A DNA stretch of 64,000 bases from Vulgatibacter incomptus. Lineage in GTDB: Bacteria > Myxococcota > Myxococcia > Myxococcales > Vulgatibacteraceae. A program made the translations under genes and the position numbers. Numbering within the stretch: the stretch's first letter is position 1; the number at the start of each line of letters is the position of its first letter. The notes beneath the pieces are model-generated. The model saw nothing but the letters and a program-made list of their open reading frames with translations, searched no databases and was not told the DNA's origin. The stretch is from contig NZ_CP012332.1 in the NCBI RefSeq assembly GCF_001263175.1, forward strand, positions 2,105,501 through 2,169,500. Direction: 5' to 3'. Below, one piece after another: positions 1 to 64,000 of this stretch.

Positions 1-653
<653 letters not shown>

Positions 654-719
654 TCGGCGCCCCGGAAGCCCTTTGCGTCGGCCGACCGGTCATCGCAGAG
701 GACTCCCAGCCCGCAGAAC

Positions 720-789
720 CGAACGGCCCCTCGCCTTCCATGGCGTCGGACCGTTCGTCGTTTCGGGCGTGATCAAAACGGTCCCGAAT
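720..789. repeat. Hairpin repeat, copy A, downstream of groEL
   Basis: An imperfect hairpin (arms 720-735 and 742-757, loop TTCCAT) follows the groEL stop. It is followed by TCGTCGTTTCGGG and a short block ATCAAAACGGTCCCGAATCC. The same blocks recur in the same order at 1582-1760 downstream of the next gene. The hairpin may serve as a terminator, but there is no clean T-run. Confidence 0.55.
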
Positions 790-907
790 CCACATTCGTA
801 TCCATGTCGACACCGCCCTGCGCATCGCTTGGACGGCCTGCCGGGCTCGGCTGAAACGAGATCGACTGGATGCCCGTGAGGGCCCACGAAAGCCAGAGGA
901 GGAGCCC

Positions 908-1519
908 ATGGGCGTCACGGCACGTACGAGCAGAATCGGCATGACTGCGCTGTTGTTTCTGGTCGTTTCCGGTGGATGCAGCAAAGAGTACGAGGTGCGT
1001 GACCCTTTGCACGAATACAATGGTTTCCACTTTCATGCTTCGGATGGCGATACCTACGCTGGTGACCCCGTGTTCATCGACGTCTTCGAAGGGGAGAGGG
1101 TCCCGCAGGTACGAGTTGAGTTCGAGGCATACCGGTTCGAGGATAACCGGGGCTGGGACACCTGGCGCGCATCCTTCGTCCTCGGTGTTGATTCGTTCGC
1201 TTCAGGCGAGGCGACGATCCGTCTTTCCCCGGACTATGACGACGATGCCGACTATGGAGCGCTGGGCCTGGATGGGCTCTCTATTGAGCAGGGAACCGCG
1301 ACCATTCGCTTCTCTCCCGGGCGTCTCGAGGGCACCTCGATTGGCCCGCGCCCCGACATGACAGGCTCTTTTTCTGGCGGCACGCACTTCACCTGCTACG
1401 CCTTTCCTGAGTCTCTCGGACTCCCCCCTTCCGACGCTTCAGGGAGCTGGATTCTCGACGAGAACCTCGAATCGGAGTTCTGCAGGAAGTTCCGCCGCGT
1501 CATGGGGATCGGAGAGTAG
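908..1519 (+). CDS. Hypothetical secreted lipoprotein
   Basis: I do not recognise the family. The 203-residue product starts with a positively charged N-terminus, a hydrophobic core (MTALLFLVV) and a lipobox ending at Cys24 (VSGGC). It should therefore be a lipid-anchored envelope protein made by Lgt/LspA/Lnt. The mature part is acidic and rich in aromatic residues, with a short run of Asp around residue 110 (YDDDADYG) that could bind cations. A GGAGGAG ribosome-binding sequence lies just before the ATG. It sits alone between groEL and a glutaredoxin gene, and hairpin repeats flank it on both sides. Its base composition is slightly lower in GC than its neighbours by eye, so recent acquisition is possible. 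Confidence 0.75.
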   Translation: MGVTARTSRIGMTALLFLVVSGGCSKEYEVRDPLHEYNGFHFHASDGDTYAGDPVFIDVFEGERVPQVRVEFEAYRFEDNRGWDTWRASFVLGVDSFASGEATIRLSPDYDDDADYGALGLDGLSIEQGTATIRFSPGRLEGTSIGPRPDMTGSFSGGTHFTCYAFPESLGLPPSDASGSWILDENLESEFCRKFRRVMGIGE

Positions 1520-1581
1520 GCTTCCCGAGGGCTGCCGGCTGCCGGCTCCTCGAACGGGCCCCAACTCGATTCGCTCAACCT

Positions 1582-1760
1582 CAACGGCCCGTCGCCGGTA
1601 TCGGCCTCGGGCCGTTCGTCGTTTCGGGACGCCCTCCCCTTCTGGCTCGAGCCGCGCCGAGCGGAGCGCCATTGCAAAAAGGCGGAGGAGCGGCTGCGAA
1701 ATCCGGCGTTGCAACCCCGGGGCCGATGGCGCATCAAAACGATGCGCCCGAATCCGATAG
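1582..1760. repeat. Hairpin repeat, copy B, split by about 100 bp
   Basis: This is a second copy of the repeat at 720-789. The hairpin (arms 1582-1596 and 1603-1618, loop GGTATC) and the TCGTCGTTTCGGG block match copy A. The ATCAAAAC...CCCGAATCC block is found about 100 bp later (about 1732-1755) instead of directly behind. The intervening DNA shows no reading frame that I can support. Confidence 0.5.
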
Positions 1761-1781
1761 GCGGCAGGACGAAAGGACAGC

Positions 1782-2036
1782 GTGAAGCCGGTCAAGATCT
1801 ACACCACGGACTACTGCTCCTACTGCGTGCAGGCCAAGAAGCTCCTCACCCGAAAGAACGTCCCCTTCGAGGAGATCGACGTGACCGGAGACGACGCCGG
1901 CCGCGCCGAGCTCATTCGGATGAGCGGCGGGCTGCGCACCGTTCCGCAGATCTTCATCGGCGATTTCCACGTGGGCGGATACGACCGCCTGTCCGAGCTC
2001 GACCGCTCCGGCAAGCTGGACGAGCTCCTCGCCTGA
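1782..2036 (+). CDS. grxC: Glutaredoxin (GrxC type)
   Basis: This is a small cytoplasmic thiol-disulfide oxidoreductase that uses glutathione to reduce protein disulfides and mixed disulfides. The 84-residue length is that of classical single-domain glutaredoxins. The redox motif is Cys12-Ser-Tyr-Cys15, a close variant of CPYC, near the start of the thioredoxin fold. The cis-proline TVPQIFI and the glutathione-binding GGYDRL segment near the C-terminus are both present. The start is GTG, chosen because it opens the first beta strand (KPVKIYTT) and follows a purine-rich GAAAGGACAG. It is a single gene separated from its neighbours by repeats on one side and a convergent membrane-protein gene on the other. 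Confidence 0.93.
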   Translation: MKPVKIYTTDYCSYCVQAKKLLTRKNVPFEEIDVTGDDAGRAELIRMSGGLRTVPQIFIGDFHVGGYDRLSELDRSGKLDELLA

Positions 2037-2054
2037 TCGAGCTGCTCCCTGGTC

Positions 2055-2465
2055 TCAGCCGGGGAAGAGCGCCGAGAAGCACCACGCGGCGGCCATCGCG
2101 ACCTCGCCGGGCACGATGACCAGGGGCGCGCCCAGGACGGCCGCGATCGCGAGCACCAGCCTCCACGAGCCCGCCACCCGCTCGTGGAGGAAGGTGCCGA
2201 AGAGGGCGAGCACGAGCGTCAGCGTGCAGCCGAGGAAGATCGCGAGGGGGAGCGCGATTCCGAGCAGCCAGACGGACGCGGAGATCGAGACGACGGCGAG
2301 CGCGTTCACGACGTCGCGCCCGTTGGACGCCCACCACGTCCTGTGCTCCTCGGCGCGGAGCCGCATGGCGACGGGCTGGAGCGCGACGAAGAGGACGAGG
2401 GCCGCGGCGAAGACGAGGGCCCCGAAGGCCGGTGGAAAGGCGGGCGACCGGTATGGCTCGATCAC
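2055..2465 (-). CDS. Hypothetical inner-membrane protein, four predicted TM helices
   Basis: I do not recognise this 136-residue protein. It has about four hydrophobic segments: residues 15-33 (ALVFAAALVLFVAL), 53-70, 73-90 and 102-125. A short basic loop separates the first two (RLRAEEHRTWW). It should sit in the inner membrane with both ends on the same side. The start is GTG with GAGAGAGGG about nine bases upstream. It faces grxC tail to tail and shares strand and direction with the smc gene. The gap between them holds a CCTG tandem repeat. No catalytic motif is visible. Confidence 0.65.
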   Translation of the reverse strand: MIEPYRSPAFPPAFGALVFAAALVLFVALQPVAMRLRAEEHRTWWASNGRDVVNALAVVSISASVWLLGIALPLAIFLGCTLTLVLALFGTFLHERVAGSWRLVLAIAAVLGAPLVIVPGEVAMAAAWCFSALFPG

Positions 2466-2514
2466 GAACAGCCCTCTCTCGCTCGCGCCGCCGGATTCCC
2501 GGCGACCCCACCAT

Positions 2515-2546
2515 CGCCTGCCTGCTGCCTGCCTGCCTGCCTGCCC
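2515..2546. repeat. CCTG tetranucleotide tandem repeat
   Basis: About seven near-perfect CCTG units run between the smc stop codon and the start of the membrane-protein gene. One unit is interrupted (CTG-CTG). Such short repeats slip during replication. Here the repeat lies upstream of the membrane-protein start. Confidence 0.7.
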
Positions 2547-2554
2547 GTCGGGGC

Positions 2555-5500
2555 CTAGGCGGCGGCCTCCTTCTCCGAGTCCGGGTTGGCTCCCTCGTCG
2601 CCGCGGGACAGCTTGACGCTCACCGTCTTCGAGACGCCGGGCTCCTCCATGGTCACGCCATAGAGAGTGTCACCGACCTCCATCGTCCGCTTGTTGTGGG
2701 TGATGAGGATGAACTGGGACGTCTTGCTCATCTCCTTCACCATGTCGTTGTAGCGACCGACGTTGGCCTCGTCCAGGGGGGCATCGACCTCGTCGAGGAG
2801 GCAGAAGGGCGTCGGCTTGATCAGGAAGATCGCGAAGATCAGCGACACCGCGGTGAGGGCCTTCTCGCCGCCGGACATGAGGTTGACGTTCTGGTTCTTC
2901 TTGCCGGGGGGCTGCGCAAAGATCTCCACGCCCGGGTCCCCACCGGGGCGGGTCTCGTCCTTGACGAGGAGGAGCTCGGCCCGTCCGCCGCCGAAGAGCC
3001 GGGGGAAGACCTGCTGGAACTTCGAGTTCACGATCTCGAAGGTCTCGTTGAAGCGCTCCTTCGAGGTCGAGTCGATCCTCGAGATCGCCTGCCGGAGCTT
3101 GGCGAGGCTCTTCTCGAGATCGTCGCGCTGGCCGGAGAGGAAGTCGTGGCGCTCCGCGAGCTCCGCGTGCTCTTCGACCGCGGTGAGGTTCACCTCCCCC
3201 ATCCGATCGACCTGATCACGCAGCGACGAGAGCCAGTCCTCGGCGCCCTCCTCGGGCGGCGGCATCGAGTGGAAGGAGAAGACCTGCTCCGCAAGGGAGA
3301 GGTTGTGCCTCTCGGTGATCCCTTCCTCCAGGTGCTGGAGCTCGAGCTCCAGCTCGCGATCGCGCAGCGCCGCCGAGCTGGTCACCGAGCCGAGCTCGTC
3401 GAGGCGCTTGCGGTGCCCGCGGAGCTCCTGCTCCTGCGCCGCGATGGCCCCGGACTTCACCGTGTGCTCGCTCTTGAGCCGCGCGAGCTCCTCCCGCGCG
3501 GTGGCGAGCTCGTCCGCCAGCGAGGTGATGCTCCCGCTCGCCTCCTCCACCTTGCCCGCGAGCTCCGCGAGGCGCGCGTCGCCCTCGGCGATCGAGGCCC
3601 TCGCGCGCTCCTTGCGCTCGTCGATCTGAACGCGCTCCTCGGCGACGCGCTTCAGGGTCCGCTCGATCGCCTCGCGCCTCTCGACGTTCGCCGCGGCCTC
3701 GATCTTGAGCCGGGTGTGCTCCGCCGAGATCGTCGTGAGCTGCTCCCGGACCGCGGCCACCTCGGCGGCGAGCTGGGCGGTGCGCTCCTCGCGGCGTGAG
3801 CGCTCGGCCTCCGCTTGAGCGGTGGCGCCCCTCGCCGCCTCGGCCTCCACGTCGAGGAGGCCGAGCTGGTTCTGCTGCGCCTCGCGCTCGCGCACGAGCT
3901 GATCCGCCCGCGCCCGGAGCCGCGCGAGCTCCTCGGTGGCGCGGCCCAGATCCCGCTCCGCGTGGAGGAGGTTGATCTCCTCGGCGTGGCCGGTCTTCTC
4001 GAGGCTCTTCAGCGACTGCTCGATCTCGTCGGCGCGCCGGGAGAGCCGCCGGTGCTCCTCGGCGGCGACGGCGACCCGCTCCTCCAGGGAACGGACCTCC
4101 TCGCCCAGCTCGGCGACCTCGCGCCGCTTCTGCAGCAGGCCCGAGCCGGGGCCGTCGGCCTCGCCGCCGGTGACGCCGCCGATGGCGGAGACCACCTCGC
4201 CGGCGCGGGTCACGAAGGTGTGGCCGGTCTCGCGGGACCACAGGGCCACCGCGTCGTCGAGGTGGTCGACGATGAGGACGTCGCCCAGCAACGCCTCCAC
4301 GAGGCCCAGGTGCGCCTGCTCGGCCCTGACCACGTCAGCCGCCCTGGCGACCACGCGGGGATCGTCGAGGCCCTTGACCCGCTCGCGGGACCGGAGCCCG
4401 AGGGGCAGGAAGCTGCTCCGCCCCTCGCGGGCGTCGGCAAGATAGCTCGCGATCTCCACGGCGCGGCCGTGGCTGTCCACCACGATCGCCTGGAGCCGGT
4501 CGGCAAGCACGGACTCGATGGCGCGCTCGTGCTCCTCCGCAGCGGAGAGGAGGTCCGAGACCAGGCCGATCACGCCCTCGGGGAGCGTCCCCTCGTCAGC
4601 GCCGTCGCGGGTCATCACGGCGCGCACGCCGCGATCGTAGCCCTCGTACGAGCGCTGGATCTCCACCAGCGAGTGGAGGCGGGAGCGCTTGTCGGCCAGC
4701 TCCTCCCGGAGCGCGATGAGCACCTGCTCCGACTCGAAGAGCTCGGCCCGGACCTGCTCGCGGAGCTCCGTCTCCTCGCCCCGGCGCGTCTCCAGCTCCA
4801 GCTTGAGCTGCCGGGTCTGGCCCGCCTTGGAGGAGAGCGTCCGGCGCTCCTTTTCGAGCTGGTCGACGTCGTGCTCGATCCCCTCGGCCTCGGCCTGGAG
4901 CACCGCCATCCGGTCGACGAGGTCGCCGCGGCGCCGGTCGATGGTGAGCAGCTCGCCCTTGAGGGACGCCGCCCGGGAGAGGACCTCCATCGCCGCGGCC
5001 CGCTCGGCGTCTAGGCGCGAGATCGCTTCGCCCTCTTCCGCGCGGAGCTCCTCCACCTGGCCGGCGAGCTCCCCGAGCCGCTCGGTGTCGGTGCCTCCCC
5101 TGCCGTCGAGCTGGCCGCCGAGGGCGCGGGCGGCGGCGGCCTCCTCGTCCAGCGCCGCCATGCGCGCGTCGAGGCGCGCGAGCTCGTCGTCGAGCTCGGC
5201 CTGACGCTGCTGCACCTGGCGGCGCTCGCGCTCGAAGAAGTCGAGGTTGGTCTGGTTGAGCGCCGAGCCCTGCGAGAGCCCGGCGACCCGCTCGCTCTGC
5301 TCCTCGACGGCGGCCGCCTCCTCCGCGACGGCGTGCCGAGCGGAGGCGATCTCCACCTCCAGGCGCTGGACCTCGGCGGAGAGCGTGCGCTGCTCGTTCT
5401 CGAGATCGTCGTGCCGGGCGTGGCTGACCTTGCGCAGCGCTTGGAGCTCGAGCCACCGCAACGAGGCGAGGTGCAGCTCGATCTGCCGCAGCTCGGCCTT

Positions 5501-6163
5501 GATCGCCCGGTACTTCTCGGCCTTGCGCGCCTGCCGGTTCAGGACCTCGAGACGCTTGCCGAGCTCGCCCAGGATGTCGTTGAGCCGGAGCAGGTTCTGC
5601 TCCGTGTACTCCATCTTGCGCTCGGCGGCCTTTCGCCGGGCCTTGTACTTCGTGATGCCGGCGGCCTCCTCGATCAGGCTTCGGCGATCCTCCGCCTTGG
5701 CCGAGACGATGAGGCCGATCCGCCCCTGCTCGATGATCGAGTAGGCCTTGGTGCCCACGCCGGTGCCGAGGAAGAGCTCGATGATGTCGAGGAGCCGGCA
5801 GGGGGCCTTGTTGAGCAGGTACTCGCTCTCTCCGCTGCGGAAGAGGCGCCGGGTGACGGTGATCTCGTGTACGTCCTTGTACGCCGTCGGGACGTCACCC
5901 CGGTCGTTGATGAAGGTGATCGAGACCTCGGCCATGCCGAGCGGCGGGTGCTTCTCCGAGCCGTTGAAGATCACGTCTTCCATGGCACGGCCGCGGAGGT
6001 GCTTGGCGGACTGCTCGCCCATCACCCAGCGGATCGCGTCGACCACGTTCGACTTGCCGCAGCCGTTCGGCCCGACGATGCCCGTGACGCCGTCGTCGAA
6101 GACGAAGACCGTCTTCGACATGAAGCTCTTGAACCCACAGATGTCGAGGCGCTTGATGCGCAT
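2555..6163 (-). CDS. smc: Chromosome segregation protein SMC
   Basis: This is a condensin-type ATPase that, with ScpA and ScpB, compacts and segregates the chromosome. At 1202 residues it matches bacterial SMC. The Walker A motif GPNGCGKS is at residues 31-38. Two long coiled coils (about 170-500 and 680-1000) flank a hinge at about 525-665. The C-terminal head carries the signature LMSGGEKALTAVSL and the Walker B block CLLDEVDAPLDEANV. I chose the ATG giving MRIKRLDICGFKSF because this is the family N-terminus and GGAGG lies eight bases upstream; the frame stays open for 20 further codons but those do not look like SMC. ScpA and ScpB are not adjacent. Confidence 0.97.
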   Translation of the reverse strand: MRIKRLDICGFKSFMSKTVFVFDDGVTGIVGPNGCGKSNVVDAIRWVMGEQSAKHLRGRAMEDVIFNGSEKHPPLGMAEVSITFINDRGDVPTAYKDVHEITVTRRLFRSGESEYLLNKAPCRLLDIIELFLGTGVGTKAYSIIEQGRIGLIVSAKAEDRRSLIEEAAGITKYKARRKAAERKMEYTEQNLLRLNDILGELGKRLEVLNRQARKAEKYRAIKAELRQIELHLASLRWLELQALRKVSHARHDDLENEQRTLSAEVQRLEVEIASARHAVAEEAAAVEEQSERVAGLSQGSALNQTNLDFFERERRQVQQRQAELDDELARLDARMAALDEEAAAARALGGQLDGRGGTDTERLGELAGQVEELRAEEGEAISRLDAERAAAMEVLSRAASLKGELLTIDRRRGDLVDRMAVLQAEAEGIEHDVDQLEKERRTLSSKAGQTRQLKLELETRRGEETELREQVRAELFESEQVLIALREELADKRSRLHSLVEIQRSYEGYDRGVRAVMTRDGADEGTLPEGVIGLVSDLLSAAEEHERAIESVLADRLQAIVVDSHGRAVEIASYLADAREGRSSFLPLGLRSRERVKGLDDPRVVARAADVVRAEQAHLGLVEALLGDVLIVDHLDDAVALWSRETGHTFVTRAGEVVSAIGGVTGGEADGPGSGLLQKRREVAELGEEVRSLEERVAVAAEEHRRLSRRADEIEQSLKSLEKTGHAEEINLLHAERDLGRATEELARLRARADQLVREREAQQNQLGLLDVEAEAARGATAQAEAERSRREERTAQLAAEVAAVREQLTTISAEHTRLKIEAAANVERREAIERTLKRVAEERVQIDERKERARASIAEGDARLAELAGKVEEASGSITSLADELATAREELARLKSEHTVKSGAIAAQEQELRGHRKRLDELGSVTSSAALRDRELELELQHLEEGITERHNLSLAEQVFSFHSMPPPEEGAEDWLSSLRDQVDRMGEVNLTAVEEHAELAERHDFLSGQRDDLEKSLAKLRQAISRIDSTSKERFNETFEIVNSKFQQVFPRLFGGGRAELLLVKDETRPGGDPGVEIFAQPPGKKNQNVNLMSGGEKALTAVSLIFAIFLIKPTPFCLLDEVDAPLDEANVGRYNDMVKEMSKTSQFILITHNKRTMEVGDTLYGVTMEEPGVSKTVSVKLSRGDEGANPDSEKEAAA

Positions 6164-6379
6164 CCCACCCTCCGGCGCCGCGGCTCGGGGGCCTGACCAT
6201 GAATGTATGGCCATGCCACGCAAGCAAGCAGCCCGGATCTAGCACGGGCGCTCGAGGGGTCGCAAGCCTGCAGGGCATGCAAGGGGGCGATCCTCCAGGA
6301 ACTCTAACGAGGTGTCCTGGGTCGGAAAAGCGCCGTGGTTCCGGGGGCCTGTGGAAAACCTCCAGGCCGGCCTGTCCGA

Positions 6380-7228
6380 CTAGTGGAACATCCGGCCGTG
6401 GTGGGGCGCCGGCCTCACCTCCGCGCCATCCGGAGGCGCGGGAAGGCTGACCCGGTGGCCCTGCCGGACCCCGTCGAGGGCCTCCAGCCAGTCGCTGAGC
6501 CAGTCGCCGACCTTGATGACCCCAAGGTCGCTCGGCGACCTCGGCCGCGGCAGCCGAACGACCACCTCGTCCAGGACCCTGCCGGGATCCGCCGCGAGGA
6601 GCAGGACCCGATCGGCGAGGAGCGCCGGCAGGTAGAGGTTGTGCTCCACCCAGATCACCGTCATCCGGGTAGTTTCCCAGAGCCGGGCCATGTCCACGGC
6701 GAGGCGCTTCCTCGTGAGGGCGTCGAGGGCCGCGAAGGGCTCGTCGCACAGGAGGACCTCGGGCTCCATCACGAGGGCCCTGGCGATGGCGACCCGCTGG
6801 CGCTGGCCGCCCGAGACCTCGTGGGGGTAGCGCTCGGCCATCGAATCGAGGCCCATGCTCGCGAGCGCCTCCTCGGCCCGATCCTTCCTCTCCCCCTTCG
6901 AGAGCTCGCCCCGCATGCGGAGGCCGTACTCGACGTTCTTGCCGCAGGTCAGCCAGGGGAAGAGCGCTCCGTCCTGGAAGACGACCGTCCGCTCGGGGCT
7001 CGGCCCGTGGACGCGGCTTCCCCCCACGAAGATCCGCCCTTCGTCGGGGGTGTCCAGGCCGGCGATCATGTTGAGGAGGGTGGTCTTTCCGCAGCCGGAG
7101 GGTCCGGCGACGCAGAGAAACTCCCCGGGATCTACCGCGAGGTCGACGTCCTTCAGGGCGTGCACCCCTCCCCGTCCTCGCTGATAGAAGATCTTGGTTA
7201 CACCTTCGACCAGGACCTTGCTGGACAC
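6380..7228 (-). CDS. ABC transporter ATPase, nitrate/sulfonate/taurine type
   Basis: This is the nucleotide-binding subunit of an ABC importer and resembles SsuB, TauB and NrtD. It has Walker A GPSGCGKT at residues 42-49, a Q-loop (VFQDGALFPW), the signature EVSGGQRQR, Walker B VLLCDEPFAALD, and the H-loop His in WVEHNL. The length (282 residues) is normal. I placed the start at a GTG with GAGG upstream that begins SSKVLVEGVTK; an upstream TTG at 7285 is less likely. No permease or substrate-binding protein lies beside it, so its partners must be encoded elsewhere or it is an orphan. A possible hairpin (GGCCTG/CAGGCC arms, 6346-6368) follows the stop. Confidence 0.85.
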   Translation of the reverse strand: MSSKVLVEGVTKIFYQRGRGGVHALKDVDLAVDPGEFLCVAGPSGCGKTTLLNMIAGLDTPDEGRIFVGGSRVHGPSPERTVVFQDGALFPWLTCGKNVEYGLRMRGELSKGERKDRAEEALASMGLDSMAERYPHEVSGGQRQRVAIARALVMEPEVLLCDEPFAALDALTRKRLAVDMARLWETTRMTVIWVEHNLYLPALLADRVLLLAADPGRVLDEVVVRLPRPRSPSDLGVIKVGDWLSDWLEALDGVRQGHRVSLPAPPDGAEVRPAPHHGRMFH

Positions 7229-7468
7229 GGCGACCTCGAACGTAAGCAGCCGTGAAAGTTTCGACCTCGCCGACGGATCCCGCAAGGCAACGAGCCGGCA
7301 GGCCGGCCCATGTCCGCGTGCCTGGGGAGATCCCGCAAGGTCCGTCCCGTCCGAGGAGGCCCCTTCTTCCGTCTTTCGAAGAGTTGGCGGGCGTACGCCG
7401 ATCCGCCGGATGCCCCGTCGAACGGGCTGCCCGGCGGAAGGTGATTCGCTATGCCTGCGGGCGGGCCG

Positions 7469-8335
7469 TCAGCTCCCGTGGATCAGGGCCTCGAAGCCCT
7501 CGGCGGACTTGAGGCTGTCGAACATCGGGTCGGTCTGCAGCCAGCCCCGCACCTTGACGGGATCCAGGCGGATCGCCGACTGGAGATGCTCGATAGCCTC
7601 CTCCCGTCGGTTCCAGAGCGCGAAGAGGGCAGCCGTGTTGTACTGGAGGAGGATGTCGTCGGGCGACAGCTCCCGGGCCCGGGCGTAGGCCTTCTCCGCC
7701 TCGGCGTAGAAGCCCTTCTGGGCGTAGCTGATGCCGAGGTCCAGGTGGGCTTCGAAGTGGTCGGGATCCAGCCGGATCACCTCCCGAAGCTGCTGGATGG
7801 CCTCGCGGAACTCGCCCTCGTCCATGAGCAGCGCGGCGAGCTCGTGGCGCGGGAAGGGATCCTGCGGGCTCAGCTCGATCGCCCGATTGAACGCCTTGAT
7901 CGCCTCCTCGTCCTGCCCCAGATCGGCGTAGGTGAGGCCGAGGTTCACGTGGGCGTCGGGGTACTCGGGGTCGAGGTCGATCGCCTCGCGGTACTCGTCG
8001 AGCGCCATCTCGGCGCCGTGGGTGGCGAGGAAGCAGGCCAGGTTGTAGTGGGCCGTGGGCGCGTCCGGCTCGAGGCGGATCGCGGCCAGGTACTCCTCGA
8101 GCGCCTCGCGGAAGAGCTTCTTCTCGGTCAGGACCGTCGCAAGGTTGTCGTGCGCATGGGCCGAGTCCGGATCGAGCTCGATGGCTCTCCGGAACTCCCG
8201 CATGGCCTCGTCGAGCATCCCGTGATCCGCGAGCTCGATCCCCTTGGCGTTGTGCTCGTCCGAGAGGGCGATGTGGTCCTTGTCACGCTTCAACGCAGGC
8301 GCCTTTCGTCCCTTCGCCAACCGCAATAAAAACAA
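7469..8335 (-). CDS. Tetratricopeptide repeat protein
   Basis: This is a TPR scaffold made almost wholly of 34-residue helix-turn-helix repeats. About six or seven can be counted from residue 28 to the C-terminus, each with the pattern A-x-x-N-L-A/G and ending in AIxLDP. Such proteins mediate protein-protein contacts. There is no signal peptide or membrane segment, so it is probably cytoplasmic. The upstream limit is uncertain: the reading frame opens with a TTG inside an unusually AT-rich stretch, and a later TTG (giving LKRDKDHIALS) is an equally possible start. It has the same orientation as the ABC ATPase gene downstream, with about 240 bases between them. Its partner is unknown. Confidence 0.8.
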   Translation of the reverse strand: MFLLRLAKGRKAPALKRDKDHIALSDEHNAKGIELADHGMLDEAMREFRRAIELDPDSAHAHDNLATVLTEKKLFREALEEYLAAIRLEPDAPTAHYNLACFLATHGAEMALDEYREAIDLDPEYPDAHVNLGLTYADLGQDEEAIKAFNRAIELSPQDPFPRHELAALLMDEGEFREAIQQLREVIRLDPDHFEAHLDLGISYAQKGFYAEAEKAYARARELSPDDILLQYNTAALFALWNRREEAIEHLQSAIRLDPVKVRGWLQTDPMFDSLKSAEGFEALIHGS

Positions 8336-8598
8336 AGGTTATCAACAACTTGACGCACTCTAACTGCCGGAGTCCAGCCGGTCAAGGCGAACGAGCGCCC
8401 GCCGATCGGGCGTCTCTCGGCACACGGAGCGATCTCGGATCCGCCGCCCTTCGGCCGGGTCCGCGGCACCGGGGAGGTGGGTCCGGCACGCCCAATGGAC
8501 GACCTTCGGCGCGCTTTCCCTCCTCCGGATGACCGATGGCGGCTCGTGGTCCAGGGAGCGACTCTGGGTCCATCACCCACCGCCCAGGAGGGCATGCC

Positions 8599-8874
8599 AT
8601 GAAGACCAGCGGTCGCAAGCAGCTTCGCAGGTGGTTCCGGGATCAGAGGGGCCAGGGGATGACCGAGTACATCGTGATCGTCGCGCTGATCGCCGTGGCC
8701 GCCATCGGCGTCGTCACCGCCTTCGGCGACAACGTCCGCGCCCTCTTCGCCACCTCGACCGACGCCCTCGCCGGGAAGGAGTCCTCGAGCAGCGGAGCCA
8801 AGAAGGCGAGCTCGGGCGTTCGGGACAGCCGCAACCTCCAGGACTTCGCCGAGCACGCCAAGAAGAGCAAGTGA
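8599..8874 (+). CDS. Flp/Fap-type IVb pilin-like protein
   Basis: This 91-residue protein has the hallmarks of a type IVb (Flp) prepilin. It has a short basic leader (RRWFRDQRGQ), a Gly-Met-Thr-Glu-Tyr processing region, and one hydrophobic helix YIVIVALIAVAAIGVVTAF. The Glu-Tyr pair after the cleavage site is typical of Flp pilins. The C-terminus is a Ser/Lys-rich tail of about 40 residues, longer than in minimal Flp pilins. The ATG was chosen because AGGAGG lies about seven bases upstream. No tad/cpa assembly genes or prepilin peptidase lie nearby, so it must use machinery encoded elsewhere or act as a membrane peptide. Identification rests on the motif alone. Confidence 0.78.
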   Translation: MKTSGRKQLRRWFRDQRGQGMTEYIVIVALIAVAAIGVVTAFGDNVRALFATSTDALAGKESSSSGAKKASSGVRDSRNLQDFAEHAKKSK

Positions 8875-8971
8875 AAGGGGCCTCGTTCCCGCACCGGCAG
8901 CCCTGCCCCTCGTCGTCGAAGTCGACCCGGGGGGCGGGGCTGCTCTACCATATGCTCAAAGGGCTTCTGCC

Positions 8972-9946
8972 ATGCGTAAGAGCAACGCCAGGATCCGGAT
9001 CGCTCCGCGGCTCACCGATGCCGCCCTCGCCGCGGCGCGCCCGCTCGCCGGCGTCTCCCATGCCGCCACGCTGGCCTGGGATCGGAGACTGGTGATCCGC
9101 AGCGCCGCCGGCGCGTCGCTCCTGGTCCTGGGATCCCCTCCCGCGGAGCTGAAGAAGCGGCCCCTCTCCGAGCTCTTCGAGAAGACGCAAGGTCTCGCGG
9201 ACGCCCTCAGCTTCGGGACGAGCCGTCAGATGGAGCTGCGAACCGGCCAGCGGGTCCGGGTGGAGGCCGGTCCGTGCCCGGGGGGCGCGGTCGCCGTGAT
9301 CCGCCGCTCCACCACCGACGAGCTCGAGCTCGGCCACCTCGCCTCGGCCCTCGGCCACGAGCTCCGCAACGGCTTCGCGTCGGTGCGCCTCGCCATCCAA
9401 TCACTCGCGCGCCACGAGGAGGTGGCGAGCGAGCGCGGACGCCGCCGGCTTCTTTTGGCCGAGCGCGAGCTGCGCCGGATCGACTGCGTGCTGCGCGGGC
9501 TCCAGGAGATGGGCAGCCACGCCCCGCTCCGCCCCCTCGAGGCGGTCCCGGAGAAGCTGATCGCCGACGCCCTCGGGAACCTCGGCCCCTTCGACAACGA
9601 TCGGATCCAGATGGCCATCCCCGAAGAGGAGGGCCCGCCGGCGCAGCTCGACGCCCCGCGGGTCGGTCTCGCGATCGAGGAGATGCTCCGGCACGGCGTC
9701 CGGAGCGTGGCGAACGGCGGCGCGCTCACGGTTTCGGTGGAGCGCGCCCCCGGAGAGCTCTCCGTGATCCTCCGCGGGACCGGCCTGCCGGGCTCCGACC
9801 TGGGACACCCGGATACCCGGCCCGACCTCGGCATCGCCGTGATCCAGGGCGTGGCCCGGGCCCACGGCGGCCACCTCAAGATCGAGGCCGGCGACCTCGA
9901 TTGCCAGCTCACCCTCGTGCTGCCCCAGCGTCCGGTCCTGCCCTGA
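8972..9946 (+). CDS. Histidine-kinase-like sensor with degenerate ATPase domain
   Basis: This is the probable sensory partner of the sigma-54 regulator encoded directly after it; the stop and next start overlap by one base. It has no membrane segment, so it is likely cytoplasmic. Residues 1-115 form a PAS-like or unknown input region. The dimerisation/phosphoacceptor H-box is clear (His129 in ALGHELRNGF). The C-terminal part has the fold order of an HATPase domain, but the N-box Asn is not recognisable (IEEMLRHGVRSVANGG), the usual DxGxG is GTGLPGS, and the second glycine box is weak (PDLGIAVIQGVARAHGG). It may be a pseudokinase, or a phosphotransfer protein fed by another kinase. Confidence 0.75.
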   Translation: MRKSNARIRIAPRLTDAALAAARPLAGVSHAATLAWDRRLVIRSAAGASLLVLGSPPAELKKRPLSELFEKTQGLADALSFGTSRQMELRTGQRVRVEAGPCPGGAVAVIRRSTTDELELGHLASALGHELRNGFASVRLAIQSLARHEEVASERGRRRLLLAERELRRIDCVLRGLQEMGSHAPLRPLEAVPEKLIADALGNLGPFDNDRIQMAIPEEEGPPAQLDAPRVGLAIEEMLRHGVRSVANGGALTVSVERAPGELSVILRGTGLPGSDLGHPDTRPDLGIAVIQGVARAHGGHLKIEAGDLDCQLTLVLPQRPVLP

Positions 9947-11361
9947 TGGAGACGATCCTCGTCGTCGACGACAACACCTCCCTGGCCGAGATGCTCGCGC
10001 TGCAGCTCGAGGTCGCCGAGGGCGATCGGCCCGCGTTCACCGTCGAGACCGCCGGCTCGGTCGCCGAGGCGCGGACCAAGCTCGCTCGGATCGAGCCCGT
10101 CCTGGTCCTCTGCGACATGCGCCTCCCCGACGGCGACGGCGTCGCGCTCCTGCCCGAGATCCGCGCCCTCTCTGGCGAGGCGCCCGTGGTGATCATGACC
10201 GCCCACGGCGACATGGAGACCACGATCCGGGCGATGAAGGCCGGCGCCTTCGACTACTTGCAGAAGCCCTTCGACCAGGACGAGGTCGAGATGGTGGCGC
10301 TGCGGGCCCTCGACCTCCGGCGGCACTCCCGCCGGGCCGCCATGCTCGCGGTGGACACGTCGGCGCCGCACCTCGTCAACGACATCGTCTCCGACAGCCC
10401 GCAGATGAAGAGCATCGTGAAGCAGATCGGAAAGATCGCTTCCTCGCAGGCATCGGTGCTGATCCAGGGCGAGAGTGGCACGGGCAAGGAGCTGATCGCC
10501 CGGGTGATCCACACCTATTCGTCGGACGAGCCCAAGCCCTTCGTCGGCATCAATTGCTCGGCCATCGTGGACACCCTGCTGGAGAGCGAGCTCTTCGGCC
10601 ACGAGAAGGGCTCGTTCACCGGCGCCACCCAGACCAAGTACGGCAAGTTCGAGCTCGCCGAGGATGGGACCATCTTCCTGGACGAGATCGGCGAGATGTC
10701 GCTGCCGCTCCAGGCCAAGCTCCTGCGCGTGCTCCAGGAGCGCGAGTTCGAGCGGGTGGGCGGCGTGGCGCGGCTCCCCCTCCGCGCCCGGATCGTCGCG
10801 GCGACCAACCGCGACATCGAGAAGGAGGCAAAGGAGGGACGGTTCCGCGACGACCTCTACCAGCGGCTCAAGGTGGTGACCATCGAGCTGCCGCCGCTCC
10901 GCGAGAGGGCCTCGGACATTCCCAAGCTCACCCAGGGGCTCCTCGCCCGGATCGGGCGGAGCCTGGGCAAGCGGATCACCAAGGTGCCCGCGGAGCTGAT
11001 CAGCCACCTCCAGTCGCTTCCCTGGCACGGCAACGTTCGCGAGCTGGAGAACGCGCTCACCCGGGCCGTGGTGCTGGCGCCGGGAGGGGTCCTGCTCCCC
11101 GAGTACTTTCCCGCACCCGCGGCGCATGCCATGCCGGCGGCCCGCCCGGCGGATTCGCAGCGCCGGAGCCTCCTCCTCTCCCTCGCAGAGGCCGAACGGG
11201 AGGCGATCCTACGGGCGATCGAGGCTTCGGGAGGCCACAAGGGCCGGGTGTGCGACATCCTCGGCATCAGCCGCCCAACCCTGGAGCGCAAGCTCGAGAA
11301 GCACGCCATCCCCTTCCGCCGGTCCGAGCTCGAGCCCGCCCTTCCGCCTCATAGCGTTTGA
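9946..11361 (+). CDS. Sigma-54-dependent response regulator (NtrC family)
   Basis: This is a cytoplasmic transcription activator of 471 residues with three domains. A receiver domain (residues 1-120) has the acidic pair Asp8-Asp9, phosphoacceptor Asp57, Thr85 and Lys107. A central AAA+ domain has Walker A GESGTGKE (175-182), the sigma-54 contact loop in the variant form GSFTGA (222-227) instead of GAFTGA, and Walker B GTIFLDEIGE. A C-terminal Fis-type helix-turn-helix contains GRVCDILGISRPTLERKL. It should remodel RNA polymerase-sigma-54 at -24/-12 promoters when phosphorylated. The ATG overlaps the TGA of the sensor gene, so the two are translationally coupled. Targets are not apparent from the window. 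Confidence 0.93.
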   Translation: METILVVDDNTSLAEMLALQLEVAEGDRPAFTVETAGSVAEARTKLARIEPVLVLCDMRLPDGDGVALLPEIRALSGEAPVVIMTAHGDMETTIRAMKAGAFDYLQKPFDQDEVEMVALRALDLRRHSRRAAMLAVDTSAPHLVNDIVSDSPQMKSIVKQIGKIASSQASVLIQGESGTGKELIARVIHTYSSDEPKPFVGINCSAIVDTLLESELFGHEKGSFTGATQTKYGKFELAEDGTIFLDEIGEMSLPLQAKLLRVLQEREFERVGGVARLPLRARIVAATNRDIEKEAKEGRFRDDLYQRLKVVTIELPPLRERASDIPKLTQGLLARIGRSLGKRITKVPAELISHLQSLPWHGNVRELENALTRAVVLAPGGVLLPEYFPAPAAHAMPAARPADSQRRSLLLSLAEAEREAILRAIEASGGHKGRVCDILGISRPTLERKLEKHAIPFRRSELEPALPPHSV

Positions 11362-11380
11362 AGCGAGCGCTGCACCGTCG

Positions 11381-12154
11381 TCAGAGCTGGATCGTGCAGC
11401 CCCCCATGACCGTGATCTCGGTGCTGTTGAAATCGAGCTTGGCCATGGAGTAGCCGTCCAGGAAGAAACCGTCGAGAACCTCGACGGAGACGAGGGGGAG
11501 CGGCCGGGTCGCGATCGTCATCACGGAGCCGAGCGCGAGCCTCGCGCCGGTCGACCTCCAGAAATAGGGCGTCTCGGAAACGTCCCAATCGTCGACGAGG
11601 CCGACGCCGGCGGTCAGCGTCAGGCGCTCACCGACACGCACGATCCAACCTCCGTGTGCCGACCAGGTCCAATTCACGAGGTTTTCCGAGCCCAGGACGC
11701 TAGAGGCCCGGGCCCCGAGGAGGAGGCTGCTCGAGGGAGAGAAGTAGAACCGGGCCGCGGTACCGAATTCGAAGGGAAAGAAGGCCCCTCGAGCGTTCGT
11801 GGCGAAGCCATCCGACTCGAGGTCCGTGACGAGCTCCACGTCGCCGGGCTCGCCGAACCGATACGCGAGTCCAAGCTGCGTGAGCTGGAGCCTTTCGGTC
11901 AGGCCGAGACGAATGTCCAATCGCAGGGTGAGATCCGATTGGGTGGCAGAGAGGCTCCTTTTGCCCGAGATCTCCGAGCCCGCCGCGGCCTGAATCGCCC
12001 AGACCCCCATTGGCATCGTGGAGGCGGGCAGCCGTGCCGCTCCTCCCGACGCTGCCGCAGGGAGCTCGCCTTCCGCAACGGGTTCGCCCACGGGCGCGGC
12101 GAGCGCGTTCGACGCGAGGGAGAGAATCAGAACCGTGAAGCCGAGATGTCGCAT
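11381..12154 (-). CDS. Secreted beta-barrel protein, paralog of the caspase C-terminal module
   Basis: This 257-residue protein has a cleavable signal peptide (cut after SNALA, about residue 19) and a body of alternating hydrophobic strands typical of an outer-membrane beta-barrel, ending in an aromatic-poor CTIQL. I cannot assign a named family. It is clearly related to residues about 378-600 of the caspase-like protein encoded at 17022-18824. Both share GGWI-R--ER--L-AG-GL-D, then PLPL-SVE-LD-F-DGY in the same order and spacing. It is convergent with the sigma-54 regulator gene and divergent from the Crp-type gene. A perfect inverted repeat lies about 55 bases upstream of its start. Confidence 0.7.
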   Translation of the reverse strand: MRHLGFTVLILSLASNALAAPVGEPVAEGELPAAASGGAARLPASTMPMGVWAIQAAAGSEISGKRSLSATQSDLTLRLDIRLGLTERLQLTQLGLAYRFGEPGDVELVTDLESDGFATNARGAFFPFEFGTAARFYFSPSSSLLLGARASSVLGSENLVNWTWSAHGGWIVRVGERLTLTAGVGLVDDWDVSETPYFWRSTGARLALGSVMTIATRPLPLVSVEVLDGFFLDGYSMAKLDFNSTEITVMGGCTIQL

Positions 12155-12207
12155 CGCGGACGAATAGCACGATCGCCCTCGTTCACCGCGGGTGAGAAAG
12201 GCCCAAT

Positions 12208-12230
12208 CGATTGAACGATTCGTTCAATCG
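12208..12230. promoter_or_regulatory. Operator-like palindrome between divergent genes
   Basis: This is a perfect inverted repeat of CGATTGAACGA and TCGTTCAATCG with a single central T. A further half-site CGTTCAATC lies at 12240-12248, ten bases on. It lies 54 bases upstream of the barrel-protein start on the minus strand and 187 bases before the Crp-type start. The symmetry suits a homodimeric repressor or activator. It is not the TGTGA-type Crp site. Confidence 0.6.
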
Positions 12231-12416
12231 ACACGGCTTCGTTCAATCCGATGGAGCGCAATTCCGCCTGTGAAACACCGTCTGCCGTGAAACAGGAGGA
12301 AAGTCCTCTACTTCGTAAACACCGGCTCGTCCGTTCGACTTGGCACGAAGTCTGAAAGACCCGCGGTTCCCAACTACCTGAAACCGATAGGCCCGAAAAG
12401 CCGCGGAGGAACCGTC

Positions 12417-13145
12417 ATGCAGAAGATCAGCCGGACCGCTTCGCCCATCGTAGCGCCCCCTCCTGCCGCTCCGACGAACCGCGCAGTCGGCCTCACCGCG
12501 CAGACGCCCGAGACCGTCGACTACCGCGGCTACTTCAAGAGCGAGACCTACCCGAACAACTCCGTGATCTATCGGCCCGGCGATCCGGCAGACAAGGTCT
12601 ACCTCCTGCGCAGCGGCAGGGTCCGGCTGATCCGGATCGGCAAGGGGTCGACGCGGTCGGTGCTGGCCATCCTGCGGCCCGGTGATCTCTTCGGCGAGAT
12701 GCTCCGTCCGGAAGGGACCCAGGTCGAGGAGCTCTCGGTGGCGTCCGGCGAGGCGGAGGTCTGGAGCATCGACGGCCGGTCGTTCCAGCAGCTCATCGAG
12801 GGCCGCCCCCACCTCGCGGTGGACGTGATCCGCGCGCTGAACGAGCGGATGCGGGCGATGAAGCGCCGGGTGACGGGCCTGACCTTCAAGGAGGTCCCGG
12901 CCCGCCTCGCCGAGACGCTCTTGACGCTGGCGGAGACCCACGGCGACCGCTGCCCCCACGGTGGCGAGCACGACCTCAAGGGGATCACACAGCAGGACCT
13001 CGCCGACCTCGTGGGCGCCTCCCGCTCGTTCGTCTCGACGCTGATCAACGAGATGAAGCGGGACGGCCACCTGGGCAACGTCGGCCGGACTCTCTGCATC
13101 AAGGACATGAAGTCCCTGCGCAAGCTCGCGAGCCGAGAGAAGTAG
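12417..13145 (+). CDS. Crp/Fnr family transcriptional regulator
   Basis: This is a 242-residue DNA-binding regulator. After about 35 variable residues comes a cyclic-nucleotide-binding jelly roll (about 38-145) with the PGD turn (IYRPGDPADKVYLLRSGRVRL) and the second glycine block RPGDLFGEM. A dimerisation helix follows, then a winged helix-turn-helix whose recognition region reads TQQDLADLVGASRSFVSTLI. The four Cys of Fnr are absent, so an iron-sulfur sensor role is unlikely. The ligand cannot be predicted. The gene lies 155 bases upstream of the type III PKS operon on the same strand, separated by a hairpin, and divergently from the barrel gene. It is a candidate regulator of both. Confidence 0.9.
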   Translation: MQKISRTASPIVAPPPAAPTNRAVGLTAQTPETVDYRGYFKSETYPNNSVIYRPGDPADKVYLLRSGRVRLIRIGKGSTRSVLAILRPGDLFGEMLRPEGTQVEELSVASGEAEVWSIDGRSFQQLIEGRPHLAVDVIRALNERMRAMKRRVTGLTFKEVPARLAETLLTLAETHGDRCPHGGEHDLKGITQQDLADLVGASRSFVSTLINEMKRDGHLGNVGRTLCIKDMKSLRKLASREK

Positions 13146-13172
13146 CCGAGGCCGCATCCTCGAATGCTCCGG

Positions 13173-13193
13173 CGGAGGCCCTCGTGGCCTCCG
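13173..13193 (+). terminator. Hairpin after the Crp-type regulator
   Basis: Perfect 8-bp arms CGGAGGCC and GGCCTCCG enclose a CTCGT loop, 28 bases after the stop codon. There is no following T-run, so it may be a weak or Rho-assisted terminator. Confidence 0.45.
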
Positions 13194-13300
13194 TCGGCGT
13201 TCTGGGTATCGCGCAAGGAGGAAGCGACCCGAGAAGGGCGGTCCCCGGGGCGGCGGAAGTGCCCAGGTTGCTCGTCCTGGCCTCTTTCCGTCCCCGACCC

Positions 13301-14365
13301 ATGAACCTCGCAGCCGTCGCCGATCCGGCGCTGCTCTCGGCAGCCAGCGCGCTCCCTCCCCACTACGTCGGGCAGGAGGAGCTCCTCGCTGCCCTGCGCG
13401 CCCGCTGGTCGGGGCACCACTTCAACCTCGACCGCCTCGACCAGCTCCACCGGGCCGTGGGTGTGGAGGGCCGGCACCTGGCGCTTCCGCTCGCGGACTA
13501 CGAGGGCCTCGACTCCTTCGCCAAGGCCAACCGGGCGTGGGTCGAGGTCGCGTCCGCCCTCGGGGAGAAGGCGGCCCGCCTGGCCCTCGACCGCGCGGGT
13601 CTCGGCCCCGGCGACGTGGACCGGATCTTCTTCGTCTCCACCACCGGCATCGCCACGCCGAGCGTCGACGCGCTCCTGACGAACCGCCTGGGCCTCCGGG
13701 ACGACGTGAAGCGCACGCCGATCTTCGGCCTGGGCTGCGCGGCGGGCGTGGCAGGAGTGGCCCGAGCGGCGGACGTCCTCCGCGCGTTTCCCGGGGAGGT
13801 GGCGCTGCTGGTCTCGGTGGAGCTCTGCTCCCTCACGCTCCAGCGTGACGACTTCTCCATCGCCAACGCCATCGCCACCGGGCTCTTCGGGGACGGGGCC
13901 GCGGCGGCGGTGATCGCCGGCGCCGACCGCGGGAGCGGACCGCGGATCGAGAGGACACGATCCGTGTTCTATCCGAACACAGAGGACGTGATGGGCTGGA
14001 ACGTGGTCGAGGGCGGCCTGCGCATCGTGCTCTCTGCGCAGATCCCGTCCCTGGTCCGCGAGCGGATCGGAGGCGACGTGGACGCGTTCCTGCGGTCCAG
14101 CGGCGTCTCTCGCACGGACGTCCGGCAGTGGATCTGCCACCCAGGCGGTCCGAAGGTCCTCGAGGCCCTCGCCGAGACCCTGGGCCTGACTCGCGACGCC
14201 CTCGCGCGGACCTGGCGGACCCTGGAGAAGGTGGGGAACCTCTCGTCGGCCTCGGTGCTCTTCGTCCTCGAGCAGACCCTGGAGGGGGCCGCTTCCGGCG
14301 ACACCGGGCTCATGCTGGCCATGGGCCCGGGCTTCTCCACCGAGCTGGTGCTCCTCCGATGGTGA
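13301..14365 (+). CDS. Type III polyketide synthase
   Basis: This is a homodimeric chalcone-synthase-type enzyme that extends an acyl starter with malonyl-CoA and cyclises the product, probably to an alkylresorcinol or alkylpyrone. The 354 residues contain the full triad: Cys146 (GLGCAAGVAG), His280 (ICHPGGPKV) and Asn313 (GNLSSASVLF). The second conserved block GLFGDGAAAAVI and the C-terminal GPGFSTEL loop are present. I took the ATG at 13301 rather than an open upstream stretch because MNLAAVADP begins the fold. It is the first gene of a four-gene unit and overlaps the methyltransferase gene by seven bases. Long-chain starters are suggested by the acyl-AMP ligase and ACP downstream. The exact ring type cannot be read from sequence. 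Confidence 0.92.
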   Translation: MNLAAVADPALLSAASALPPHYVGQEELLAALRARWSGHHFNLDRLDQLHRAVGVEGRHLALPLADYEGLDSFAKANRAWVEVASALGEKAARLALDRAGLGPGDVDRIFFVSTTGIATPSVDALLTNRLGLRDDVKRTPIFGLGCAAGVAGVARAADVLRAFPGEVALLVSVELCSLTLQRDDFSIANAIATGLFGDGAAAAVIAGADRGSGPRIERTRSVFYPNTEDVMGWNVVEGGLRIVLSAQIPSLVRERIGGDVDAFLRSSGVSRTDVRQWICHPGGPKVLEALAETLGLTRDALARTWRTLEKVGNLSSASVLFVLEQTLEGAASGDTGLMLAMGPGFSTELVLLRW

Positions 14366-14943
14366 AGCTCTACCTCTTGCTCCTCGCCCTCCTGGTGGCC
14401 GAGCGGATCTTCGAGATCCGACTATCGCGGCGAAACGCCAGGCAGGCCCGGGAGCGGGGCGCCGTCGAGGCGGGCGCCGCTCACTATCCGGCCGTGGTGG
14501 CGCTGCACACCCTCTTCCTCGTCTCCTGCCTCGTCGAGCCGGTCATGCTCCTGAGGCGTCCGTGGCCGGTGGCCAGCGTCATCGCTCTCGGGATCGTCGT
14601 GGCCGCCCAGGCCCTCCGCTACTGGGCGGTTTTCACGCTGGGTGAGAGATGGAACGTCCGGATCCTCGTGATCCCCGGAGCCCAGCCCGTCACATCCGGC
14701 CCCTACCGCTTCGTTCGCCACCCGAACTACGTGGCGGTGGCCCTCGAGATCGCGTTCTTCCCGCTGATCACCGGCGCTTGGATCACGGCCGTTCTCTTCA
14801 GCCTCGCCAACTTCGCGCTCCTCCGGGTGCGGATCCGGGAGGAAGAGGCCGCGCTGGGCGACGAGTGGGCCAGCTCGTTCGCGGACAAGCCCCGCTTCCT
14901 CCCGACGGAGCTTCCGATCTCCGACACCGAGGATCCTCCATGA
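14359..14943 (+). CDS. Isoprenylcysteine carboxyl methyltransferase-family membrane enzyme
   Basis: This is an integral membrane methyltransferase of 194 residues with about four or five hydrophobic helices (2-16, 48-68, 74-95, 130-155). The C-terminal SAM-binding signature of the ICMT family reads PYRFVRHPNYVAV, followed by a buried EEEAALGDEW. Such enzymes next to type III PKSs (BpsB in Bacillus, SrsB in Streptomyces) methylate the alkylpyrone or alkylresorcinol rather than prenylated proteins, and the context here points the same way. It is translationally coupled on both sides: seven bases of overlap with the PKS gene and ATGA overlap with the ACP gene. The substrate assignment is inference from operon and family. 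Confidence 0.87.
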   Translation: MVKLYLLLLALLVAERIFEIRLSRRNARQARERGAVEAGAAHYPAVVALHTLFLVSCLVEPVMLLRRPWPVASVIALGIVVAAQALRYWAVFTLGERWNVRILVIPGAQPVTSGPYRFVRHPNYVAVALEIAFFPLITGAWITAVLFSLANFALLRVRIREEEAALGDEWASSFADKPRFLPTELPISDTEDPP

Positions 14944-15197
14944 GCCCGGCGGAAGAGGAGGTGCTCGCCGAGGTGCGGCGGATCGCGGCGGCGGAGCTCG
15001 GATGGAAGACGCCGATCGATCCCCGCCACGAGCTGGTGGCGGACCTGCGCCTCGACTCCATCGGGATGCTCACCGTCGTCCAGCTCCTCGAGGATCGGTT
15101 CCGGATCGCTCTCGCGGAGGGCGACGAGGCGGAGATCCGCACGGTCGAGGAGCTGGTCCGGCTGGTCGCCAGGCGGCGGGCGGAGGCGGATCGATGA
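14940..15197 (+). CDS. Acyl carrier protein
   Basis: This is a small acidic carrier protein of 85 residues. The phosphopantetheine attachment site is Ser40 in the motif DLRLDSIGML (the usual DSL reads DSI). The four-helix ACP pattern is visible, with the conserved hydrophobic helix II VVQLLEDRF. After modification by a phosphopantetheinyl transferase encoded elsewhere it would carry an acyl thioester. Placement between the methyltransferase and the acyl-AMP ligase, with four-base ATGA overlaps on both sides, implies it receives an activated fatty acid from the ligase and hands it to the type III PKS. It is not the housekeeping AcpP, which has the motif DSLDxVEL and lies with fatty-acid genes. 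Confidence 0.88.
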   Translation: MSPAEEEVLAEVRRIAAAELGWKTPIDPRHELVADLRLDSIGMLTVVQLLEDRFRIALAEGDEAEIRTVEELVRLVARRRAEADR

Positions 15198-16954
15198 AGC
15201 GACGCACGTCCGCCGCGCCGAGCGGCGCGATCCCCCGGCTCGAGCCCGAGGCCCCTTCGATGACGTCCTGCACCACCCTGGTCGACGCCCTCGCCCTCGC
15301 CTCGCGCAGCGACGCCGGCCTCACCTTCCTCGACGCGACGGAGCAGCCGACGCCGCTCTCCTTCCGCTCCCTCCGCGCCACGGCGAGTCGGATCGCGGGC
15401 GCGCTCTCGAGGCTGGGCGTGAACGTCGGCGATCGGGTCGCCCTGGTGCTGCCCACGGCGCCCTCGTTCCCGGAGGCGTTCTTCGGCGTGCTCCTCGCCG
15501 GGGCGGTGCCGGTGCCGCTCTACCCGCCCCTGCGCCTCGGCCGCCTCGCGGAGTACCACGAGCGCACCGGGCGCATGCTCGAGGTCTGCGGCGCACGCCT
15601 GGTGCTCACCGACGCGAGGATCCGCAGGCTCCTGGGGCAGGCCGTGGGCCGCGCCCGCCCGGTCCTCGGATGCCGAACCATCGACGAGCTCCTGAGCAGC
15701 GGCGCCGACGAAGCCGAGCGCCGCCCCGAGGCCGGCGACCTCGCGCTCGTCCAGTTCTCCTCGGGGACCACCGACCGCCCGAAGCCCGTGGCGCTCACCC
15801 ACGCGAACGTGCTCGCCAACCTCCGCGCCATCGCCGACGCGATCCGCGACGGTCTCGGCCCCAGGCCGGCGGGGGTCTCGTGGCTGCCGCTCTACCACGA
15901 CATGGGGCTCATCGGCTGCCTGCTCCAGGCCGTGCACTTCCCCGGCGATCTCACGCTGATCCCGCCGGAGGTCTTCCTGGCGAGGCCGGCGATCTGGCTC
16001 CGCGCGATGTCCCGCACGGGCGCCGGAATCTCGGCGGCCCCGGACTTCGCCTACGGCCTCTGCGCGAAGCGAATCCGCGACGAGGAGCTGGAGGGCGTCG
16101 ACCTCTCGCGGTGGCGGATGGCGCTGAACGGCGCGGAGCCGATCGCACCCAGCGTCCTTCGTGCATTCACGGAGCGCTTCTCGCGCTTCGGCTTCGATCC
16201 CAAGGCCCTCACCCCGGTGTACGGGCTCTCGGAGGCGACCCTCGCGGTCACCTTCTCCCGAATGGACCGTCCATTCACGACGCGTGAGATCGACGGACGC
16301 CAGGTGGTCTCCGTGGGATCCCCGCTGTCCGGCGTGGAGCTGGAGATCCGTGGGCAGAAAGGCGAGCGCCTCGCGGAGGGAGCCGTGGGGCGCATCCTCG
16401 TCCGTGGCCCGTCGGTCGCCGAGGGCCACGTCCGCGACGCGGGCGCCGAGGACGGATGGCTGGACACGGGCGACCTCGGCTGCCTAGCGTCGGGGGAGCT
16501 CTTCGTCTGCGGCCGCGCCAAGGAGGTGATCATCGTCCGCGGGGCGAACCACAGCCCGCACACGATCGAGGCCAGCCTTGGCGGGATCGAGGGCCTGCGC
16601 GCCGGCTGCGCCGTGGCGGTCGGCTTCGCGCCGGAGAGGGACGGCGGCGAGGAGCTGGCCATCGTCGCGGAGCTGGCGAAGGACACGATTCCGAGCCCCG
16701 ATCTCGAGCGCCGGATCCGGGACGCGGTCTTCGGCGCGACGGGGTTGGTCCCGCACACCATCCGCCTCGTCCCCCCTGGCACCCTGCCGCGCACTTCGAG
16801 CGGCAAGCTTCGGCGGCAGGAGACCCGGCGCCAACTCGAAGCCGGTGAGCTCGGTCCGCCTGCCAAGGTCGGTCCCCTCCTCCTCGCCACCGAGCTCCTC
16901 CGCTCGTCCCTCGCCTTCCGCCTCGCCCGATCTCGGCCGCCGAAGCGCCGGTAG
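15194..16954 (+). CDS. Fatty-acyl-AMP ligase (FAAL-type adenylating enzyme)
   Basis: This is an ANL-superfamily enzyme of 586 residues that activates a fatty acid with ATP. The phosphate-binding loop FSSGTTDRPKPV is at about residues 187-198. The adenine/acyl motifs VYGLSEATLAV and GWLDTGDLG follow, and the catalytic Lys motif near the C-terminus is RTSSGKLRR. The segment VPLYPPLRLGRLAEYHERTG is characteristic of FAALs, which transfer the acyl-adenylate to an ACP rather than to CoA. That fits the ACP gene overlapping upstream. It is the last gene of the operon, and its start ATGA overlaps the ACP stop. The extra 20 residues before the domain are low-complexity. Chain-length preference is unknown. 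Confidence 0.9.
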   Translation: MKRRTSAAPSGAIPRLEPEAPSMTSCTTLVDALALASRSDAGLTFLDATEQPTPLSFRSLRATASRIAGALSRLGVNVGDRVALVLPTAPSFPEAFFGVLLAGAVPVPLYPPLRLGRLAEYHERTGRMLEVCGARLVLTDARIRRLLGQAVGRARPVLGCRTIDELLSSGADEAERRPEAGDLALVQFSSGTTDRPKPVALTHANVLANLRAIADAIRDGLGPRPAGVSWLPLYHDMGLIGCLLQAVHFPGDLTLIPPEVFLARPAIWLRAMSRTGAGISAAPDFAYGLCAKRIRDEELEGVDLSRWRMALNGAEPIAPSVLRAFTERFSRFGFDPKALTPVYGLSEATLAVTFSRMDRPFTTREIDGRQVVSVGSPLSGVELEIRGQKGERLAEGAVGRILVRGPSVAEGHVRDAGAEDGWLDTGDLGCLASGELFVCGRAKEVIIVRGANHSPHTIEASLGGIEGLRAGCAVAVGFAPERDGGEELAIVAELAKDTIPSPDLERRIRDAVFGATGLVPHTIRLVPPGTLPRTSSGKLRRQETRRQLEAGELGPPAKVGPLLLATELLRSSLAFRLARSRPPKRR

Positions 16955-17021
16955 CCCTACGGGCCTTCCCTGCCCGAGCGTCCAGGGGTCGATGCCCGGG
17001 TAGATCTTCGGAGGCTCCTCA

Positions 17022-18824
17022 TCAGAACTTCCAGGTGAGACCTCCCTGGAACGCCTCGTGTACGGAGCCGTCGAGGCCGAGGCGGACGGAGGCGTAGCCG
17101 TCGACGAAGACGTCGTCGAGGAGCTCGACGGAGGCGAGCGGGAGGGGGCTGGCGCCCAGGTTCAGGCTGGAGCCGAGCTCGACCTGCGGCCTGTCGGACG
17201 AGTCGATCGAGCGGGCGAAGAGCGGGGTCGCCGGATCCAGGCGATCGATCAGGCCTGCGCCTGCGGCGAGTGAGACGCGCTCGCTGAGGCGAAGGATCCA
17301 GCCGCCTCGGACTGCCCACTGCCACCGGCGGAAGGCGGACGACGCTGCTCGCGGATCCACCGCGACGGTCCCGGCCTCCAGGCCCAGCATCAGGCTGCTC
17401 CGGTTCCCGAGGTAGAGGCGAGCCTGGCTGCCCAGCATGGGGAGCCAGTAGAGCCCGTCGCTCGTGTACGCCGGGCCGAGGCGGGTGTGGAGGATCGCCT
17501 CGAAGGCGCCGGGCCGGCCCAGGCGCCACGAGACGGCGACGGGGAGAGGCGCCAACTCGACTCGGTCGGTGAGACCGACGCGGAGCCCGACGAAGCCGCC
17601 GAGCTCGGCGTCTGCGTTCCCGGTGTAGCGGGCGCTCGAGAGCGTCCGGCCCATAGCGAGCTGCAGCGCCCATTGGCCGGGCGAGAGCGTCGAAGGCGGA
17701 GGCTCGGCGGCGCCCTTCGACGCCAGGGGCTCCCTTCCGACGGCGTGGAGCTGGTCTTCCCGGAGCTCCAGGCGGGCGCCGGCCTTCAGATCGAGCTCCC
17801 GCGCGAAGGTGCCGGCCTCGGTCCGCCGGCGCACGAGGTACCGGCCCGCCGGAAGGGCGGCGACGACCCGCCTCCTGCCCGGCGGCAGCTCGAGGACCTG
17901 GAGCCCGGTGTCGAGGCGGATGAGCTGGAGCGGGCCCTCCTCCTGCAGGAGGGCGACCTGGTTCGGGCTGCCCTCGATCCGCGCGAGGGTGAGGTCGCGG
18001 CGGCCGCGCAGGTTGACCTCGAAGCTCGGGCGCTGCGGCTGGCCCGTGGCGAGGGCGCTGTCGCGCACGGTGAGGAGCTGGGCGTAGTCGAAGGCCTCGT
18101 GGAGGGTGACCTCGCCCCGCCCGTTCCGGTCGGCGGCGCCGCGGAGGGCGGCGACCAGGTGGTGGGTGAAGAAGGATCCACCGAGGGCCTCCGACTCGTG
18201 GGCGTCGTCGAGGCCGGAGCTCGCCGCGAGGAGCACGGAGCCTTCGCTCCCGAGGACCAGCGGCGCCTCCACCTCGAAGTCGGGGGCGGGGCGGAGCCCC
18301 TTGGCGCCCGTCCACGCGCCGCCGTTGCACGCGTCGACGATGCCGACCCGCACGGCGGCCCGTGGGTCGGAGAGGCGCCGCTTCAGCTCGGCCAGCGGCA
18401 GCGGCCTGCCGCCGGAATAGAGCGCGGCGCCGTCGGCGTGGCCGGAGAAGTAGAAGAGGAGGAGCGTCTCCCCGCTCGTGGCTCCGAGGGCGGCGAGGCG
18501 ACGATCGAGGGCCCGCAGGATCTCTTCGGGGCGGGCGTCGAGGAAGGTCTCGACGTCGGACGGGGAGAAGCCGGCGACCTCGACGAGCGTCCGCGCGAGG
18601 CTCTGCGCGTCGTCGTGGGCGTAGCGGAGCGCGCGGCGGCCATCGACGGCGGCGTTCGCCCCGACGATCACGGCCATCCGGGTGGCGGCGAGAGCGGGCG
18701 ACGCGAGGGCCAGGAGCGCGAGACCGAGGATCGCAGATGGCAGGAGGGCGAGAGCGCGACCGCCTCCGCGGGCCGGGAGAGGTCCCCCTGCCCCTGGCGG
18801 CCCGATCCCGCTGTCGCCGATCAT
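17022..18824 (-). CDS. Exported caspase-like peptidase fused to a C-terminal beta-barrel
   Basis: This 600-residue protein has an N-terminal hydrophobic segment ending PALAA (cleavage near residue 47). A caspase/metacaspase-like p20 domain at about 48-290 has His129 in FYFSGHADG and Cys166 in DACNGGA as the expected dyad. A middle region carries a PEGA-like strand pattern (PPGRRRVVAALPAGRYLVRR). Residues about 378-600 form a beta-barrel-like module that is a paralog of the protein encoded at 11381-12154. If exported as predicted, the protease would face the periplasm while the barrel sits in the outer membrane. The start ATG overlaps the anti-sigma stop by four bases (ATGA). Protease activity and targets are inference. 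Confidence 0.82.
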   Translation of the reverse strand: MIGDSGIGPPGAGGPLPARGGGRALALLPSAILGLALLALASPALAATRMAVIVGANAAVDGRRALRYAHDDAQSLARTLVEVAGFSPSDVETFLDARPEEILRALDRRLAALGATSGETLLLFYFSGHADGAALYSGGRPLPLAELKRRLSDPRAAVRVGIVDACNGGAWTGAKGLRPAPDFEVEAPLVLGSEGSVLLAASSGLDDAHESEALGGSFFTHHLVAALRGAADRNGRGEVTLHEAFDYAQLLTVRDSALATGQPQRPSFEVNLRGRRDLTLARIEGSPNQVALLQEEGPLQLIRLDTGLQVLELPPGRRRVVAALPAGRYLVRRRTEAGTFARELDLKAGARLELREDQLHAVGREPLASKGAAEPPPSTLSPGQWALQLAMGRTLSSARYTGNADAELGGFVGLRVGLTDRVELAPLPVAVSWRLGRPGAFEAILHTRLGPAYTSDGLYWLPMLGSQARLYLGNRSSLMLGLEAGTVAVDPRAASSAFRRWQWAVRGGWILRLSERVSLAAGAGLIDRLDPATPLFARSIDSSDRPQVELGSSLNLGASPLPLASVELLDDVFVDGYASVRLGLDGSVHEAFQGGLTWKF

Positions 18825-19486
18825 CTCCCGGCCTTCGGGATCGCGAGCTCGGTGCGCCACGCGGCTCGGTCGAGGCCGACCGGGCCCCGGTCCAGCGCGA
18901 TGGCGAGGCGCTCCGCGCCTGGCGCCGGATCGAGCTCCCAGGTCCCCGGGACGAAGAAGGGACCCGAGCCGGGAACCTCGCCCTCGAAGAGCGGGGTCCA
19001 GGATCCCGACGCCGGATCCCACATGGCGAGGAGGGCGTGGGTGTAGGACTCCGGCGTGATGCGCACGCGAAGCCGGTCGCCGGGCTGCAGCGCGGTGGCG
19101 CCGTCCCAGAGGCGCACCCGCTCTCCCCTCTTGACGTAGATCGCCACGGAGGGCGCGCCCTTGGCCGCGATCCATCCGGGCGTCTCGTCCGCGGGCGGCT
19201 CCGCGACCCGCGCGTGCCCGAACCAGCCCAAGGCGACGCCAGCGGCGAGGGCCGGCCCGGCGATCCCGGCCCAGAGCCTCGGGCGGCGGGTCGCCGGGAG
19301 CACGGTGACCATGTTCTGGCGGCGCAGCCGATCCCGGAGGTCCGGGAGGTGCGGGAGCTCTCCCGGATCCACCCGAGCCAGGTGGGCCGAGCAGCTCGTG
19401 CAGGCGCCCACGTGCCGCCGCACCTCGGGCAGATCTTCACCCAGCGCGAGTCGGTCGAGCACCAGGAAGGATGGATGTCCGCTCAT
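18821..19486 (-). CDS. Membrane anti-sigma factor with zinc-finger and DUF4384-like domain
   Basis: This is a 221-residue single-pass membrane protein. The N-terminus carries the anti-sigma zinc motif His25-x3-Cys29-x2-Cys32 (RRHVGACTSC), which in this family grips the sigma factor. A single transmembrane helix spans about 71-90 (LWAGIAGPALAAGVALGWFG). The periplasmic part, about 100-221, resembles DUF4384: a beta-rich region beginning YVKRGERVRLWDGATALQPG, as seen in many bacterial stress and kinase proteins. It should hold the ECF sigma factor encoded just upstream until an envelope signal releases it. Start and stop overlap the neighbouring genes by four bases each, so sigma, anti-sigma and caspase are co-translated. 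Confidence 0.85.
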   Translation of the reverse strand: MSGHPSFLVLDRLALGEDLPEVRRHVGACTSCSAHLARVDPGELPHLPDLRDRLRRQNMVTVLPATRRPRLWAGIAGPALAAGVALGWFGHARVAEPPADETPGWIAAKGAPSVAIYVKRGERVRLWDGATALQPGDRLRVRITPESYTHALLAMWDPASGSWTPLFEGEVPGSGPFFVPGTWELDPAPGAERLAIALDRGPVGLDRAAWRTELAIPKAGR

Positions 19487-19956
19487 ACCCCGACCTCCTC
19501 CGCCCGGCGGCGGTCGAAGCGCTCGAGGAGCCTGCGGACGGTTCGCTCCGAGGCCCCGAGGATCCCGGCGATCTCGAGCTGACCCAGCCGATCGAAGCGT
19601 TGGAGGATCGCCGCCTCGAGCTCACGGGGCGGCGTGGTCCTGGCGAGCCGCTCCAGCTCCCAGCGCGCCTCCAGGACTCCGTCGGGGCCTGGGCTTTCGA
19701 CTTCGAGAGGAAGCGACGTGTTCGCGATCCGCTTGCGCTGCCGGAGCCTGTCGACTGCGAGGCGTGTGCTGGTCCGATACGCCCACGCCGTGACCGTGCG
19801 GGGATCGCTCCCCGCGAGCCCGTTCTGCCAGAGGCGGATGAAGGTCTCCTGGGCCACGTCCTGTGCCTCGTCGGGATCGGCGAGCATGCGGGCACACTTC
19901 TCCCGAATCATCGGAAAGCACCTCCGATAGGCCTCGTCGAGGGTCTCGCGATCCAC
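19483..19956 (-). CDS. ECF-type RNA polymerase sigma factor
   Basis: This is a 157-residue alternative sigma factor with only regions 2 and 4. Region 2 includes ADPDEAQDVAQETFIRLW, the helix that binds core polymerase. Region 4 ends in the helix-turn-helix LEIAGILGASERTVRRLL. It is the first gene of the operon and its TGA overlaps the anti-sigma ATG. ECF sigma factors usually activate their own operon, so the caspase-barrel gene is the most likely regulon member here. I cannot identify the promoter sequence with confidence in the 125 bases upstream. The family is ECF; the subgroup is not determined. Confidence 0.92.
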   Translation of the reverse strand: MDRETLDEAYRRCFPMIREKCARMLADPDEAQDVAQETFIRLWQNGLAGSDPRTVTAWAYRTSTRLAVDRLRQRKRIANTSLPLEVESPGPDGVLEARWELERLARTTPPRELEAAILQRFDRLGQLEIAGILGASERTVRRLLERFDRRRAEEVGV

Positions 19957-20081
19957 GTCGCTCCCGGTAATTGCGGCGTCTCGAAGCTAGGGACGAACAG
20001 CGCAGGGGAATCCGGACACGGTACACGGATTCGACACAAACGTGGTCCGACGCAAGGTCCGGGAGAGGGGTACCCCTTCCG

Positions 20082-21128
20082 CTACGGGATCGCGAGGGCG
20101 CCGTCGAAGTCCTGGTAGAGCGTCACGCCCCGCTCGTTCAGCCGCCCTTCCTCGTAGGCGATGCACCGCCTCATGGCGATCAGGGCGATCTCGAGCTGGT
20201 CGCGGGTGGGCTCCTTGGTGGTGATCCGCTGCAGCCAGAGGCCGGGCCCCGTGAGGGCGCGGAGGATCGGATTGCGCGGACGCTTCGCAGACAGCCGCTG
20301 GATCTCGTAGGAGAGGCCGGCCACCGGGATCATCAGGGGCAGCTTCACGCCGAGGAGCAGGAGCGTGTTCGCGAGGTCGCTCGTGGCGAGGCGGGGGAGC
20401 ATCGGGAAGACGGTGGCGAAGAGCACGATCGACACGCCCACCACCAGCAGGAGGAAGCTCGTGCCGCAGCGGGGGTGGAGGGTGGTCTGGGCCTCGGCGT
20501 CGTCGACCGAGAGCTTCGTGCCCTTCTCGTACGCCCAGATCGCCTTGTGCTCGGCGCCGTGGAACTGGAAGACCCGCCGGATGTCGGGCAGCCGGGAGAT
20601 CAGCCCCAGGTACACGAGGAAGATCACCAGGCGCAGCGCGCCGTCGAGGGCGTGGAAGGCGAACTGGGTGGTGTCGAGGGGATGCCCGACGAGCTGGCCG
20701 ATGCCCCAGGTGAGGAGGTGGGGCACCCCCACGAAGAGGCCGAGGCCGAAGGCGAGCGAGAGCGCGAGGGTCGCGCCGATGGCGGCCTGCGAGGGCTTCT
20801 CGCCCTGCTTGCCCCCCTCCTCCGGCGGCGCAGCGTGCTCGGCGGAGAAGTTCAGCGCCGCGAAGCCGTTCCAGAGGCTCTCGATCAGGACGACCGCGCC
20901 GCGGAGCAGCGGGAGCCGGAAGAGCCGATAGCGGGTGAAGAGGTTGTCCCACGGCTCGGCCCGCACGGCGATGCCGCCGTCCGGCTTGCGCACGGCGACG
21001 ACGAAGCTGCCGGGCGAGCGCATCATCACGCCCTCGAGCACCGCCTGGCCCCCGATGTAGGGCTTTGCGGCGTCGGCGAGAAGCAGCGGCAGGATCCTCC
21101 GCCAGCGGGACGGCTTTCGATCGTTCAC
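20082..21128 (-). CDS. DUF1385 membrane protein
   Basis: This is an integral membrane protein of 348 residues belonging to the conserved DUF1385 family, whose biochemical role is unknown. The family start GGQAVLEGVMMRSP is at about residue 22. The mid-protein motif FHGAEHKAIWAYE and the later LHPRCGTSFLL, with its conserved His and Cys, are diagnostic. About four or five hydrophobic helices follow the family pattern. I chose the GTG at 21128 (VNDRKPSRWRR) because GGAGG lies nine bases upstream; the frame is open further 5' but that part looks non-coding. In many bacteria this gene lies next to rpmE and prfA. Here rpmE is immediately upstream and prfA is not seen. Confidence 0.92.
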   Translation of the reverse strand: MNDRKPSRWRRILPLLLADAAKPYIGGQAVLEGVMMRSPGSFVVAVRKPDGGIAVRAEPWDNLFTRYRLFRLPLLRGAVVLIESLWNGFAALNFSAEHAAPPEEGGKQGEKPSQAAIGATLALSLAFGLGLFVGVPHLLTWGIGQLVGHPLDTTQFAFHALDGALRLVIFLVYLGLISRLPDIRRVFQFHGAEHKAIWAYEKGTKLSVDDAEAQTTLHPRCGTSFLLLVVGVSIVLFATVFPMLPRLATSDLANTLLLLGVKLPLMIPVAGLSYEIQRLSAKRPRNPILRALTGPGLWLQRITTKEPTRDQLEIALIAMRRCIAYEEGRLNERGVTLYQDFDGALAIP

Positions 21129-21284
21129 GTCATCCTCCGCCCTGGGCCCCGAAGGCGCCCTCGCACGCGATACGCGGCTCTTGGGAGCACAGCCCTCCCA
21201 GGTTGCTACCACAGGCTCAACAAGATGCACGGTCCAATCGATCAGACAGCCGGATCGGACCTCCGGTTTGGACCCTGGAAACAC

Positions 21285-21329
21285 CGCTGCCCGTGGAAGC
21301 CGCTCGAAGAACGGACGCCACGGGCAGCG
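21285..21329 (-). terminator. Intrinsic terminator of rpmE
   Basis: Perfect 12-bp arms CGCTGCCCGTGG and CCACGGGCAGCG enclose a 21-base loop, 25 bases beyond the rpmE stop on the minus strand. The sequence after it in that direction is GTGTTTCC, a short T-run. Confidence 0.7.
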
Positions 21330-21353
21330 AAGCTACGCAGAAAGGCGCTGAAA

Positions 21354-21557
21354 CTAGGCCTTCTTGGCGTACTTGTTCCGGAACCGCTCGACCCGGCCCT
21401 GGGTGTCGATCAGCTTCTGCGTGCCGGTGTAGAACGGGTGGCACGCCGAGCAGACTTCGACCTGGAAGCTGCCGCGGGTGGAGTGGGTCTGGTAGACCGC
21501 CCCGCAGGCACAGGTGATGGTCGAGTCCGGGTACTTCGGGTGGATGCCTTCCTTCAT
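21354..21557 (-). CDS. rpmE: 50S ribosomal protein L31
   Basis: This is a small ribosomal protein of 67 residues that bridges the large and small subunits at the central protuberance. It is the zinc-binding (C+) form: Cys16 and Cys18 in the CACG motif, and Cys36 and Cys39 in [11 protein letters not shown]. The conserved N-terminus [10 protein letters not shown] and the C-terminal VERFRNKY are present. Zinc-containing L31 acts as a zinc store that can be replaced by a zinc-free paralog under starvation; no such paralog is in the window. It lies 110 bases downstream of rho on the same strand and is followed by a strong hairpin terminator. Confidence 0.97.
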
Positions 21558-21667
21558 GGTGTCGCTCCGATTTGCCAGCTCTTACACCAGCGCCCCATTG
21601 CGCCGGTGGTCCGGTGGCTCGCCGGCGGTTCATGCCAGACCGGCGGAACTTCGTCAAACGTCGAGAT

Positions 21668-23380
21668 TCAACGAATCATGGACTCGAGGAATTCCACGTT
21701 CGAGGCGGTGCCCCGCAGCTTCGAGAGGAGGAACTCCATCGAGTCGATAGTGGACAGCGGGTGCAGGAGCTGCCGAAGGACCCAGACCCGGTTCAGGGTC
21801 ATCTGATCCATGAGCAGCTCCTCCTTGCGCGTGCCGGACTTGTTGATGTCCAGCGTGGGGAAGATCCGCTTCTCCATCAGCTTGCGGTCGAGGACGATCT
21901 CGGAGTTGCCGGTGCCCTTGAACTCCTCGAAGATCACCTCGTCCATGCGCGAGCCGGTGTCGACGAGGGCCGTGCCGATGATGGTGAGCGAGCCGCCCTC
22001 CTCGATGTTTCGCGCGGCGCCGAAGAAGCGCTTGGGCTTGTGCAGCGCGTTGGAGTCGACGCCGCCCGAGAGGATCTTCCCGGACGCCGGGACCACCGCG
22101 TTGTAGGCCCGCGCGAGGCGCGTGATCGAGTCGAGGAGGATCACCACGTCCTTGCCCGTCTCGGTGAGGCGCTTGGCCTTCTCGATCACCATCTCGGCGA
22201 CCGCGACGTGGCGGGTGGCGGGCTCGTCGAAGGTCGAGGAGATCACCTCGCCCTGCACGCTCCGCTCCATGTCGGTGACCTCCTCGGGCCGCTCGTCGAT
22301 GAGCAGCACGATCAGGTGCACCTCCGGATGGTTGGTGGTGATGGCGTGCGCCATGTTCTGCAGGAGCACGGTCTTGCCGGCCCTCGGCGGCGCGACGATG
22401 AGGCAGCGCTGGCCCTTCCCGATCGGCACGAGGAGGTCGATGATCCGCGTGGTCATCTCCACCGACTCGTGCTCGAGGGTGAGCTTCCGGTTGGGATAGA
22501 GGGGCGTGAGGTTGTCGAAGAGGACCTTCGCCGCGTTCTCCTCCGGCGGGCCGAAGTTCACGGCCTCGACCTTCAGGAGCGCGAAGTAGCGCTCGCCCTC
22601 CTTGGGCTGGCGCACCTGCCCGCTGATCGAGTCGCCGGTCCGGAGGCCGAAGCGGCGGATCTGCGAGGGCGAGACGTAGATGTCGTCGGGGCCCGGCAGG
22701 TAGGAGAAGTCGGGAGAGCGCAGGAAGCCGAAGCCATCGGGGAGCACCTCGAGTGTTCCCTCCCCGTACACCCTCCCCCGCTTCACCGCCTGGGCCTGGA
22801 GGATCTCGAAGATGAGATCCTGCTTGCGCATGCCGCCGGGACCCTCGACGCCGAGGTCCTGCGCCATGTGCGCGAGCTGCGCCGTCTTGAGGCGCTTGAG
22901 CTCGGAGAGGTTGATCACGATCTCTTCGGCGCCGGGCTCGAGCTCGGCCGCCGCGAGGCTCTCCTGATCCTCCTCGATGTCGAAGACCGGCGCCTTCGGC
23001 CCGGGGGCTCCCCGCTCACCCCGCTCTCCCCGTCCGCGCCTGCCGCGCTCTTTGCCTCCGAGCGCCCGCCGGGGTGCCGACGGCGACGGGATCTCGGCCC
23101 GGGGCGCCCCGCCGCCGGCGTGCCGCCTCTCCTCGTGACGAGCCTCGGCCGCGGCCTCCGCCGGCGCTGCGGCGGGAGCCTGGGGCTCGGCCTCGGGAGC
23201 GCGCGCCTCGGCGGGCTCCGCCGCTTCGACGGGCCCGGCCCTGGGCTTGCCGCGGCGTGCGCGGGGGGCAGGCTCGGCCGCGGGCTCGGGGCGCGTCTCG
23301 GCGGAGACCGGCTCGGTCTTCTCGGCGGTCGCCTTGCGGCTGCGCGCGCGGGTGGGGCTTTCGGAGGAGCGCTCGGTCAC
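21668..23380 (-). CDS. rho: Transcription termination factor Rho with long N-terminal extension
   Basis: This is a hexameric RNA-dependent ATPase that ends transcription of untranslated RNA. Residues from about 150 carry the Rho_N helical domain ([20 protein letters not shown]), the cold-shock RNA-binding domain with [13 protein letters not shown], and the motor with Walker A APPRAGKT near residue 332 and the Q and R loops. At 570 residues it is about 150 longer than E. coli Rho. The extra part is N-terminal, rich in Ala, Pro, Glu and Arg, and looks disordered, as in other high-GC bacteria where it aids RNA binding. A good sigma-70 promoter lies about 160-185 bases upstream, leaving a long leader where autoregulation is possible. 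Confidence 0.96.
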
Positions 23381-23538
23381 GGCTTGTCGTCTCGTGGCAT
23401 GAAGTCGTCGCGAGTTCGGGAGCTGCCGACCGGAGTCGATCTCGGCGAGCGTACGAATGGTCTCGGCGAACGTGAGGAAGGACCCCGCGGAACCCAGCGG
23501 GGGAGTTTGGTAGGGATGGCGGTGAGTGCCGACCGGAA

Positions 23539-23566
23539 GCTATAGCTCGCGAATCGGCCGTGTCAA
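23539..23566 (-). promoter_or_regulatory. Sigma-70 promoter for rho
   Basis: On the minus strand a perfect -35 TTGACA (23566-23561) is followed after 16 bases by TATAGC (23544-23539). It points towards rho and gives a leader of about 150 bases. The rest of the 360-base gap between rho and ligA (23381-23740) shows no reading frame that I can support. It contains short direct repeats of TCTCGGCGA. Confidence 0.7.
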
Positions 23567-23728
23567 TAGGTGGCCGATTGAATCGGAGGGCCCCCGATTG
23601 CTTCGCGATCGAGGCAGCGTTTCCGTGCGACGCGCCCCGCTCCCGTCCGTTTCACTCGGGGCGAAAGCGTACGGAAGCCGTCTCGTAGGCCTTCGATCTC
23701 TCGTGTAGACGAAGTCGAGCTGGGGTAG

Positions 23729-26172
<2,444 letters not shown>

Positions 26173-26178
26173 CCGCGC

Positions 26179-26631
26179 TTATTCCGCCGCGAGGAGGCGA
26201 TCGAGGGTCTGCTGGACCATCGGCAGCACCTTCTCGCCCGACATGTAGAGGCGGAGCTGCCCCTCCTTGTCGAAGACGTAGTACGCGGGGACGTACTCGT
26301 TCTCGAAGGCGTCGGTGATGGCGTGCGTGTTATCGACCGCGGTCGTGTGCGCGATCGCGTACTGGTCCACCGCGGCGCGTACGTCGGCGACGTTGGTGTC
26401 CGCCTCCTGCCGGGGCATGTGGATTGACACGAAGCGAACGCCCTTGTCCTCGTAGGCCTGCTTCCACTCGTTCAAGGTGGGCAGATGCGGCTTGCAGATC
26501 CCGCAGCTCACCGCCCAGAAGTGCACGAGGGTGACGTGACCCTTGAGCTGGGCGGGATCGATCGGGCCGCCGTGGATCCAGTCGGTGGCGCCAGAGAGAT
26601 CGGGCATCGGGCTGCGAAGCTTCATGGCCAT
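26179..26631 (-). CDS. Thioredoxin-like (TlpA/redoxin) protein
   Basis: This is a thiol-redox protein of 150 residues with a thioredoxin fold of the TlpA/AhpC-TSA type. The active site is Cys43-Gly-Ile-Cys46 in FWAVSCGICKPHLP. The cis-Pro lies in NEYVPAYYVFDKEGQ. There is no signal peptide when the ATG giving MAMKLRSPMPDL is used; the longer frame adds a Cys-containing, non-conserved leader that I reject. It is therefore probably cytoplasmic, unlike classical TlpA. A GAGGAG lies about 12 bases upstream. It faces the ligA-acyP pair tail to tail with a gap of only six bases. Its redox partner is not evident. Confidence 0.85.
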   Translation of the reverse strand: MAMKLRSPMPDLSGATDWIHGGPIDPAQLKGHVTLVHFWAVSCGICKPHLPTLNEWKQAYEDKGVRFVSIHMPRQEADTNVADVRAAVDQYAIAHTTAVDNTHAITDAFENEYVPAYYVFDKEGQLRLYMSGEKVLPMVQQTLDRLLAAE

Positions 26632-26708
26632 GGTCGTCGCTCCTCGTGTCGAGATGGGAAACCGTCGGTCGCTTGGATGCCCGGCAGCTTCGCATGTTTC
26701 AAGTGGCC

Positions 26709-27011
26709 TCAACGGATCGGGAGCCTCACGACTACCTGCGCGCGATCCGGAGAGAGGCGGAGCTCGACGCGCCCCTCGGCGAGGATGCGGGCCAAGTTTC
26801 CCAGCGCCTCGCCCGGCAGCAGATCGAAGAGCTGGCCCTCGAGCCGACTGTAGTAGTGGACCCTGTCCTCCCCGACCTCGCGAGGCGGGGCACGGAGCGC
26901 CTGAGCCGGCACGGCCGCCTCGCCCTCATCCTCGGGCGGAGGGAGGCTGGCGGCCGGCGGCAAGGCAGCCAGGAGCAGGAGCGCGGGCATGAGTACGGGG
27001 CGTCTGCGCAA
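26709..27011 (-). CDS. Hypothetical secreted protein
   Basis: I do not recognise this small protein of about 100 residues. It begins with a good signal peptide (RRRPVLMPALLLLAALPPAAS) followed by an acidic/Pro-rich linker. The compact C-terminal half ends GRVELRLSPDRAQVVVRLPIR. The start is uncertain: a TTG at 27011 has AGGAGG 11 bases upstream and gives the full signal peptide, while an ATG seven codons on would also work. It is upstream of the thioredoxin-like gene on the same strand with about 75 bases between. Nothing else about its role can be read from the sequence. Confidence 0.5.
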   Translation of the reverse strand: MRRRPVLMPALLLLAALPPAASLPPPEDEGEAAVPAQALRAPPREVGEDRVHYYSRLEGQLFDLLPGEALGNLARILAEGRVELRLSPDRAQVVVRLPIR

Positions 27012-27170
27012 GGGCGTCGATACCTCCTCATCGGGGACGGTGGAGACGAGGCCGCTCGTGGGGCAACCCGTTGGAGAGGGTTGACGCGCGATTTCCACGG
27101 GAGGCGGTCCGATAGGCGTCGCGGACGAGTCACCGCAGGCGCATGAACCCCGGCCGTCGCGGGTTCAAGG

Positions 27171-27278
27171 AGCGTATGAAGAAATCGGTCCCGCCTGAGG
27201 CGGGGCCGACTTCTTCAGCCGCGCTCCGCGCGGAAGCGCTCTCTTTTTCGTCTGCTACGCCTCCGGCTCCGCGCCGCG
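27171..27278 (-). repeat. Dispersed palindromic element, copy 1
   Basis: In minus orientation this matches the element consensus: a GCGGAGCCGGAGGC start, CGCTTCCGCGCGGAGCGCGG, then a long hairpin (27178-27216) with arms GAAGAAATCGG-CCCGCC and its near complement. It lies upstream of lnt and is inverted relative to copy 2 inside that gene. The remaining bases of the 326-base gap (27012-27337) show nothing further. Confidence 0.75.
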
Positions 27279-27337
27279 GCCCGCCGCGAGGTGGAGGATC
27301 GTTGACCACCCGAAGCTCGCTTCCCTATCGTCGCGGC

Positions 27338-29050
27338 GTGCGCCTATCCCGAACGCTCCGGCCCGCAGCGCTGCTCGTGGCCTCCGGCCTCCTCTACAGC
27401 ATCGGCTTCGTCGACTTCGACCGCTGGTACTTCGCCTGGATCTCCCTCGTTCCCCTTCTCTTCGCCCTGCGCGACGTCGGGACCTGGAAGCGGGCCCTCG
27501 CCTTTTCGTGGATCATGGGCTTCGTCGCCCACCTGGTGGGCTACCACTGGGTGATCCACCTCCTCCGCGAGTTCGCGCATCTGCCGGTTCCACTGGCGGT
27601 GCTCGGCTGGCTGCTCCTGGCGGTCGGGCAATCGGCGAGCTTCGCGGCCTGGGGCCTCCTCGCCTGGTTCCTCCGAAGGCGCGCCGGGCTCCCCCTGGGC
27701 GCCGCGCTGCCCATCGCCATCATGGCGGTCGAATTCGCCTTCCCCCTGCTCTTCCCCAGCTACATGGCGAACAGCCAGGCCCGGATGCCGTGGGTCACCC
27801 AGATCGCGGATCTCGGCGGCGTGGTCCTGGTCTCGGGCCTGCTCGCTCTGGTGAACGGCGCGATCTACGAGCTCGTCGAGGCCCGGCGCCGGAGAGCTTG
27901 TGAAGAATTCACAAGCTCTCGCGAAGCCGAAGGCGGAGCAGACGAAAAGAAGAGCGTTTCCGCGCGGAGCGCGGCTGAAGAAATCGGGCCCGCTTCTGCG
28001 GGACCGATTTCCTCACTCGCTCGGCACCCGCTCCCCTGGAAGCTCGCTGCAGGCGCGCTCGGCTCCCTGGCCCTCACGGTCGGCTACTCCGCGGTGCGGA
28101 TCGGCCAGGTGGAGGCCCGCGATGAGGCGGCGCCCAAGCTGAAAACCGCCATCGTCCAGGCGAACGTGGGTGCCGGCAGCAAGCACGCCGACGTGGACGG
28201 CGGCATCCGCCGCTTCCAGCGGATGACCGACGAGGCCATGGACCTCCCGGGGATCGGCCTCGTGGTCTGGCCGGAGAGCGGCTTCAACCGCGCGGTGACG
28301 CCCCGCCTCCCCAACCTCACGGGGCTCGTCGCGGCCGAAGTGAAGGCGCCGATGATCCTCGGCGCGCTCCGGGCCGATGTCTCCAGCGGCAAGCGCAAGA
28401 TCTGGAACTCGGCCCTGGCCCTCGACACCGGCGGCGAGATCGTCGCGCACTACGACAAGACCGTGCTCCTCGCGTTCGGCGAGTACGTCCCGGGCGACAG
28501 CCTCTTCCCGGGCATCTACGACCTGCTCCCCTACACCAGCCACTTCGAGCGCGGCGCCAGCGTGGAGCCGCTGCCGGTGGGCCCGTACCGGCTCTCCACC
28601 GACATCTGCTACGAGGACATCCTCCCCGGCTTCATCCGCTCGCTGATGGGGCCCGTGGACGCCGAGGGCCGCAGGCCCCACGCGATGGTGAACGTCACCA
28701 ACGACTCCTGGTATGGGCCGGTGGAGCCGCACATCCACCTTGCGCTCGCGACGTTCCGCTCGATCGAGCACCGCCGCTGGCTCGTCCGCTCCACGGCCAC
28801 CGGCATCAGCGCCTTCGTCGACTCGGCTGGCCGGATCCGCAAGCAGAGTGGCTTCGAGACCGAGGAGGTCCTCGTCGAGGACGTGCCGATGATCGACGGC
28901 GGCGCCACCGTCTACGGCGTCCTCGGCGACTGGCCGGGCTGGCTCGCCCTCGTCGCTTCGGGCGCGGCCCTCGCCTGGCCGGGCGCGCTCTCCCGTGCGC
29001 GGCGGCGGGATCCCGAAGCCGAGGACCTGCCCGACGGACGGGCGGCCTGA
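27338..29050 (+). CDS. lnt: Apolipoprotein N-acyltransferase with in-frame repeat insertion
   Basis: This inner-membrane enzyme adds the third acyl chain to lipoproteins. The N-terminal half has about six hydrophobic helices. The periplasmic nitrilase-like domain has the triad Glu313 (WPESGF), Lys374 (HYDKTVLLAFGEYVP) and Cys424 (DICYEDILPG). A final helix lies near the C-terminus. At 570 residues it is about 58 longer than E. coli Lnt. About 43 of those (residues about 185-228, starting RACEEFTSSREAEGG) are encoded by copy 2 of the dispersed palindromic element, placed between the helix ending YELVEARRR and the last helix before the nitrilase domain. The GTG start was chosen because RLSRTLRPAALL begins the first helix; the sequence before it belongs to copy 1. 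Confidence 0.92.
   Translation: MRLSRTLRPAALLVASGLLYSIGFVDFDRWYFAWISLVPLLFALRDVGTWKRALAFSWIMGFVAHLVGYHWVIHLLREFAHLPVPLAVLGWLLLAVGQSASFAAWGLLAWFLRRRAGLPLGAALPIAIMAVEFAFPLLFPSYMANSQARMPWVTQIADLGGVVLVSGLLALVNGAIYELVEARRRRACEEFTSSREAEGGADEKKSVSARSAAEEIGPASAGPISSLARHPLPWKLAAGALGSLALTVGYSAVRIGQVEARDEAAPKLKTAIVQANVGAGSKHADVDGGIRRFQRMTDEAMDLPGIGLVVWPESGFNRAVTPRLPNLTGLVAAEVKAPMILGALRADVSSGKRKIWNSALALDTGGEIVAHYDKTVLLAFGEYVPGDSLFPGIYDLLPYTSHFERGASVEPLPVGPYRLSTDICYEDILPGFIRSLMGPVDAEGRRPHAMVNVTNDSWYGPVEPHIHLALATFRSIEHRRWLVRSTATGISAFVDSAGRIRKQSGFETEEVLVEDVPMIDGGATVYGVLGDWPGWLALVASGAALAWPGALSRARRRDPEAEDLPDGRAA
27892..27920. repeat. 13-bp-arm palindrome inside lnt
   Basis: Perfect arms GAGAGCTTGTGAA and TTCACAAGCTCTC are separated by GAA. 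It abuts the left end of repeat copy 2. A close relative lies at 54558-54587. Confidence 0.75.
27921..28020 (+). repeat. Dispersed palindromic element, copy 2, in frame within lnt
   Basis: The match to the other copies runs from GCGAAGCCGAAGGCGGAGCA through TTTCCGCGCGGAGCGCGG to the terminal hairpin (arms 27980-27993 and 27998-28011, loop TTCT). It contains no stop codon in the lnt frame and is translated as an Ala/Ser/Glu-rich peptide. Confidence 0.8.
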
Positions 29051-29209
29051 CAGCCGATTTCGAAAAGAATTCCTGGCGCGATCGCCGCCGGGCGCACTAG
29101 ACACGATGCGCCTGCCCCTTCGACGCGTGGGGGGCGCCATGGAGGCAGGCGAGCCAACGTCACAATCAGGACCGCGCGGCGGCCCGTCGTGCGTCCCTAA
29201 CAGGACCGC

Positions 29210-30940
29210 ATGCACGACATCTCTCTGATCACCACGATCGCCTTCGGCCTCACGGCGGCGCTGGCCTTCGGCCTCGTCTCCCAGCGGCTCGGCCTCTCCC
29301 CCATCGTCGGCTATTTGATCGGCGGGATGGTGGTGGGACCGAACACGCCGGGCTTCGTGGGCAACGTCGCCCTCGCCGGGCAGCTCGCGGAGATCGGCGT
29401 CATCCTGCTGATGTTCGGCGTGGGCCTCCACTTCCACCTCCGAGACCTCATCGCCGTCCGCTCCATCGCCGTCCCAGGCGCCCTCCTCCAGAGCTCGGCG
29501 GCGACCGCCGCGTGCATGGCGCTGACCCTGCTCTTCGGTTGGGATCTGGGGAGCGGGCTCGTCCTGGGGATCGCGACGTCGGTGGCCAGCACCGTCGTGC
29601 TGCTGCGGGTGGTGACCGACAACGGCCTGCTGGAGACGACGGAGGGCCACGTCGCCGTGGGCTGGCTCGTCGTCGAGGACATCATCACCGTCCTCGTGCT
29701 GGTGATGCTCCCGGCCTTCGCTGGCCGAGGCGAGACGGGCTTCGCCGCCGCGCTGGGGATCGCCATCCTCAAGCTCGCCATCCTGGGCGGGATCGTGGCG
29801 CTCGCCGGCGCCCGCTTCGTCCCGTGGCTGCTCCTTCGCGTGGCCCGGCTCCGCTCCCGCGAGCTCTTCACGCTCACCGTGCTGGTGCTGGCGATGGCGG
29901 TGGCCACCGTGTCCTACCTGGCCTTCGGCGCGTCGATGGCGCTGGGGGCCTTTCTGGCGGGCATGGTGGTGGGCCAGTCCAAGGTGAGCAGCCAGGCGGC
30001 AGCGGACGCCATGCCGATGCGGGACGCGTTCGCGGTGCTCTTCTTCGTCTCGGTGGGGATGCTCTTCGACTACCAGGCGATCCTGGCCTCGCCCCTCCTC
30101 GCACTCGGTGTGCTGGGCGTGGTGCTCGTCGTCAAACCCCTCGCGGCCTTCGCGATCGTCGCGCTCGGCGGGCACTCGCTGCGGACGGCGCTCACCGCCG
30201 CCGGCGCCCTCGCCCAGATCGGCGAGTTCTCCTTCATCCTCGCCGAGGGGGCCAAGGAGCTGAACCTCCTGCCCGGAGAGGGCCACACGGTGCTGGTCGC
30301 GGCGGCCATCGTGTCCATCAGCCTCAACCCGGTGATCTTCCGCGCGGTGCTGAAGCTCGAGCCCTGGATCGAGAAGTGGCCCGTGCTGGGGCGATTCCTC
30401 TCCCGCGGGAAGGACGAGCTGGGCGCCAGGATCAACGCGACGGCGGCCAAGCGGCCCTCCGAGGCGGTGACGGCCATCGTCGTGGGCTACGGCCCCATCG
30501 GACGCACCGTTTCGCGGATCCTGCGGGGGTTCGACATCGATCCCCTGATCCTCGAGCTGAACGTCGACACCGTCCTCGAGCTCCAGGCCAGTGGTAAGCG
30601 GGCGCTCTACGGCGACGCCGCCAACTCGCTCCTGCTCGAGGAGGCCGGCATCGCGTCGGCCTCGTACCTGGTGGTCACGCTGCCCGATCCGGACGTGCGC
30701 CTGAACGTCGTCACCGCGGCCCGGGGGCTCAACCCGCAGCTCCGCATCCTCACGCGGGCCCGCTACCTCCAGGAGCGCGAAGGGCTGGAGCAGGCCGGCG
30801 CGTCGACGATCTGCTTCGACGAGGGCGAGTCGGCGGTCGGCCTGGCAGAGGTCCTCCTCACCGACGTGAAGGCCTCGCGAGAGCGCATCACCGCGGAGAT
30901 CCTCAACGTTCGACGGGAGCTGGGAACCACGGCTGCCTGA
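29210..30940 (+). CDS. CPA2 cation:proton antiporter with TrkA-N domain (KefB/YbaL type)
   Basis: This 576-residue membrane transporter belongs to the monovalent cation:proton antiporter-2 family. About twelve hydrophobic helices fill residues 1-385, including the family blocks GLSPIVGYLIGGMVVGP and GWLVVEDIITVLVL with the paired acidic residues (Glu-Asp). A cytoplasmic Rossmann domain begins near residue 421 (AIVVGYGPIGRTVSRIL) and should bind a nucleotide that gates transport. It resembles YbaL/KefB, proposed to exchange K+ or Na+ for H+. Specificity cannot be read from sequence, and no glutathione-gated KefF/KefG-type partner lies nearby. It is a single gene facing the S1-protein gene across a strong hairpin. 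Confidence 0.92.
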   Translation: MHDISLITTIAFGLTAALAFGLVSQRLGLSPIVGYLIGGMVVGPNTPGFVGNVALAGQLAEIGVILLMFGVGLHFHLRDLIAVRSIAVPGALLQSSAATAACMALTLLFGWDLGSGLVLGIATSVASTVVLLRVVTDNGLLETTEGHVAVGWLVVEDIITVLVLVMLPAFAGRGETGFAAALGIAILKLAILGGIVALAGARFVPWLLLRVARLRSRELFTLTVLVLAMAVATVSYLAFGASMALGAFLAGMVVGQSKVSSQAAADAMPMRDAFAVLFFVSVGMLFDYQAILASPLLALGVLGVVLVVKPLAAFAIVALGGHSLRTALTAAGALAQIGEFSFILAEGAKELNLLPGEGHTVLVAAAIVSISLNPVIFRAVLKLEPWIEKWPVLGRFLSRGKDELGARINATAAKRPSEAVTAIVVGYGPIGRTVSRILRGFDIDPLILELNVDTVLELQASGKRALYGDAANSLLLEEAGIASASYLVVTLPDPDVRLNVVTAARGLNPQLRILTRARYLQEREGLEQAGASTICFDEGESAVGLAEVLLTDVKASRERITAEILNVRRELGTTAA

Positions 30941-30989
30941 ACGCCGGCCCGGCCGGCCGAAGGCTTGGCTCAGGCCGCTTGGAACGCAA

Positions 30990-31012
30990 TCGGCCCGCGC
31001 GAGGCGGGCCGA
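30990..31012. terminator. Terminator hairpin between convergent genes
   Basis: Perfect 9-bp arms TCGGCCCGC and GCGGGCCGA flank a GCGAG loop. It sits between the antiporter and S1-protein genes, which converge, and may serve both. The minus-strand side is followed by TTGCGTTCC. Confidence 0.6.
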
Positions 31013-31042
31013 AGGCGAAGCGGGTGATCGAGAGCGCTCGGG

Positions 31043-32716
31043 CTACTTGCCCAGCTTGCCCTTGAGCAGGTCGGCGAGGGTGCCGAGGCCCTTGCCGCCG
31101 GCGCGGGGCTGGCCCTGCATCCAGGCGGCGGCGTCGGCGCGCTCCTCGGCCACCTCGGCGCCGGTCTTCGAGAGGCGGACCTTGCCGTCCGGCCGGACGT
31201 CCATGACCACCGCGCGGAAGGTGGCGCCCACCGGATGGCTGCGGCGCAGGTCGGCGCCACGGGGCACGCCGAGCTCGCTCGCGGGCACGAGGCCGCGGCC
31301 GGAGGACCAGCTCACGAAGACGCCGAAGGTCTCGATCTTGTCCACGGTGACGTCGAGGATGGTCCCGACCGCCGGCGGACCCGCAGGCGCCGCGGGAGCG
31401 GGAGCCTCGGCTGCCTCGGAGGAGACGGCCTTGGGGGCGCCGTGGCCGAGCACGCGGGCGCCCGGCGCAGCGGCCTTGGCGGTCCGGGCCGGGGCGGCGG
31501 GCTTCTCCTCGGCGGCGGCAGCGGCGGGGGCGCGGCGAACCGCGAGGCCCGGGCCGGCGACGGGGGCCTTGGCGGCAGGCGCCTTGGCCGGCGCGGCCTT
31601 CTCCTCGACCGCCGGCGACTCCTGCTGGAGCTCCTCGAGCTCCGAGGGATCCACGTAGGAGAGGGAGATCCGCCTCGCCGCGCGATCGACCGCGTCGATC
31701 CGGACGGCGATGGTCTGGCCCTCGGAGACGACGTCGCTCGGATGGGCCACCCGCTTGCCGAAGGCGCTCACATGGAGCAGGCCCTCGACGCCGGGCACGA
31801 TCTCGACGAAGGCGCCGAAAGGCTGGAGTCGCATCACCTTCCCCTCGACGATGGTGCCCTCGGGCAGCTCGTCGACGGTGGCGTCGAAGGGATCCTCGGC
31901 GAGGGCGCGCATGGAGAGGGAGATCCGCTCCTTGCCGTCCTTGCCGGCCTCGATCCGCAGGACCTCGACCTCGACCTGCTGCCCGACGTGGACCACGTCC
32001 TGGGGGCGCTGGCGGCCATAGGAGAGCTCGCCCGCGTGGACGAGGCCCTCGATCCCGCCGATGTCGACGAAGGCGCCGAAGTCCATTACGCGGACGATGG
32101 TTCCAGCGAAGCGCGCTCCCACCTCGAGGCGGTCACGGGTCTTCGCCGCGCGCTCCGCCCGCTCCTCCTCGAGGAGGGCGCGGCGAGAGAGGACGATGTC
32201 CTTGCCGGAGCGCCACTCGGCGATCCGGAAGGTGCGCTTGCTGCCGATCAGGGTGGCGGGATCGTCGATCCGGTAGATGTCCATCTGCCCCAGCGGGCAG
32301 AAGCAGCGCTCGCCGGCGACCTCGACCACGTAGCCGCCCTTGTTGACGGCCGTGATCGTCCCCTCGACGGGGACGCCCGTGTGCGCGGCCTCCTCGAGAG
32401 CGGCCTTGGCGGCGACGCCCTTTCCGAGCGACTTCGCGAGCTCGGCCACCCGGTTCTGGATCCGGACGACGTAGGCCTCGAGCCTGTCGCCGGGCTTCAC
32501 CGGGACGGGCTCGTTCGGCCCCGCGAGCTCGGAGAGCTCGATCATGCCGTCGACGCCGCCGCCGAGGTCGAGGAGCACGCGCTGCGCCCCCACCTGGACC
32601 ACGCGGCCCGTCACCTTCTCGCCGGGCTGGATGGCCCGCGGCTTCTCGCGGAGGCTCTGCTCGAAGAGCTCGGCGAAGGACTCGTCGCCCTCGAGCTCGT
32701 GCGTCTCGTCAACCAC
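31043..32716 (-). CDS. S1 RNA-binding domain protein (ribosomal protein S1-like)
   Basis: This RNA-binding protein has 557 residues and five S1 OB-fold motifs. Four are consecutive (about 30-100, 113-180, 198-268, 283-350), the third and fourth being the best conserved (GTIVRVMDFGAFVDIGG and GKVMRLQPFGAFVEIVPG). A fifth follows at about 455-525 after a long Ala/Pro/Lys-rich linker (about 360-450). The order of two degenerate and then several canonical S1 motifs resembles ribosomal protein S1, which brings mRNA to the 30S subunit. The linker and single terminal motif are unusual, and this may be an S1 paralog rather than the ribosomal protein itself. It is a single gene. Confidence 0.87.
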   Translation of the reverse strand: MVDETHELEGDESFAELFEQSLREKPRAIQPGEKVTGRVVQVGAQRVLLDLGGGVDGMIELSELAGPNEPVPVKPGDRLEAYVVRIQNRVAELAKSLGKGVAAKAALEEAAHTGVPVEGTITAVNKGGYVVEVAGERCFCPLGQMDIYRIDDPATLIGSKRTFRIAEWRSGKDIVLSRRALLEEERAERAAKTRDRLEVGARFAGTIVRVMDFGAFVDIGGIEGLVHAGELSYGRQRPQDVVHVGQQVEVEVLRIEAGKDGKERISLSMRALAEDPFDATVDELPEGTIVEGKVMRLQPFGAFVEIVPGVEGLLHVSAFGKRVAHPSDVVSEGQTIAVRIDAVDRAARRISLSYVDPSELEELQQESPAVEEKAAPAKAPAAKAPVAGPGLAVRRAPAAAAAEEKPAAPARTAKAAAPGARVLGHGAPKAVSSEAAEAPAPAAPAGPPAVGTILDVTVDKIETFGVFVSWSSGRGLVPASELGVPRGADLRRSHPVGATFRAVVMDVRPDGKVRLSKTGAEVAEERADAAAWMQGQPRAGGKGLGTLADLLKGKLGK

Positions 32717-32817
32717 GGCTACTCCTTGCCCGCCGGTCGCGCGGGCGTGTCACCGCGCGTCTTAACACGGCGGGCCTTTCGGCGCCAAGCGCCCCCGGGC
32801 CGCGTTCGCAAGAGGGC

Positions 32818-33840
32818 TCAGAGCTTCGACCAGCTCCCCGCGGAGGGCGGATCGACCTTGAGCACGTAGTCGGCGCGGCGATTGCGGGGCTCGTCGGTCT
32901 GGTCGGGGGTCGGAACCGCGAGCTGGTCCGCGCCGAAGCCCGCGAAGAAGATCGGGATCTTCACGCCCTTGCCGCGGAAGTAGGCCGCGATCGCGCGGGC
33001 GCGGGAGACGGAGAGAGACCGGTTGGTCGCCCCGTCGCCGACGGTGTCCGTGTGCCCGGCCACGTAGAGCTTGATCGGGACGACCTGCCCGTAGCGCCGA
33101 ATCGCGACCGCGACCTTTTCGAGAGCGGCGTCGAGCTTGGGCCGCTCGCCCGGGGTGACCTCCGACTTGCCGGAGGCGAAGATCACCTCCTCGTGCGGAA
33201 TCTGGAGCGCCCAGGGGTGGGTCACCATCGGCGCGAAGAAGCCGTCCGGATCGTGGCAGGTGAACTGGATCCGGAGCACGGTGTCGTCGTCGCCGTGGGT
33301 CGGCCAGGAGAGCGTGAGCTTCGTCCCGGCCGGCTCGCCGGAGAAGCGCTCCACCCCCTGCCTGGCCGGCTTGCCGTCGAAGAGCACGTCGTACTCGCAG
33401 TGGTCGGCGACGCCCGTCATCGTGAAGGAGAGCGTGCCTGCCTTGGCGTCGAACCACTCCTTCGGCGGAGGATCGATGGTGAAGCCCTTGGAGACGAGGA
33501 CCTCGAAGGCGACGGGCATGCTACCGCTGGTGCCATTCGCGAACACGACGTCCAGGGTCCCCTCGTAGCGCGTCTTCCCCACGGGGGCGTCGATGAGGAG
33601 CTCCCGCTTCGATCCCGGCGGGATGTTCGTCGCGCGCAGCGTGAGGGCCTTTCCGTCGGGGCCGCGCAGCTCGGCGGTCGCGGAGGCCACCGGCTTGTTG
33701 ACGTGGAGCACGAGGCCCGGCTTCCCCTGGCCGAAGAGCGCCTTGGGGATCACCTCGACGGAGATGTCGTCGGCGTGGGCGGCGATCGGGATCGCGAGGA
33801 AGGCGACGGGGAGGAGGATGCGTAGGGCGCGAAGGTCCAT
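32818..33840 (-). CDS. OmpA-family envelope protein
   Basis: This exported protein of 340 residues has a signal peptide cut after AAHA (about residue 23). The N-terminal 200 residues form a beta-rich region of unknown family with two Cys (DHCEYD and FTCHDPDG) that may form a disulfide. The C-terminal OmpA-like domain (about 215-330) carries the peptidoglycan-binding signature IKLYVAGHTDTVGDG followed by NRSLSVSRARAIAAYF. It should tether the outer envelope to peptidoglycan from the periplasm; no barrel or lipobox is visible, so how it reaches the outer membrane is unclear. It is divergent from an M23 peptidase gene, and copy 3 of the palindromic element lies in the shared upstream region. Confidence 0.88.
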   Translation of the reverse strand: MDLRALRILLPVAFLAIPIAAHADDISVEVIPKALFGQGKPGLVLHVNKPVASATAELRGPDGKALTLRATNIPPGSKRELLIDAPVGKTRYEGTLDVVFANGTSGSMPVAFEVLVSKGFTIDPPPKEWFDAKAGTLSFTMTGVADHCEYDVLFDGKPARQGVERFSGEPAGTKLTLSWPTHGDDDTVLRIQFTCHDPDGFFAPMVTHPWALQIPHEEVIFASGKSEVTPGERPKLDAALEKVAVAIRRYGQVVPIKLYVAGHTDTVGDGATNRSLSVSRARAIAAYFRGKGVKIPIFFAGFGADQLAVPTPDQTDEPRNRRADYVLKVDPPSAGSWSKL

Positions 33841-33880
33841 GCCCTATCGGTGCCATTTTCACAGGCCGGATCGCAAGCCC

Positions 33881-33967
33881 GCAGCCTGAGGCGAAGCAAA
33901 CGAGAGAAGCGCTCTCGCGCGAAGAGATCGGGCCCGCTTCGGCCGGAGCGATCTCTTCACACGCGCC
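33881..33967 (+). repeat. Dispersed palindromic element, copy 3
   Basis: This is a shorter, diverged copy. GCCTGAGGCGAAGCAAACGAG is followed by GCTCTCGCGCGAAGAGATCGGG. The terminal hairpin 33921-33958 has arms GAAGAGATCG and CGATCTCTTC. It ends CACACGCGCC like the other copies. It lies between the divergent OmpA-family and M23 genes. Confidence 0.7.
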
Positions 33968-34065
33968 AGGGCTACCCAGGTACGGCCGTCCGGTGTAAGC
34001 AGTGGTGCGCGGGCCACCCCCCGGAGCCCGCCCCCGAAACCCTCAGCGCCTGGAGAGACGCGCCG

Positions 34066-35142
34066 GTGGCCATCAACGAGAACTTGCTGAACCCGAGGCG
34101 CCGCAGCCCGCTCGCCGTGCCGCTCGTCGTCGTAGCTCTATTCGCCCTGGTCGGCGGAGCCTTCCTCCTCGGCCGCGCGTCGGCCCCCGAAGCCGGACGC
34201 GAGCCCGCGACGGCCGCCGCCACCGCCGCTCCCGCCGCGGCCGACGCCGACGCCGATGACACCGATGTGGACGCAGCAGTCGCGGCGATCCCGCCGCCGT
34301 CCGCCCATACGGCCATGGGCGACCCGCTCCCGGGCACCAAGGGCCTTCGCCGCCTGGACGTGAAGGTGCAGGGCTCGCTCTCCGCGACGATCAACGGCGT
34401 CATCGGCGCCGAGGTCGGCGATCCGCTCGCCCTGGTGACGAGCCGCCTCCTCGTGTGGTGGCTCGACGTGGCGCGCGATCTTCGCCCCGGCGATCACCTC
34501 GAGCTGATCTACGAGCTCCCCGAGAACAGCGAGCCGGTGGTCCACGCCCTGCGCTTCCGCTCGGGCAAGCAGGGGCGCCGCTTCGAGGCGTACCGCCATC
34601 AGCTCCCGAGCAGCCGCTTCGCCCACTACTACGACGAGGATGGCAAGGAGGTCGAGCAGCGCCTCGAGAGCTCGCCGATCGACGCCTACGAGCAGGTGAC
34701 GAGCCTCCTCAAGGACGGCAGGCGCCACAAGGGCGTGGACTTCAAGGCGCCCGTCGGCACGCCCGTGACCATGCCGTGGGCCGGCGTGGTCCGCCGCAAG
34801 AACTGGAACTACCGCGCCAACGGCGGGAGCCTCGAGATCGAGGACACCCGCGGGCGCCGGATCCTCTTCCTCCACCTCTCGGAGATCGCGAAGGGAATCG
34901 ACGCCGGGACGCGGGTAGCGAAGGGCCAGAAGGTCGCCCTCTCGGGCAACACCGGCCGCTCGACGGCGCCGCACCTCCACTACCAGGTGATGTCGTCGGC
35001 CGGAAAGGTCCTCGACCCCTTCGACCTCCACGAGACGTATCGGCGCGCCATCCCCGCCGGAGAAAAAGACGGCTACCTGGCCGCGGTTCGCGACCTGTCG
35101 GCGCACTTCGCCGGCGCCGACCTGGCGGCCGACGCTCCGTAG
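34066..35142 (+). CDS. M23 family metallopeptidase (LytM-like)
   Basis: This is a cell-wall endopeptidase or LytM-type regulator of 358 residues. One transmembrane or signal-anchor helix (about 16-35, AVPLVVVALFALVGGAFLLG) is followed by an Ala/Asp-rich linker. A substrate-recognition region (about 95-215) precedes the peptidase domain. Zinc ligands are visible: His in RRHKGVDFKAP with Asp three residues later, and the HLHY motif near the end. The catalytic HxH is therefore present, and it may be active. The GTG start follows TGGAGAGA. It is anchored in the inner membrane with the peptidase in the periplasm. It ends at a large bidirectional hairpin shared with the RRM gene. Confidence 0.9.
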   Translation: MAINENLLNPRRRSPLAVPLVVVALFALVGGAFLLGRASAPEAGREPATAAATAAPAAADADADDTDVDAAVAAIPPPSAHTAMGDPLPGTKGLRRLDVKVQGSLSATINGVIGAEVGDPLALVTSRLLVWWLDVARDLRPGDHLELIYELPENSEPVVHALRFRSGKQGRRFEAYRHQLPSSRFAHYYDEDGKEVEQRLESSPIDAYEQVTSLLKDGRRHKGVDFKAPVGTPVTMPWAGVVRRKNWNYRANGGSLEIEDTRGRRILFLHLSEIAKGIDAGTRVAKGQKVALSGNTGRSTAPHLHYQVMSSAGKVLDPFDLHETYRRAIPAGEKDGYLAAVRDLSAHFAGADLAADAP

Positions 35143-35210
35143 CGGCCCTTCTCAACGGGGCGGTGGATTCACTCACGCCGCCCCGCCCCGCGAATCGAGC
35201 TCCGGACACG

Positions 35211-35246
35211 ACGAAGGGGACGATGCAATTGCATCGTCCCCTTCGT
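35211..35246. terminator. 36-bp perfect palindrome, bidirectional terminator
   Basis: The right arm is the exact reverse complement of the left, ACGAAGGGGACGATGCAA. It lies between the convergent M23 peptidase gene and the RRM gene. There is no long T-run on either side. It could also act as a protein-binding site. Confidence 0.6.
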
Positions 35247-35948
35247 TCATCGGGCGCGCTGGAGAGGCGGGCGAGCCCGGTTGGGCTTACCAGCCCTCGC
35301 CGTCGAACTCGTCGCCGCGCCGACGACCGCCGCGGCGGTCGCGGCCCCGCTTCCCGCGGTCGCCGCGGTCACGGTAGTCGCCGTCCTCGGGAGGCTTGTA
35401 GCCGTCCGGCCCCGTGGCGGGGATCGCCGCCGCGGCGGGCGGCGGGGCGAAGTCGGGAGCAGGCGGGAAGCCAGGGCCCCTGGGAGGCCGAGGACCGCGA
35501 TCGTTGAAGCCCCCAGCGGGACGCGCACCCGGGGGCCACCGGGTCCCGGCCGCGGGCCGCCGAAGCCGCCCCCGCCCGGCCGCGGGCCGCCGAAGCCGCC
35601 TCCGCCAGGACGCGGGCCGCCGAAGCCGCCTCCGCCCGGACGCGGGCCGCCGAAGCCCCCACCCGGCCGACCACCCATGCCGCCGCTCGGCCGAGGATCG
35701 CGTTCTCGCGCTTCCTTGACGGTCAGCGCGCGGCCGGCGTGCATCTTTCCATCGACCTCACGGATCGCCTGGGAGGCCTCCTCGTCGGTGCCCAGCTCGA
35801 CGAAGGCGAACCCTCTCGAGCGTCCCGTTTCGCGATCCATGACGATGTGAACGTCGGTGACCGTCCTGCCACTCTCCGTGAACAGCGCCTTGACCTCATC
35901 GGCGGTGGCGGAGTACGGCAGGTTCCCGCAATAGAGCCTCTTGCCCAT
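35247..35948 (-). CDS. RRM RNA-binding protein with glycine-rich tail, frameshifted
   Basis: This is a bacterial RNA-recognition-motif protein of the cold-shock glycine-rich type. The RRM covers residues 1-80, with RNP2 LYCGNLPY and RNP1 RGFAFVEL. It is followed by four 10-residue repeats of the type GGGFGGPRPG. After that the frame is wrong. From about 35530 the next frame encodes a sensible tail (GARPAGGFNDRGPRPPRG, later a basic RGDRGKRGRDRRGGRRRG block) ending DEFDGEGW at a TAA at 35287-35289. The frame as read instead gives a low-complexity Ala/Thr/Arg tail to 35247. One base appears missing in the CCCCCGGG run near 35528-35536. It is either a true frameshift or a homopolymer error. Confidence 0.85.
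   Translation of the reverse strand: MGKRLYCGNLPYSATADEVKALFTESGRTVTDVHIVMDRETGRSRGFAFVELGTDEEASQAIREVDGKMHAGRALTVKEARERDPRPSGGMGGRPGGGFGGPRPGGGGFGGPRPGGGGFGGPRPGGGGFGGPRPGPGGPRVRVPLGASTIAVLGLPGALASRLLPTSPRRPPRRRSPPRGRTATSLPRTATTVTAATAGSGAATAAAVVGAATSSTARAGKPNRARPPLQRAR
35551..35668. repeat. 30-bp coding tandem repeats in the RRM gene
   Basis: Three full 30-bp units start at 35551, 35581 and 35611 and a partial one at 35641. Each begins CGCGGGCCGCCGAAGCC. They encode the GGFGGPRPGG repeats. They are protein repeats, not a CRISPR array. Confidence 0.85.
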
Positions 35949-36154
35949 GCAGCTTCACGCCCGGCGGCGCCTACGCCCCGGAACGCTTCCTCGGTTGTCG
36001 CCTCCCGCCTCCCTCTACACGCCGTCGGAACCCGAATGGTTCCTCTGGACGCGGCGTGCGTCGTTCCTGGAGCAGGAGTCTTGCGACAGGTGAAACGCTA
36101 TCCGGCTACCGGGATTTCGTCAACGTATCCCGAAAGCCGGTGTCGGATAGAGTG

Positions 36155-36618
36155 TCAGTGGTAGATGCCCCGCGACCCCGTGGCCCCCTCGCGAACCATC
36201 AGGTACGCGAGCTTGGAGAGGCGCAGATCGTCCACGCGCTGCCCCGATTCGGGGATCTGCAACCCTTCCGGGCCCCAGGAGGGCTCGAAGAGGATCGCGT
36301 TCGCCGCGCCGTCGTAGCCGAGCTGGACCAGGGAGTCCTGCGGATAGGTCCGGCAGTTCTTCGCACAACAGGTGAACGCCTCTTCCACCCGATACAGGCC
36401 CTCGGAGAGGAGCGGCTTGAGCGTCGCGGCCAGGGCGGCGCTCTGCACCGTGATCCCCCGGCTCGAGAAGTTCGCGCGGTTGTGAGCCCAGGACTCGGGC
36501 AGGTAGATCCCCGGACCCGGATCGCCGTGGTCGTGGAAGAGGACGAGCCGGCCCGCCGGGACCTGGCCGATCTCCTCGGTGGTCACGTAGAGGCCGCAGG
36601 GAGGAAACGTGGGGGCCA

Positions 36619-36619
<1 letters not shown>
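36155..36619 (-). CDS. Hypothetical protein coupled to speA
   Basis: I do not recognise the family of this 154-residue protein. It has no signal peptide or membrane helix and contains several conserved-looking features: a His/Asp-rich segment (LVLFHDHGDPGPG), a Cys cluster CCAKNC near residue 85, and a C-terminal helix LRLSKLAYLMVREG. The CCxxxC and HDH segments suggest metal binding, which is inference only. The ATG overlaps the speA TGA by one base, so it is co-translated with arginine decarboxylase. A function in or near polyamine or agmatine metabolism is possible but not shown. Confidence 0.7.
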
Positions 36620-38529
<1,910 letters not shown>

Positions 38530-38768
38530 CGAAGTCCACCTCGTCAAAAGCCGAAGAAGCGTCTCGGGCAGGGGGGCTGCTCTCGCTCCCTGTCGGGAGA
38601 AGAACAGCGCGCGCAGATACAATCAATCGCCGGCAAGATCAATCAGCCGGATCGCCTCCGGCTCATTCTCTAGTCCGGGGGACTTCGAGCCGGCCAGTGA
38701 ACCCCCGGGAGGCCTCCGGAGTTCCCGCCGTCGGACCGGCAGAAAGTGCCGAAAATCCTACAGGATCG

Positions 38769-41552
38769 CTAGGCGGCGGAGGGGATCAGCCGCAGGCCGG
38801 CGGGCAGCGTGTCGCCGAAGACCCGCATCTCGTCCTGGACGTCGAGCTCGGTCACCTCCCGGACCATCCGGCTCCAGCCCTCGGGCGCTCCCGCCGCCGC
38901 GAGCTTCGAGGCGACCTTGCCGCGCAGCTCCTCGGAGAGGTCGCGGGACCTGTCGCCCGTGGCCCTGGCGAGCTGGGCCGCAGCGAACGACGCGCCCTCG
39001 GCCTTCTTCCAGTCCAGGGGGAGCAGGCGCTCGACCCAATCCGACGCCGTCTGCTGGGGGACGACGTCGTGGGCGCTGCCGTAGAAGGGCTGCCGGGCGC
39101 CCAGCCTGCCGAGAGGCCACCACGACGCCCTGCCCCCCTCCATGCGGTGGAGGATCCAGCGCCCCGCCTCGACCTTGTCCGAGGCCGGGAGGCGCTCGAG
39201 CGACACGAGGAGCCGCACCATCTCGTCGAGGCCCTCGGCCTTGGGCCCCCTGGGCTTGGCGGGGAAGCGCCCCTCGGGCGGCTTGAGCCAGGGGCGCACC
39301 CACTCGAGGATCTGCCGCTGCTCGCCCTCATCGAGGCCGCCGGCCACGCGCCGCCACAGGATCCACCACTCGGACCAGTTCGCCTTCTCCGTGGTGTACT
39401 GCACCCCCTGTTGGAAGATCTTCCACAGCTCGCTGGCGCGCCAGCGATCAAGGGGCGCGCCGAAGCCCGGCCGCAGGCAGAAGCCGGCGAGCTGGAACCA
39501 GACCCGCTCGTGGTCCGCCGAGCGCCGCCTCTTCTGGGCGCCGCCGAAGACCACGCCCCATAGCTCGCGGTTGACCGCAGACGACCAGCCGTCGCGGGCT
39601 CCGAGGATCTTCTCCAGGGATCGCCAGACGTTCTTGATCTCCTTGGCGTCGACGGCCTGGGCGGTCTTTCCGAAGACCCGCTCCACGAGGTCCCGCGCCT
39701 CTTCGAAGCGCTTCGGGAGCTGATCGATGGGCGCCACCGCCGCGCCCCCACCCTCGCCCCGGAGGGAGAACTCGAGGCGCCAACGTCTCTCGGGCGGCTC
39801 GACGGTGCGCAGCGAGAGCTCGAGGGTGCCGATCTCGGTGAGGCCGGAGCCCAGGCGCACGGCCTCGGTGCGCTCGCGACCTGCGGCGGGCTTGGCTCCC
39901 GCCTCCGCCTCGCCCACGCGGAGGACGGTGTGGAGCGGCGGGAGCGGCTCGAGCTCGTCGTCCAGGTCGACCACGTCGCCCACCGCGTCGGAGCGATCGG
40001 CGGACGAGCTGTAGAGCGGGAAGGTCACGGGCTGGCCGACGACGAGCTCGAAGGTGCGGCTCTCCACTTCGAGAGCGCTGCCCTCCTCCATGCCTCGCGG
40101 CGCCACGCAGAGCGCGGCCCGATGGCCGCCCTTCCCCTCCACGGCCACGAAATAGGCCCTGGGCGAGCCGCCGGCGATCCGCACGCCCAGCCCCCGGCGC
40201 ACCAGCCCGTAATAGGTGGCCCCGCGCGCCACCGCGAGATCGAGGGACGCGTGGGAGAGGAGCGGCACCGGATCGCCGGGGAACCAGCCTTCGAAAACCT
40301 CGCCGAGGCGCTTGGTGACCGCGGGCGCGTTGAAGACGCCGCCGTTCAGGAGGAGGACGTCGGGCCGCGGGAGCCCGTCCGCCATGCGCGCGCCCGTCAT
40401 CGCCGCGGCCTGGGCGTGCCGCCGCAGGAAGGCGTTCACGTGGCGTGAGATCCCCGGATCGGAGGCGAAGGGGAGTCCCAGCTCGGTGAGGGCCACGCGC
40501 CCCTTCCGCGCGGGAAGCTCGTCCCGCGCCGTCTTGGGAAGGAAGCCGTCGAGGAGGATCCCCGCGGCCTCGGAGGCCTCGAGCTTGTAGCTCAGCCCGC
40601 CGCCGAGGAGCTTCGTGCCGCGGCCGAGAACGGAGATGCCGTATTCGGCGGGCCCCTGCCCCGAGAGCAGCGCCTCCTTCGCCTGGCGGCTGGCCTGGAC
40701 GAGGGCCGACCACTGGGCGGCGTCGAGCTTCGCGCCGAGCTTCGCCTCCACGTGGCGCGCGAGGGTCACGTCCATGTTGTCGCCGCCGAGCACCAGGTGG
40801 TCGCCAACCGCGATCCGCTCGAGGGCGGGAGGCCCCGAGGGACGCGGCGAGAGCTGCACCAGCGTCAGGTCCGTGGTGCCACCGCCCACATCGACCACGA
40901 GGGCGAGGCGCGCGTCGCCGATCGCGTCGGCGAGCCCTTCCTCGTGCTGGAGGATGAAGTCGTAGAACGCGGCCTGGGGCTCCTCGAGCAAGCGGGCGCG
41001 GGGGAGGCCTGCGCGCCGCGTCGCCTCCACGGTGAGCTCCCGGGCCACCTCGTCGAACGAGGCCGGAACGGTGAGGATCACCTCCTGTGCAGCGAGGGGA
41101 TTCGCCGGATGCGCAGCGTCCCAGGCGGCGCGCATGTGCGCCAGGATCCGCGCCGACGCCTCCACCGGCGAGAGCCTCGGCACGTCGTCGGGCGCGCCCC
41201 AGGGGAGGATCGCAGCAGTACGGTCGACACCAGCGTTCGAGAGCCAGCTCTTGGCCGAGGCCACGAGGCGCCCGGGCACCTTGCTCCCGAGGCGGCGCGC
41301 GAGCTCTCCCACCACGTAGGGAGGCTCGTCGCCCCACGGCAGCCGGGTGGCGCCGGCGGGGAGCTCGCCCTCGGCCGGCAGGTAGACCGTCGAGGGAAGG
41401 AGCGGGAGCTCGGCCACCTCGCCGGGCGCCACGAGCTGCGGCACCCGGAAGATCTCGATGGCCTTCTTGCCGATCGGGCTGAAGCCCATCGCCGAGTGGG
41501 TGGTGCCGAGGTCGATCCCGACCACGTATCGGGCCTTGCGCACGGAAGCCAT
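38769..41552 (-). CDS. Large Hsp70 (DnaK-like) protein with extended C-terminus
   Basis: This is an Hsp70-type ATPase of 927 residues. The nucleotide-binding domain starts GIDLGTTHSAMGF and includes the second phosphate loop VVDVGGGTTDLTL and the adenosine loop VLLNGGVFNAP. Unlike DnaK it lacks the usual EEVD-type end and has about 350 extra C-terminal residues with no canonical substrate-binding lid. The extension contains several conserved Trp-rich blocks (NWSEWWILWRRV, WWPLGRLGARQP) and probably corresponds to the DUF3731-type domain known from DnaK paralogs. It lies on the same strand as, and downstream of, a zinc-finger protein, a second Hsp70 and a DUF2760 protein. The start at ATG 41552 (ASVRKARYVVGID) has AGGGG upstream. 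Client and partners are unknown. Confidence 0.9.
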   Translation of the reverse strand: MASVRKARYVVGIDLGTTHSAMGFSPIGKKAIEIFRVPQLVAPGEVAELPLLPSTVYLPAEGELPAGATRLPWGDEPPYVVGELARRLGSKVPGRLVASAKSWLSNAGVDRTAAILPWGAPDDVPRLSPVEASARILAHMRAAWDAAHPANPLAAQEVILTVPASFDEVARELTVEATRRAGLPRARLLEEPQAAFYDFILQHEEGLADAIGDARLALVVDVGGGTTDLTLVQLSPRPSGPPALERIAVGDHLVLGGDNMDVTLARHVEAKLGAKLDAAQWSALVQASRQAKEALLSGQGPAEYGISVLGRGTKLLGGGLSYKLEASEAAGILLDGFLPKTARDELPARKGRVALTELGLPFASDPGISRHVNAFLRRHAQAAAMTGARMADGLPRPDVLLLNGGVFNAPAVTKRLGEVFEGWFPGDPVPLLSHASLDLAVARGATYYGLVRRGLGVRIAGGSPRAYFVAVEGKGGHRAALCVAPRGMEEGSALEVESRTFELVVGQPVTFPLYSSSADRSDAVGDVVDLDDELEPLPPLHTVLRVGEAEAGAKPAAGRERTEAVRLGSGLTEIGTLELSLRTVEPPERRWRLEFSLRGEGGGAAVAPIDQLPKRFEEARDLVERVFGKTAQAVDAKEIKNVWRSLEKILGARDGWSSAVNRELWGVVFGGAQKRRRSADHERVWFQLAGFCLRPGFGAPLDRWRASELWKIFQQGVQYTTEKANWSEWWILWRRVAGGLDEGEQRQILEWVRPWLKPPEGRFPAKPRGPKAEGLDEMVRLLVSLERLPASDKVEAGRWILHRMEGGRASWWPLGRLGARQPFYGSAHDVVPQQTASDWVERLLPLDWKKAEGASFAAAQLARATGDRSRDLSEELRGKVASKLAAAGAPEGWSRMVREVTELDVQDEMRVFGDTLPAGLRLIPSAA

Positions 41553-41646
41553 GACGCCCCTTCGCCTTCGACTTTGTGAAGGCGGATGCTCCGACACGGT
41601 TTGCCGCGCCGGGAGGGGAGTTGCAACCAGGCTTTCGCGCGGCCGA

Positions 41647-42021
41647 TCACTGAAGCATCGGCAAGCCGAGCTCCTGCATCATCCAGAAGCCGAGGCGCGG
41701 CGTCTGGTTTGCGCTGGCCCGGAGCTGGTGACGGTGTCCGGCGTCGAGCGCCTGATCGATCTCCTCGGTCCCGAGGTAGGCCTCGTCGGCGTAGCACCAG
41801 GCCCAGTCCTCCGCCTGCGAGAACGCGCGGATGATCGGATGGCCCGTCGACGCGAAGTGCTGCTCGGCGTGCCGGCCCGGGGAGCTGTTGCAGCAGCCTA
41901 CGTGCCCGCAGGTCAGGCAGAGCCGAAGCTCGACCCACTTGCCTCCGGTTCGCAAACACTCGGCACAACCATCGGTCCTGGGCTGAACGTGGCGAATTCG
42001 GCTGAGGTGTCTGCAGACCAT
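41647..42021 (-). CDS. UBP-type zinc-finger protein
   Basis: This is a 124-residue protein made of one ZnF-UBP domain, the fold that in eukaryotes grips the free C-terminus of ubiquitin. The ligand pattern is complete: Cys3-x-His5, Cys19-x2-Cys22, Cys35-x2-Cys38 followed by GHVGCC, and His51, His55 and His61. AGGAGCATCC precedes the chosen ATG. Residues after 62 (AWCYADEAYLG) follow the family's end. It lies between two Hsp70 genes on the same strand. Bacterial members of this family are uncharacterised. A role in recognising a protein C-terminus or a redox/zinc partner of the chaperones is inference. Confidence 0.87.
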   Translation of the reverse strand: MVCRHLSRIRHVQPRTDGCAECLRTGGKWVELRLCLTCGHVGCCNSSPGRHAEQHFASTGHPIIRAFSQAEDWAWCYADEAYLGTEEIDQALDAGHRHQLRASANQTPRLGFWMMQELGLPMLQ

Positions 42022-42176
42022 GGATGCTCCTGGCAAAGAGGCGCCGGGAGCACATGCCCCCGGATCTTCCACCAAGCTTCGCCTGCGTTTCCGGGTCTGC
42101 AACCGGCCCGCCCGCTCGGTCGGGTCGCGTCCTCCACCCCCGAAGTGAACGGGAACGGGGCACCGCGTTCGAGCGG

Positions 42177-42322
42177 GCGGAGCCGAAGGCGGAGCAGACG
42201 AACAGACGAGCGTTTCCGCGCACGCGAAGCCGGAGGCGGAGCAACGGAAGAGTGCGACCGCGCGCAGCGCGGCTGAAGAAGTCGGGCCCGCTTCTGCGGG
42301 GCCGATTTCTTCACACGCTCTG
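42177..42322 (+). repeat. Dispersed palindromic element, copy 4
   Basis: This is the longest copy. The left half is partly duplicated: AGCCGAAGGCGGAGCAGACG recurs as AGCCGGAGGCGGAGCAACGG. The terminal hairpin 42275-42312 has arms GAAGAAGTCGG-CCCGC and its near complement. The right end stops seven bases from the stop codon of the 600-residue Hsp70 gene. The whole 307-base gap 42022-42328 is mostly this element. Confidence 0.8.
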
Positions 42323-42328
42323 AGGCGT

Positions 42329-44131
42329 TCACTCTCCGCGAACGTCGTACTCGAGCTTCCAGCGACGGCCGCTCGCCTCCTCCTCGGCGGAGAGCTCGAG
42401 GGTGCCGACCTCGGTCACCTTCGCGTGCAGGCGCACGGGCACGATCTGGCCCTGCTCGCCCTGCAGCGTGGTCTCGATGGGAGCGAGCTCGTCGAGGCCC
42501 GTGGGCTCGATCATGGCGCCGATCGGATCCTCGCGCCTCGTCGAGGACGCGAAGAAGCGGAAGGCCGCCGGCTCGCCCACCACCAGCCCGAGCGTGCCGG
42601 GGAGCGTGGTCTCGCTCCCCTCCTCCATCCCGAAGGGCGCCACGCAGATCGCGTCGATCCTCGGCGGGATCCCGGGGACGGCGAGCTCGGCCCGCTCCAT
42701 GCCCACGTAGTAGGAGCGCGCGGTGCCGCCGCGGATCCGCACGCCCAGGCCCCGCCGCACCCGGCCGTAGTAGGCCGCGCCACGGCAGACCGCGAGGTCG
42801 GGATCCGCTCCCTCCAGGACCGTCACCTTCCGCCCGCCCTCCGCGGCGATCCAGCCATCGAGGACCTCGACGATCCGATCGCGCAGGAGCGGCGCCTTGG
42901 TGACGCCGCCGTTGAAGAGCACGGCGGTCGGGTGGAGGAAGCTGCGCCCCTCCGCGTGGACGCCCTCCGGCAGCACCACCGCGGCGCCGAGCTGCCTCCC
43001 GAGGAAGGCGGCGAGGTGCCGCGTGACGCCGGGATCGTGGGCGAACGGCAGCCCGAGGGCGGTGAGGCCCAGGCGCCGCGGGAGCTGCGGCCTCGCGTCG
43101 CTGGCCACTCGGGGGAAGAAGCCGTCGACCAGGGTGGCGTCGAGCTCGGCGCGCGAGAGCTCCGAGCGGATCGCGCCGCCGACGAGCTTGCTGCCCCGCC
43201 CCGGGATCACCACGGGCATGGCGCCGAGGGAGGGATCCGCGAAGAGGCCCTCCTTGGCGACGCGGCACCCGTGGGTGAGGGCGCGGAGCTGCCAGTCGTC
43301 CAGGCTCTTGCCCTCGGCCTCGAGCCGCGCCTTCACCGTGTGTGCGAGGGCGAGATCCATGTTGTCGCCGCCCAGCAGGATGTGGTCGCCGACGGCCACG
43401 CGGGAGAGCTGGAGGTTGCCCTCCTCCTCCAGGACCGCGATGAGCGAGAAGTCGACGGTGCCGCCGCCGATGTCGCAGACCAGGATCAGGTCGCCGACCT
43501 GGACCTGCTTGCGCCAGCCCTCGCCGCTCGCCGACACCCAGGCGTAGAGCGCGGCCTGGGGCTCCTCCAGCAGCGTCAGTCGCTCGCCGAGCCCGGCGGC
43601 GTGCGCGGCCTCCACCGTGAGCTCCCGCGCAACGGCGTCGAAGGAGGCCGGCACGGTGAGGACGAGCTCCTGCTCCTCGAGAGGCGACTCGGGATGGGCC
43701 GCGTTCCAGGCCTCGCGCACGTGGCCGAGGTAGCGGGCGGAGGCCTCGACGGGCGAGACCTTCCGGACTTCGTCGGGCGAGCCCCACGGCAGGATCGCGG
43801 CGTGGCGATCGACGCCGGCGTGGGAGAGCCAGCTCTTGGCCGACGACACCAGACGGGCCGGGACCCGCGCCCCCTGATCCCGGGCGAAGGAACCCACGAC
43901 GAAGTCGCGGTCGGACGCCCACGGAAGCGCGATCGCGCCGGCGGGGAGCTCCACCTCTCCGGGGACGTAGAGGAAGGAGGGGAGCAGGTCGCGGTCGGAG
44001 ACCTCGCCCGAGTGCACGACCTGCGGCAACGGAAAGACCGCAGGGACGGAGTCGCCCTCGGCGGGCGCCCCAGCGAGGCCCACGTTGGTGGTCCCCAGGT
44101 CGATACCGATGACGTAGGTCGGCGAGGCCAC
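42329..44131 (-). CDS. Hsp70 (DnaK-like) protein
   Basis: This is an Hsp70-type ATPase of 600 residues. The nucleotide-binding domain begins GIDLGTTNVGLAG, with the second phosphate loop VCDIGGGTVDFSL, the connecting GGDNMDLALAH and the adenosine loop VLFNGGVTKAP. It is paralogous to the 927-residue protein downstream (shared SAKSWLSHAGVDR / AILPWG block) but stops soon after the ATPase domain with a short beta-rich tail. The GTG start lies one base beyond the stop of the DUF2760 gene, so the two are coupled. It probably forms a functional set with DUF2760 and the large Hsp70. The J-protein and exchange factor are not in the window. Confidence 0.92.
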   Translation of the reverse strand: MASPTYVIGIDLGTTNVGLAGAPAEGDSVPAVFPLPQVVHSGEVSDRDLLPSFLYVPGEVELPAGAIALPWASDRDFVVGSFARDQGARVPARLVSSAKSWLSHAGVDRHAAILPWGSPDEVRKVSPVEASARYLGHVREAWNAAHPESPLEEQELVLTVPASFDAVARELTVEAAHAAGLGERLTLLEEPQAALYAWVSASGEGWRKQVQVGDLILVCDIGGGTVDFSLIAVLEEEGNLQLSRVAVGDHILLGGDNMDLALAHTVKARLEAEGKSLDDWQLRALTHGCRVAKEGLFADPSLGAMPVVIPGRGSKLVGGAIRSELSRAELDATLVDGFFPRVASDARPQLPRRLGLTALGLPFAHDPGVTRHLAAFLGRQLGAAVVLPEGVHAEGRSFLHPTAVLFNGGVTKAPLLRDRIVEVLDGWIAAEGGRKVTVLEGADPDLAVCRGAAYYGRVRRGLGVRIRGGTARSYYVGMERAELAVPGIPPRIDAICVAPFGMEEGSETTLPGTLGLVVGEPAAFRFFASSTRREDPIGAMIEPTGLDELAPIETTLQGEQGQIVPVRLHAKVTEVGTLELSAEEEASGRRWKLEYDVRGE

Positions 44132-44132
44132 C

Positions 44133-44717
44133 CTAGAGCTCCACCTCGGCAGGGGCGATCACGGTCGCCTCGTGGCCCGCGGCCAGCGTGGGGAACCGGA
44201 CTTCGGTCGCCTTCCACCCAGGGTGAGCGAGCCTTCCACGGAACGGAGGCTGCCCGGTCACGTTGCCGGTGAGGCGCACGCGGGCCGCGTCGAAGCCGGC
44301 GGGGACCGTCACGGCGGCGCCCTCCTCCTCGTCGCGGATCGGCGCGAAGCGCACGTACTGCGCGAGGGCCTTTCGGCAGCCTTCGTGGACGATGCGCGCG
44401 GCGGCGCCGACCTGATCGTCGCTGGCGGCGGCGATCTCCTCCTGGAGGAAGTCGACGAAGCGGCCGTCGCGCTGGAGGATCGCGAGGAGCTGGAGCGCCG
44501 AGGCGGCCTGCTCCTCCTTCGAGGGGGCCTTCGGCTCCACGACCCGAGGCGCCTCCGGGGCCTTCGGCGCAGGCGCCGGCGCGGGGAGCGCGGGGACCTC
44601 GCCGCGTTCCAGGCTCTTCTGGACGAGCGATGCGGCCAGCCCGTCGAAGAGCACCTTCCAGGGCAACCAGATTGCCATCCACAGCCGGGCGAAGAACCCG
44701 AGACGACTCGTTTCCAT
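44133..44717 (-). CDS. DUF2760 protein
   Basis: This 194-residue protein belongs, as far as I can judge from its pattern, to DUF2760, a family of unknown function found upstream of Hsp70 genes. It begins with an amphipathic helix (GFFARLWMAIWLPWKVLF), has an Ala/Pro/Glu-rich linker (about 45-70), a helical part with LQLLAILQRDGRFVDFLQEE, and ends in a beta-rich region with FRGRLAHPGWKATEVRFP. The N-terminal helix could touch the membrane. The ATG at 44717 is preferred over 44738 because AGGG is eight bases upstream. It is the first gene of the Hsp70 set and is coupled to the 600-residue Hsp70. Confidence 0.82.
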   Translation of the reverse strand: METSRLGFFARLWMAIWLPWKVLFDGLAASLVQKSLERGEVPALPAPAPAPKAPEAPRVVEPKAPSKEEQAASALQLLAILQRDGRFVDFLQEEIAAASDDQVGAAARIVHEGCRKALAQYVRFAPIRDEEEGAAVTVPAGFDAARVRLTGNVTGQPPFRGRLAHPGWKATEVRFPTLAAGHEATVIAPAEVEL

Positions 44718-44837
44718 GGCGCTCACCCTTCGGGCCACGAGCCCGTGGCAAAGAGGGCGTTCCTACCGCCGCACACGGCCGAATGCCAGGGAAACGAGCC
44801 GCTTCTGGTTGGAGTCAAACCGTCCCGTCGGTGGTCC

Positions 44838-45248
44838 TCAGAACCCGGCGCCCGGCCCGACACCCTGGTGGCCGCCGCCCCGCTCCGCCGGCGACCCCGG
44901 GGACCGCGGGCCCTGCTCGCCGCCCGGGCAGTTGCATCCCTGCCTCGCCTGCGCCGCCTGACCGAGCTTCTGCGCGGCGTTGCGGGCGTCCTGGAGCGCC
45001 TGGGGATCCTGGGCCGGCGCCGAGAAGCGGACCACCGCGCCGTCCGGCGTGGACTCCACCCGCACCATCGACCCTTCCTGGATCGCCTTCTGCGACGCCG
45101 CCGTGGCGTCGCCCATCGGACAGGCCCCGGCGAAGCCGCCTTCGTATTCGCCCGGATTCCTCTCCTCCGCCTGGGCCGACGCCGCGAGCGGCAGCGCCAT
45201 CAGGCCGAAGCCGAGCACCGCCATCGCCACCTTCCGAAACCGCACCAT
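44838..45248 (-). CDS. Hypothetical exported protein
   Basis: I do not recognise this 136-residue protein. It has a signal peptide (MVRFRKVAMAVLGFGLMALPLAASAQA) cut near residue 26. The mature part holds three Cys (GACPMGD and GCNCPGG) and ends in a Gly/Pro-rich tail that looks disordered. The ATG is chosen over a GTG three codons earlier because GGAGG is eight bases upstream. It is periplasmic or secreted. It lies alone between the DUF2760 gene and the aldehyde dehydrogenase gene on the same strand. The Cys-Pro-Met pattern could bind copper or zinc, given the metal-efflux genes a few kilobases on; that is speculation. Confidence 0.65.
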   Translation of the reverse strand: MVRFRKVAMAVLGFGLMALPLAASAQAEERNPGEYEGGFAGACPMGDATAASQKAIQEGSMVRVESTPDGAVVRFSAPAQDPQALQDARNAAQKLGQAAQARQGCNCPGGEQGPRSPGSPAERGGGHQGVGPGAGF

Positions 45249-45323
45249 CGTCGCCACCTCCGAGAACGCCCCTCGGAGGAAGCATCGGTTGCGATCGTTC
45301 GATTTTCACCTACCCGAAGACCG

Positions 45324-46943
45324 TCACCCGATTCCCGGGATCCGTCGCCAGGCTTGGAGCAGGCCCGTCATCAGCTGGGAATAGCGGCGGCCCGCCGTGG
45401 CTCCCTGGGGCGCGGCGAGGAGCGGCCCCCTCTCGTGGGCGATGGTCTTCGACTCGGTGTACTTGCGGATGCCTTCGCGCCCGTGGCGCCTGCCGATCCC
45501 CGAGTCCTTGATGCCGCCCATGGGGGAGTCGACGCTCCCCCAGGCTGCGGCGTAGGGCTCGTTGATGTTCACGGTGCCGGCCCGGACCTGCTCCGCGATC
45601 GCCCGCCCCTTGGCGTGATCCCGGGTCCAGACGCTCGCGGAGAGGCCGTAGCGGCTGTCGTTTGCGCGCTCGACGGCCTCGTCGTCGCTCCGGAAGCGGT
45701 AGACCGAGACCACCGGGCCGAAGGTCTCGTCACGAAAGACCCGCATCTCCCCCTGCACGTTCTCGAGGATCGTGGGCTCGTAGAAGTACGGGCCGAGATC
45801 CGGGCGAGATCGCCCGCCGGCGAGGACGCTCGCGCCCTTGGCGACGGCCTCCTCCACGTGCGCCTCCACCGCGTGGAGCTGCCTGCTCGAAGTCAGCGAG
45901 CCCATGTCGACGCCGTAGTCGAGGGCCGAGCCCAAGCGGAGCGCCCGCGTCTTCTCCACGAAGCGGTGGACGAAAGTCTCGTAGATCTTCGAGTGCACGT
46001 AGAGGCGCTCGATGGAGATGCAGCTCTGCCCACCGCTCGTGAAGCAGCCTTGCACCGCTCCCGCCACCGCCTTCTCGAGGTCGGCATCCGCGAGGACGAT
46101 CATCGCGTTCTTGCCGCCGAGCTCGAGCGAGCAGTCGATGAGCTTCTCGCCGGCGTCTCGGGCGATCTTCCGGCCCGTCTCCGTGCTGCCCGTGAACGAG
46201 ATGAAGTCGACCGATTCGATCAGCGCCGGCCCGATCTCGCTCCCCTGGCCGGTGACCACCTGGAAGAGGCTCGGAGGGAGGCCCGAATCCACCAGGAGCT
46301 CAACCGCCCACAGCGCCGAGAAGGGCGTCTCATGGTCGGGCTTGAGCACGACCCCGTTCCCGGCGAGCAGCGCGGGGATCGCGTCGGTGATGGAGAGGAT
46401 CAGCGGGTAGTTCCAGGGCGAGATGAAACCGACCACGCCCTTGGGCTGGAAGGTCTCCCAGGTGGTGGTCATCCCCGGGATGGCGCCCCTGCGCTTGCGG
46501 GCCTTCAGGTGTTCCTCTGCCGAGTTGGCGTAGTAGCGCGAGACGATAGCGGTATCCATCACCTCCTCGAACGCGTGGCGCCTCGCCTTGCCGCTCTCGA
46601 GCTGGATGAGATCGAGGATCTCGTCCTGGCGCGACAGGACGCGATCGTGGAACCGCAGGAAGATCCGCCTCCGGTGCGCCGGGCGGGTGTGGGACCAGAT
46701 GCGCTGCGCCTCGCCGGCGCGCCGGGCCGCTTCGCGGACGTCCTCGGCGTTGCACCTCGGGACGTGGCCGAGCACCTCGCCGGAGAACGGGAGGTACACG
46801 GGGATCGCGTCCCTCCCGCCCAGGCTCGTCACGCGGGAGGAGAGACGATCCAGCATCCCCTGGTCGATCCGCCCGCGGGCTCCGCTCGCCTTGGCAGCGG
46901 CGGGCCTGCCGCCAGCGGAAGGCCGTACCGATTCGCTCTCCAT
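45324..46943 (-). CDS. NAD(P)-dependent aldehyde dehydrogenase
   Basis: This cytoplasmic enzyme of 539 residues oxidises an aldehyde to its acid. The ALDH landmarks are complete: Asn178 (SPWNYP), Lys201 (LKPDHETPFSA), Glu274 (LELGGKN) and nucleophile Cys308 (SGGQSCIS). The C-terminal ETFGPVV block follows. It resembles succinate-semialdehyde dehydrogenases and the long-chain group, but the substrate cannot be fixed. The N-terminal 35 residues are extra and low-complexity. It is next to the copper-efflux genes on the same strand with 94 bases between, so it is probably transcribed separately. Confidence 0.93.
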   Translation of the reverse strand: MESESVRPSAGGRPAAAKASGARGRIDQGMLDRLSSRVTSLGGRDAIPVYLPFSGEVLGHVPRCNAEDVREAARRAGEAQRIWSHTRPAHRRRIFLRFHDRVLSRQDEILDLIQLESGKARRHAFEEVMDTAIVSRYYANSAEEHLKARKRRGAIPGMTTTWETFQPKGVVGFISPWNYPLILSITDAIPALLAGNGVVLKPDHETPFSALWAVELLVDSGLPPSLFQVVTGQGSEIGPALIESVDFISFTGSTETGRKIARDAGEKLIDCSLELGGKNAMIVLADADLEKAVAGAVQGCFTSGGQSCISIERLYVHSKIYETFVHRFVEKTRALRLGSALDYGVDMGSLTSSRQLHAVEAHVEEAVAKGASVLAGGRSRPDLGPYFYEPTILENVQGEMRVFRDETFGPVVSVYRFRSDDEAVERANDSRYGLSASVWTRDHAKGRAIAEQVRAGTVNINEPYAAAWGSVDSPMGGIKDSGIGRRHGREGIRKYTESKTIAHERGPLLAAPQGATAGRRYSQLMTGLLQAWRRIPGIG

Positions 46944-47037
46944 CTGGTCCTCCGTTCGACGGGGTGGGCACGACGTTGCGCACCCATCCCCGGCCGGGCA
47001 AGCGACCCTCCCTTCGGGACGCCCTGGAGAGACCGGA

Positions 47038-50000
47038 CTAGCCGGCTTCGAGCATCGCTTCCTCTGCCTCCCGCTTCTTCTCCTGCTTCAGCTCCCAGAG
47101 GCGCCACCAGGTGTAGACCACCGGGATGATCTCGAGGGTGAGGAAGACCGAGGTCACCAGGCCGCCCACCATCGGCGCGGCGATCCGCTTCATCACGTCG
47201 GCGCCGGCGCCGGTGGACCAGAGGATCGGCACGAGGCCGACGGCGGTGGTGGCCACCGTCATCAGCTTCGGCCGCACCCGCATCACCGTGCCCTCCAGGT
47301 GGGCCCAGACGATGTCGTCGAAGTTGCGGATCTTCCCCGCCGCCTTTCGCCTCTCGAAGGCGCGGTCGAGGTAGACGATCATCACGATGCCCGTCTCGGC
47401 GGCGAGGCCCACCAGCGCGATCATCCCCACGTAGACCGCGGTGGAGAGCCGGTAGTCGAGGAGCCAAAGCAGCCAGATGCTCCCCACCATCGCGAACGGC
47501 ACGGAGAGCAGGACGATCAGCGTCTCGATCACGTTCCGGAAGTGGAGGTAGAGCAGGACCACGATGAGCAGGAGCGTGAGCGGGACGATGACCTTCATCT
47601 TCTCCGCCATGCGCTCCATCAGCTCGTACTGGCCGGTCCACTTGAGGATCGTCCCCTGAGGGAGCAAGAGCCTGCCGTCTGCCCTCGCCTCGTCCACGAG
47701 GGCCTTCGCCCGCTTCACGTATCCGCCGAGGTCGGTGCGGGCGGCGTCCACGTCCACGAAGAGATAGCCGGCGAGCATCCCGTTCTCGTTGCGGATCATC
47801 GGCGGCCCGCTCACCACCTTCACGTCGGCGAGCTGTCCGAGGGGGACGTGCACCAGCCGCGAAGCCGCCGGCGCGCCGAGGGCGGGAGCGGGCTGCATCG
47901 GCAAGGCCTCGCCCTCGGATTCTTCCACCCGGGTCACGGGGACGAGGGCCTCGCGGAGGCGATCGGGATCGTCGCGCAGATCCCGCGGATAGCGCAGGTT
48001 CACGGTGAAGCGGCTGCGCCCCTCGATCGTCGTGGTGACGGGCTCGCCGCCGAGCGCGAGCTCGACCACCTCGTTCACGTCGGCGATTGTGAGGCCGTAG
48101 CGGGCGAGCGCGTCGCGGTCGGGGACCACGTCCACGTAGAGACCGCCCAGGCTCCGCTCGTAGAAAGAGCTGCGGGTGCCGGGGACCGTGGACAGGAGCT
48201 GTTCGAGCGCCGTGCCCGCCTGCTCGATCTCCGCGAGGTCGTTGCCGAAGATCTTCACGCCCACCGGCGTGCGGACGCCCGTGGCGAGCATGTCGATCCG
48301 GGTCTTGATCGGCATGGTCAGGGCGTTGGTCCACCCCGGCATGGCCAGGGCGTCGTTCATCAGGGCGAAGAGCTCGTCGGTCGTGATCTGCCGCTGGTCG
48401 GGGAAGACCGTGCGCAGCACCGGCGCGAGCACCTCCGGTGTCCACCCGCTCCACCAAGGCTCGCGCGGGACCATCCGCCACTCGCTCCGGGGCTTGAGCC
48501 GCGCCACGGTCTCCACCATCGAGAGCGGCGCCGGATCGGTGGCGCTCTCCGCCCGCCCCGCCTTGCCGAAGACCGAGATCACCTCGGGGAAGCTCTTCAG
48601 GATCCGATCCTGCTGCTGGAGCGACGCCTTCACCTCCTCGATCGAAACATTGGGGAAGGTGGTCGGCATGAAGAGGACGTCGCCCTCGTCGAGGGTGGGC
48701 ATGAACTCGCTGCCGAGCCTCGGGATCAGCGGGATCGTCGAGATCACCGCCGCCACCCCGATGGCCACCGTGGTCTTCGGGTTGCGCAGGGCGACGAAGA
48801 CGAAGGGCTTGTAGATCGCGATGAGGAATCGCGAGATCGGGTGCTTCTCCTCCGGATGGATCTTCCCCTTGATCAGGAGGACCATCAGCGCCGGCGCCAG
48901 GGTCACCGCCAGCACCGCCGAGAAGAACATCGCGAAGGTCTTGGTGAAGGCCAGCGGCTTGAAGAGTCGGCCGGGCTGCCCTTCCAGCGCGAAGACCGGG
49001 AAGAAGGAGACGGTCACCACCAGGAGCGAGAAGAAGATCGCGGGTCCGACCTCCTTCGCCGCGGCGATGATCGTCTCGACGCGCTCGGCGGCGGTGCGCG
49101 GCTTCGCCTGCTCGAGCTTCTTGTGGGCGTTCTCGACGAGGACGATCGTGGCGTCCACCATCGCGCCGATGGCGATGGCGATGCCGCCCAGGCTCATGAG
49201 GTTCGAGGAGATCCCGAGCCAGCGCATCGGGATGAACGCGAGGGCCACCGAGACCGGGAGCACGAGGATCGGCACCAGCGCGCTGCGGAAGTGGAGGAGG
49301 AAGAGGAGGATCACGAGGGCGACGACGAGCCCCTCCTCCAGCAGCGTCCCCTTCAGCGTCTCGACCGCGTGGCCGATCAGCTCTGAGCGGTCGTAGGCGA
49401 CTACGAGCTCGACGCCCTCGGGGAAGGACGGCTTCAGCTCCTCGAGTCGCTCCTTCACCCTCTCGATCACCGCGAGGGCGTTCTCGCCCTGGCGCATCAC
49501 CACGATGGCGCCCACCGCCTCGCCCTCGCCGTCGAGCTCGGCGACGCCCCGGCGGATGTCGCCGCCGAAGGCCACCGTCCCGATGTCGCGGACCAGCACC
49601 GGCGTGCCGCTCGACGAGGCGCGAACCGTCACCTTCTCGAGGTCCGAGAGGCTCTTCAGGTAGCCGCGGCCGCGGACGAAGTACTCGCGGCCGCTCATCT
49701 CCAGGATCCGTCCGCCCACGTCGCCGTTCGAGCGGCGGATCGCCTCGCCGACCTCCGCCAGCGTGATCCCGTAGGCCCGGAGGCGGTTGGGGTCGACCGT
49801 GATCTGGTACTGCTTCTGGTAGCCGCCGACGCTGGCGACCTCGGCGACACCCGGCACCGCGGTGAGGGCGTATCGGAGCGTGTAGTCCTGGAAGGTGCGC
49901 AGCGAGGCCGGGTCGTGTTTGCCGCTCCGATCCACCAGCGCGTACTGGTAGACCCAGCCCACGCCGGTGGCGTCGGGGCCGAGCTGGGGCTCCACGCCGT

Positions 50001-50367
50001 CGGGGAGCTTGCCTCGCAGGCTGGAGAGGTACTCGAGGACGCGGCTGCGGGCCCAGTAGATGTCCGTGCCCTCCTCGAAGAGGACGTGCACGAAGCTCAT
50101 CCCGAACATCGAGAAGCCGCGGACGTCGGTGACGTGGGGCGCCGAGAGGAGCGAGGTGGTGATCGGGTAGGTGACCTGGTCCTCGATGAGCCCGGGGCTC
50201 CGTCCCATCCACTCGGTGTAGATGATGACCTGCGGGTCGGAGAGGTCGGGGATCGCGTCGAGCGGCGCGCGCTGGATCGCCATCCACGAGGCGACACAGG
50301 CGAAGCCGGTGACGAGGAGCACCAGGAATTTGTTCCGGGCGCAGAGATCGATCAGCTTCTCGATCAC
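47038..50367 (-). CDS. cusA: Heavy-metal efflux RND transporter, CusA type
   Basis: This is the inner-membrane pump of a tripartite efflux system for Cu(I)/Ag(I), of 1109 residues. It has 12 TM helices and two large periplasmic loops. The N-terminus IDLCARNKFLVLL and the PDLSDPQVIIYTEW block are typical of the HME-RND branch. The proton-relay acidic residue lies in GAMVDATIVLVENAHK. The C-terminal GLAAETGIVMIVYLD block is well conserved. It resembles CusA more than CzcA (divalent), but the metal specificity is inferred. The GTG start overlaps the cusB TGA as GTGA. It is the last gene of the cus operon. Confidence 0.92.
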   Translation of the reverse strand: MIEKLIDLCARNKFLVLLVTGFACVASWMAIQRAPLDAIPDLSDPQVIIYTEWMGRSPGLIEDQVTYPITTSLLSAPHVTDVRGFSMFGMSFVHVLFEEGTDIYWARSRVLEYLSSLRGKLPDGVEPQLGPDATGVGWVYQYALVDRSGKHDPASLRTFQDYTLRYALTAVPGVAEVASVGGYQKQYQITVDPNRLRAYGITLAEVGEAIRRSNGDVGGRILEMSGREYFVRGRGYLKSLSDLEKVTVRASSSGTPVLVRDIGTVAFGGDIRRGVAELDGEGEAVGAIVVMRQGENALAVIERVKERLEELKPSFPEGVELVVAYDRSELIGHAVETLKGTLLEEGLVVALVILLFLLHFRSALVPILVLPVSVALAFIPMRWLGISSNLMSLGGIAIAIGAMVDATIVLVENAHKKLEQAKPRTAAERVETIIAAAKEVGPAIFFSLLVVTVSFFPVFALEGQPGRLFKPLAFTKTFAMFFSAVLAVTLAPALMVLLIKGKIHPEEKHPISRFLIAIYKPFVFVALRNPKTTVAIGVAAVISTIPLIPRLGSEFMPTLDEGDVLFMPTTFPNVSIEEVKASLQQQDRILKSFPEVISVFGKAGRAESATDPAPLSMVETVARLKPRSEWRMVPREPWWSGWTPEVLAPVLRTVFPDQRQITTDELFALMNDALAMPGWTNALTMPIKTRIDMLATGVRTPVGVKIFGNDLAEIEQAGTALEQLLSTVPGTRSSFYERSLGGLYVDVVPDRDALARYGLTIADVNEVVELALGGEPVTTTIEGRSRFTVNLRYPRDLRDDPDRLREALVPVTRVEESEGEALPMQPAPALGAPAASRLVHVPLGQLADVKVVSGPPMIRNENGMLAGYLFVDVDAARTDLGGYVKRAKALVDEARADGRLLLPQGTILKWTGQYELMERMAEKMKVIVPLTLLLIVVLLYLHFRNVIETLIVLLSVPFAMVGSIWLLWLLDYRLSTAVYVGMIALVGLAAETGIVMIVYLDRAFERRKAAGKIRNFDDIVWAHLEGTVMRVRPKLMTVATTAVGLVPILWSTGAGADVMKRIAAPMVGGLVTSVFLTLEIIPVVYTWWRLWELKQEKKREAEEAMLEAG

Positions 50368-52073
50368 GGCGTGACTCCTTTCGTCTTCTCCGCCCCAGGC
50401 TCCGCGAGAGCTCGTGAATCCTTGAGATCTCCGTGGTCGTGGCCCCCGCCCATGCCGGCGAGAGCCGCGCGCAGCCGGCTCTCCGAGTCGATGAAGAAGC
50501 CCGCGCCGGTGACCACCTCCTCGCCGTCATCGAGGCCGACTACCATCACGTGGTCCCCCGCGCGTCCGGTGATATGCACTTCACGCGGAGTGAACCGCCC
50601 TCCGCCGCGGGCGACGATGGCGTAGACGTGCTCGCCGCTGTCGATCACGGCGTCCCGCGGGACGATCGCGCCCTCCGGCGCCTCCACGTCGAGGCGCACG
50701 TCGCCGAACATGCCGGGGCGCAGCGCGATGCTCGCGTTCGCGATCTCCAGCCGGACCTTCATCGTGCGGGTGGAGGGCTCCACGGTGGGATAGACGAAGG
50801 AGACCTTGCCGACGAAGCGATCGCCCGGGTGGGCGGCGGCAGCGAAGGTGGCGGTAGCGCCCACCTGCACCCGCGGGATCTCCTGCTCGAAGACGTCGGC
50901 GAGCACCCAGATCCGCGAGAGGTCCGCGACCTCGAAGAGCACGTCGCCGGGAGAGACATAGGCGCCGGCGATCGCGCCCTTCCGCAGCACGTGGCCCGCT
51001 CCCGGCGCCCGCAAGGTCATGGTGCGCTGGGCCTTGCCCGCCTTTCGAAGCGCCGCGAGATCCGCCTCGGCGATCCCGAGGAGCCGCAGCCGCTGGGAGG
51101 CGGCGTCCTGGAGCTCGGGGCTCCACTTGAGCGCGTTCAGGTACTCGACCTGGGCCTGGTAGAGCTCCGGGCTGTAGATCTGCAGGAGCGGCTCTCCGGT
51201 GCGGACCGTGGCGCCGGTCTCGTCCACCAGGAGCTTCTCGATCCAGCCCGAGAAGCGCGCCTGGACCACGTAGCGGCGCCGCTCGTCCGGCGCCACCACG
51301 CCCACGGTGCGCACCTGGCCCTCGAGGCGGCCGCGCTCCACCTTGGCGGTGCGCACGCCGATCCGCGCCAGGCGCTCCGACGGGATCACGACCTCGGTGA
51401 GGCCGGGGACGCCTTTCCCCGCTTCGGCCGAGTGTTCGTGCGATTCACCGGCAGCGGGATGCGCATGCCCGGGGGCCACGCCCTGTTCCGCCTGCGCACC
51501 GTCCGCGGCCTTGCGCACCAGGTACATCCCGCACTTCGGGCACTTTCCCGGGCCCTCGTGCTCGACCTCCGGATGCATCGGGCAGCTGTAGATCGCCGGC
51601 CCTTCCTGACCCCTTGTATCGTCACCCGGCACCTGGACCAGCGACATCCCGCACTTCTCGCAGCGACCGGGCTCGTCCCGGACCACGCCGTCCTCCGGCA
51701 TGGGGCAGATCCACTGGCCAGGCCTGGCGCCGAGCTGCTTCGCCGCCCGGGCGATCGAGCCGTCGGCATCTCCGTGATCGTGGCCGTGCGCGTGCTCGGA
51801 GCCGCTGGCGCCCCCGTCGATCGGCACCAGATCCATCCCGCAGATCGGGCACTCCCCCGGCACGTCGGAGACGACCGTGGGATGCATCGGGCAGTGGTAC
51901 TGCACGGCTGCCGCCGAGGCCCCCCCGACCACGCCGGTGGCGAGGAGCACGGTGTAGCCGGCGCCCAGGAGCGCGATGGCGAGCATCGCCCAGCGGAACA
52001 TCCCCGCCGTGCGGACGCCGGGGGGAGGCGGCTCCTCGCCCTCGTGGAGCTGGTTCTCGATCATGTCGCTCAT
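50364..52073 (-). CDS. cusB: CusB-type efflux adaptor with three heavy-metal-binding domains
   Basis: This is the periplasmic membrane-fusion subunit, 569 residues, that links CusA to TolC. One N-terminal TM anchor (about 28-50) is followed by three separate HMBD (YHCPMHP / CPxCGM) domains at about residues 59-84, 121-147 and 161-187, with a His-rich linker (HAHGHDHG) after the first. Most CusB proteins have none or one. The adaptor domain follows: barrel-sandwich hybrid with VRTVGVVAPDERR, an alpha-hairpin, and beta-barrel domain with SRIWVLADVFEQE. The start overlaps the tolC-like stop as ATGA and its stop overlaps the cusA start. The extra HMBDs may pre-load Cu or Ag. Confidence 0.93.
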   Translation of the reverse strand: MSDMIENQLHEGEEPPPPGVRTAGMFRWAMLAIALLGAGYTVLLATGVVGGASAAAVQYHCPMHPTVVSDVPGECPICGMDLVPIDGGASGSEHAHGHDHGDADGSIARAAKQLGARPGQWICPMPEDGVVRDEPGRCEKCGMSLVQVPGDDTRGQEGPAIYSCPMHPEVEHEGPGKCPKCGMYLVRKAADGAQAEQGVAPGHAHPAAGESHEHSAEAGKGVPGLTEVVIPSERLARIGVRTAKVERGRLEGQVRTVGVVAPDERRRYVVQARFSGWIEKLLVDETGATVRTGEPLLQIYSPELYQAQVEYLNALKWSPELQDAASQRLRLLGIAEADLAALRKAGKAQRTMTLRAPGAGHVLRKGAIAGAYVSPGDVLFEVADLSRIWVLADVFEQEIPRVQVGATATFAAAAHPGDRFVGKVSFVYPTVEPSTRTMKVRLEIANASIALRPGMFGDVRLDVEAPEGAIVPRDAVIDSGEHVYAIVARGGGRFTPREVHITGRAGDHVMVVGLDDGEEVVTGAGFFIDSESRLRAALAGMGGGHDHGDLKDSRALAEPGAEKTKGVTP

Positions 52074-53329
52074 CGTGCACCGCCGTTCATCGCAAAGAGG
52101 GTCGAGAGGGAGCCCGACGCACGGGCGAGACGCCCACGGGCGCGGAGGAGGCCGGCCCGGGACGAGAGCGCCTCGAGCTCCTGGCCGAAGCGCTGCACCT
52201 CCGCGTCGAGGAGGGTGAGGAAGTCGACACCGCCGGACTGGTAGGCGCCGATGGCGGCCGACACGGTCTGGCGGGCCCTGGGGAGGAGCTCCTGCTCGTA
52301 GAGATCCAGGCGCTCCTGCTCGCGGATCGAGGCGGCCCTGGCGGTCCGCAGCTGCGAGGCCAGGGACTCGCGGAGCGCGACCCGCCTCCGCGACGCGGAC
52401 TCGGCTTCCGCCCGGGCGGCGGCGGCGAGCCGGTCCTGGTTCGACGCGGCGAAGACCGGGATGGGGATCATCACCTCGGCCCCGACCATGTCGGGGTGGT
52501 TGGTTCGGAAGCCGTAGGCGAGGCCCACCTCGGGATCGGGCCACTTCTCCCGCTGCGCCAGCCTCGCCTCCAGTCGCGCCTGCTCCTCCTGCCGCGTCAG
52601 CACCTGCAGCTCCGGATGGCTCTCCAGGTCTGCCACGAGCGCCGCCTCCGACGGGAGGTCAGGCAGATCGGGGAGCGCCGGCTTGCCTCCCACCGGCTCC
52701 TGCTGGGAGAGGAGCGCCGCGAGGACCGCCCGCGCAGCGACCTCCCGCTCCCGGAGCTCGAATGCGGGAAGCCGGAGCCGCTCGAGCTCGGCCTCCGCGC
52801 GGATCACGTCCGCCTGGCTCTGGCGGCCCGCTGCGAACCGGGCCCTGGTGAGGGCGACCAGCCTCTCGAGCGCACCGGTCTGCTCCTCGAGCACCGCCCT
52901 CGAGGAGAGGACGAGCCAGAGCTCGGCGTAGCCGTCGGCGGTAGCCTCCGCGAGGGCCAGGCGCTGAGAGTCGGCCATCGCGCCGGTGGCCTCGGCCACC
53001 TTGTCTCCGGCCTCTCGCCGGAGGTCTCGCTTCCCGAACCACGGGAGGCGCTGCTTGAGCAGCACCTCCTTCATCGTCATCTCGTCCTGGGTGAACGAGA
53101 ACGAGGGCACGGGGAGGCTCCGGATCGCGAAGCCGATCGAGGGATCGGGATACGCGGCGGCGGCCCTCGCGCGCTCGGAGGCCGCCTCGCGATCGGATGC
53201 GTAGGCGGCGAGGTCCTGGTTGCGGCGCAACACCTGGTTCAGGACCTCGGACCAGACGAGGGGCGCCGGCTCCGATGCGGGCGGCGCTCCTGCCGCCAGG
53301 GCGGCAATTAGCGTAAAAGCAGTCAACAC
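52070..53329 (-). CDS. TolC-family outer-membrane efflux protein (CusC-like)
   Basis: This is the outer-membrane channel of the cus system. The 419-residue protein has a signal peptide (LTAFTLIAALAAGAPPAS) and the two-fold repeated TolC helical layout rich in Ala, Glu, Arg and Leu. The strands include SFTQDEMTMKEVLLKQRLPWFGK near residue 80. No lipobox is seen. I set the start at GTG 53329 because GGAG is nine bases upstream and it opens directly into the signal peptide; the frame reaches further 5' but lacks coding character. Its TGA overlaps the cusB start by four bases. It is downstream of a small Cys-rich exported protein and forms one operon with cusB and cusA. Confidence 0.9.
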   Translation of the reverse strand: MLTAFTLIAALAAGAPPASEPAPLVWSEVLNQVLRRNQDLAAYASDREAASERARAAAAYPDPSIGFAIRSLPVPSFSFTQDEMTMKEVLLKQRLPWFGKRDLRREAGDKVAEATGAMADSQRLALAEATADGYAELWLVLSSRAVLEEQTGALERLVALTRARFAAGRQSQADVIRAEAELERLRLPAFELREREVAARAVLAALLSQQEPVGGKPALPDLPDLPSEAALVADLESHPELQVLTRQEEQARLEARLAQREKWPDPEVGLAYGFRTNHPDMVGAEVMIPIPVFAASNQDRLAAAARAEAESASRRRVALRESLASQLRTARAASIREQERLDLYEQELLPRARQTVSAAIGAYQSGGVDFLTLLDAEVQRFGQELEALSSRAGLLRARGRLARASGSLSTLFAMNGGAR

Positions 53330-53499
53330 GAACAGTGCTCCATCCGCCCGGATCTCGGGCGGGCGTCTTCCAATGGGAGCCGAGCGGGCGACCGGGCGTA
53401 CAGGAGGAGCGATGGAGGCTGTCGTGCGAGACAGCGCGGCCCTCCGCACGCACGAGCGCCGAGGCTACGGCGACGTTGCGACGGGAGAGACGCTCGAGC

Positions 53500-53886
53500 T
53501 CAGCGGACGATTACGACCGTCGCGAGCGCGATCAGGGGCGGTGGTGTGGAGCTGGGATGTGTCGCGTCGTCCATGCGGACGTCGAGCGACACGGGCTCCA
53601 GCAGATGCCGATCCCAGGGGGGGGCCGGCGCCCAATCCAGCGGGCCGGCGTCGGCCAAGGCGAGATGCGACGCGTTCTCCACTTCCTGGGCCCGGATCGC
53701 CTGCTTGCAGCAGTCGCTGGGCGCGTGGATCGCGGCGTCCGGCGCCGCTTCCTTCGTCCCGGGGCAGCAGCAGGAGACGGAGAGCTCCCCGGCCATCGAG
53801 CACCAGATCGACGCAGCGGCCGTCGCTGCGTGCAGCAGCAGGCCGAGGGCGGCGATCCAGGACAGGAGGGAGGAGTGGCGACGCAT
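53500..53886 (-). CDS. Cys-rich exported protein of the copper locus
   Basis: I do not recognise this 128-residue protein. A signal peptide (SWIAALGLLLHAATAAA) precedes Cys29 and then a tight cluster CCC at about 39-41 and CC at about 59-60 (SDCCKQ). A short hydrophobic C-terminus (PPLIALATVVIV) could anchor it. Such Cys-pair proteins often accompany metal-resistance genes, and this one leads the tolC-cusB-cusA genes with a 170-base gap. Metal sensing or scavenging in the periplasm is inference. It is divergent from the cupredoxin gene, and the 200 bases between them hold an inverted repeat. Confidence 0.75.
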   Translation of the reverse strand: MRRHSSLLSWIAALGLLLHAATAAASIWCSMAGELSVSCCCPGTKEAAPDAAIHAPSDCCKQAIRAQEVENASHLALADAGPLDWAPAPPWDRHLLEPVSLDVRMDDATHPSSTPPPLIALATVVIVR

Positions 53887-53942
53887 GACGCTTCGATCTT
53901 GTAAATCGTCTCACCGTCGGATGTCAAAGGACGGCTTCGAGC

Positions 53943-53981
53943 GTGTGGGAACCTGGCAATTGAGAAAAGGTTCCCGCACAT
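53943..53981. promoter_or_regulatory. Inverted repeat in the divergent copper-locus promoter region
   Basis: The arms GTGTGGGAACCT and AGGTTCCCGCACAT are inverted around a 13-base spacer. It lies between the Cys-rich exported protein gene and the cupredoxin gene, 57 bases upstream of the first and 105 of the second. It is a candidate operator for a metal-responsive regulator; none is encoded in the window. Confidence 0.5.
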
Positions 53982-54085
53982 GGAAATCCGCTGAGACGCC
54001 GGTCGATGTTGAAAGGCGCGATTCGTCCCGCTATCTCCGTGAAAAACCAACGGGCGCGGAGGGATCCGCGCCGAGAGAGGCTCCC

Positions 54086-54535
54086 GTGAAGATCGCTCGT
54101 TTCGTAGCCGCCGCAGCCGCCATCCTCGTCGTCGCCGCCTGCACCCAGGGCAGCCAGCCTGCCGCCGCCGCGCCCGCCGCCCCTGCGGCCCCTGCCGCCC
54201 CCGCCGCTCTCGGGGCCGAGCACGCCAAGCCGGCAGCGCCGGCCGCCGCCACGCCCGACGCCGAGGGCAAGGTCGCCATCGAGGCGACGGCCGACGGCTT
54301 CACGCCGTCCCGCATCGAGGTCGAGGGCGGCAAGGCCGTGAAGCTCGTCTTCACCCGCACCGCCGAGAAGACCTGCATGACCGCGGTGGTCTTCCCCTCC
54401 CTCGACATCGAGAAGGAGCTCCCGCTGAACACGCCCGTGGAGGTCGAGGTCACCCCCGAGGCCGGCGGGACCATCGCCTTCCAGTGCCCGATGGGCATGG
54501 GCAAGAGCGCGGTCGTCGGCCTCCCGCAGGCCTGA
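54086..54535 (+). CDS. Cupredoxin-domain lipoprotein
   Basis: This 149-residue lipoprotein is a probable copper-binding envelope protein. The lipobox is VVAAC (Cys19), followed by an Ala/Pro linker (about 25-57, nearly pure Ala-Pro repeats) and a cupredoxin domain at about 62-149. Likely ligands are the Cys in KTCMTAVVFP, the Cys and Met residues in FQCPMGMGKSAVVG, and others. The layout matches the single-domain cupredoxin proteins found near copper-efflux genes. The GTG start follows GAGAGAGG. It is divergent from the cus operon, with an inverted repeat between them. A hairpin follows directly after its stop. Confidence 0.87.
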   Translation: MKIARFVAAAAAILVVAACTQGSQPAAAAPAAPAAPAAPAALGAEHAKPAAPAAATPDAEGKVAIEATADGFTPSRIEVEGGKAVKLVFTRTAEKTCMTAVVFPSLDIEKELPLNTPVEVEVTPEAGGTIAFQCPMGMGKSAVVGLPQA

Positions 54536-54557
54536 CGGACTCGGGCCTCGAGGTCGC

Positions 54558-54587
54558 GAGAGTTCGTGAATTCCTTCACGAACTCTC
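54558..54587 (+). terminator. 13-bp-arm palindrome after the cupredoxin gene
   Basis: Perfect arms GAGAGTTCGTGAA and TTCACGAACTCTC flank TTCC, 23 bases after the stop. It is closely related to the palindrome inside lnt (27892-27920). It may terminate transcription, though no T-run follows. Confidence 0.55.
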
Positions 54588-54648
54588 TTCGCGGCGGGAA
54601 GCGCCCGCCCGGCGTGAACATTCCAGGGGCTCGCTCGTCCGTAAGGCC

Positions 54649-55425
54649 ATGAACACCTCGCCTTCGAATCGAGCCGCCCTCCTGAAGACGACCCTCTTCG
54701 CCGCCCTCCTCGTCGTCGCGCTCCCTGCGTGCATGGTCGACGTCCACGGTCCGCGCGGCGGCGGAGGAGGAGGTGGAGGCGGAACCCAGCCCCGCCCCGA
54801 TCGTCCCACCCCGTCTCCGCTGCAGTGGGGCGAGGCCTGCGGCTCGACTCCGCAGTGCGCCTCGGGCCTCAACTGCCTCGACGGGACCTGCGAGCCCGCC
54901 CGGATCGGCATCTACCCGGTGAGCGCCCTGGTGGGCCCGGGCCTCACCGACGGCAGGGAGTGGAAGTCCGATCGCTTCCTGCCGCGATGGGTCTGGGACG
55001 AGCTCGCCTCCGCCAGGCGCCGGGGCGTGAGCTCCCTCTACGCCTTCATGGCCGACCAGGCGCGGCTGGGCTGGTCGCGGCCCAACCCCTACGGCTACGG
55101 CTTCCTCTCCACCGACGGCTATCGGTACGACGACCGATACACCATCGCCCTCGCGGAGCGGGGCTACAACGAGCTGCAGACCTTCACGCCGTCGTGGTCC
55201 GGCGGGGTCGGTTGGACCCAGGTGCCCTTCACCGAGCGACTCAGCGTGGCCCTCGACGTCTGGGACGAGGATCGCTGGGACGACCAGTCCATCGGCTTCG
55301 TGGAGCTCGACTTCCCCCTCCTCCGCGAAGCGCTCTACCAGGGCGGCGTGACCTACTTCGACACCTACGACGCCACCGGCGGGCAGCTCCTCCTCGTCGG
55401 CGTGCAGGTGGTCGCCGAGCGCTGA
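54649..55425 (+). CDS. Lipoprotein with Cys-rich and C2-like regions
   Basis: This 258-residue lipoprotein begins with a lipobox LPAC (about Cys28) and a long Gly tract (about 36-45). A compact Cys cluster (CGSTPQCASGLNCLDGTC) follows, with four Cys spaced as in disulfide-rich extracellular repeats of Myxococcota. The rest is an unknown region ending with a stretch that resembles a C2 Ca2+-binding strand pair (LSVALDVWDEDRWDDQSIGF). I do not know the function; a surface-exposed Ca2+-dependent role is inference. It is preceded by a palindrome and followed by an intrinsic terminator, so it is monocistronic. Confidence 0.75.
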   Translation: MNTSPSNRAALLKTTLFAALLVVALPACMVDVHGPRGGGGGGGGGTQPRPDRPTPSPLQWGEACGSTPQCASGLNCLDGTCEPARIGIYPVSALVGPGLTDGREWKSDRFLPRWVWDELASARRRGVSSLYAFMADQARLGWSRPNPYGYGFLSTDGYRYDDRYTIALAERGYNELQTFTPSWSGGVGWTQVPFTERLSVALDVWDEDRWDDQSIGFVELDFPLLREALYQGGVTYFDTYDATGGQLLLVGVQVVAER

Positions 55426-55520
55426 AACCGAAGCGCGACGACCATCGGAGCGAGCGCATGGCCGCCTGGCAAGAGGCGGCCGCCGCCCCCGGACACGGGG
55501 CAGGCCCTGAAATCGGCCGG

Positions 55521-55541
55521 AAGCCGGAGTTTTTCCGGCTT
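55521..55541 (+). terminator. Intrinsic terminator
   Basis: Perfect 8-bp arms AAGCCGGA and TCCGGCTT flank GTTTT, followed by TTCTTCC. It lies 95 bases after the lipoprotein stop. Confidence 0.75.
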
Positions 55542-55622
55542 TTCTTCCGTTCCCCCGCCATCGAGCCCGATCCTGCGCCCCCACGCCGGCTGGCCGTGAC
55601 AGAGGCATGACGAAGGGTTGTC

Positions 55623-56615
55623 ATGCTCCTGCTCGAACATCGCCCGAGCGGGCATCAGGATTCAGGAGAGCTTCCGATCGTGTCCAAGGCCTACATCAAT
55701 GCCCCCGACGAGCGCGTCGACTGGGTGAAGTCCATCCCCTTCTTCACCATCCACCTGCTGGCCCTCGGCTCCTTCTGGTTCGGGATGACCTGGTCGACGG
55801 TGGCCCTCTGCCTCGGCCTCTACTACGTGCGGATGTTCTTCCTCACGGCGACGTACCACCGCTACTTCTCCCATCGCTCGTACAAGATGGGCCGGGTGAT
55901 GCAGTTCCTGATGGCCCTCGGCGCCACCACGACCGCGCAGAAGGGCGTGCTGTGGTGGGCCGCCCACCACCGGCACCATCACAAGTACTCCGACATGGAG
56001 CAGGACGTGCATTCGCCCAAGCGCGGCTTCTGGTGGAGCCACGTGGGCTGGATCCTCTGCACCAAGTACGACGAGACCCGCTTCGACCTGATCAAGGACT
56101 TCGCGAAGTTCCCCGAGCTCCGCCTGCTGAACAAGTACCACCTGGTTCCGCCGGCCCTCCTCGGCGTCTCCTGCTTCCTCCTCGGCGGCTGGCAGGCCCT
56201 GTTCGGCGGCTTCTTCCTCTCCACCGTGCTCCTCTGGCACGGCACCTTCACCATCAACTCCCTCTCCCACGTGTTCGGGCGTCGGCGCTACGTGACCACC
56301 GACACCAGCCGCAACTCGGCGATCCTGGCGCTGATCACCTGCGGGGAGGGCTGGCACAACAACCACCACTACTACCAGTCCACCGCGAACCAGGGCTTCT
56401 TCTGGTGGGAGATCGACCTCACCTACTACGTGCTCAAGGCGATGTCCTGGGTGGGCCTGGTCTCCGATCTGCGCACGCCGTCCAAGGCGGTGCTCGGCCG
56501 CGACCGGATCGCCGACGGCCACCACGACGTGGGGCTCCTGGGTGAGCTCCCGGCCAAGGCCCGCGAGGCGGCGGCCCAGCTCGTCGCCGGCTCCATGGCC
56601 ACCAGCGCCGACTGA
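55623..56615 (+). CDS. Acyl-lipid/acyl-CoA desaturase (stearoyl delta-9 type)
   Basis: This integral membrane di-iron enzyme of 330 residues introduces a cis double bond into a saturated fatty acyl chain. The three His boxes are HRYFSH (79-84), HRHHH (116-120) and HNNHH (245-249), in the order and spacing of the delta-9 family. About four TM helices are visible. Two starts are possible: ATG 55623 with AAGGG upstream, or GTG 55680 (SKAYINAPDERVDW) with GGAGAG 11 bases upstream; I report the longer. It is a single gene followed immediately by copy 5 of the palindromic element. Electron donor genes are not adjacent. Confidence 0.93.
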   Translation: MLLLEHRPSGHQDSGELPIVSKAYINAPDERVDWVKSIPFFTIHLLALGSFWFGMTWSTVALCLGLYYVRMFFLTATYHRYFSHRSYKMGRVMQFLMALGATTTAQKGVLWWAAHHRHHHKYSDMEQDVHSPKRGFWWSHVGWILCTKYDETRFDLIKDFAKFPELRLLNKYHLVPPALLGVSCFLLGGWQALFGGFFLSTVLLWHGTFTINSLSHVFGRRRYVTTDTSRNSAILALITCGEGWHNNHHYYQSTANQGFFWWEIDLTYYVLKAMSWVGLVSDLRTPSKAVLGRDRIADGHHDVGLLGELPAKAREAAAQLVAGSMATSAD

Positions 56616-56692
56616 TCGCGGAGCCGGAGGCGGAGCAAACGCGGCGAAAGAGTCGGGCCCGCTTCTGCGGGCCCGATTTCTTTGTACGCTCC
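56616..56692 (+). repeat. Dispersed palindromic element, copy 5, with terminator
   Basis: The element starts on the base after the desaturase TGA: GCGGAGCCGGAGGCGGAGCA. Its terminal hairpin has perfect 10-bp arms TCGGGCCCGC (56653-56662) and GCGGGCCCGA (56667-56676) around TTCT, followed by TTTCTTTG. This is a canonical intrinsic terminator for the desaturase gene. Confidence 0.8.
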
Positions 56693-56866
56693 CCGAAGAG
56701 AGGGCTCGCGGGACGCAGCAGATCGTGTCCAGTTTGAGCCCGAGACCTGGCGGGTGGGCTCGAGGGATGGGGATCGCGCCGGTGGCCCGACAATGGCCAC
56801 CGGGATGGGGAACGCTCGCTCGGGTGTTACCCCAGCTTTCGTCCCCCCTCCTGGAGGAATTCAGAG

Positions 56867-58357
56867 TTGCTGCGGCTCGGCGTACATGACTCCTCCCGCC
56901 TGGAGTGGATCGCCGAGCTGCCCTTCCCCGCCGACGGGCGCGCCGACGACTTCGAGCTCGATTTCCTGGTGGAGATCCCCGCCCACCTCTGGATCCGCCA
57001 CGACAACTGGGAGCGGCTCCAGGTCCTGGCCCGCCTCGCCAGCCCAGTCGACGAGGACGGGGAGAACGTCCACCGCCTGATCTCCGTGGACGAGCTGCGC
57101 CGCTCCGCCCTCGCCGCAGCCCAGCGGGCGAAGGAGGCGGAGGCCCGCATCGAGCACGGCGTCTTCGCGGCCTCCATCCGCCTCGCTCCCGCGCCGGCCG
57201 GCCAGGGCGGCGAAGGCCTCCTCGCGCGCCTGCAGGAGACCCTGGCCGCGCTCCGGGAGCGGCGCGACTTCCTGTGCAAGACGAGGCAGGGCGAGACCGA
57301 CGAGGTCGCTCGGGAGCGTGCGCTCTCGGGAGAGTTCCTCTCCAACCACGCGCTGGAGCTGATCGGCCGGATCGAGCGGGCCGTCGTCGCGCACCTGCTC
57401 CACCCCGCCTGCCGCGCGCAGGGGCGAGAGGAGCTCGCCGCCGAGCTCCGGGGCGCCCTCGCCCGTGCCCTCGAGGCCGAGTTCGACTGGCGGAAGGCCC
57501 ACGCCATCGAGAGCCCCCGCGAACGGGATCCCTGGGAGCTCGAGCGCTACGTCGCCCGGGTGAGCGTGCTCAAGAAGCACTTCCAGGGCCTGCTCTTCCT
57601 CCAGGTGGAGGCGGAGCACTCCGACCAGCGCTTCCACGCCCTCCTCGGCGCCGTCTCCGCGATCCTGGGGGCCCTCGTGGCCTTTCCGCTCGCGCTCTTC
57701 CTCACCGGAGGGCACGGCGTGGCGGGGCTCGGGGTCGGCCTGACCTGGACGATCCTGCTCGTCGCCCTCACCTACGGCGTCCGCGAGCCGATCAAGGAAG
57801 GCGCGAAGAACTGGCTGAAGAAGCGCATGACCGACAACATCGGCGGGAGGCTCACCACGGTGAGCACCCGGCCGACGGCCCTCCAGGAGCCGCTTCGCCT
57901 GCTCAGCGTGAGAGAGTCGTTCACCGATACGCAGGCAGACGGGATCGACCCCCAGCACCCGGACCTCGGAAAGACCGTGCCGATGGTGCGGCTGCGCTAT
58001 CGCATGTGGGGGACGCTCCAGGGAGATCCGCACCTCTCGGGCCAGGGCACCGGCAGCGTGAGGCTGGTCTTCCGCTACGACCTCTCGCCCCTCTTCTCGA
58101 GGCTCGACGATCCGATCAAGGAGGTCCCGATCCTCGCCGAGAACCACGCCTCGATCCGGTTCACCGACGCCGCCCGCAGCTACCGCTTTCCCGTGAAGCT
58201 CTCGGTGCGCTGCGGTGGCGACGACTCGGTCGCCCGTGGGGTGCTGGTCTCCCACAAGCTCGGCCTGGATCGGATGGATCTCGCCGAGGACGAGGTCGCT
58301 CCGCTGCCGTCCGGCCCCGTCGCCGCCGTCTTCGTGGGCTCGATGCGGAGAAGATGA
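56867..58357 (+). CDS. Hypothetical membrane protein
   Basis: I do not recognise this 496-residue protein. It is soluble and helical to about residue 255 (with Arg/Glu-rich helices), then two hydrophobic segments at about 263-286 and 288-305 form a hairpin. A basic region KEGAKNWLKKR and a beta-rich C-terminal domain (about 340-490) follow. The start is TTG, chosen because GGAGG lies nine bases upstream. The two soluble parts would lie on the same side of the membrane, most likely the cytoplasm. It is followed by the epimerase gene, whose start lies one base after its stop, so they form an operon. Confidence 0.75.
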   Translation: MLRLGVHDSSRLEWIAELPFPADGRADDFELDFLVEIPAHLWIRHDNWERLQVLARLASPVDEDGENVHRLISVDELRRSALAAAQRAKEAEARIEHGVFAASIRLAPAPAGQGGEGLLARLQETLAALRERRDFLCKTRQGETDEVARERALSGEFLSNHALELIGRIERAVVAHLLHPACRAQGREELAAELRGALARALEAEFDWRKAHAIESPRERDPWELERYVARVSVLKKHFQGLLFLQVEAEHSDQRFHALLGAVSAILGALVAFPLALFLTGGHGVAGLGVGLTWTILLVALTYGVREPIKEGAKNWLKKRMTDNIGGRLTTVSTRPTALQEPLRLLSVRESFTDTQADGIDPQHPDLGKTVPMVRLRYRMWGTLQGDPHLSGQGTGSVRLVFRYDLSPLFSRLDDPIKEVPILAENHASIRFTDAARSYRFPVKLSVRCGGDDSVARGVLVSHKLGLDRMDLAEDEVAPLPSGPVAAVFVGSMRRR

Positions 58358-58358
58358 G

Positions 58359-59291
58359 ATGGCGCGCACCATCGCAATCACCGGCGCGACGGGCCTCATC
58401 GGCGGCGCGGTCGCCCGCGCCCTGGTCGACCGCGGCGACCGGGTGATTGCCCTCGTCCGCAGGCCGCCCAGGCCCGAGCTCCCGCCCTCCGTCGAGCAGC
58501 GGGCTTGGACCGCCTCCGACCCCGTCGCCCCGCTCCAAGGCGCCGAGGCGGTCGTGAACCTCGTCGGCGCCTCGGTGGCGGCGGGACGGTGGACGGAGGC
58601 GCGGAAGCGCCGCATCGTGGAGAGCCGCATCGCCGGAACCCGCTCGGTCGTCGAGGGGATCCGCGCGGAGGGAGGTGCTGTCCGGGTCCTCGTGTCGGCC
58701 TCGGCCATAGGCTTCTACGGCGACACCGGCGTCGTGGAGATCGACGAAGACTCGCCGCCGGGGAGCGGCTTCCTCGCGGATCTGTCCCGGCGTTGGGAAG
58801 CCGGCGCCGTCGAGGCGAGCGGTCTCGGAGCTCGGGTCGTGCAGCTCCGGACCGGGGTGGTCCTCGCGCGGGAAGGGGGCGCGCTCGCCAAACTCGAGCC
58901 GATCTTCCGCCTGGGCCTGGGCGGGCCCGTCGGAAGCGGCGAGCAGCTCGTGCCCTGGATCCACCTGGACGACGAGGTGGGCCTCATCCTCCACGTCCTC
59001 GACCGCGACGACCTCGAGGGGCCGATGATCTGCGCGGCGCCGAACCCGGTCTCGAGCGCCGTGTTCGCCAAGGAGATCGGCCACGCCCTCGGACGCCCGG
59101 CGATCCTGCCCGTCCCCACCCTCGCGCTCCGGGCCCTCTTCGGGGAGATGGCCTCGCTGTTCCTCGGCAGCAATCGCGCGGCGCCCGCGAAGGCGCTCGA
59201 GACGGGCTACCGCTTCCGCTACCCGGAGATCCGCCCTGCGCTAGAGGCCGCTATTTCTTCCGGGCGAGCATCATCCCGTCGCGGACGGTGA
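58359..59291 (+). CDS. TIGR01777-type epimerase/short-chain dehydrogenase (YfcH-like)
   Basis: This NAD(P)-dependent Rossmann-fold protein has 310 residues. The dinucleotide motif is ITGATGLIGGAVARAL. The family blocks VNLVGASVAAGRWTEARKR and LVSASAIGFYGDTG are diagnostic of the TIGR01777 group, whose substrate is unknown. The catalytic Tyr/Lys pair of extended SDRs is not obvious, as is normal in this group. GGAGAAGATGAG lies before the ATG. It follows the membrane-protein gene by one base. Its 3' end overlaps the convergent O-methyltransferase gene by 41 bases. Confidence 0.9.
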   Translation: MARTIAITGATGLIGGAVARALVDRGDRVIALVRRPPRPELPPSVEQRAWTASDPVAPLQGAEAVVNLVGASVAAGRWTEARKRRIVESRIAGTRSVVEGIRAEGGAVRVLVSASAIGFYGDTGVVEIDEDSPPGSGFLADLSRRWEAGAVEASGLGARVVQLRTGVVLAREGGALAKLEPIFRLGLGGPVGSGEQLVPWIHLDDEVGLILHVLDRDDLEGPMICAAPNPVSSAVFAKEIGHALGRPAILPVPTLALRALFGEMASLFLGSNRAAPAKALETGYRFRYPEIRPALEAAISSGRASSRRGR

Positions 59292-59883
59292 GCAGGACCT
59301 GCTCGACCCTGTCGTCGGTTCGGACCCGCTCGTTGAAGGCGACGATCGCCCGCGACGACGCGTCGCCGGGTGCGAGCACCCTTCCGCTCCAGAGGACGTT
59401 GTCCGCCACGATCAGTCCACCGTGGCGGAGGATCCGCATCGACTCCTCGTAGTAGGCGGGGTAGGCCTCCTTGTCGGCGTCGATGAAGACCAGGTCGAAC
59501 GCCTGCTCCGGCAGGCCGCGCAGGGTCTCGATCGCCGGCCCCATGCGGAGCCGGATCTTGCTCCCGTCCGGGCTCTTGTCGAAGAAGTCGCGGGCGATCG
59601 AGGCGTGCTTCTCCTCGATCTCGCAGGTGACGAGCTCCCCGTCGGCGGGGAGCGCGTTCGCCATGCAGAGGGCGGAGTAGCCGGTGAAGGTGCCGATCTC
59701 CACCACCCGCTTGGCCCCGGTGAGCGAGACGAGCATCCGAAGCACGTTTCCCTCGAGTCGGCCCACCATCATCTGCGGCGCGGTGGTCTCCGCCCGGGTG
59801 CGCTCGGCGAGAGCGTCCAGCAGCGGAGGGAGCGGGCTCGAGTGTGCCGCCGAATACGCTTCGATCTTCTCATCCACGATCAT
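59251..59883 (-). CDS. Class I SAM O-methyltransferase (caffeoyl-CoA type)
   Basis: This soluble methyltransferase of 210 residues is of the metal-dependent O-methyltransferase 3 family. The SAM motif reads VVEIGTFTGYSALCMA. The acidic CEIEEKHASIA end, the metal-site Asp in FIDADKEAYPAYYEE, and the DNVLWSGRV block follow. The start ATG has AAGGAGCTCC upstream. Substrates of this family are catechols and related phenols; here none is known. It is on the minus strand, convergent with the epimerase gene and downstream of the M20 peptidase gene. Confidence 0.92.
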   Translation of the reverse strand: MIVDEKIEAYSAAHSSPLPPLLDALAERTRAETTAPQMMVGRLEGNVLRMLVSLTGAKRVVEIGTFTGYSALCMANALPADGELVTCEIEEKHASIARDFFDKSPDGSKIRLRMGPAIETLRGLPEQAFDLVFIDADKEAYPAYYEESMRILRHGGLIVADNVLWSGRVLAPGDASSRAIVAFNERVRTDDRVEQVLLTVRDGMMLARKK

Positions 59884-59988
59884 CCGGAGCTCCTTTCGGG
59901 AGTACCGCGAACGCGCTCGCGGCAAAGAGGTCTACTTCTTCAGCGCCGTCGCCAGCTCCTCGTAGAGGTGGATGGCGGAGCGGATCGA

Positions 59989-61329
59989 CTAGTCGAAGTC
60001 GGAGAGGGAGAGGCTCTCGTTCTCCGAGTGCGCGTTCGTGTAGGGATCCTCGACGCCGATGAGGAGCGCGGGGACGCCGCCGAGCTCACGGGCGAAGGGC
60101 TCCACGAAGGGGATCGAACCGCCGCAGCCGATCGCCAGGGCCGGCCTGCCGTAGCCCTTCTCCAGGGCGCGGAAGGCGGCCTGGAACGCCGGGTGATTCG
60201 TGTCGGTGTACCAGGGTCCGCCGGCGGACTCCGGCGTGATCTCCACCTCCACGCCCCAGGGGGCGGCCTTGCGGAGGGCCTCGGTGAGGGCCCACTGAAC
60301 CTCGATCGGATCGAGGTCGGGGACGATGCGGATCCCCACCTTCGCCCAGGCGGTGTCGACCAGAACGTTGCGCGCGTCCTTGCGGCTCGAGGCCTGGATC
60401 GCGTTCACGCTGAGAGACGGCCTGCGCCAGTTCGACTCGCAGGGGTGCTGCTCGCCGAGGAGCTCGACGCCCTCGAGGAGGCCCGCCTGGCCGCGATACT
60501 CGTCCCGGGTGATCGGCAGCCCAGCGATGCTCTTCTTCTCCGCGTCGTCGAGGGGACGGACCTTCTCCAGGATGCCGGGGATGGCGATGTCGCCCTTCTC
60601 GTCCACCAGAGACGCGAGCATCTTCGAGAGCGCCATCGCGGCGTCGGGCACGGGCCCGCCCCACATGCCGGAGTGGAGCGAGGTCTTCAGCGCCCGGACC
60701 TCGACGTCGATGGCCACGAGGCCACGGAGCGCCGTCGTCACCGAAGGCACGCCGGTGTCGAAGTTCATGGTGTCGGTGAGGACCATCGCGTCGGCGGAGA
60801 GCAGCTCGCGGTGGGTGCGGAGGAACTCCGCCAGGTGGCCGGAGCCGATCTCCTCCTCGCCCTCCACCACGATCTTCACGTTGAGGGGCAGGGCGCCGGC
60901 GCCCTGGAGCCAGGCGGCGACCGCTGCGGTGTGCACGATCACGCCGGCCTTGTCGTCGGCGGTCCCGCGGCCGTACAGGCGGCCGTCCCGCTCGACGGGC
61001 TCGAAGGGAGCCGAGAGCCACTTCTCGAGATCACCCGCAGGCTGCACGTCGTGATGGGCGTAGAGCAGCACCGTGGGCGCCGCGGGATCGACGAAGATCT
61101 CGCCGTAGACGTAGGGGTGCGCGCCCGGCACCTCCAGCAGGCGAACGCCGCGGAAACCGCGCTTCTCGAGGATCTTCTTGGTCGCCTCGGCGCTACGGCG
61201 GACCTCGGCCGGGTCGAAACCGTCGAACGAGACGCTGGGGATCCGCACCAGGTCCTTCAGGTCGTCCAGGTGCGACGGGCGGTTCTCTTCGAAGTGCGCG
61301 AGGGCTCTCTCGACGTCGTTGCGGCTCAT
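59989..61329 (-). CDS. M20 family dipeptidase, likely C-terminally truncated
   Basis: This di-zinc exopeptidase has 446 residues. The zinc ligands are visible: His in [10 protein letters not shown], Asp in [10 protein letters not shown], the Glu-Glu pair in [11 protein letters not shown], and His near the C-terminus (NAHSENES). The dimerisation lid is at about 195-330. The frame ends in SDFD-TAG. Directly behind, still in frame, are 18 more codons (SIRSAIHLYEELATALKK) ending at a TAG at 59932-59934. This is the usual family C-terminus, with Lys (AAG) expected where TAG now stands. So the TAG at 59989-59991 looks like a nonsense change or a base error. The missing helix may not be essential. 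Confidence 0.92.
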
Positions 61330-61757
61330 GAATCTCTCGTTTCTTCGTGTCGGGCGCGAAAAACCGCGTCTCCGGGCGGATCTCTAGCGACCGCCGACGG
61401 CCGAGGTCAAGGCCGAGGCGCGGGCCTCCGCAGCACGTTGGTCGAATGCGCTTCCGCAGGTCCGCCCCCCTCCGGAGCGGGGGCAGGAACCGAGCCGAGA
61501 GCGGCGGATTGCGCGGTAGGAAGCAGGGTTTGTCACAATCTGCTCTTTCGTCCGGTTCGCATTCTGCGCTACAACTCCTCTCACGACTCTTTCCACGAGT
61601 GCGTAGCGAGCGAGAAACTGCAGATCTCTTTGCGAGGGGAGCGAGCAAAGGTGATGCTCTCCCCTCCTTCGAGTGCAACGAAACCTCACGCAGAGTGCTC
61701 ACGCTCGGCGTGGGACATCCAACGCGGAGCGCAATCCGCGTTCAGCAAGGAGTGAGA
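61330..61757. other. Intergenic region upstream of HU
   Basis: No reading frame in this 428-base gap shows coding character. It should hold the promoters of the divergent M20 peptidase and HU genes. I see a less GC-rich patch at about 61525-61580 (TTGTCACAATCTGCTC) but cannot fix -35 and -10 boxes with confidence. Confidence 0.6.
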
Positions 61758-62123
61758 ATGGCTACGAAGGCGGCAGCGGCTCCGAAGGCAGCGTCGACCA
61801 GCCCGAGCATGTCGACCACCAAGCTCGTCCAGGCGGTCGTCGAGAAGGCCGGCAAGAAGAAGATCGAGCTCAGCAAGAAGCAGGTCACGGGCATGCTCGA
61901 TATCCTCCTCGAGACGGTCGCGGAGGAGGTCCGCAAGGGCAACAAGGTGAGCCTCAAGAACTTCGGCGTCTTCCGGCGGCACACCAAGCCGGCTCGCCCG
62001 AAGCGCAAGGGCCGCAACCCGGCCACCGGCGAGGAGATCACCATCGCGGCCAAGAAGGCCGAGAACGTGATCAAGTTCCGCCCGGCGAAGGTCTGGAAGG
62101 AAGCAGTCAAGAAGTCGAAGTAG
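61758..62123 (+). CDS. HU-family nucleoid protein
   Basis: This histone-like DNA-bending protein of 121 residues binds as a dimer. The HU core (about 20-115) contains LETVAEEVRKGNKVSLKNFG and the DNA-minor-groove arm GRNPATGEEITIAAK. It has about 25 extra N-terminal residues rich in Ala/Lys/Ser, which makes it longer than E. coli HU (90). AAGGAG lies six bases upstream of the ATG. It is a single gene, followed by a complex hairpin. Whether it is HU or an IHF-like paralog cannot be settled by eye. Confidence 0.93.
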   Translation: MATKAAAAPKAASTSPSMSTTKLVQAVVEKAGKKKIELSKKQVTGMLDILLETVAEEVRKGNKVSLKNFGVFRRHTKPARPKRKGRNPATGEEITIAAKKAENVIKFRPAKVWKEAVKKSK

Positions 62124-62186
62124 TCTCGCCTGGCCTCGATCCTCCGGGTCTGAAACGCCCGGAATCGGCATGTGTCGGCAGATTCG

Positions 62187-62255
62187 GAGCCCCACTCCCC
62201 CGAAACAATCCGCCCCGAAGCGCTCGGGGCCGATTCGCTCGGGGAAGTGGGGCTC
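62187..62255. terminator. Nested hairpin downstream of HU
   Basis: The outer arms GAGCCCCACTCCCCCGA (62187-62203) and TCGGGGAAGTGGGGCTC (62239-62255) pair at 16 of 17 positions. Inside is a second hairpin, CCCCGA (62213-62218) and TCGGGG (62224-62229). It lies 63 bases after the HU stop and before treY. It may be a terminator or a protein-binding structure. Confidence 0.6.
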
Positions 62256-62323
62256 GATTCGTTCCGGCCCCGACCGCGCCGTGCCCTTGCCGGGAGCGGA
62301 GCCGCTTCCCATCATCCTGCATC

Positions 62324-64000
62324 GTGACGCGGCCGGACTCCCACCCAGACGAGCGCGCCGCTCGGCTCCACGACGAGGCCGCCTCCCGGCTTCGAGGCTC
62401 GCGGATCCCCTCGTCCGTCTACCGCCTCCAGCTCTCCGCCGACTTCCCCTTCTCGCGAGCGGCCCGGGTCGTCCCCTACCTGCGCGAGCTCGGCATCGGC
62501 GACCTCTACCTCTCCCCCTACCTGCGGGCGGCACCAGGCTCCGCCCACGGCTATGACGTCGTCGCCCACGACGAGATCAGCCCGGAGCTCGGCGGCGCCG
62601 AGGGCCTCGAGCTCCTCGCCGCGGCGCTCCGCGAGCATGGGATGGGTCACCTCCTCGACTTCGTCCCGAACCACATGGGCATCGGCAAGGACAACGCCCT
62701 CTGGCAGGACCTCCTCGAGAACGGGCCCTCGTCGCACTACGCCCGCTTCTTCGATGTCGTCTGGAAGCCGGTGAAAGCGGAGCTCGAGAACAAGGTGCTG
62801 CTCCCGGTGCTCGGCGATCAGTACGGCGCCGTCCTCGAAGCGGGCGATCTCCAGCTCGAGCTCGTGCAGGGGACCTTCTCGCTCCGCTATTACGACCACG
62901 TCTTCCCGATCAATCCGAGACACTATCCGTCGATCCTCCGCCATCGGCTGGACGAGCTCTCCGACGACGATGGCGGAGCCAAGGACGAGCTCCTCTCGAT
63001 CTGCACCGCGTGCGACAACTTGCCGTCGCGGACCGAGACCGATCCCGAGAAGGTCGCGGAGCGGCGGCGCGAGAAGGAGGTGATCAAGCGCCGCCTGGAC
63101 GCGCTCTGTCAGGCCTCGCCACTCGTCTCGGCGTTCATCGAGCGGAACGTCCGCGATCTCAACGGGACGCGGGGCGACTCGGCGAGCTTCGATCTCCTCG
63201 ATCGGCTCCTCGACGAGCAGGCGTACCGCCTCGCCCACTGGCGCGTCGCCGGAGAGGAGATCAACTATCGGCGCTTCTTCGACGTCAACGATCTCGCGGC
63301 GATCCGGATGGAGGATCCCGAGGTCTTCGGCCATACGCATCGGCTGGTGCTGAAGCTCCTCGCGGACGGCTTGGCCCAGGGGATGCGGATCGACCACCCC
63401 GACGGCCTCTTCGATCCGAAGGCCTACTTCCGGCGGCTGCAGGAGGAGCACTTCGTGGAGACCTGCCGCCGGATCGCCGAGGAGGAGGCGCTGCCCTTCG
63501 ACGAGCTCGAGCCACGGCTTCGCTCGATGTACGAGCTCCATGCCCGCGACGGAAGGGACGCACGGCCCCTCTACGTCGTGATCGAGAAGATCCTCGGCCT
63601 GGGCGAGAGGCTTCCAGACGACTGGGCGGTCGAGGGGACCACCGGCTACGAGTTCCTGAACTCGGTGAACGGCCTCTTCGTCGATCCGGCGAACCTGCGC
63701 GCGATCGACGACGTCTTCTCCCGCTTCACCGGCCTGCGCCTGGACCTGGGCGAGCTCGTCTACCGCAAGAAGAAGCTGATCATGAGCACCTCGATGGCGA
63801 GCGAGGTGAACATCCTCGCGTTCCTGCTCAACCGCGTTAGCGAGATGAACCGGCGCTCCCGGGACTTCACGCTCAACGCGCTGCGGTCGGCGATCGTGGA
63901 GTACGTGGCCTGCTTCCCCGTGTACCGCAGCTACGTCACAGCGAAGGGCGTGGACGACCGTGACCGCCGCTACGTCGAGCAGGCCATCTCCGCCGCCAAG
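62324..64000 (+). CDS. treY: Maltooligosyl trehalose synthase, N-terminal part
   Basis: This GH13 enzyme isomerises the reducing end of maltodextrin to a trehalosyl unit, the first step of the TreY-TreZ trehalose route. The window ends within the gene; 559 residues are present. The family N-terminus SSVYRLQLSADFPF, the (beta/alpha)8 barrel with YLSPYLRAAPGSAHGYDV, catalytic Asp357 in GMRIDHPDG and Glu421 in VIEKILGLGE are visible. The start GTG at 62324 begins TRPDSHPDERAARLH; there is no strong ribosome-binding sequence, so the start is less certain. It is downstream of HU. treZ is not in the window. Confidence 0.95.
   Translation, partial: MTRPDSHPDERAARLHDEAASRLRGSRIPSSVYRLQLSADFPFSRAARVVPYLRELGIGDLYLSPYLRAAPGSAHGYDVVAHDEISPELGGAEGLELLAAALREHGMGHLLDFVPNHMGIGKDNALWQDLLENGPSSHYARFFDVVWKPVKAELENKVLLPVLGDQYGAVLEAGDLQLELVQGTFSLRYYDHVFPINPRHYPSILRHRLDELSDDDGGAKDELLSICTACDNLPSRTETDPEKVAERRREKEVIKRRLDALCQASPLVSAFIERNVRDLNGTRGDSASFDLLDRLLDEQAYRLAHWRVAGEEINYRRFFDVNDLAAIRMEDPEVFGHTHRLVLKLLADGLAQGMRIDHPDGLFDPKAYFRRLQEEHFVETCRRIAEEEALPFDELEPRLRSMYELHARDGRDARPLYVVIEKILGLGERLPDDWAVEGTTGYEFLNSVNGLFVDPANLRAIDDVFSRFTGLRLDLGELVYRKKKLIMSTSMASEVNILAFLLNRVSEMNRRSRDFTLNALRSAIVEYVACFPVYRSYVTAKGVDDRDRRYVEQAISAAK

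Follow-up and report, generated by a model that had tools for sequence, protein, structure and literature searches.

The genome of Vulgatibacter incomptus, a soil bacterium, contains a three-gene operon (positions 19956 to 17022, minus strand) that we tentatively read as an autoregulated ECF circuit, in which a periplasmic caspase anchored by a barrel would mature itself and cut the anti-sigma factor, freeing the sigma factor (probability about 0.42). The most likely part of this reading is the autoregulated envelope circuit with the caspase under its own sigma factor. Positions are those of the window, the whole 64,000-nucleotide stretch analysed (C1:2105501-2169500, from the complete genome of 4,350,553 bases). 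The genes and their domains, the conservation, the promoter and the co-inheritance are well supported by the sequence and the structure model (Table 1). The gene order is ECF sigma factor, membrane anti-sigma factor, exported caspase-barrel protein, and the four-base overlaps reported in the initial annotation were found at both junctions as ATGA.

Table 1. Features of the sigma/anti-sigma/caspase operon and of its upstream region (window coordinates).
Feature	Coordinates	Strand	Basis or remarks
ECF-type promoter TGTCCGGATT-N13-CGTC	19992..20018	-	35 bases 5' of sigma start codon
ECF sigma factor	19483..19956	-	157 aa, GTG start
Membrane anti-sigma factor (putative)	18821..19486	-	221 aa, 4-base overlap with sigma gene; family alignments A2/A4
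Anti-sigma zinc motif H25-x3-C29-x2-C32	19391..19414	-	invariant in 24/24 close relatives
Predicted anti-sigma transmembrane helix, about residues 72-91	19214..19273	-	hydrophobic stretch; model helix 78-89
Anti-sigma K109-G110, juxtamembrane linker; proposed cleavage site 3	19157..19162	-	end of low-confidence linker
DUF4384-like periplasmic beta domain (predicted), about residues 112-200	18887..19153	-	family matches; model pLDDT 95-98
Exported caspase-barrel protein (predicted)	17022..18824	-	600 aa, 4-base overlap with anti-sigma gene; model and Peptidase_C14
Putative signal peptide, residues 1-46, predicted cut ASPALA/ATR	18687..18824	-	sequence features
Caspase domain, residues 48-284	17973..18683	-	model and structural alignment
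Catalytic His129 (predicted)	18438..18440	-	SGH motif; invariant in 24/24 and 67/67 relatives
Catalytic Cys166 (predicted)	18327..18329	-	DxC motif; invariant in 24/24 and 67/67 relatives
K175-G176, 9 residues after Cys166; proposed self-processing site 1	18297..18302	-	pLDDT < 50 at 175-179
Small all-beta domain, about residues 285-365	17730..17972	-	model strands, high pLDDT; conserved in alignment A1
K370-G371, protease/barrel linker; proposed release site 2	17712..17717	-	pLDDT < 50 at 369-373
C-terminal outer-membrane-type beta-barrel (predicted), residues 385-600	17025..17672	-	model strands mostly pLDDT about 90

All three Peptidase_C14 genes of the genome lie directly behind one of its 22 sigma-70 region-2 genes, and the order sigma, anti-sigma, caspase on one strand is repeated in 68 of the best 80 relatives (named genome contigs), which excludes chance pairing; the initial annotation had staked its proposal on conservation of this order. 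The order extends beyond Myxococcota, to bins classified as Fibrobacter, Spirochaetaceae, Aminicenantes, and FCPU426. At each junction a four-base overlap occurs more often than any other spacing (46/68 and 42/68), with starts picked nearest to the preceding stop, a choice that biases the count towards overlaps. The Mantel correlation of sequence distances was 0.87 for sigma and caspase, which by this measure are co-inherited, and 0.83 for each of the other two pairs, against permutation maxima of 0.11-0.14. The initial annotation called the arrangement unusual; rarity had to be rejected, as 159 of 193 Myxococcota genomes encode a relative of the caspase and the sigma-caspase pairing is not new: predicted metacaspase-sigma operons were published in 2012 for Myxococcus, Anaeromyxobacter, Haliangium, Sorangium, Ralstonia, and Fibrobacter (PMC3501461). 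The Myxococcus xanthus operons of that report resemble the present one in joining a caspase homologue and a sigma-70 gene in a predicted operon, in the same phylum and also in Fibrobacter, whereas an anti-sigma gene, export, barrel, promoter, and linker sites are not described in its available part. No paper found in our literature search describes the export, the barrel, the anti-sigma domain, the promoter, or the linker sites; the gene context may be listed in the 2021 ECF classification.

The same 2012 report suggested developmental lysis for these genes (PMC3501461), and large myxobacterial genomes carry many caspase paralogues, as would suit an effector of cell death or predation that acts on the own envelope during lysis, or on neighbours via outer-membrane vesicles. 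Such a role sits poorly with the presence of the module in genomes that carry it one to three times and in the Fibrobacter, Spirochaetaceae, and Aminicenantes bins; nor was there any match in the defence library (PADLOC), for which reason assignment to a defence system was rejected. We regard this explanation as a long shot.

The first gene encodes an ECF sigma factor, in agreement with the initial annotation. Its product matched the Pfam models Sigma70_r2 (6.6e-13) and Sigma70_r4_2 (4.9e-5, region 4 being under the gathering score) as well as TIGR02937 (sigma70-ECF, 6e-16, above the cut-off), and contains sigma regions 2 and 4 only, as an ECF factor does. The putative promoter upstream of it reads TGTCCGGATTCCCCTGCGCTGTTCGTC (window positions 20018-19992). 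We compared the region 5' of the sigma gene in the window and in 22 close orthologues; 21 of the 23 sequences carry the pattern TGKCCG-N17-CGTY, with a spacing of 17 every time. Shuffled sequences yielded it 0.12 times on average and at most twice, a comparison that is post hoc, as an enrichment scan of the same 23 sequences had supplied the pattern in the first place; the constant spacing carries more weight. Since an ECF-type promoter stands before sigma in 21 of these 23 sequences, the operon very likely controls itself through it.

In the whole 4.35-Mb genome the exact pattern occurs at two sites only, the second being located 33 bases 5' of the start codon of a gene for a Cys-rich lipoprotein, with no Rfam match at this site; the lipoprotein operon lies at genome position 3130183. 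Exact copies were also found in three relatives, 37-55 bases 5' of genes for exported proteins, two of which adjoin the caspase operon. These lipoprotein and exported-protein genes are leads and do not constitute a regulon. Most of the extra matches in 24 other genomes were intragenic or had no good start facing them, and a regulon based on that search was dropped. The two paralogous sigma genes of the same genome are not preceded by this promoter; hence, specificity probably differs from module to module.

The promoter places the caspase under sigma, and this could mean that the caspase is output only. The anti-sigma factor would then sense the signal alone or together with common site-1 and site-2 proteases, and the caspase would process or clear other envelope or surface proteins, among which the Cys-rich lipoprotein and the exported proteins of the three relatives are possible substrates. 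Variant loci have a bare barrel-like protein or a lipoprotein as the third gene, which also agrees with this explanation. We consider it a substantial possibility, at less than even odds, and return to it with the linker sites.

The second gene had been annotated as a zinc-finger anti-sigma factor with a DUF4384-like domain, a description that holds at the family level. The protein itself showed no convincing match to any Pfam model. Among 69 family members, 20 match zf-HC2 and 24 match DUF4384 (E <= 0.01, best 3.8e-6), in the latter case with the periplasmic half of the anti-sigma factor. The H-x3-C-x2-C motif of zinc-binding anti-sigma (ZAS) proteins is present, and is not universal in the wide alignment A4. 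No DUF4384 (PF14326) match over the curated cut-off was found for the window protein or elsewhere in its genome; by sequence, it appears to be related to DUF4384 and is not filed as a member, so that 'DUF4384-like' is right for the family. Comparison of the anti-sigma model with PDB structures gave no match at E <= 0.001. Judging by the gene order, the putative anti-sigma factor would bind and inhibit its cognate sigma factor.

The third protein matched PF00656 (Peptidase_C14) with 48.1 bits against a cut-off of 21.4 (E 1.6e-12). The AlphaFold2 model of the 600-aa protein (mean pLDDT 86.7) divides into three parts: caspase domain, small all-beta domain, and C-terminal barrel. The modelled caspase domain has the caspase-hemoglobinase fold, aligning with Arabidopsis metacaspase 4 (Z 22.4, 2.6 A, 204 residues) and human procaspase-7 (Z 22.1, 2.4 A, 199 residues), and the His129/Cys166 dyad proposed in the initial annotation agrees with this fold and with the alignment, from which the catalytic geometry was judged. 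As none of the 67 relatives has lost either residue of the dyad, the predicted protease activity is likely to be under selection. The nearest NCBIfam model is that of the EACC1-associated caspase (NF047832), membership in which was rejected (56.1 bits against a cut-off of 140). Like EACC1 and EACC2, the protein combines a caspase domain with a C-terminal domain of a kind that varies, and EACC2 is often encoded beside an ECF sigma gene; unlike them, it is a predicted exported barrel form, which the available part of the source does not describe (PMC8195603).

The beta-barrel-like C-terminus noted earlier was recovered in the model as a barrel with some ten to twelve strands, whose last residue, as in outer-membrane proteins, is aromatic (Phe), and outer-membrane barrels were among the best Foldseek matches: 4rl8 (TMt 0.54), FapF (0.53), FadL, and OmpG. 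The signal peptide is predicted from sequence features, a hydrophobic N-terminal segment being also present in the relatives. Taken with the modelled barrel, it points to export and outer-membrane insertion. Both ends of outer-membrane barrels are normally on the periplasmic side; therefore, the caspase domain should sit in the periplasm.

The FecI-FecR-FecA system consists of a sigma factor, a membrane anti-sigma factor, and an outer-membrane barrel with a periplasmic N-terminal domain. The operon of V. incomptus shows the same layout by prediction, and signalling by contact could be imagined here too: the barrel would take the signal and the periplasmic caspase domain would touch the anti-sigma domain, catalysis being secondary, as the loci with a bare barrel-like protein in third place might indicate. 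A difference from the Fec system is that a protease domain here replaces the TonB-receptor signalling domain. Against signalling by contact, the barrel is the least conserved part of the protein, and an invariant dyad in 67 of 67 relatives is unexpected were catalysis dispensable; we consider this explanation improbable.

In caspases and metacaspases, the stretch that follows the catalytic cysteine is a processing region. The disordered stretches of both models are poorly conserved save in a few places: among 62 linker columns of the two proteins (pLDDT < 50, the anti-sigma stretch being extended by four residues, to 110), nine are conserved at >= 75%, of which six belong to three Lys-Gly pairs, the remaining three being M1, F183, and W72. 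Site 1 has Lys or Arg in 67/67 and Gly in 67/67 relatives, and site 2 in 66/67 and 60/67, respectively. Site 3, which follows the membrane helix of the anti-sigma factor and precedes its DUF4384-like domain, has Lys in 63/69 and Gly in 67/69 members, with variable neighbours. Where lysine is replaced at the caspase sites, arginine almost always takes its place (11 cases at K370 and two at K175), as expected of a protease with a basic P1; the few exceptions at K109 of the anti-sigma factors are Met, Ser, and Arg. Among the Peptidase_C14 proteins of the phylum whose motif was readable, Lys-Gly stands at +9 from the catalytic cysteine in 8/8 family members and in 0/11 others. All three modules of the V. 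incomptus genome keep a basic residue followed by Gly at the three sites. Together with the Asp of the DxC motif, these sites suggest that the caspase cleaves after Arg or Lys. Orthocaspases are specific for Arg or Lys at P1, and MaOC1 cuts itself after Arg219 (PMC7475262); the present protein likewise is a bacterial caspase homologue with an HC dyad, for which we propose the basic P1 and the self-cut known from MaOC1, and differs from orthocaspases in its predicted export, its barrel, and its place in a sigma operon.

A tie between the anti-sigma Lys-Gly pair and a neighbouring caspase was tested and was not clean, the pair being kept in 10 of 13 family members with no caspase gene directly downstream, where downstream genes were read by open reading frame and profile. 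Where a caspase follows, 3 of 53 anti-sigma factors were scored as having no Lys-Gly (two read MG, and one may be a misread frame). The clear cases that have neither the pair nor a neighbouring caspase amount to one evolutionary event, since the two loci concerned belong to a single genus. In genomes where the neighbour is missing, caspases encoded elsewhere could act on the anti-sigma factor in trans; alternatively, the pair, situated at the edge of the DUF4384-like domain, might be structural, capping the fold. The latter is how the pair could be explained if the caspase were output only: the two caspase pairs would be self-maturation sites, and that of the anti-sigma factor would be structural or cut by another protease, in keeping with its retention in anti-sigma factors that have no adjoining caspase. 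However, the output-only explanation by itself does not account for the same dipeptide in the linkers of both proteins, nor for the caspase-DUF4384 fusions elsewhere.

For three reasons we rank the caspase as trigger slightly ahead of the caspase as output only. First, the same dipeptide marks the linkers of both proteins. Second, DUF4384 is fused to cyanobacterial orthocaspases and occurs also in an alphaproteobacterial pseudo-orthocaspase clade (PMC7475262, PMC6426788), and such fusions, by analogy, hint at contact between caspase and anti-sigma factor. Third, Craspase offers a precedent: its caspase-like protease Csx29 activates an ECF sigma factor by cleaving the inhibitor Csx30 (PMC10028731). 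The Csx29-Csx30-CASP-sigma system is similar in having a caspase-like protease, a protein inhibitor, and an ECF sigma factor; however, its protease is of the CHAT type and RNA-triggered, the inhibitor is another one, neither a membrane anti-sigma factor nor a barrel is involved, and the systems are not homologous.

With the caspase as trigger, we infer three Lys-Gly cuts, their order, and the release of sigma as follows. The zinc domain of the anti-sigma factor would keep sigma at the inner membrane, with the DUF4384-like domain displayed in the periplasm. An envelope signal, which to judge by the class of regulator may be the envelope stress named in the initial annotation, would turn the caspase active. 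The active caspase would cleave its own loop after Lys175, could detach from the barrel by cleavage after Lys370, and would cleave the anti-sigma factor after Lys109, beside the membrane, which would amount to site-1 cleavage; K109-G110 is thus a candidate site for regulated intramembrane proteolysis. A site-2 protease would then liberate sigma, and the freed sigma factor would transcribe its own operon and a few genes of exported proteins, amplifying the response. The autoregulatory promoter and the conserved Lys-Gly sites, both absent from the initial annotation, are what gives its idea a concrete mechanism. That the whole family works as a self-amplifying envelope switch, a tethered caspase reading Lys/Arg-Gly three times, for maturation, for detachment, and as the site-1 protease of the anti-sigma factor, is a more doubtful extension, which we think rather unlikely.

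Common as bacterial caspase homologues are, few of their natural substrates are known. In the present case, three things can be read from the genome: a candidate substrate, the co-translated anti-sigma factor; the exact bonds that may be cut; and a promoter ready for use in a reporter. The function of a large family of predicted exported caspases thereby becomes testable in a culturable myxobacterium. If the proposed mechanism is true, a caspase would be added to the few site-1 proteases by which ECF sigma factors are controlled, and such a caspase, triggering transcription across the envelope, would be an extracytoplasmic counterpart of Craspase.

At two loci of the anti-sigma family (L238 and L247), the third gene encodes a small exported barrel-like protein that lacks the caspase domain, and at L281, L286, L289 and L293 it encodes a more distant class of exported caspases, accompanied by an anti-sigma factor with Arg-Gly (L281, L286 and L289) or Lys-Gly (L293) in the linker beside the membrane helix. 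In a paralogous module of V. incomptus (L132), the anti-sigma factor retains Lys-Gly without a clear zinc motif, and the caspase carries a long repetitive insert (repeats of the G-A-Q-x-S/G-V-G type) ahead of its C-terminal region.

Neighbour genes at window 13184-16954 (+), convergent with the main operon, look like those for a type III polyketide synthase, an isoprenylcysteine-type methyltransferase, an acyl carrier protein and an acyl-AMP ligase, as judged only from their translations. An inverted repeat, GAATCC-N13-GGATTC (window 20008-20032), overlaps the sigma promoter on its -35 side; it may be due to chance.

This promoter has a second exact copy in the genome, and the Cys-rich lipoprotein gene behind it, after which comes another gene of this kind, is a possible target of the main-operon sigma factor.

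Coordinates of variant third genes, the second promoter copy and associated genes
Feature	Location	Strand	Remark
Variant third gene	L238 1560-2165		
Variant third gene	L247 1560-2165		
Second promoter copy	genome C1:3130183-3130209	-	33 bases upstream of lipoprotein gene
Cys-rich exported lipoprotein gene	L128 4451-5650	-	
Second such gene	L128 3182-4438	-	DUF7107, Dickkopf_N-like
Paralogous caspase, V. incomptus	L132 4393-6876		genome C1:3181892-3184375
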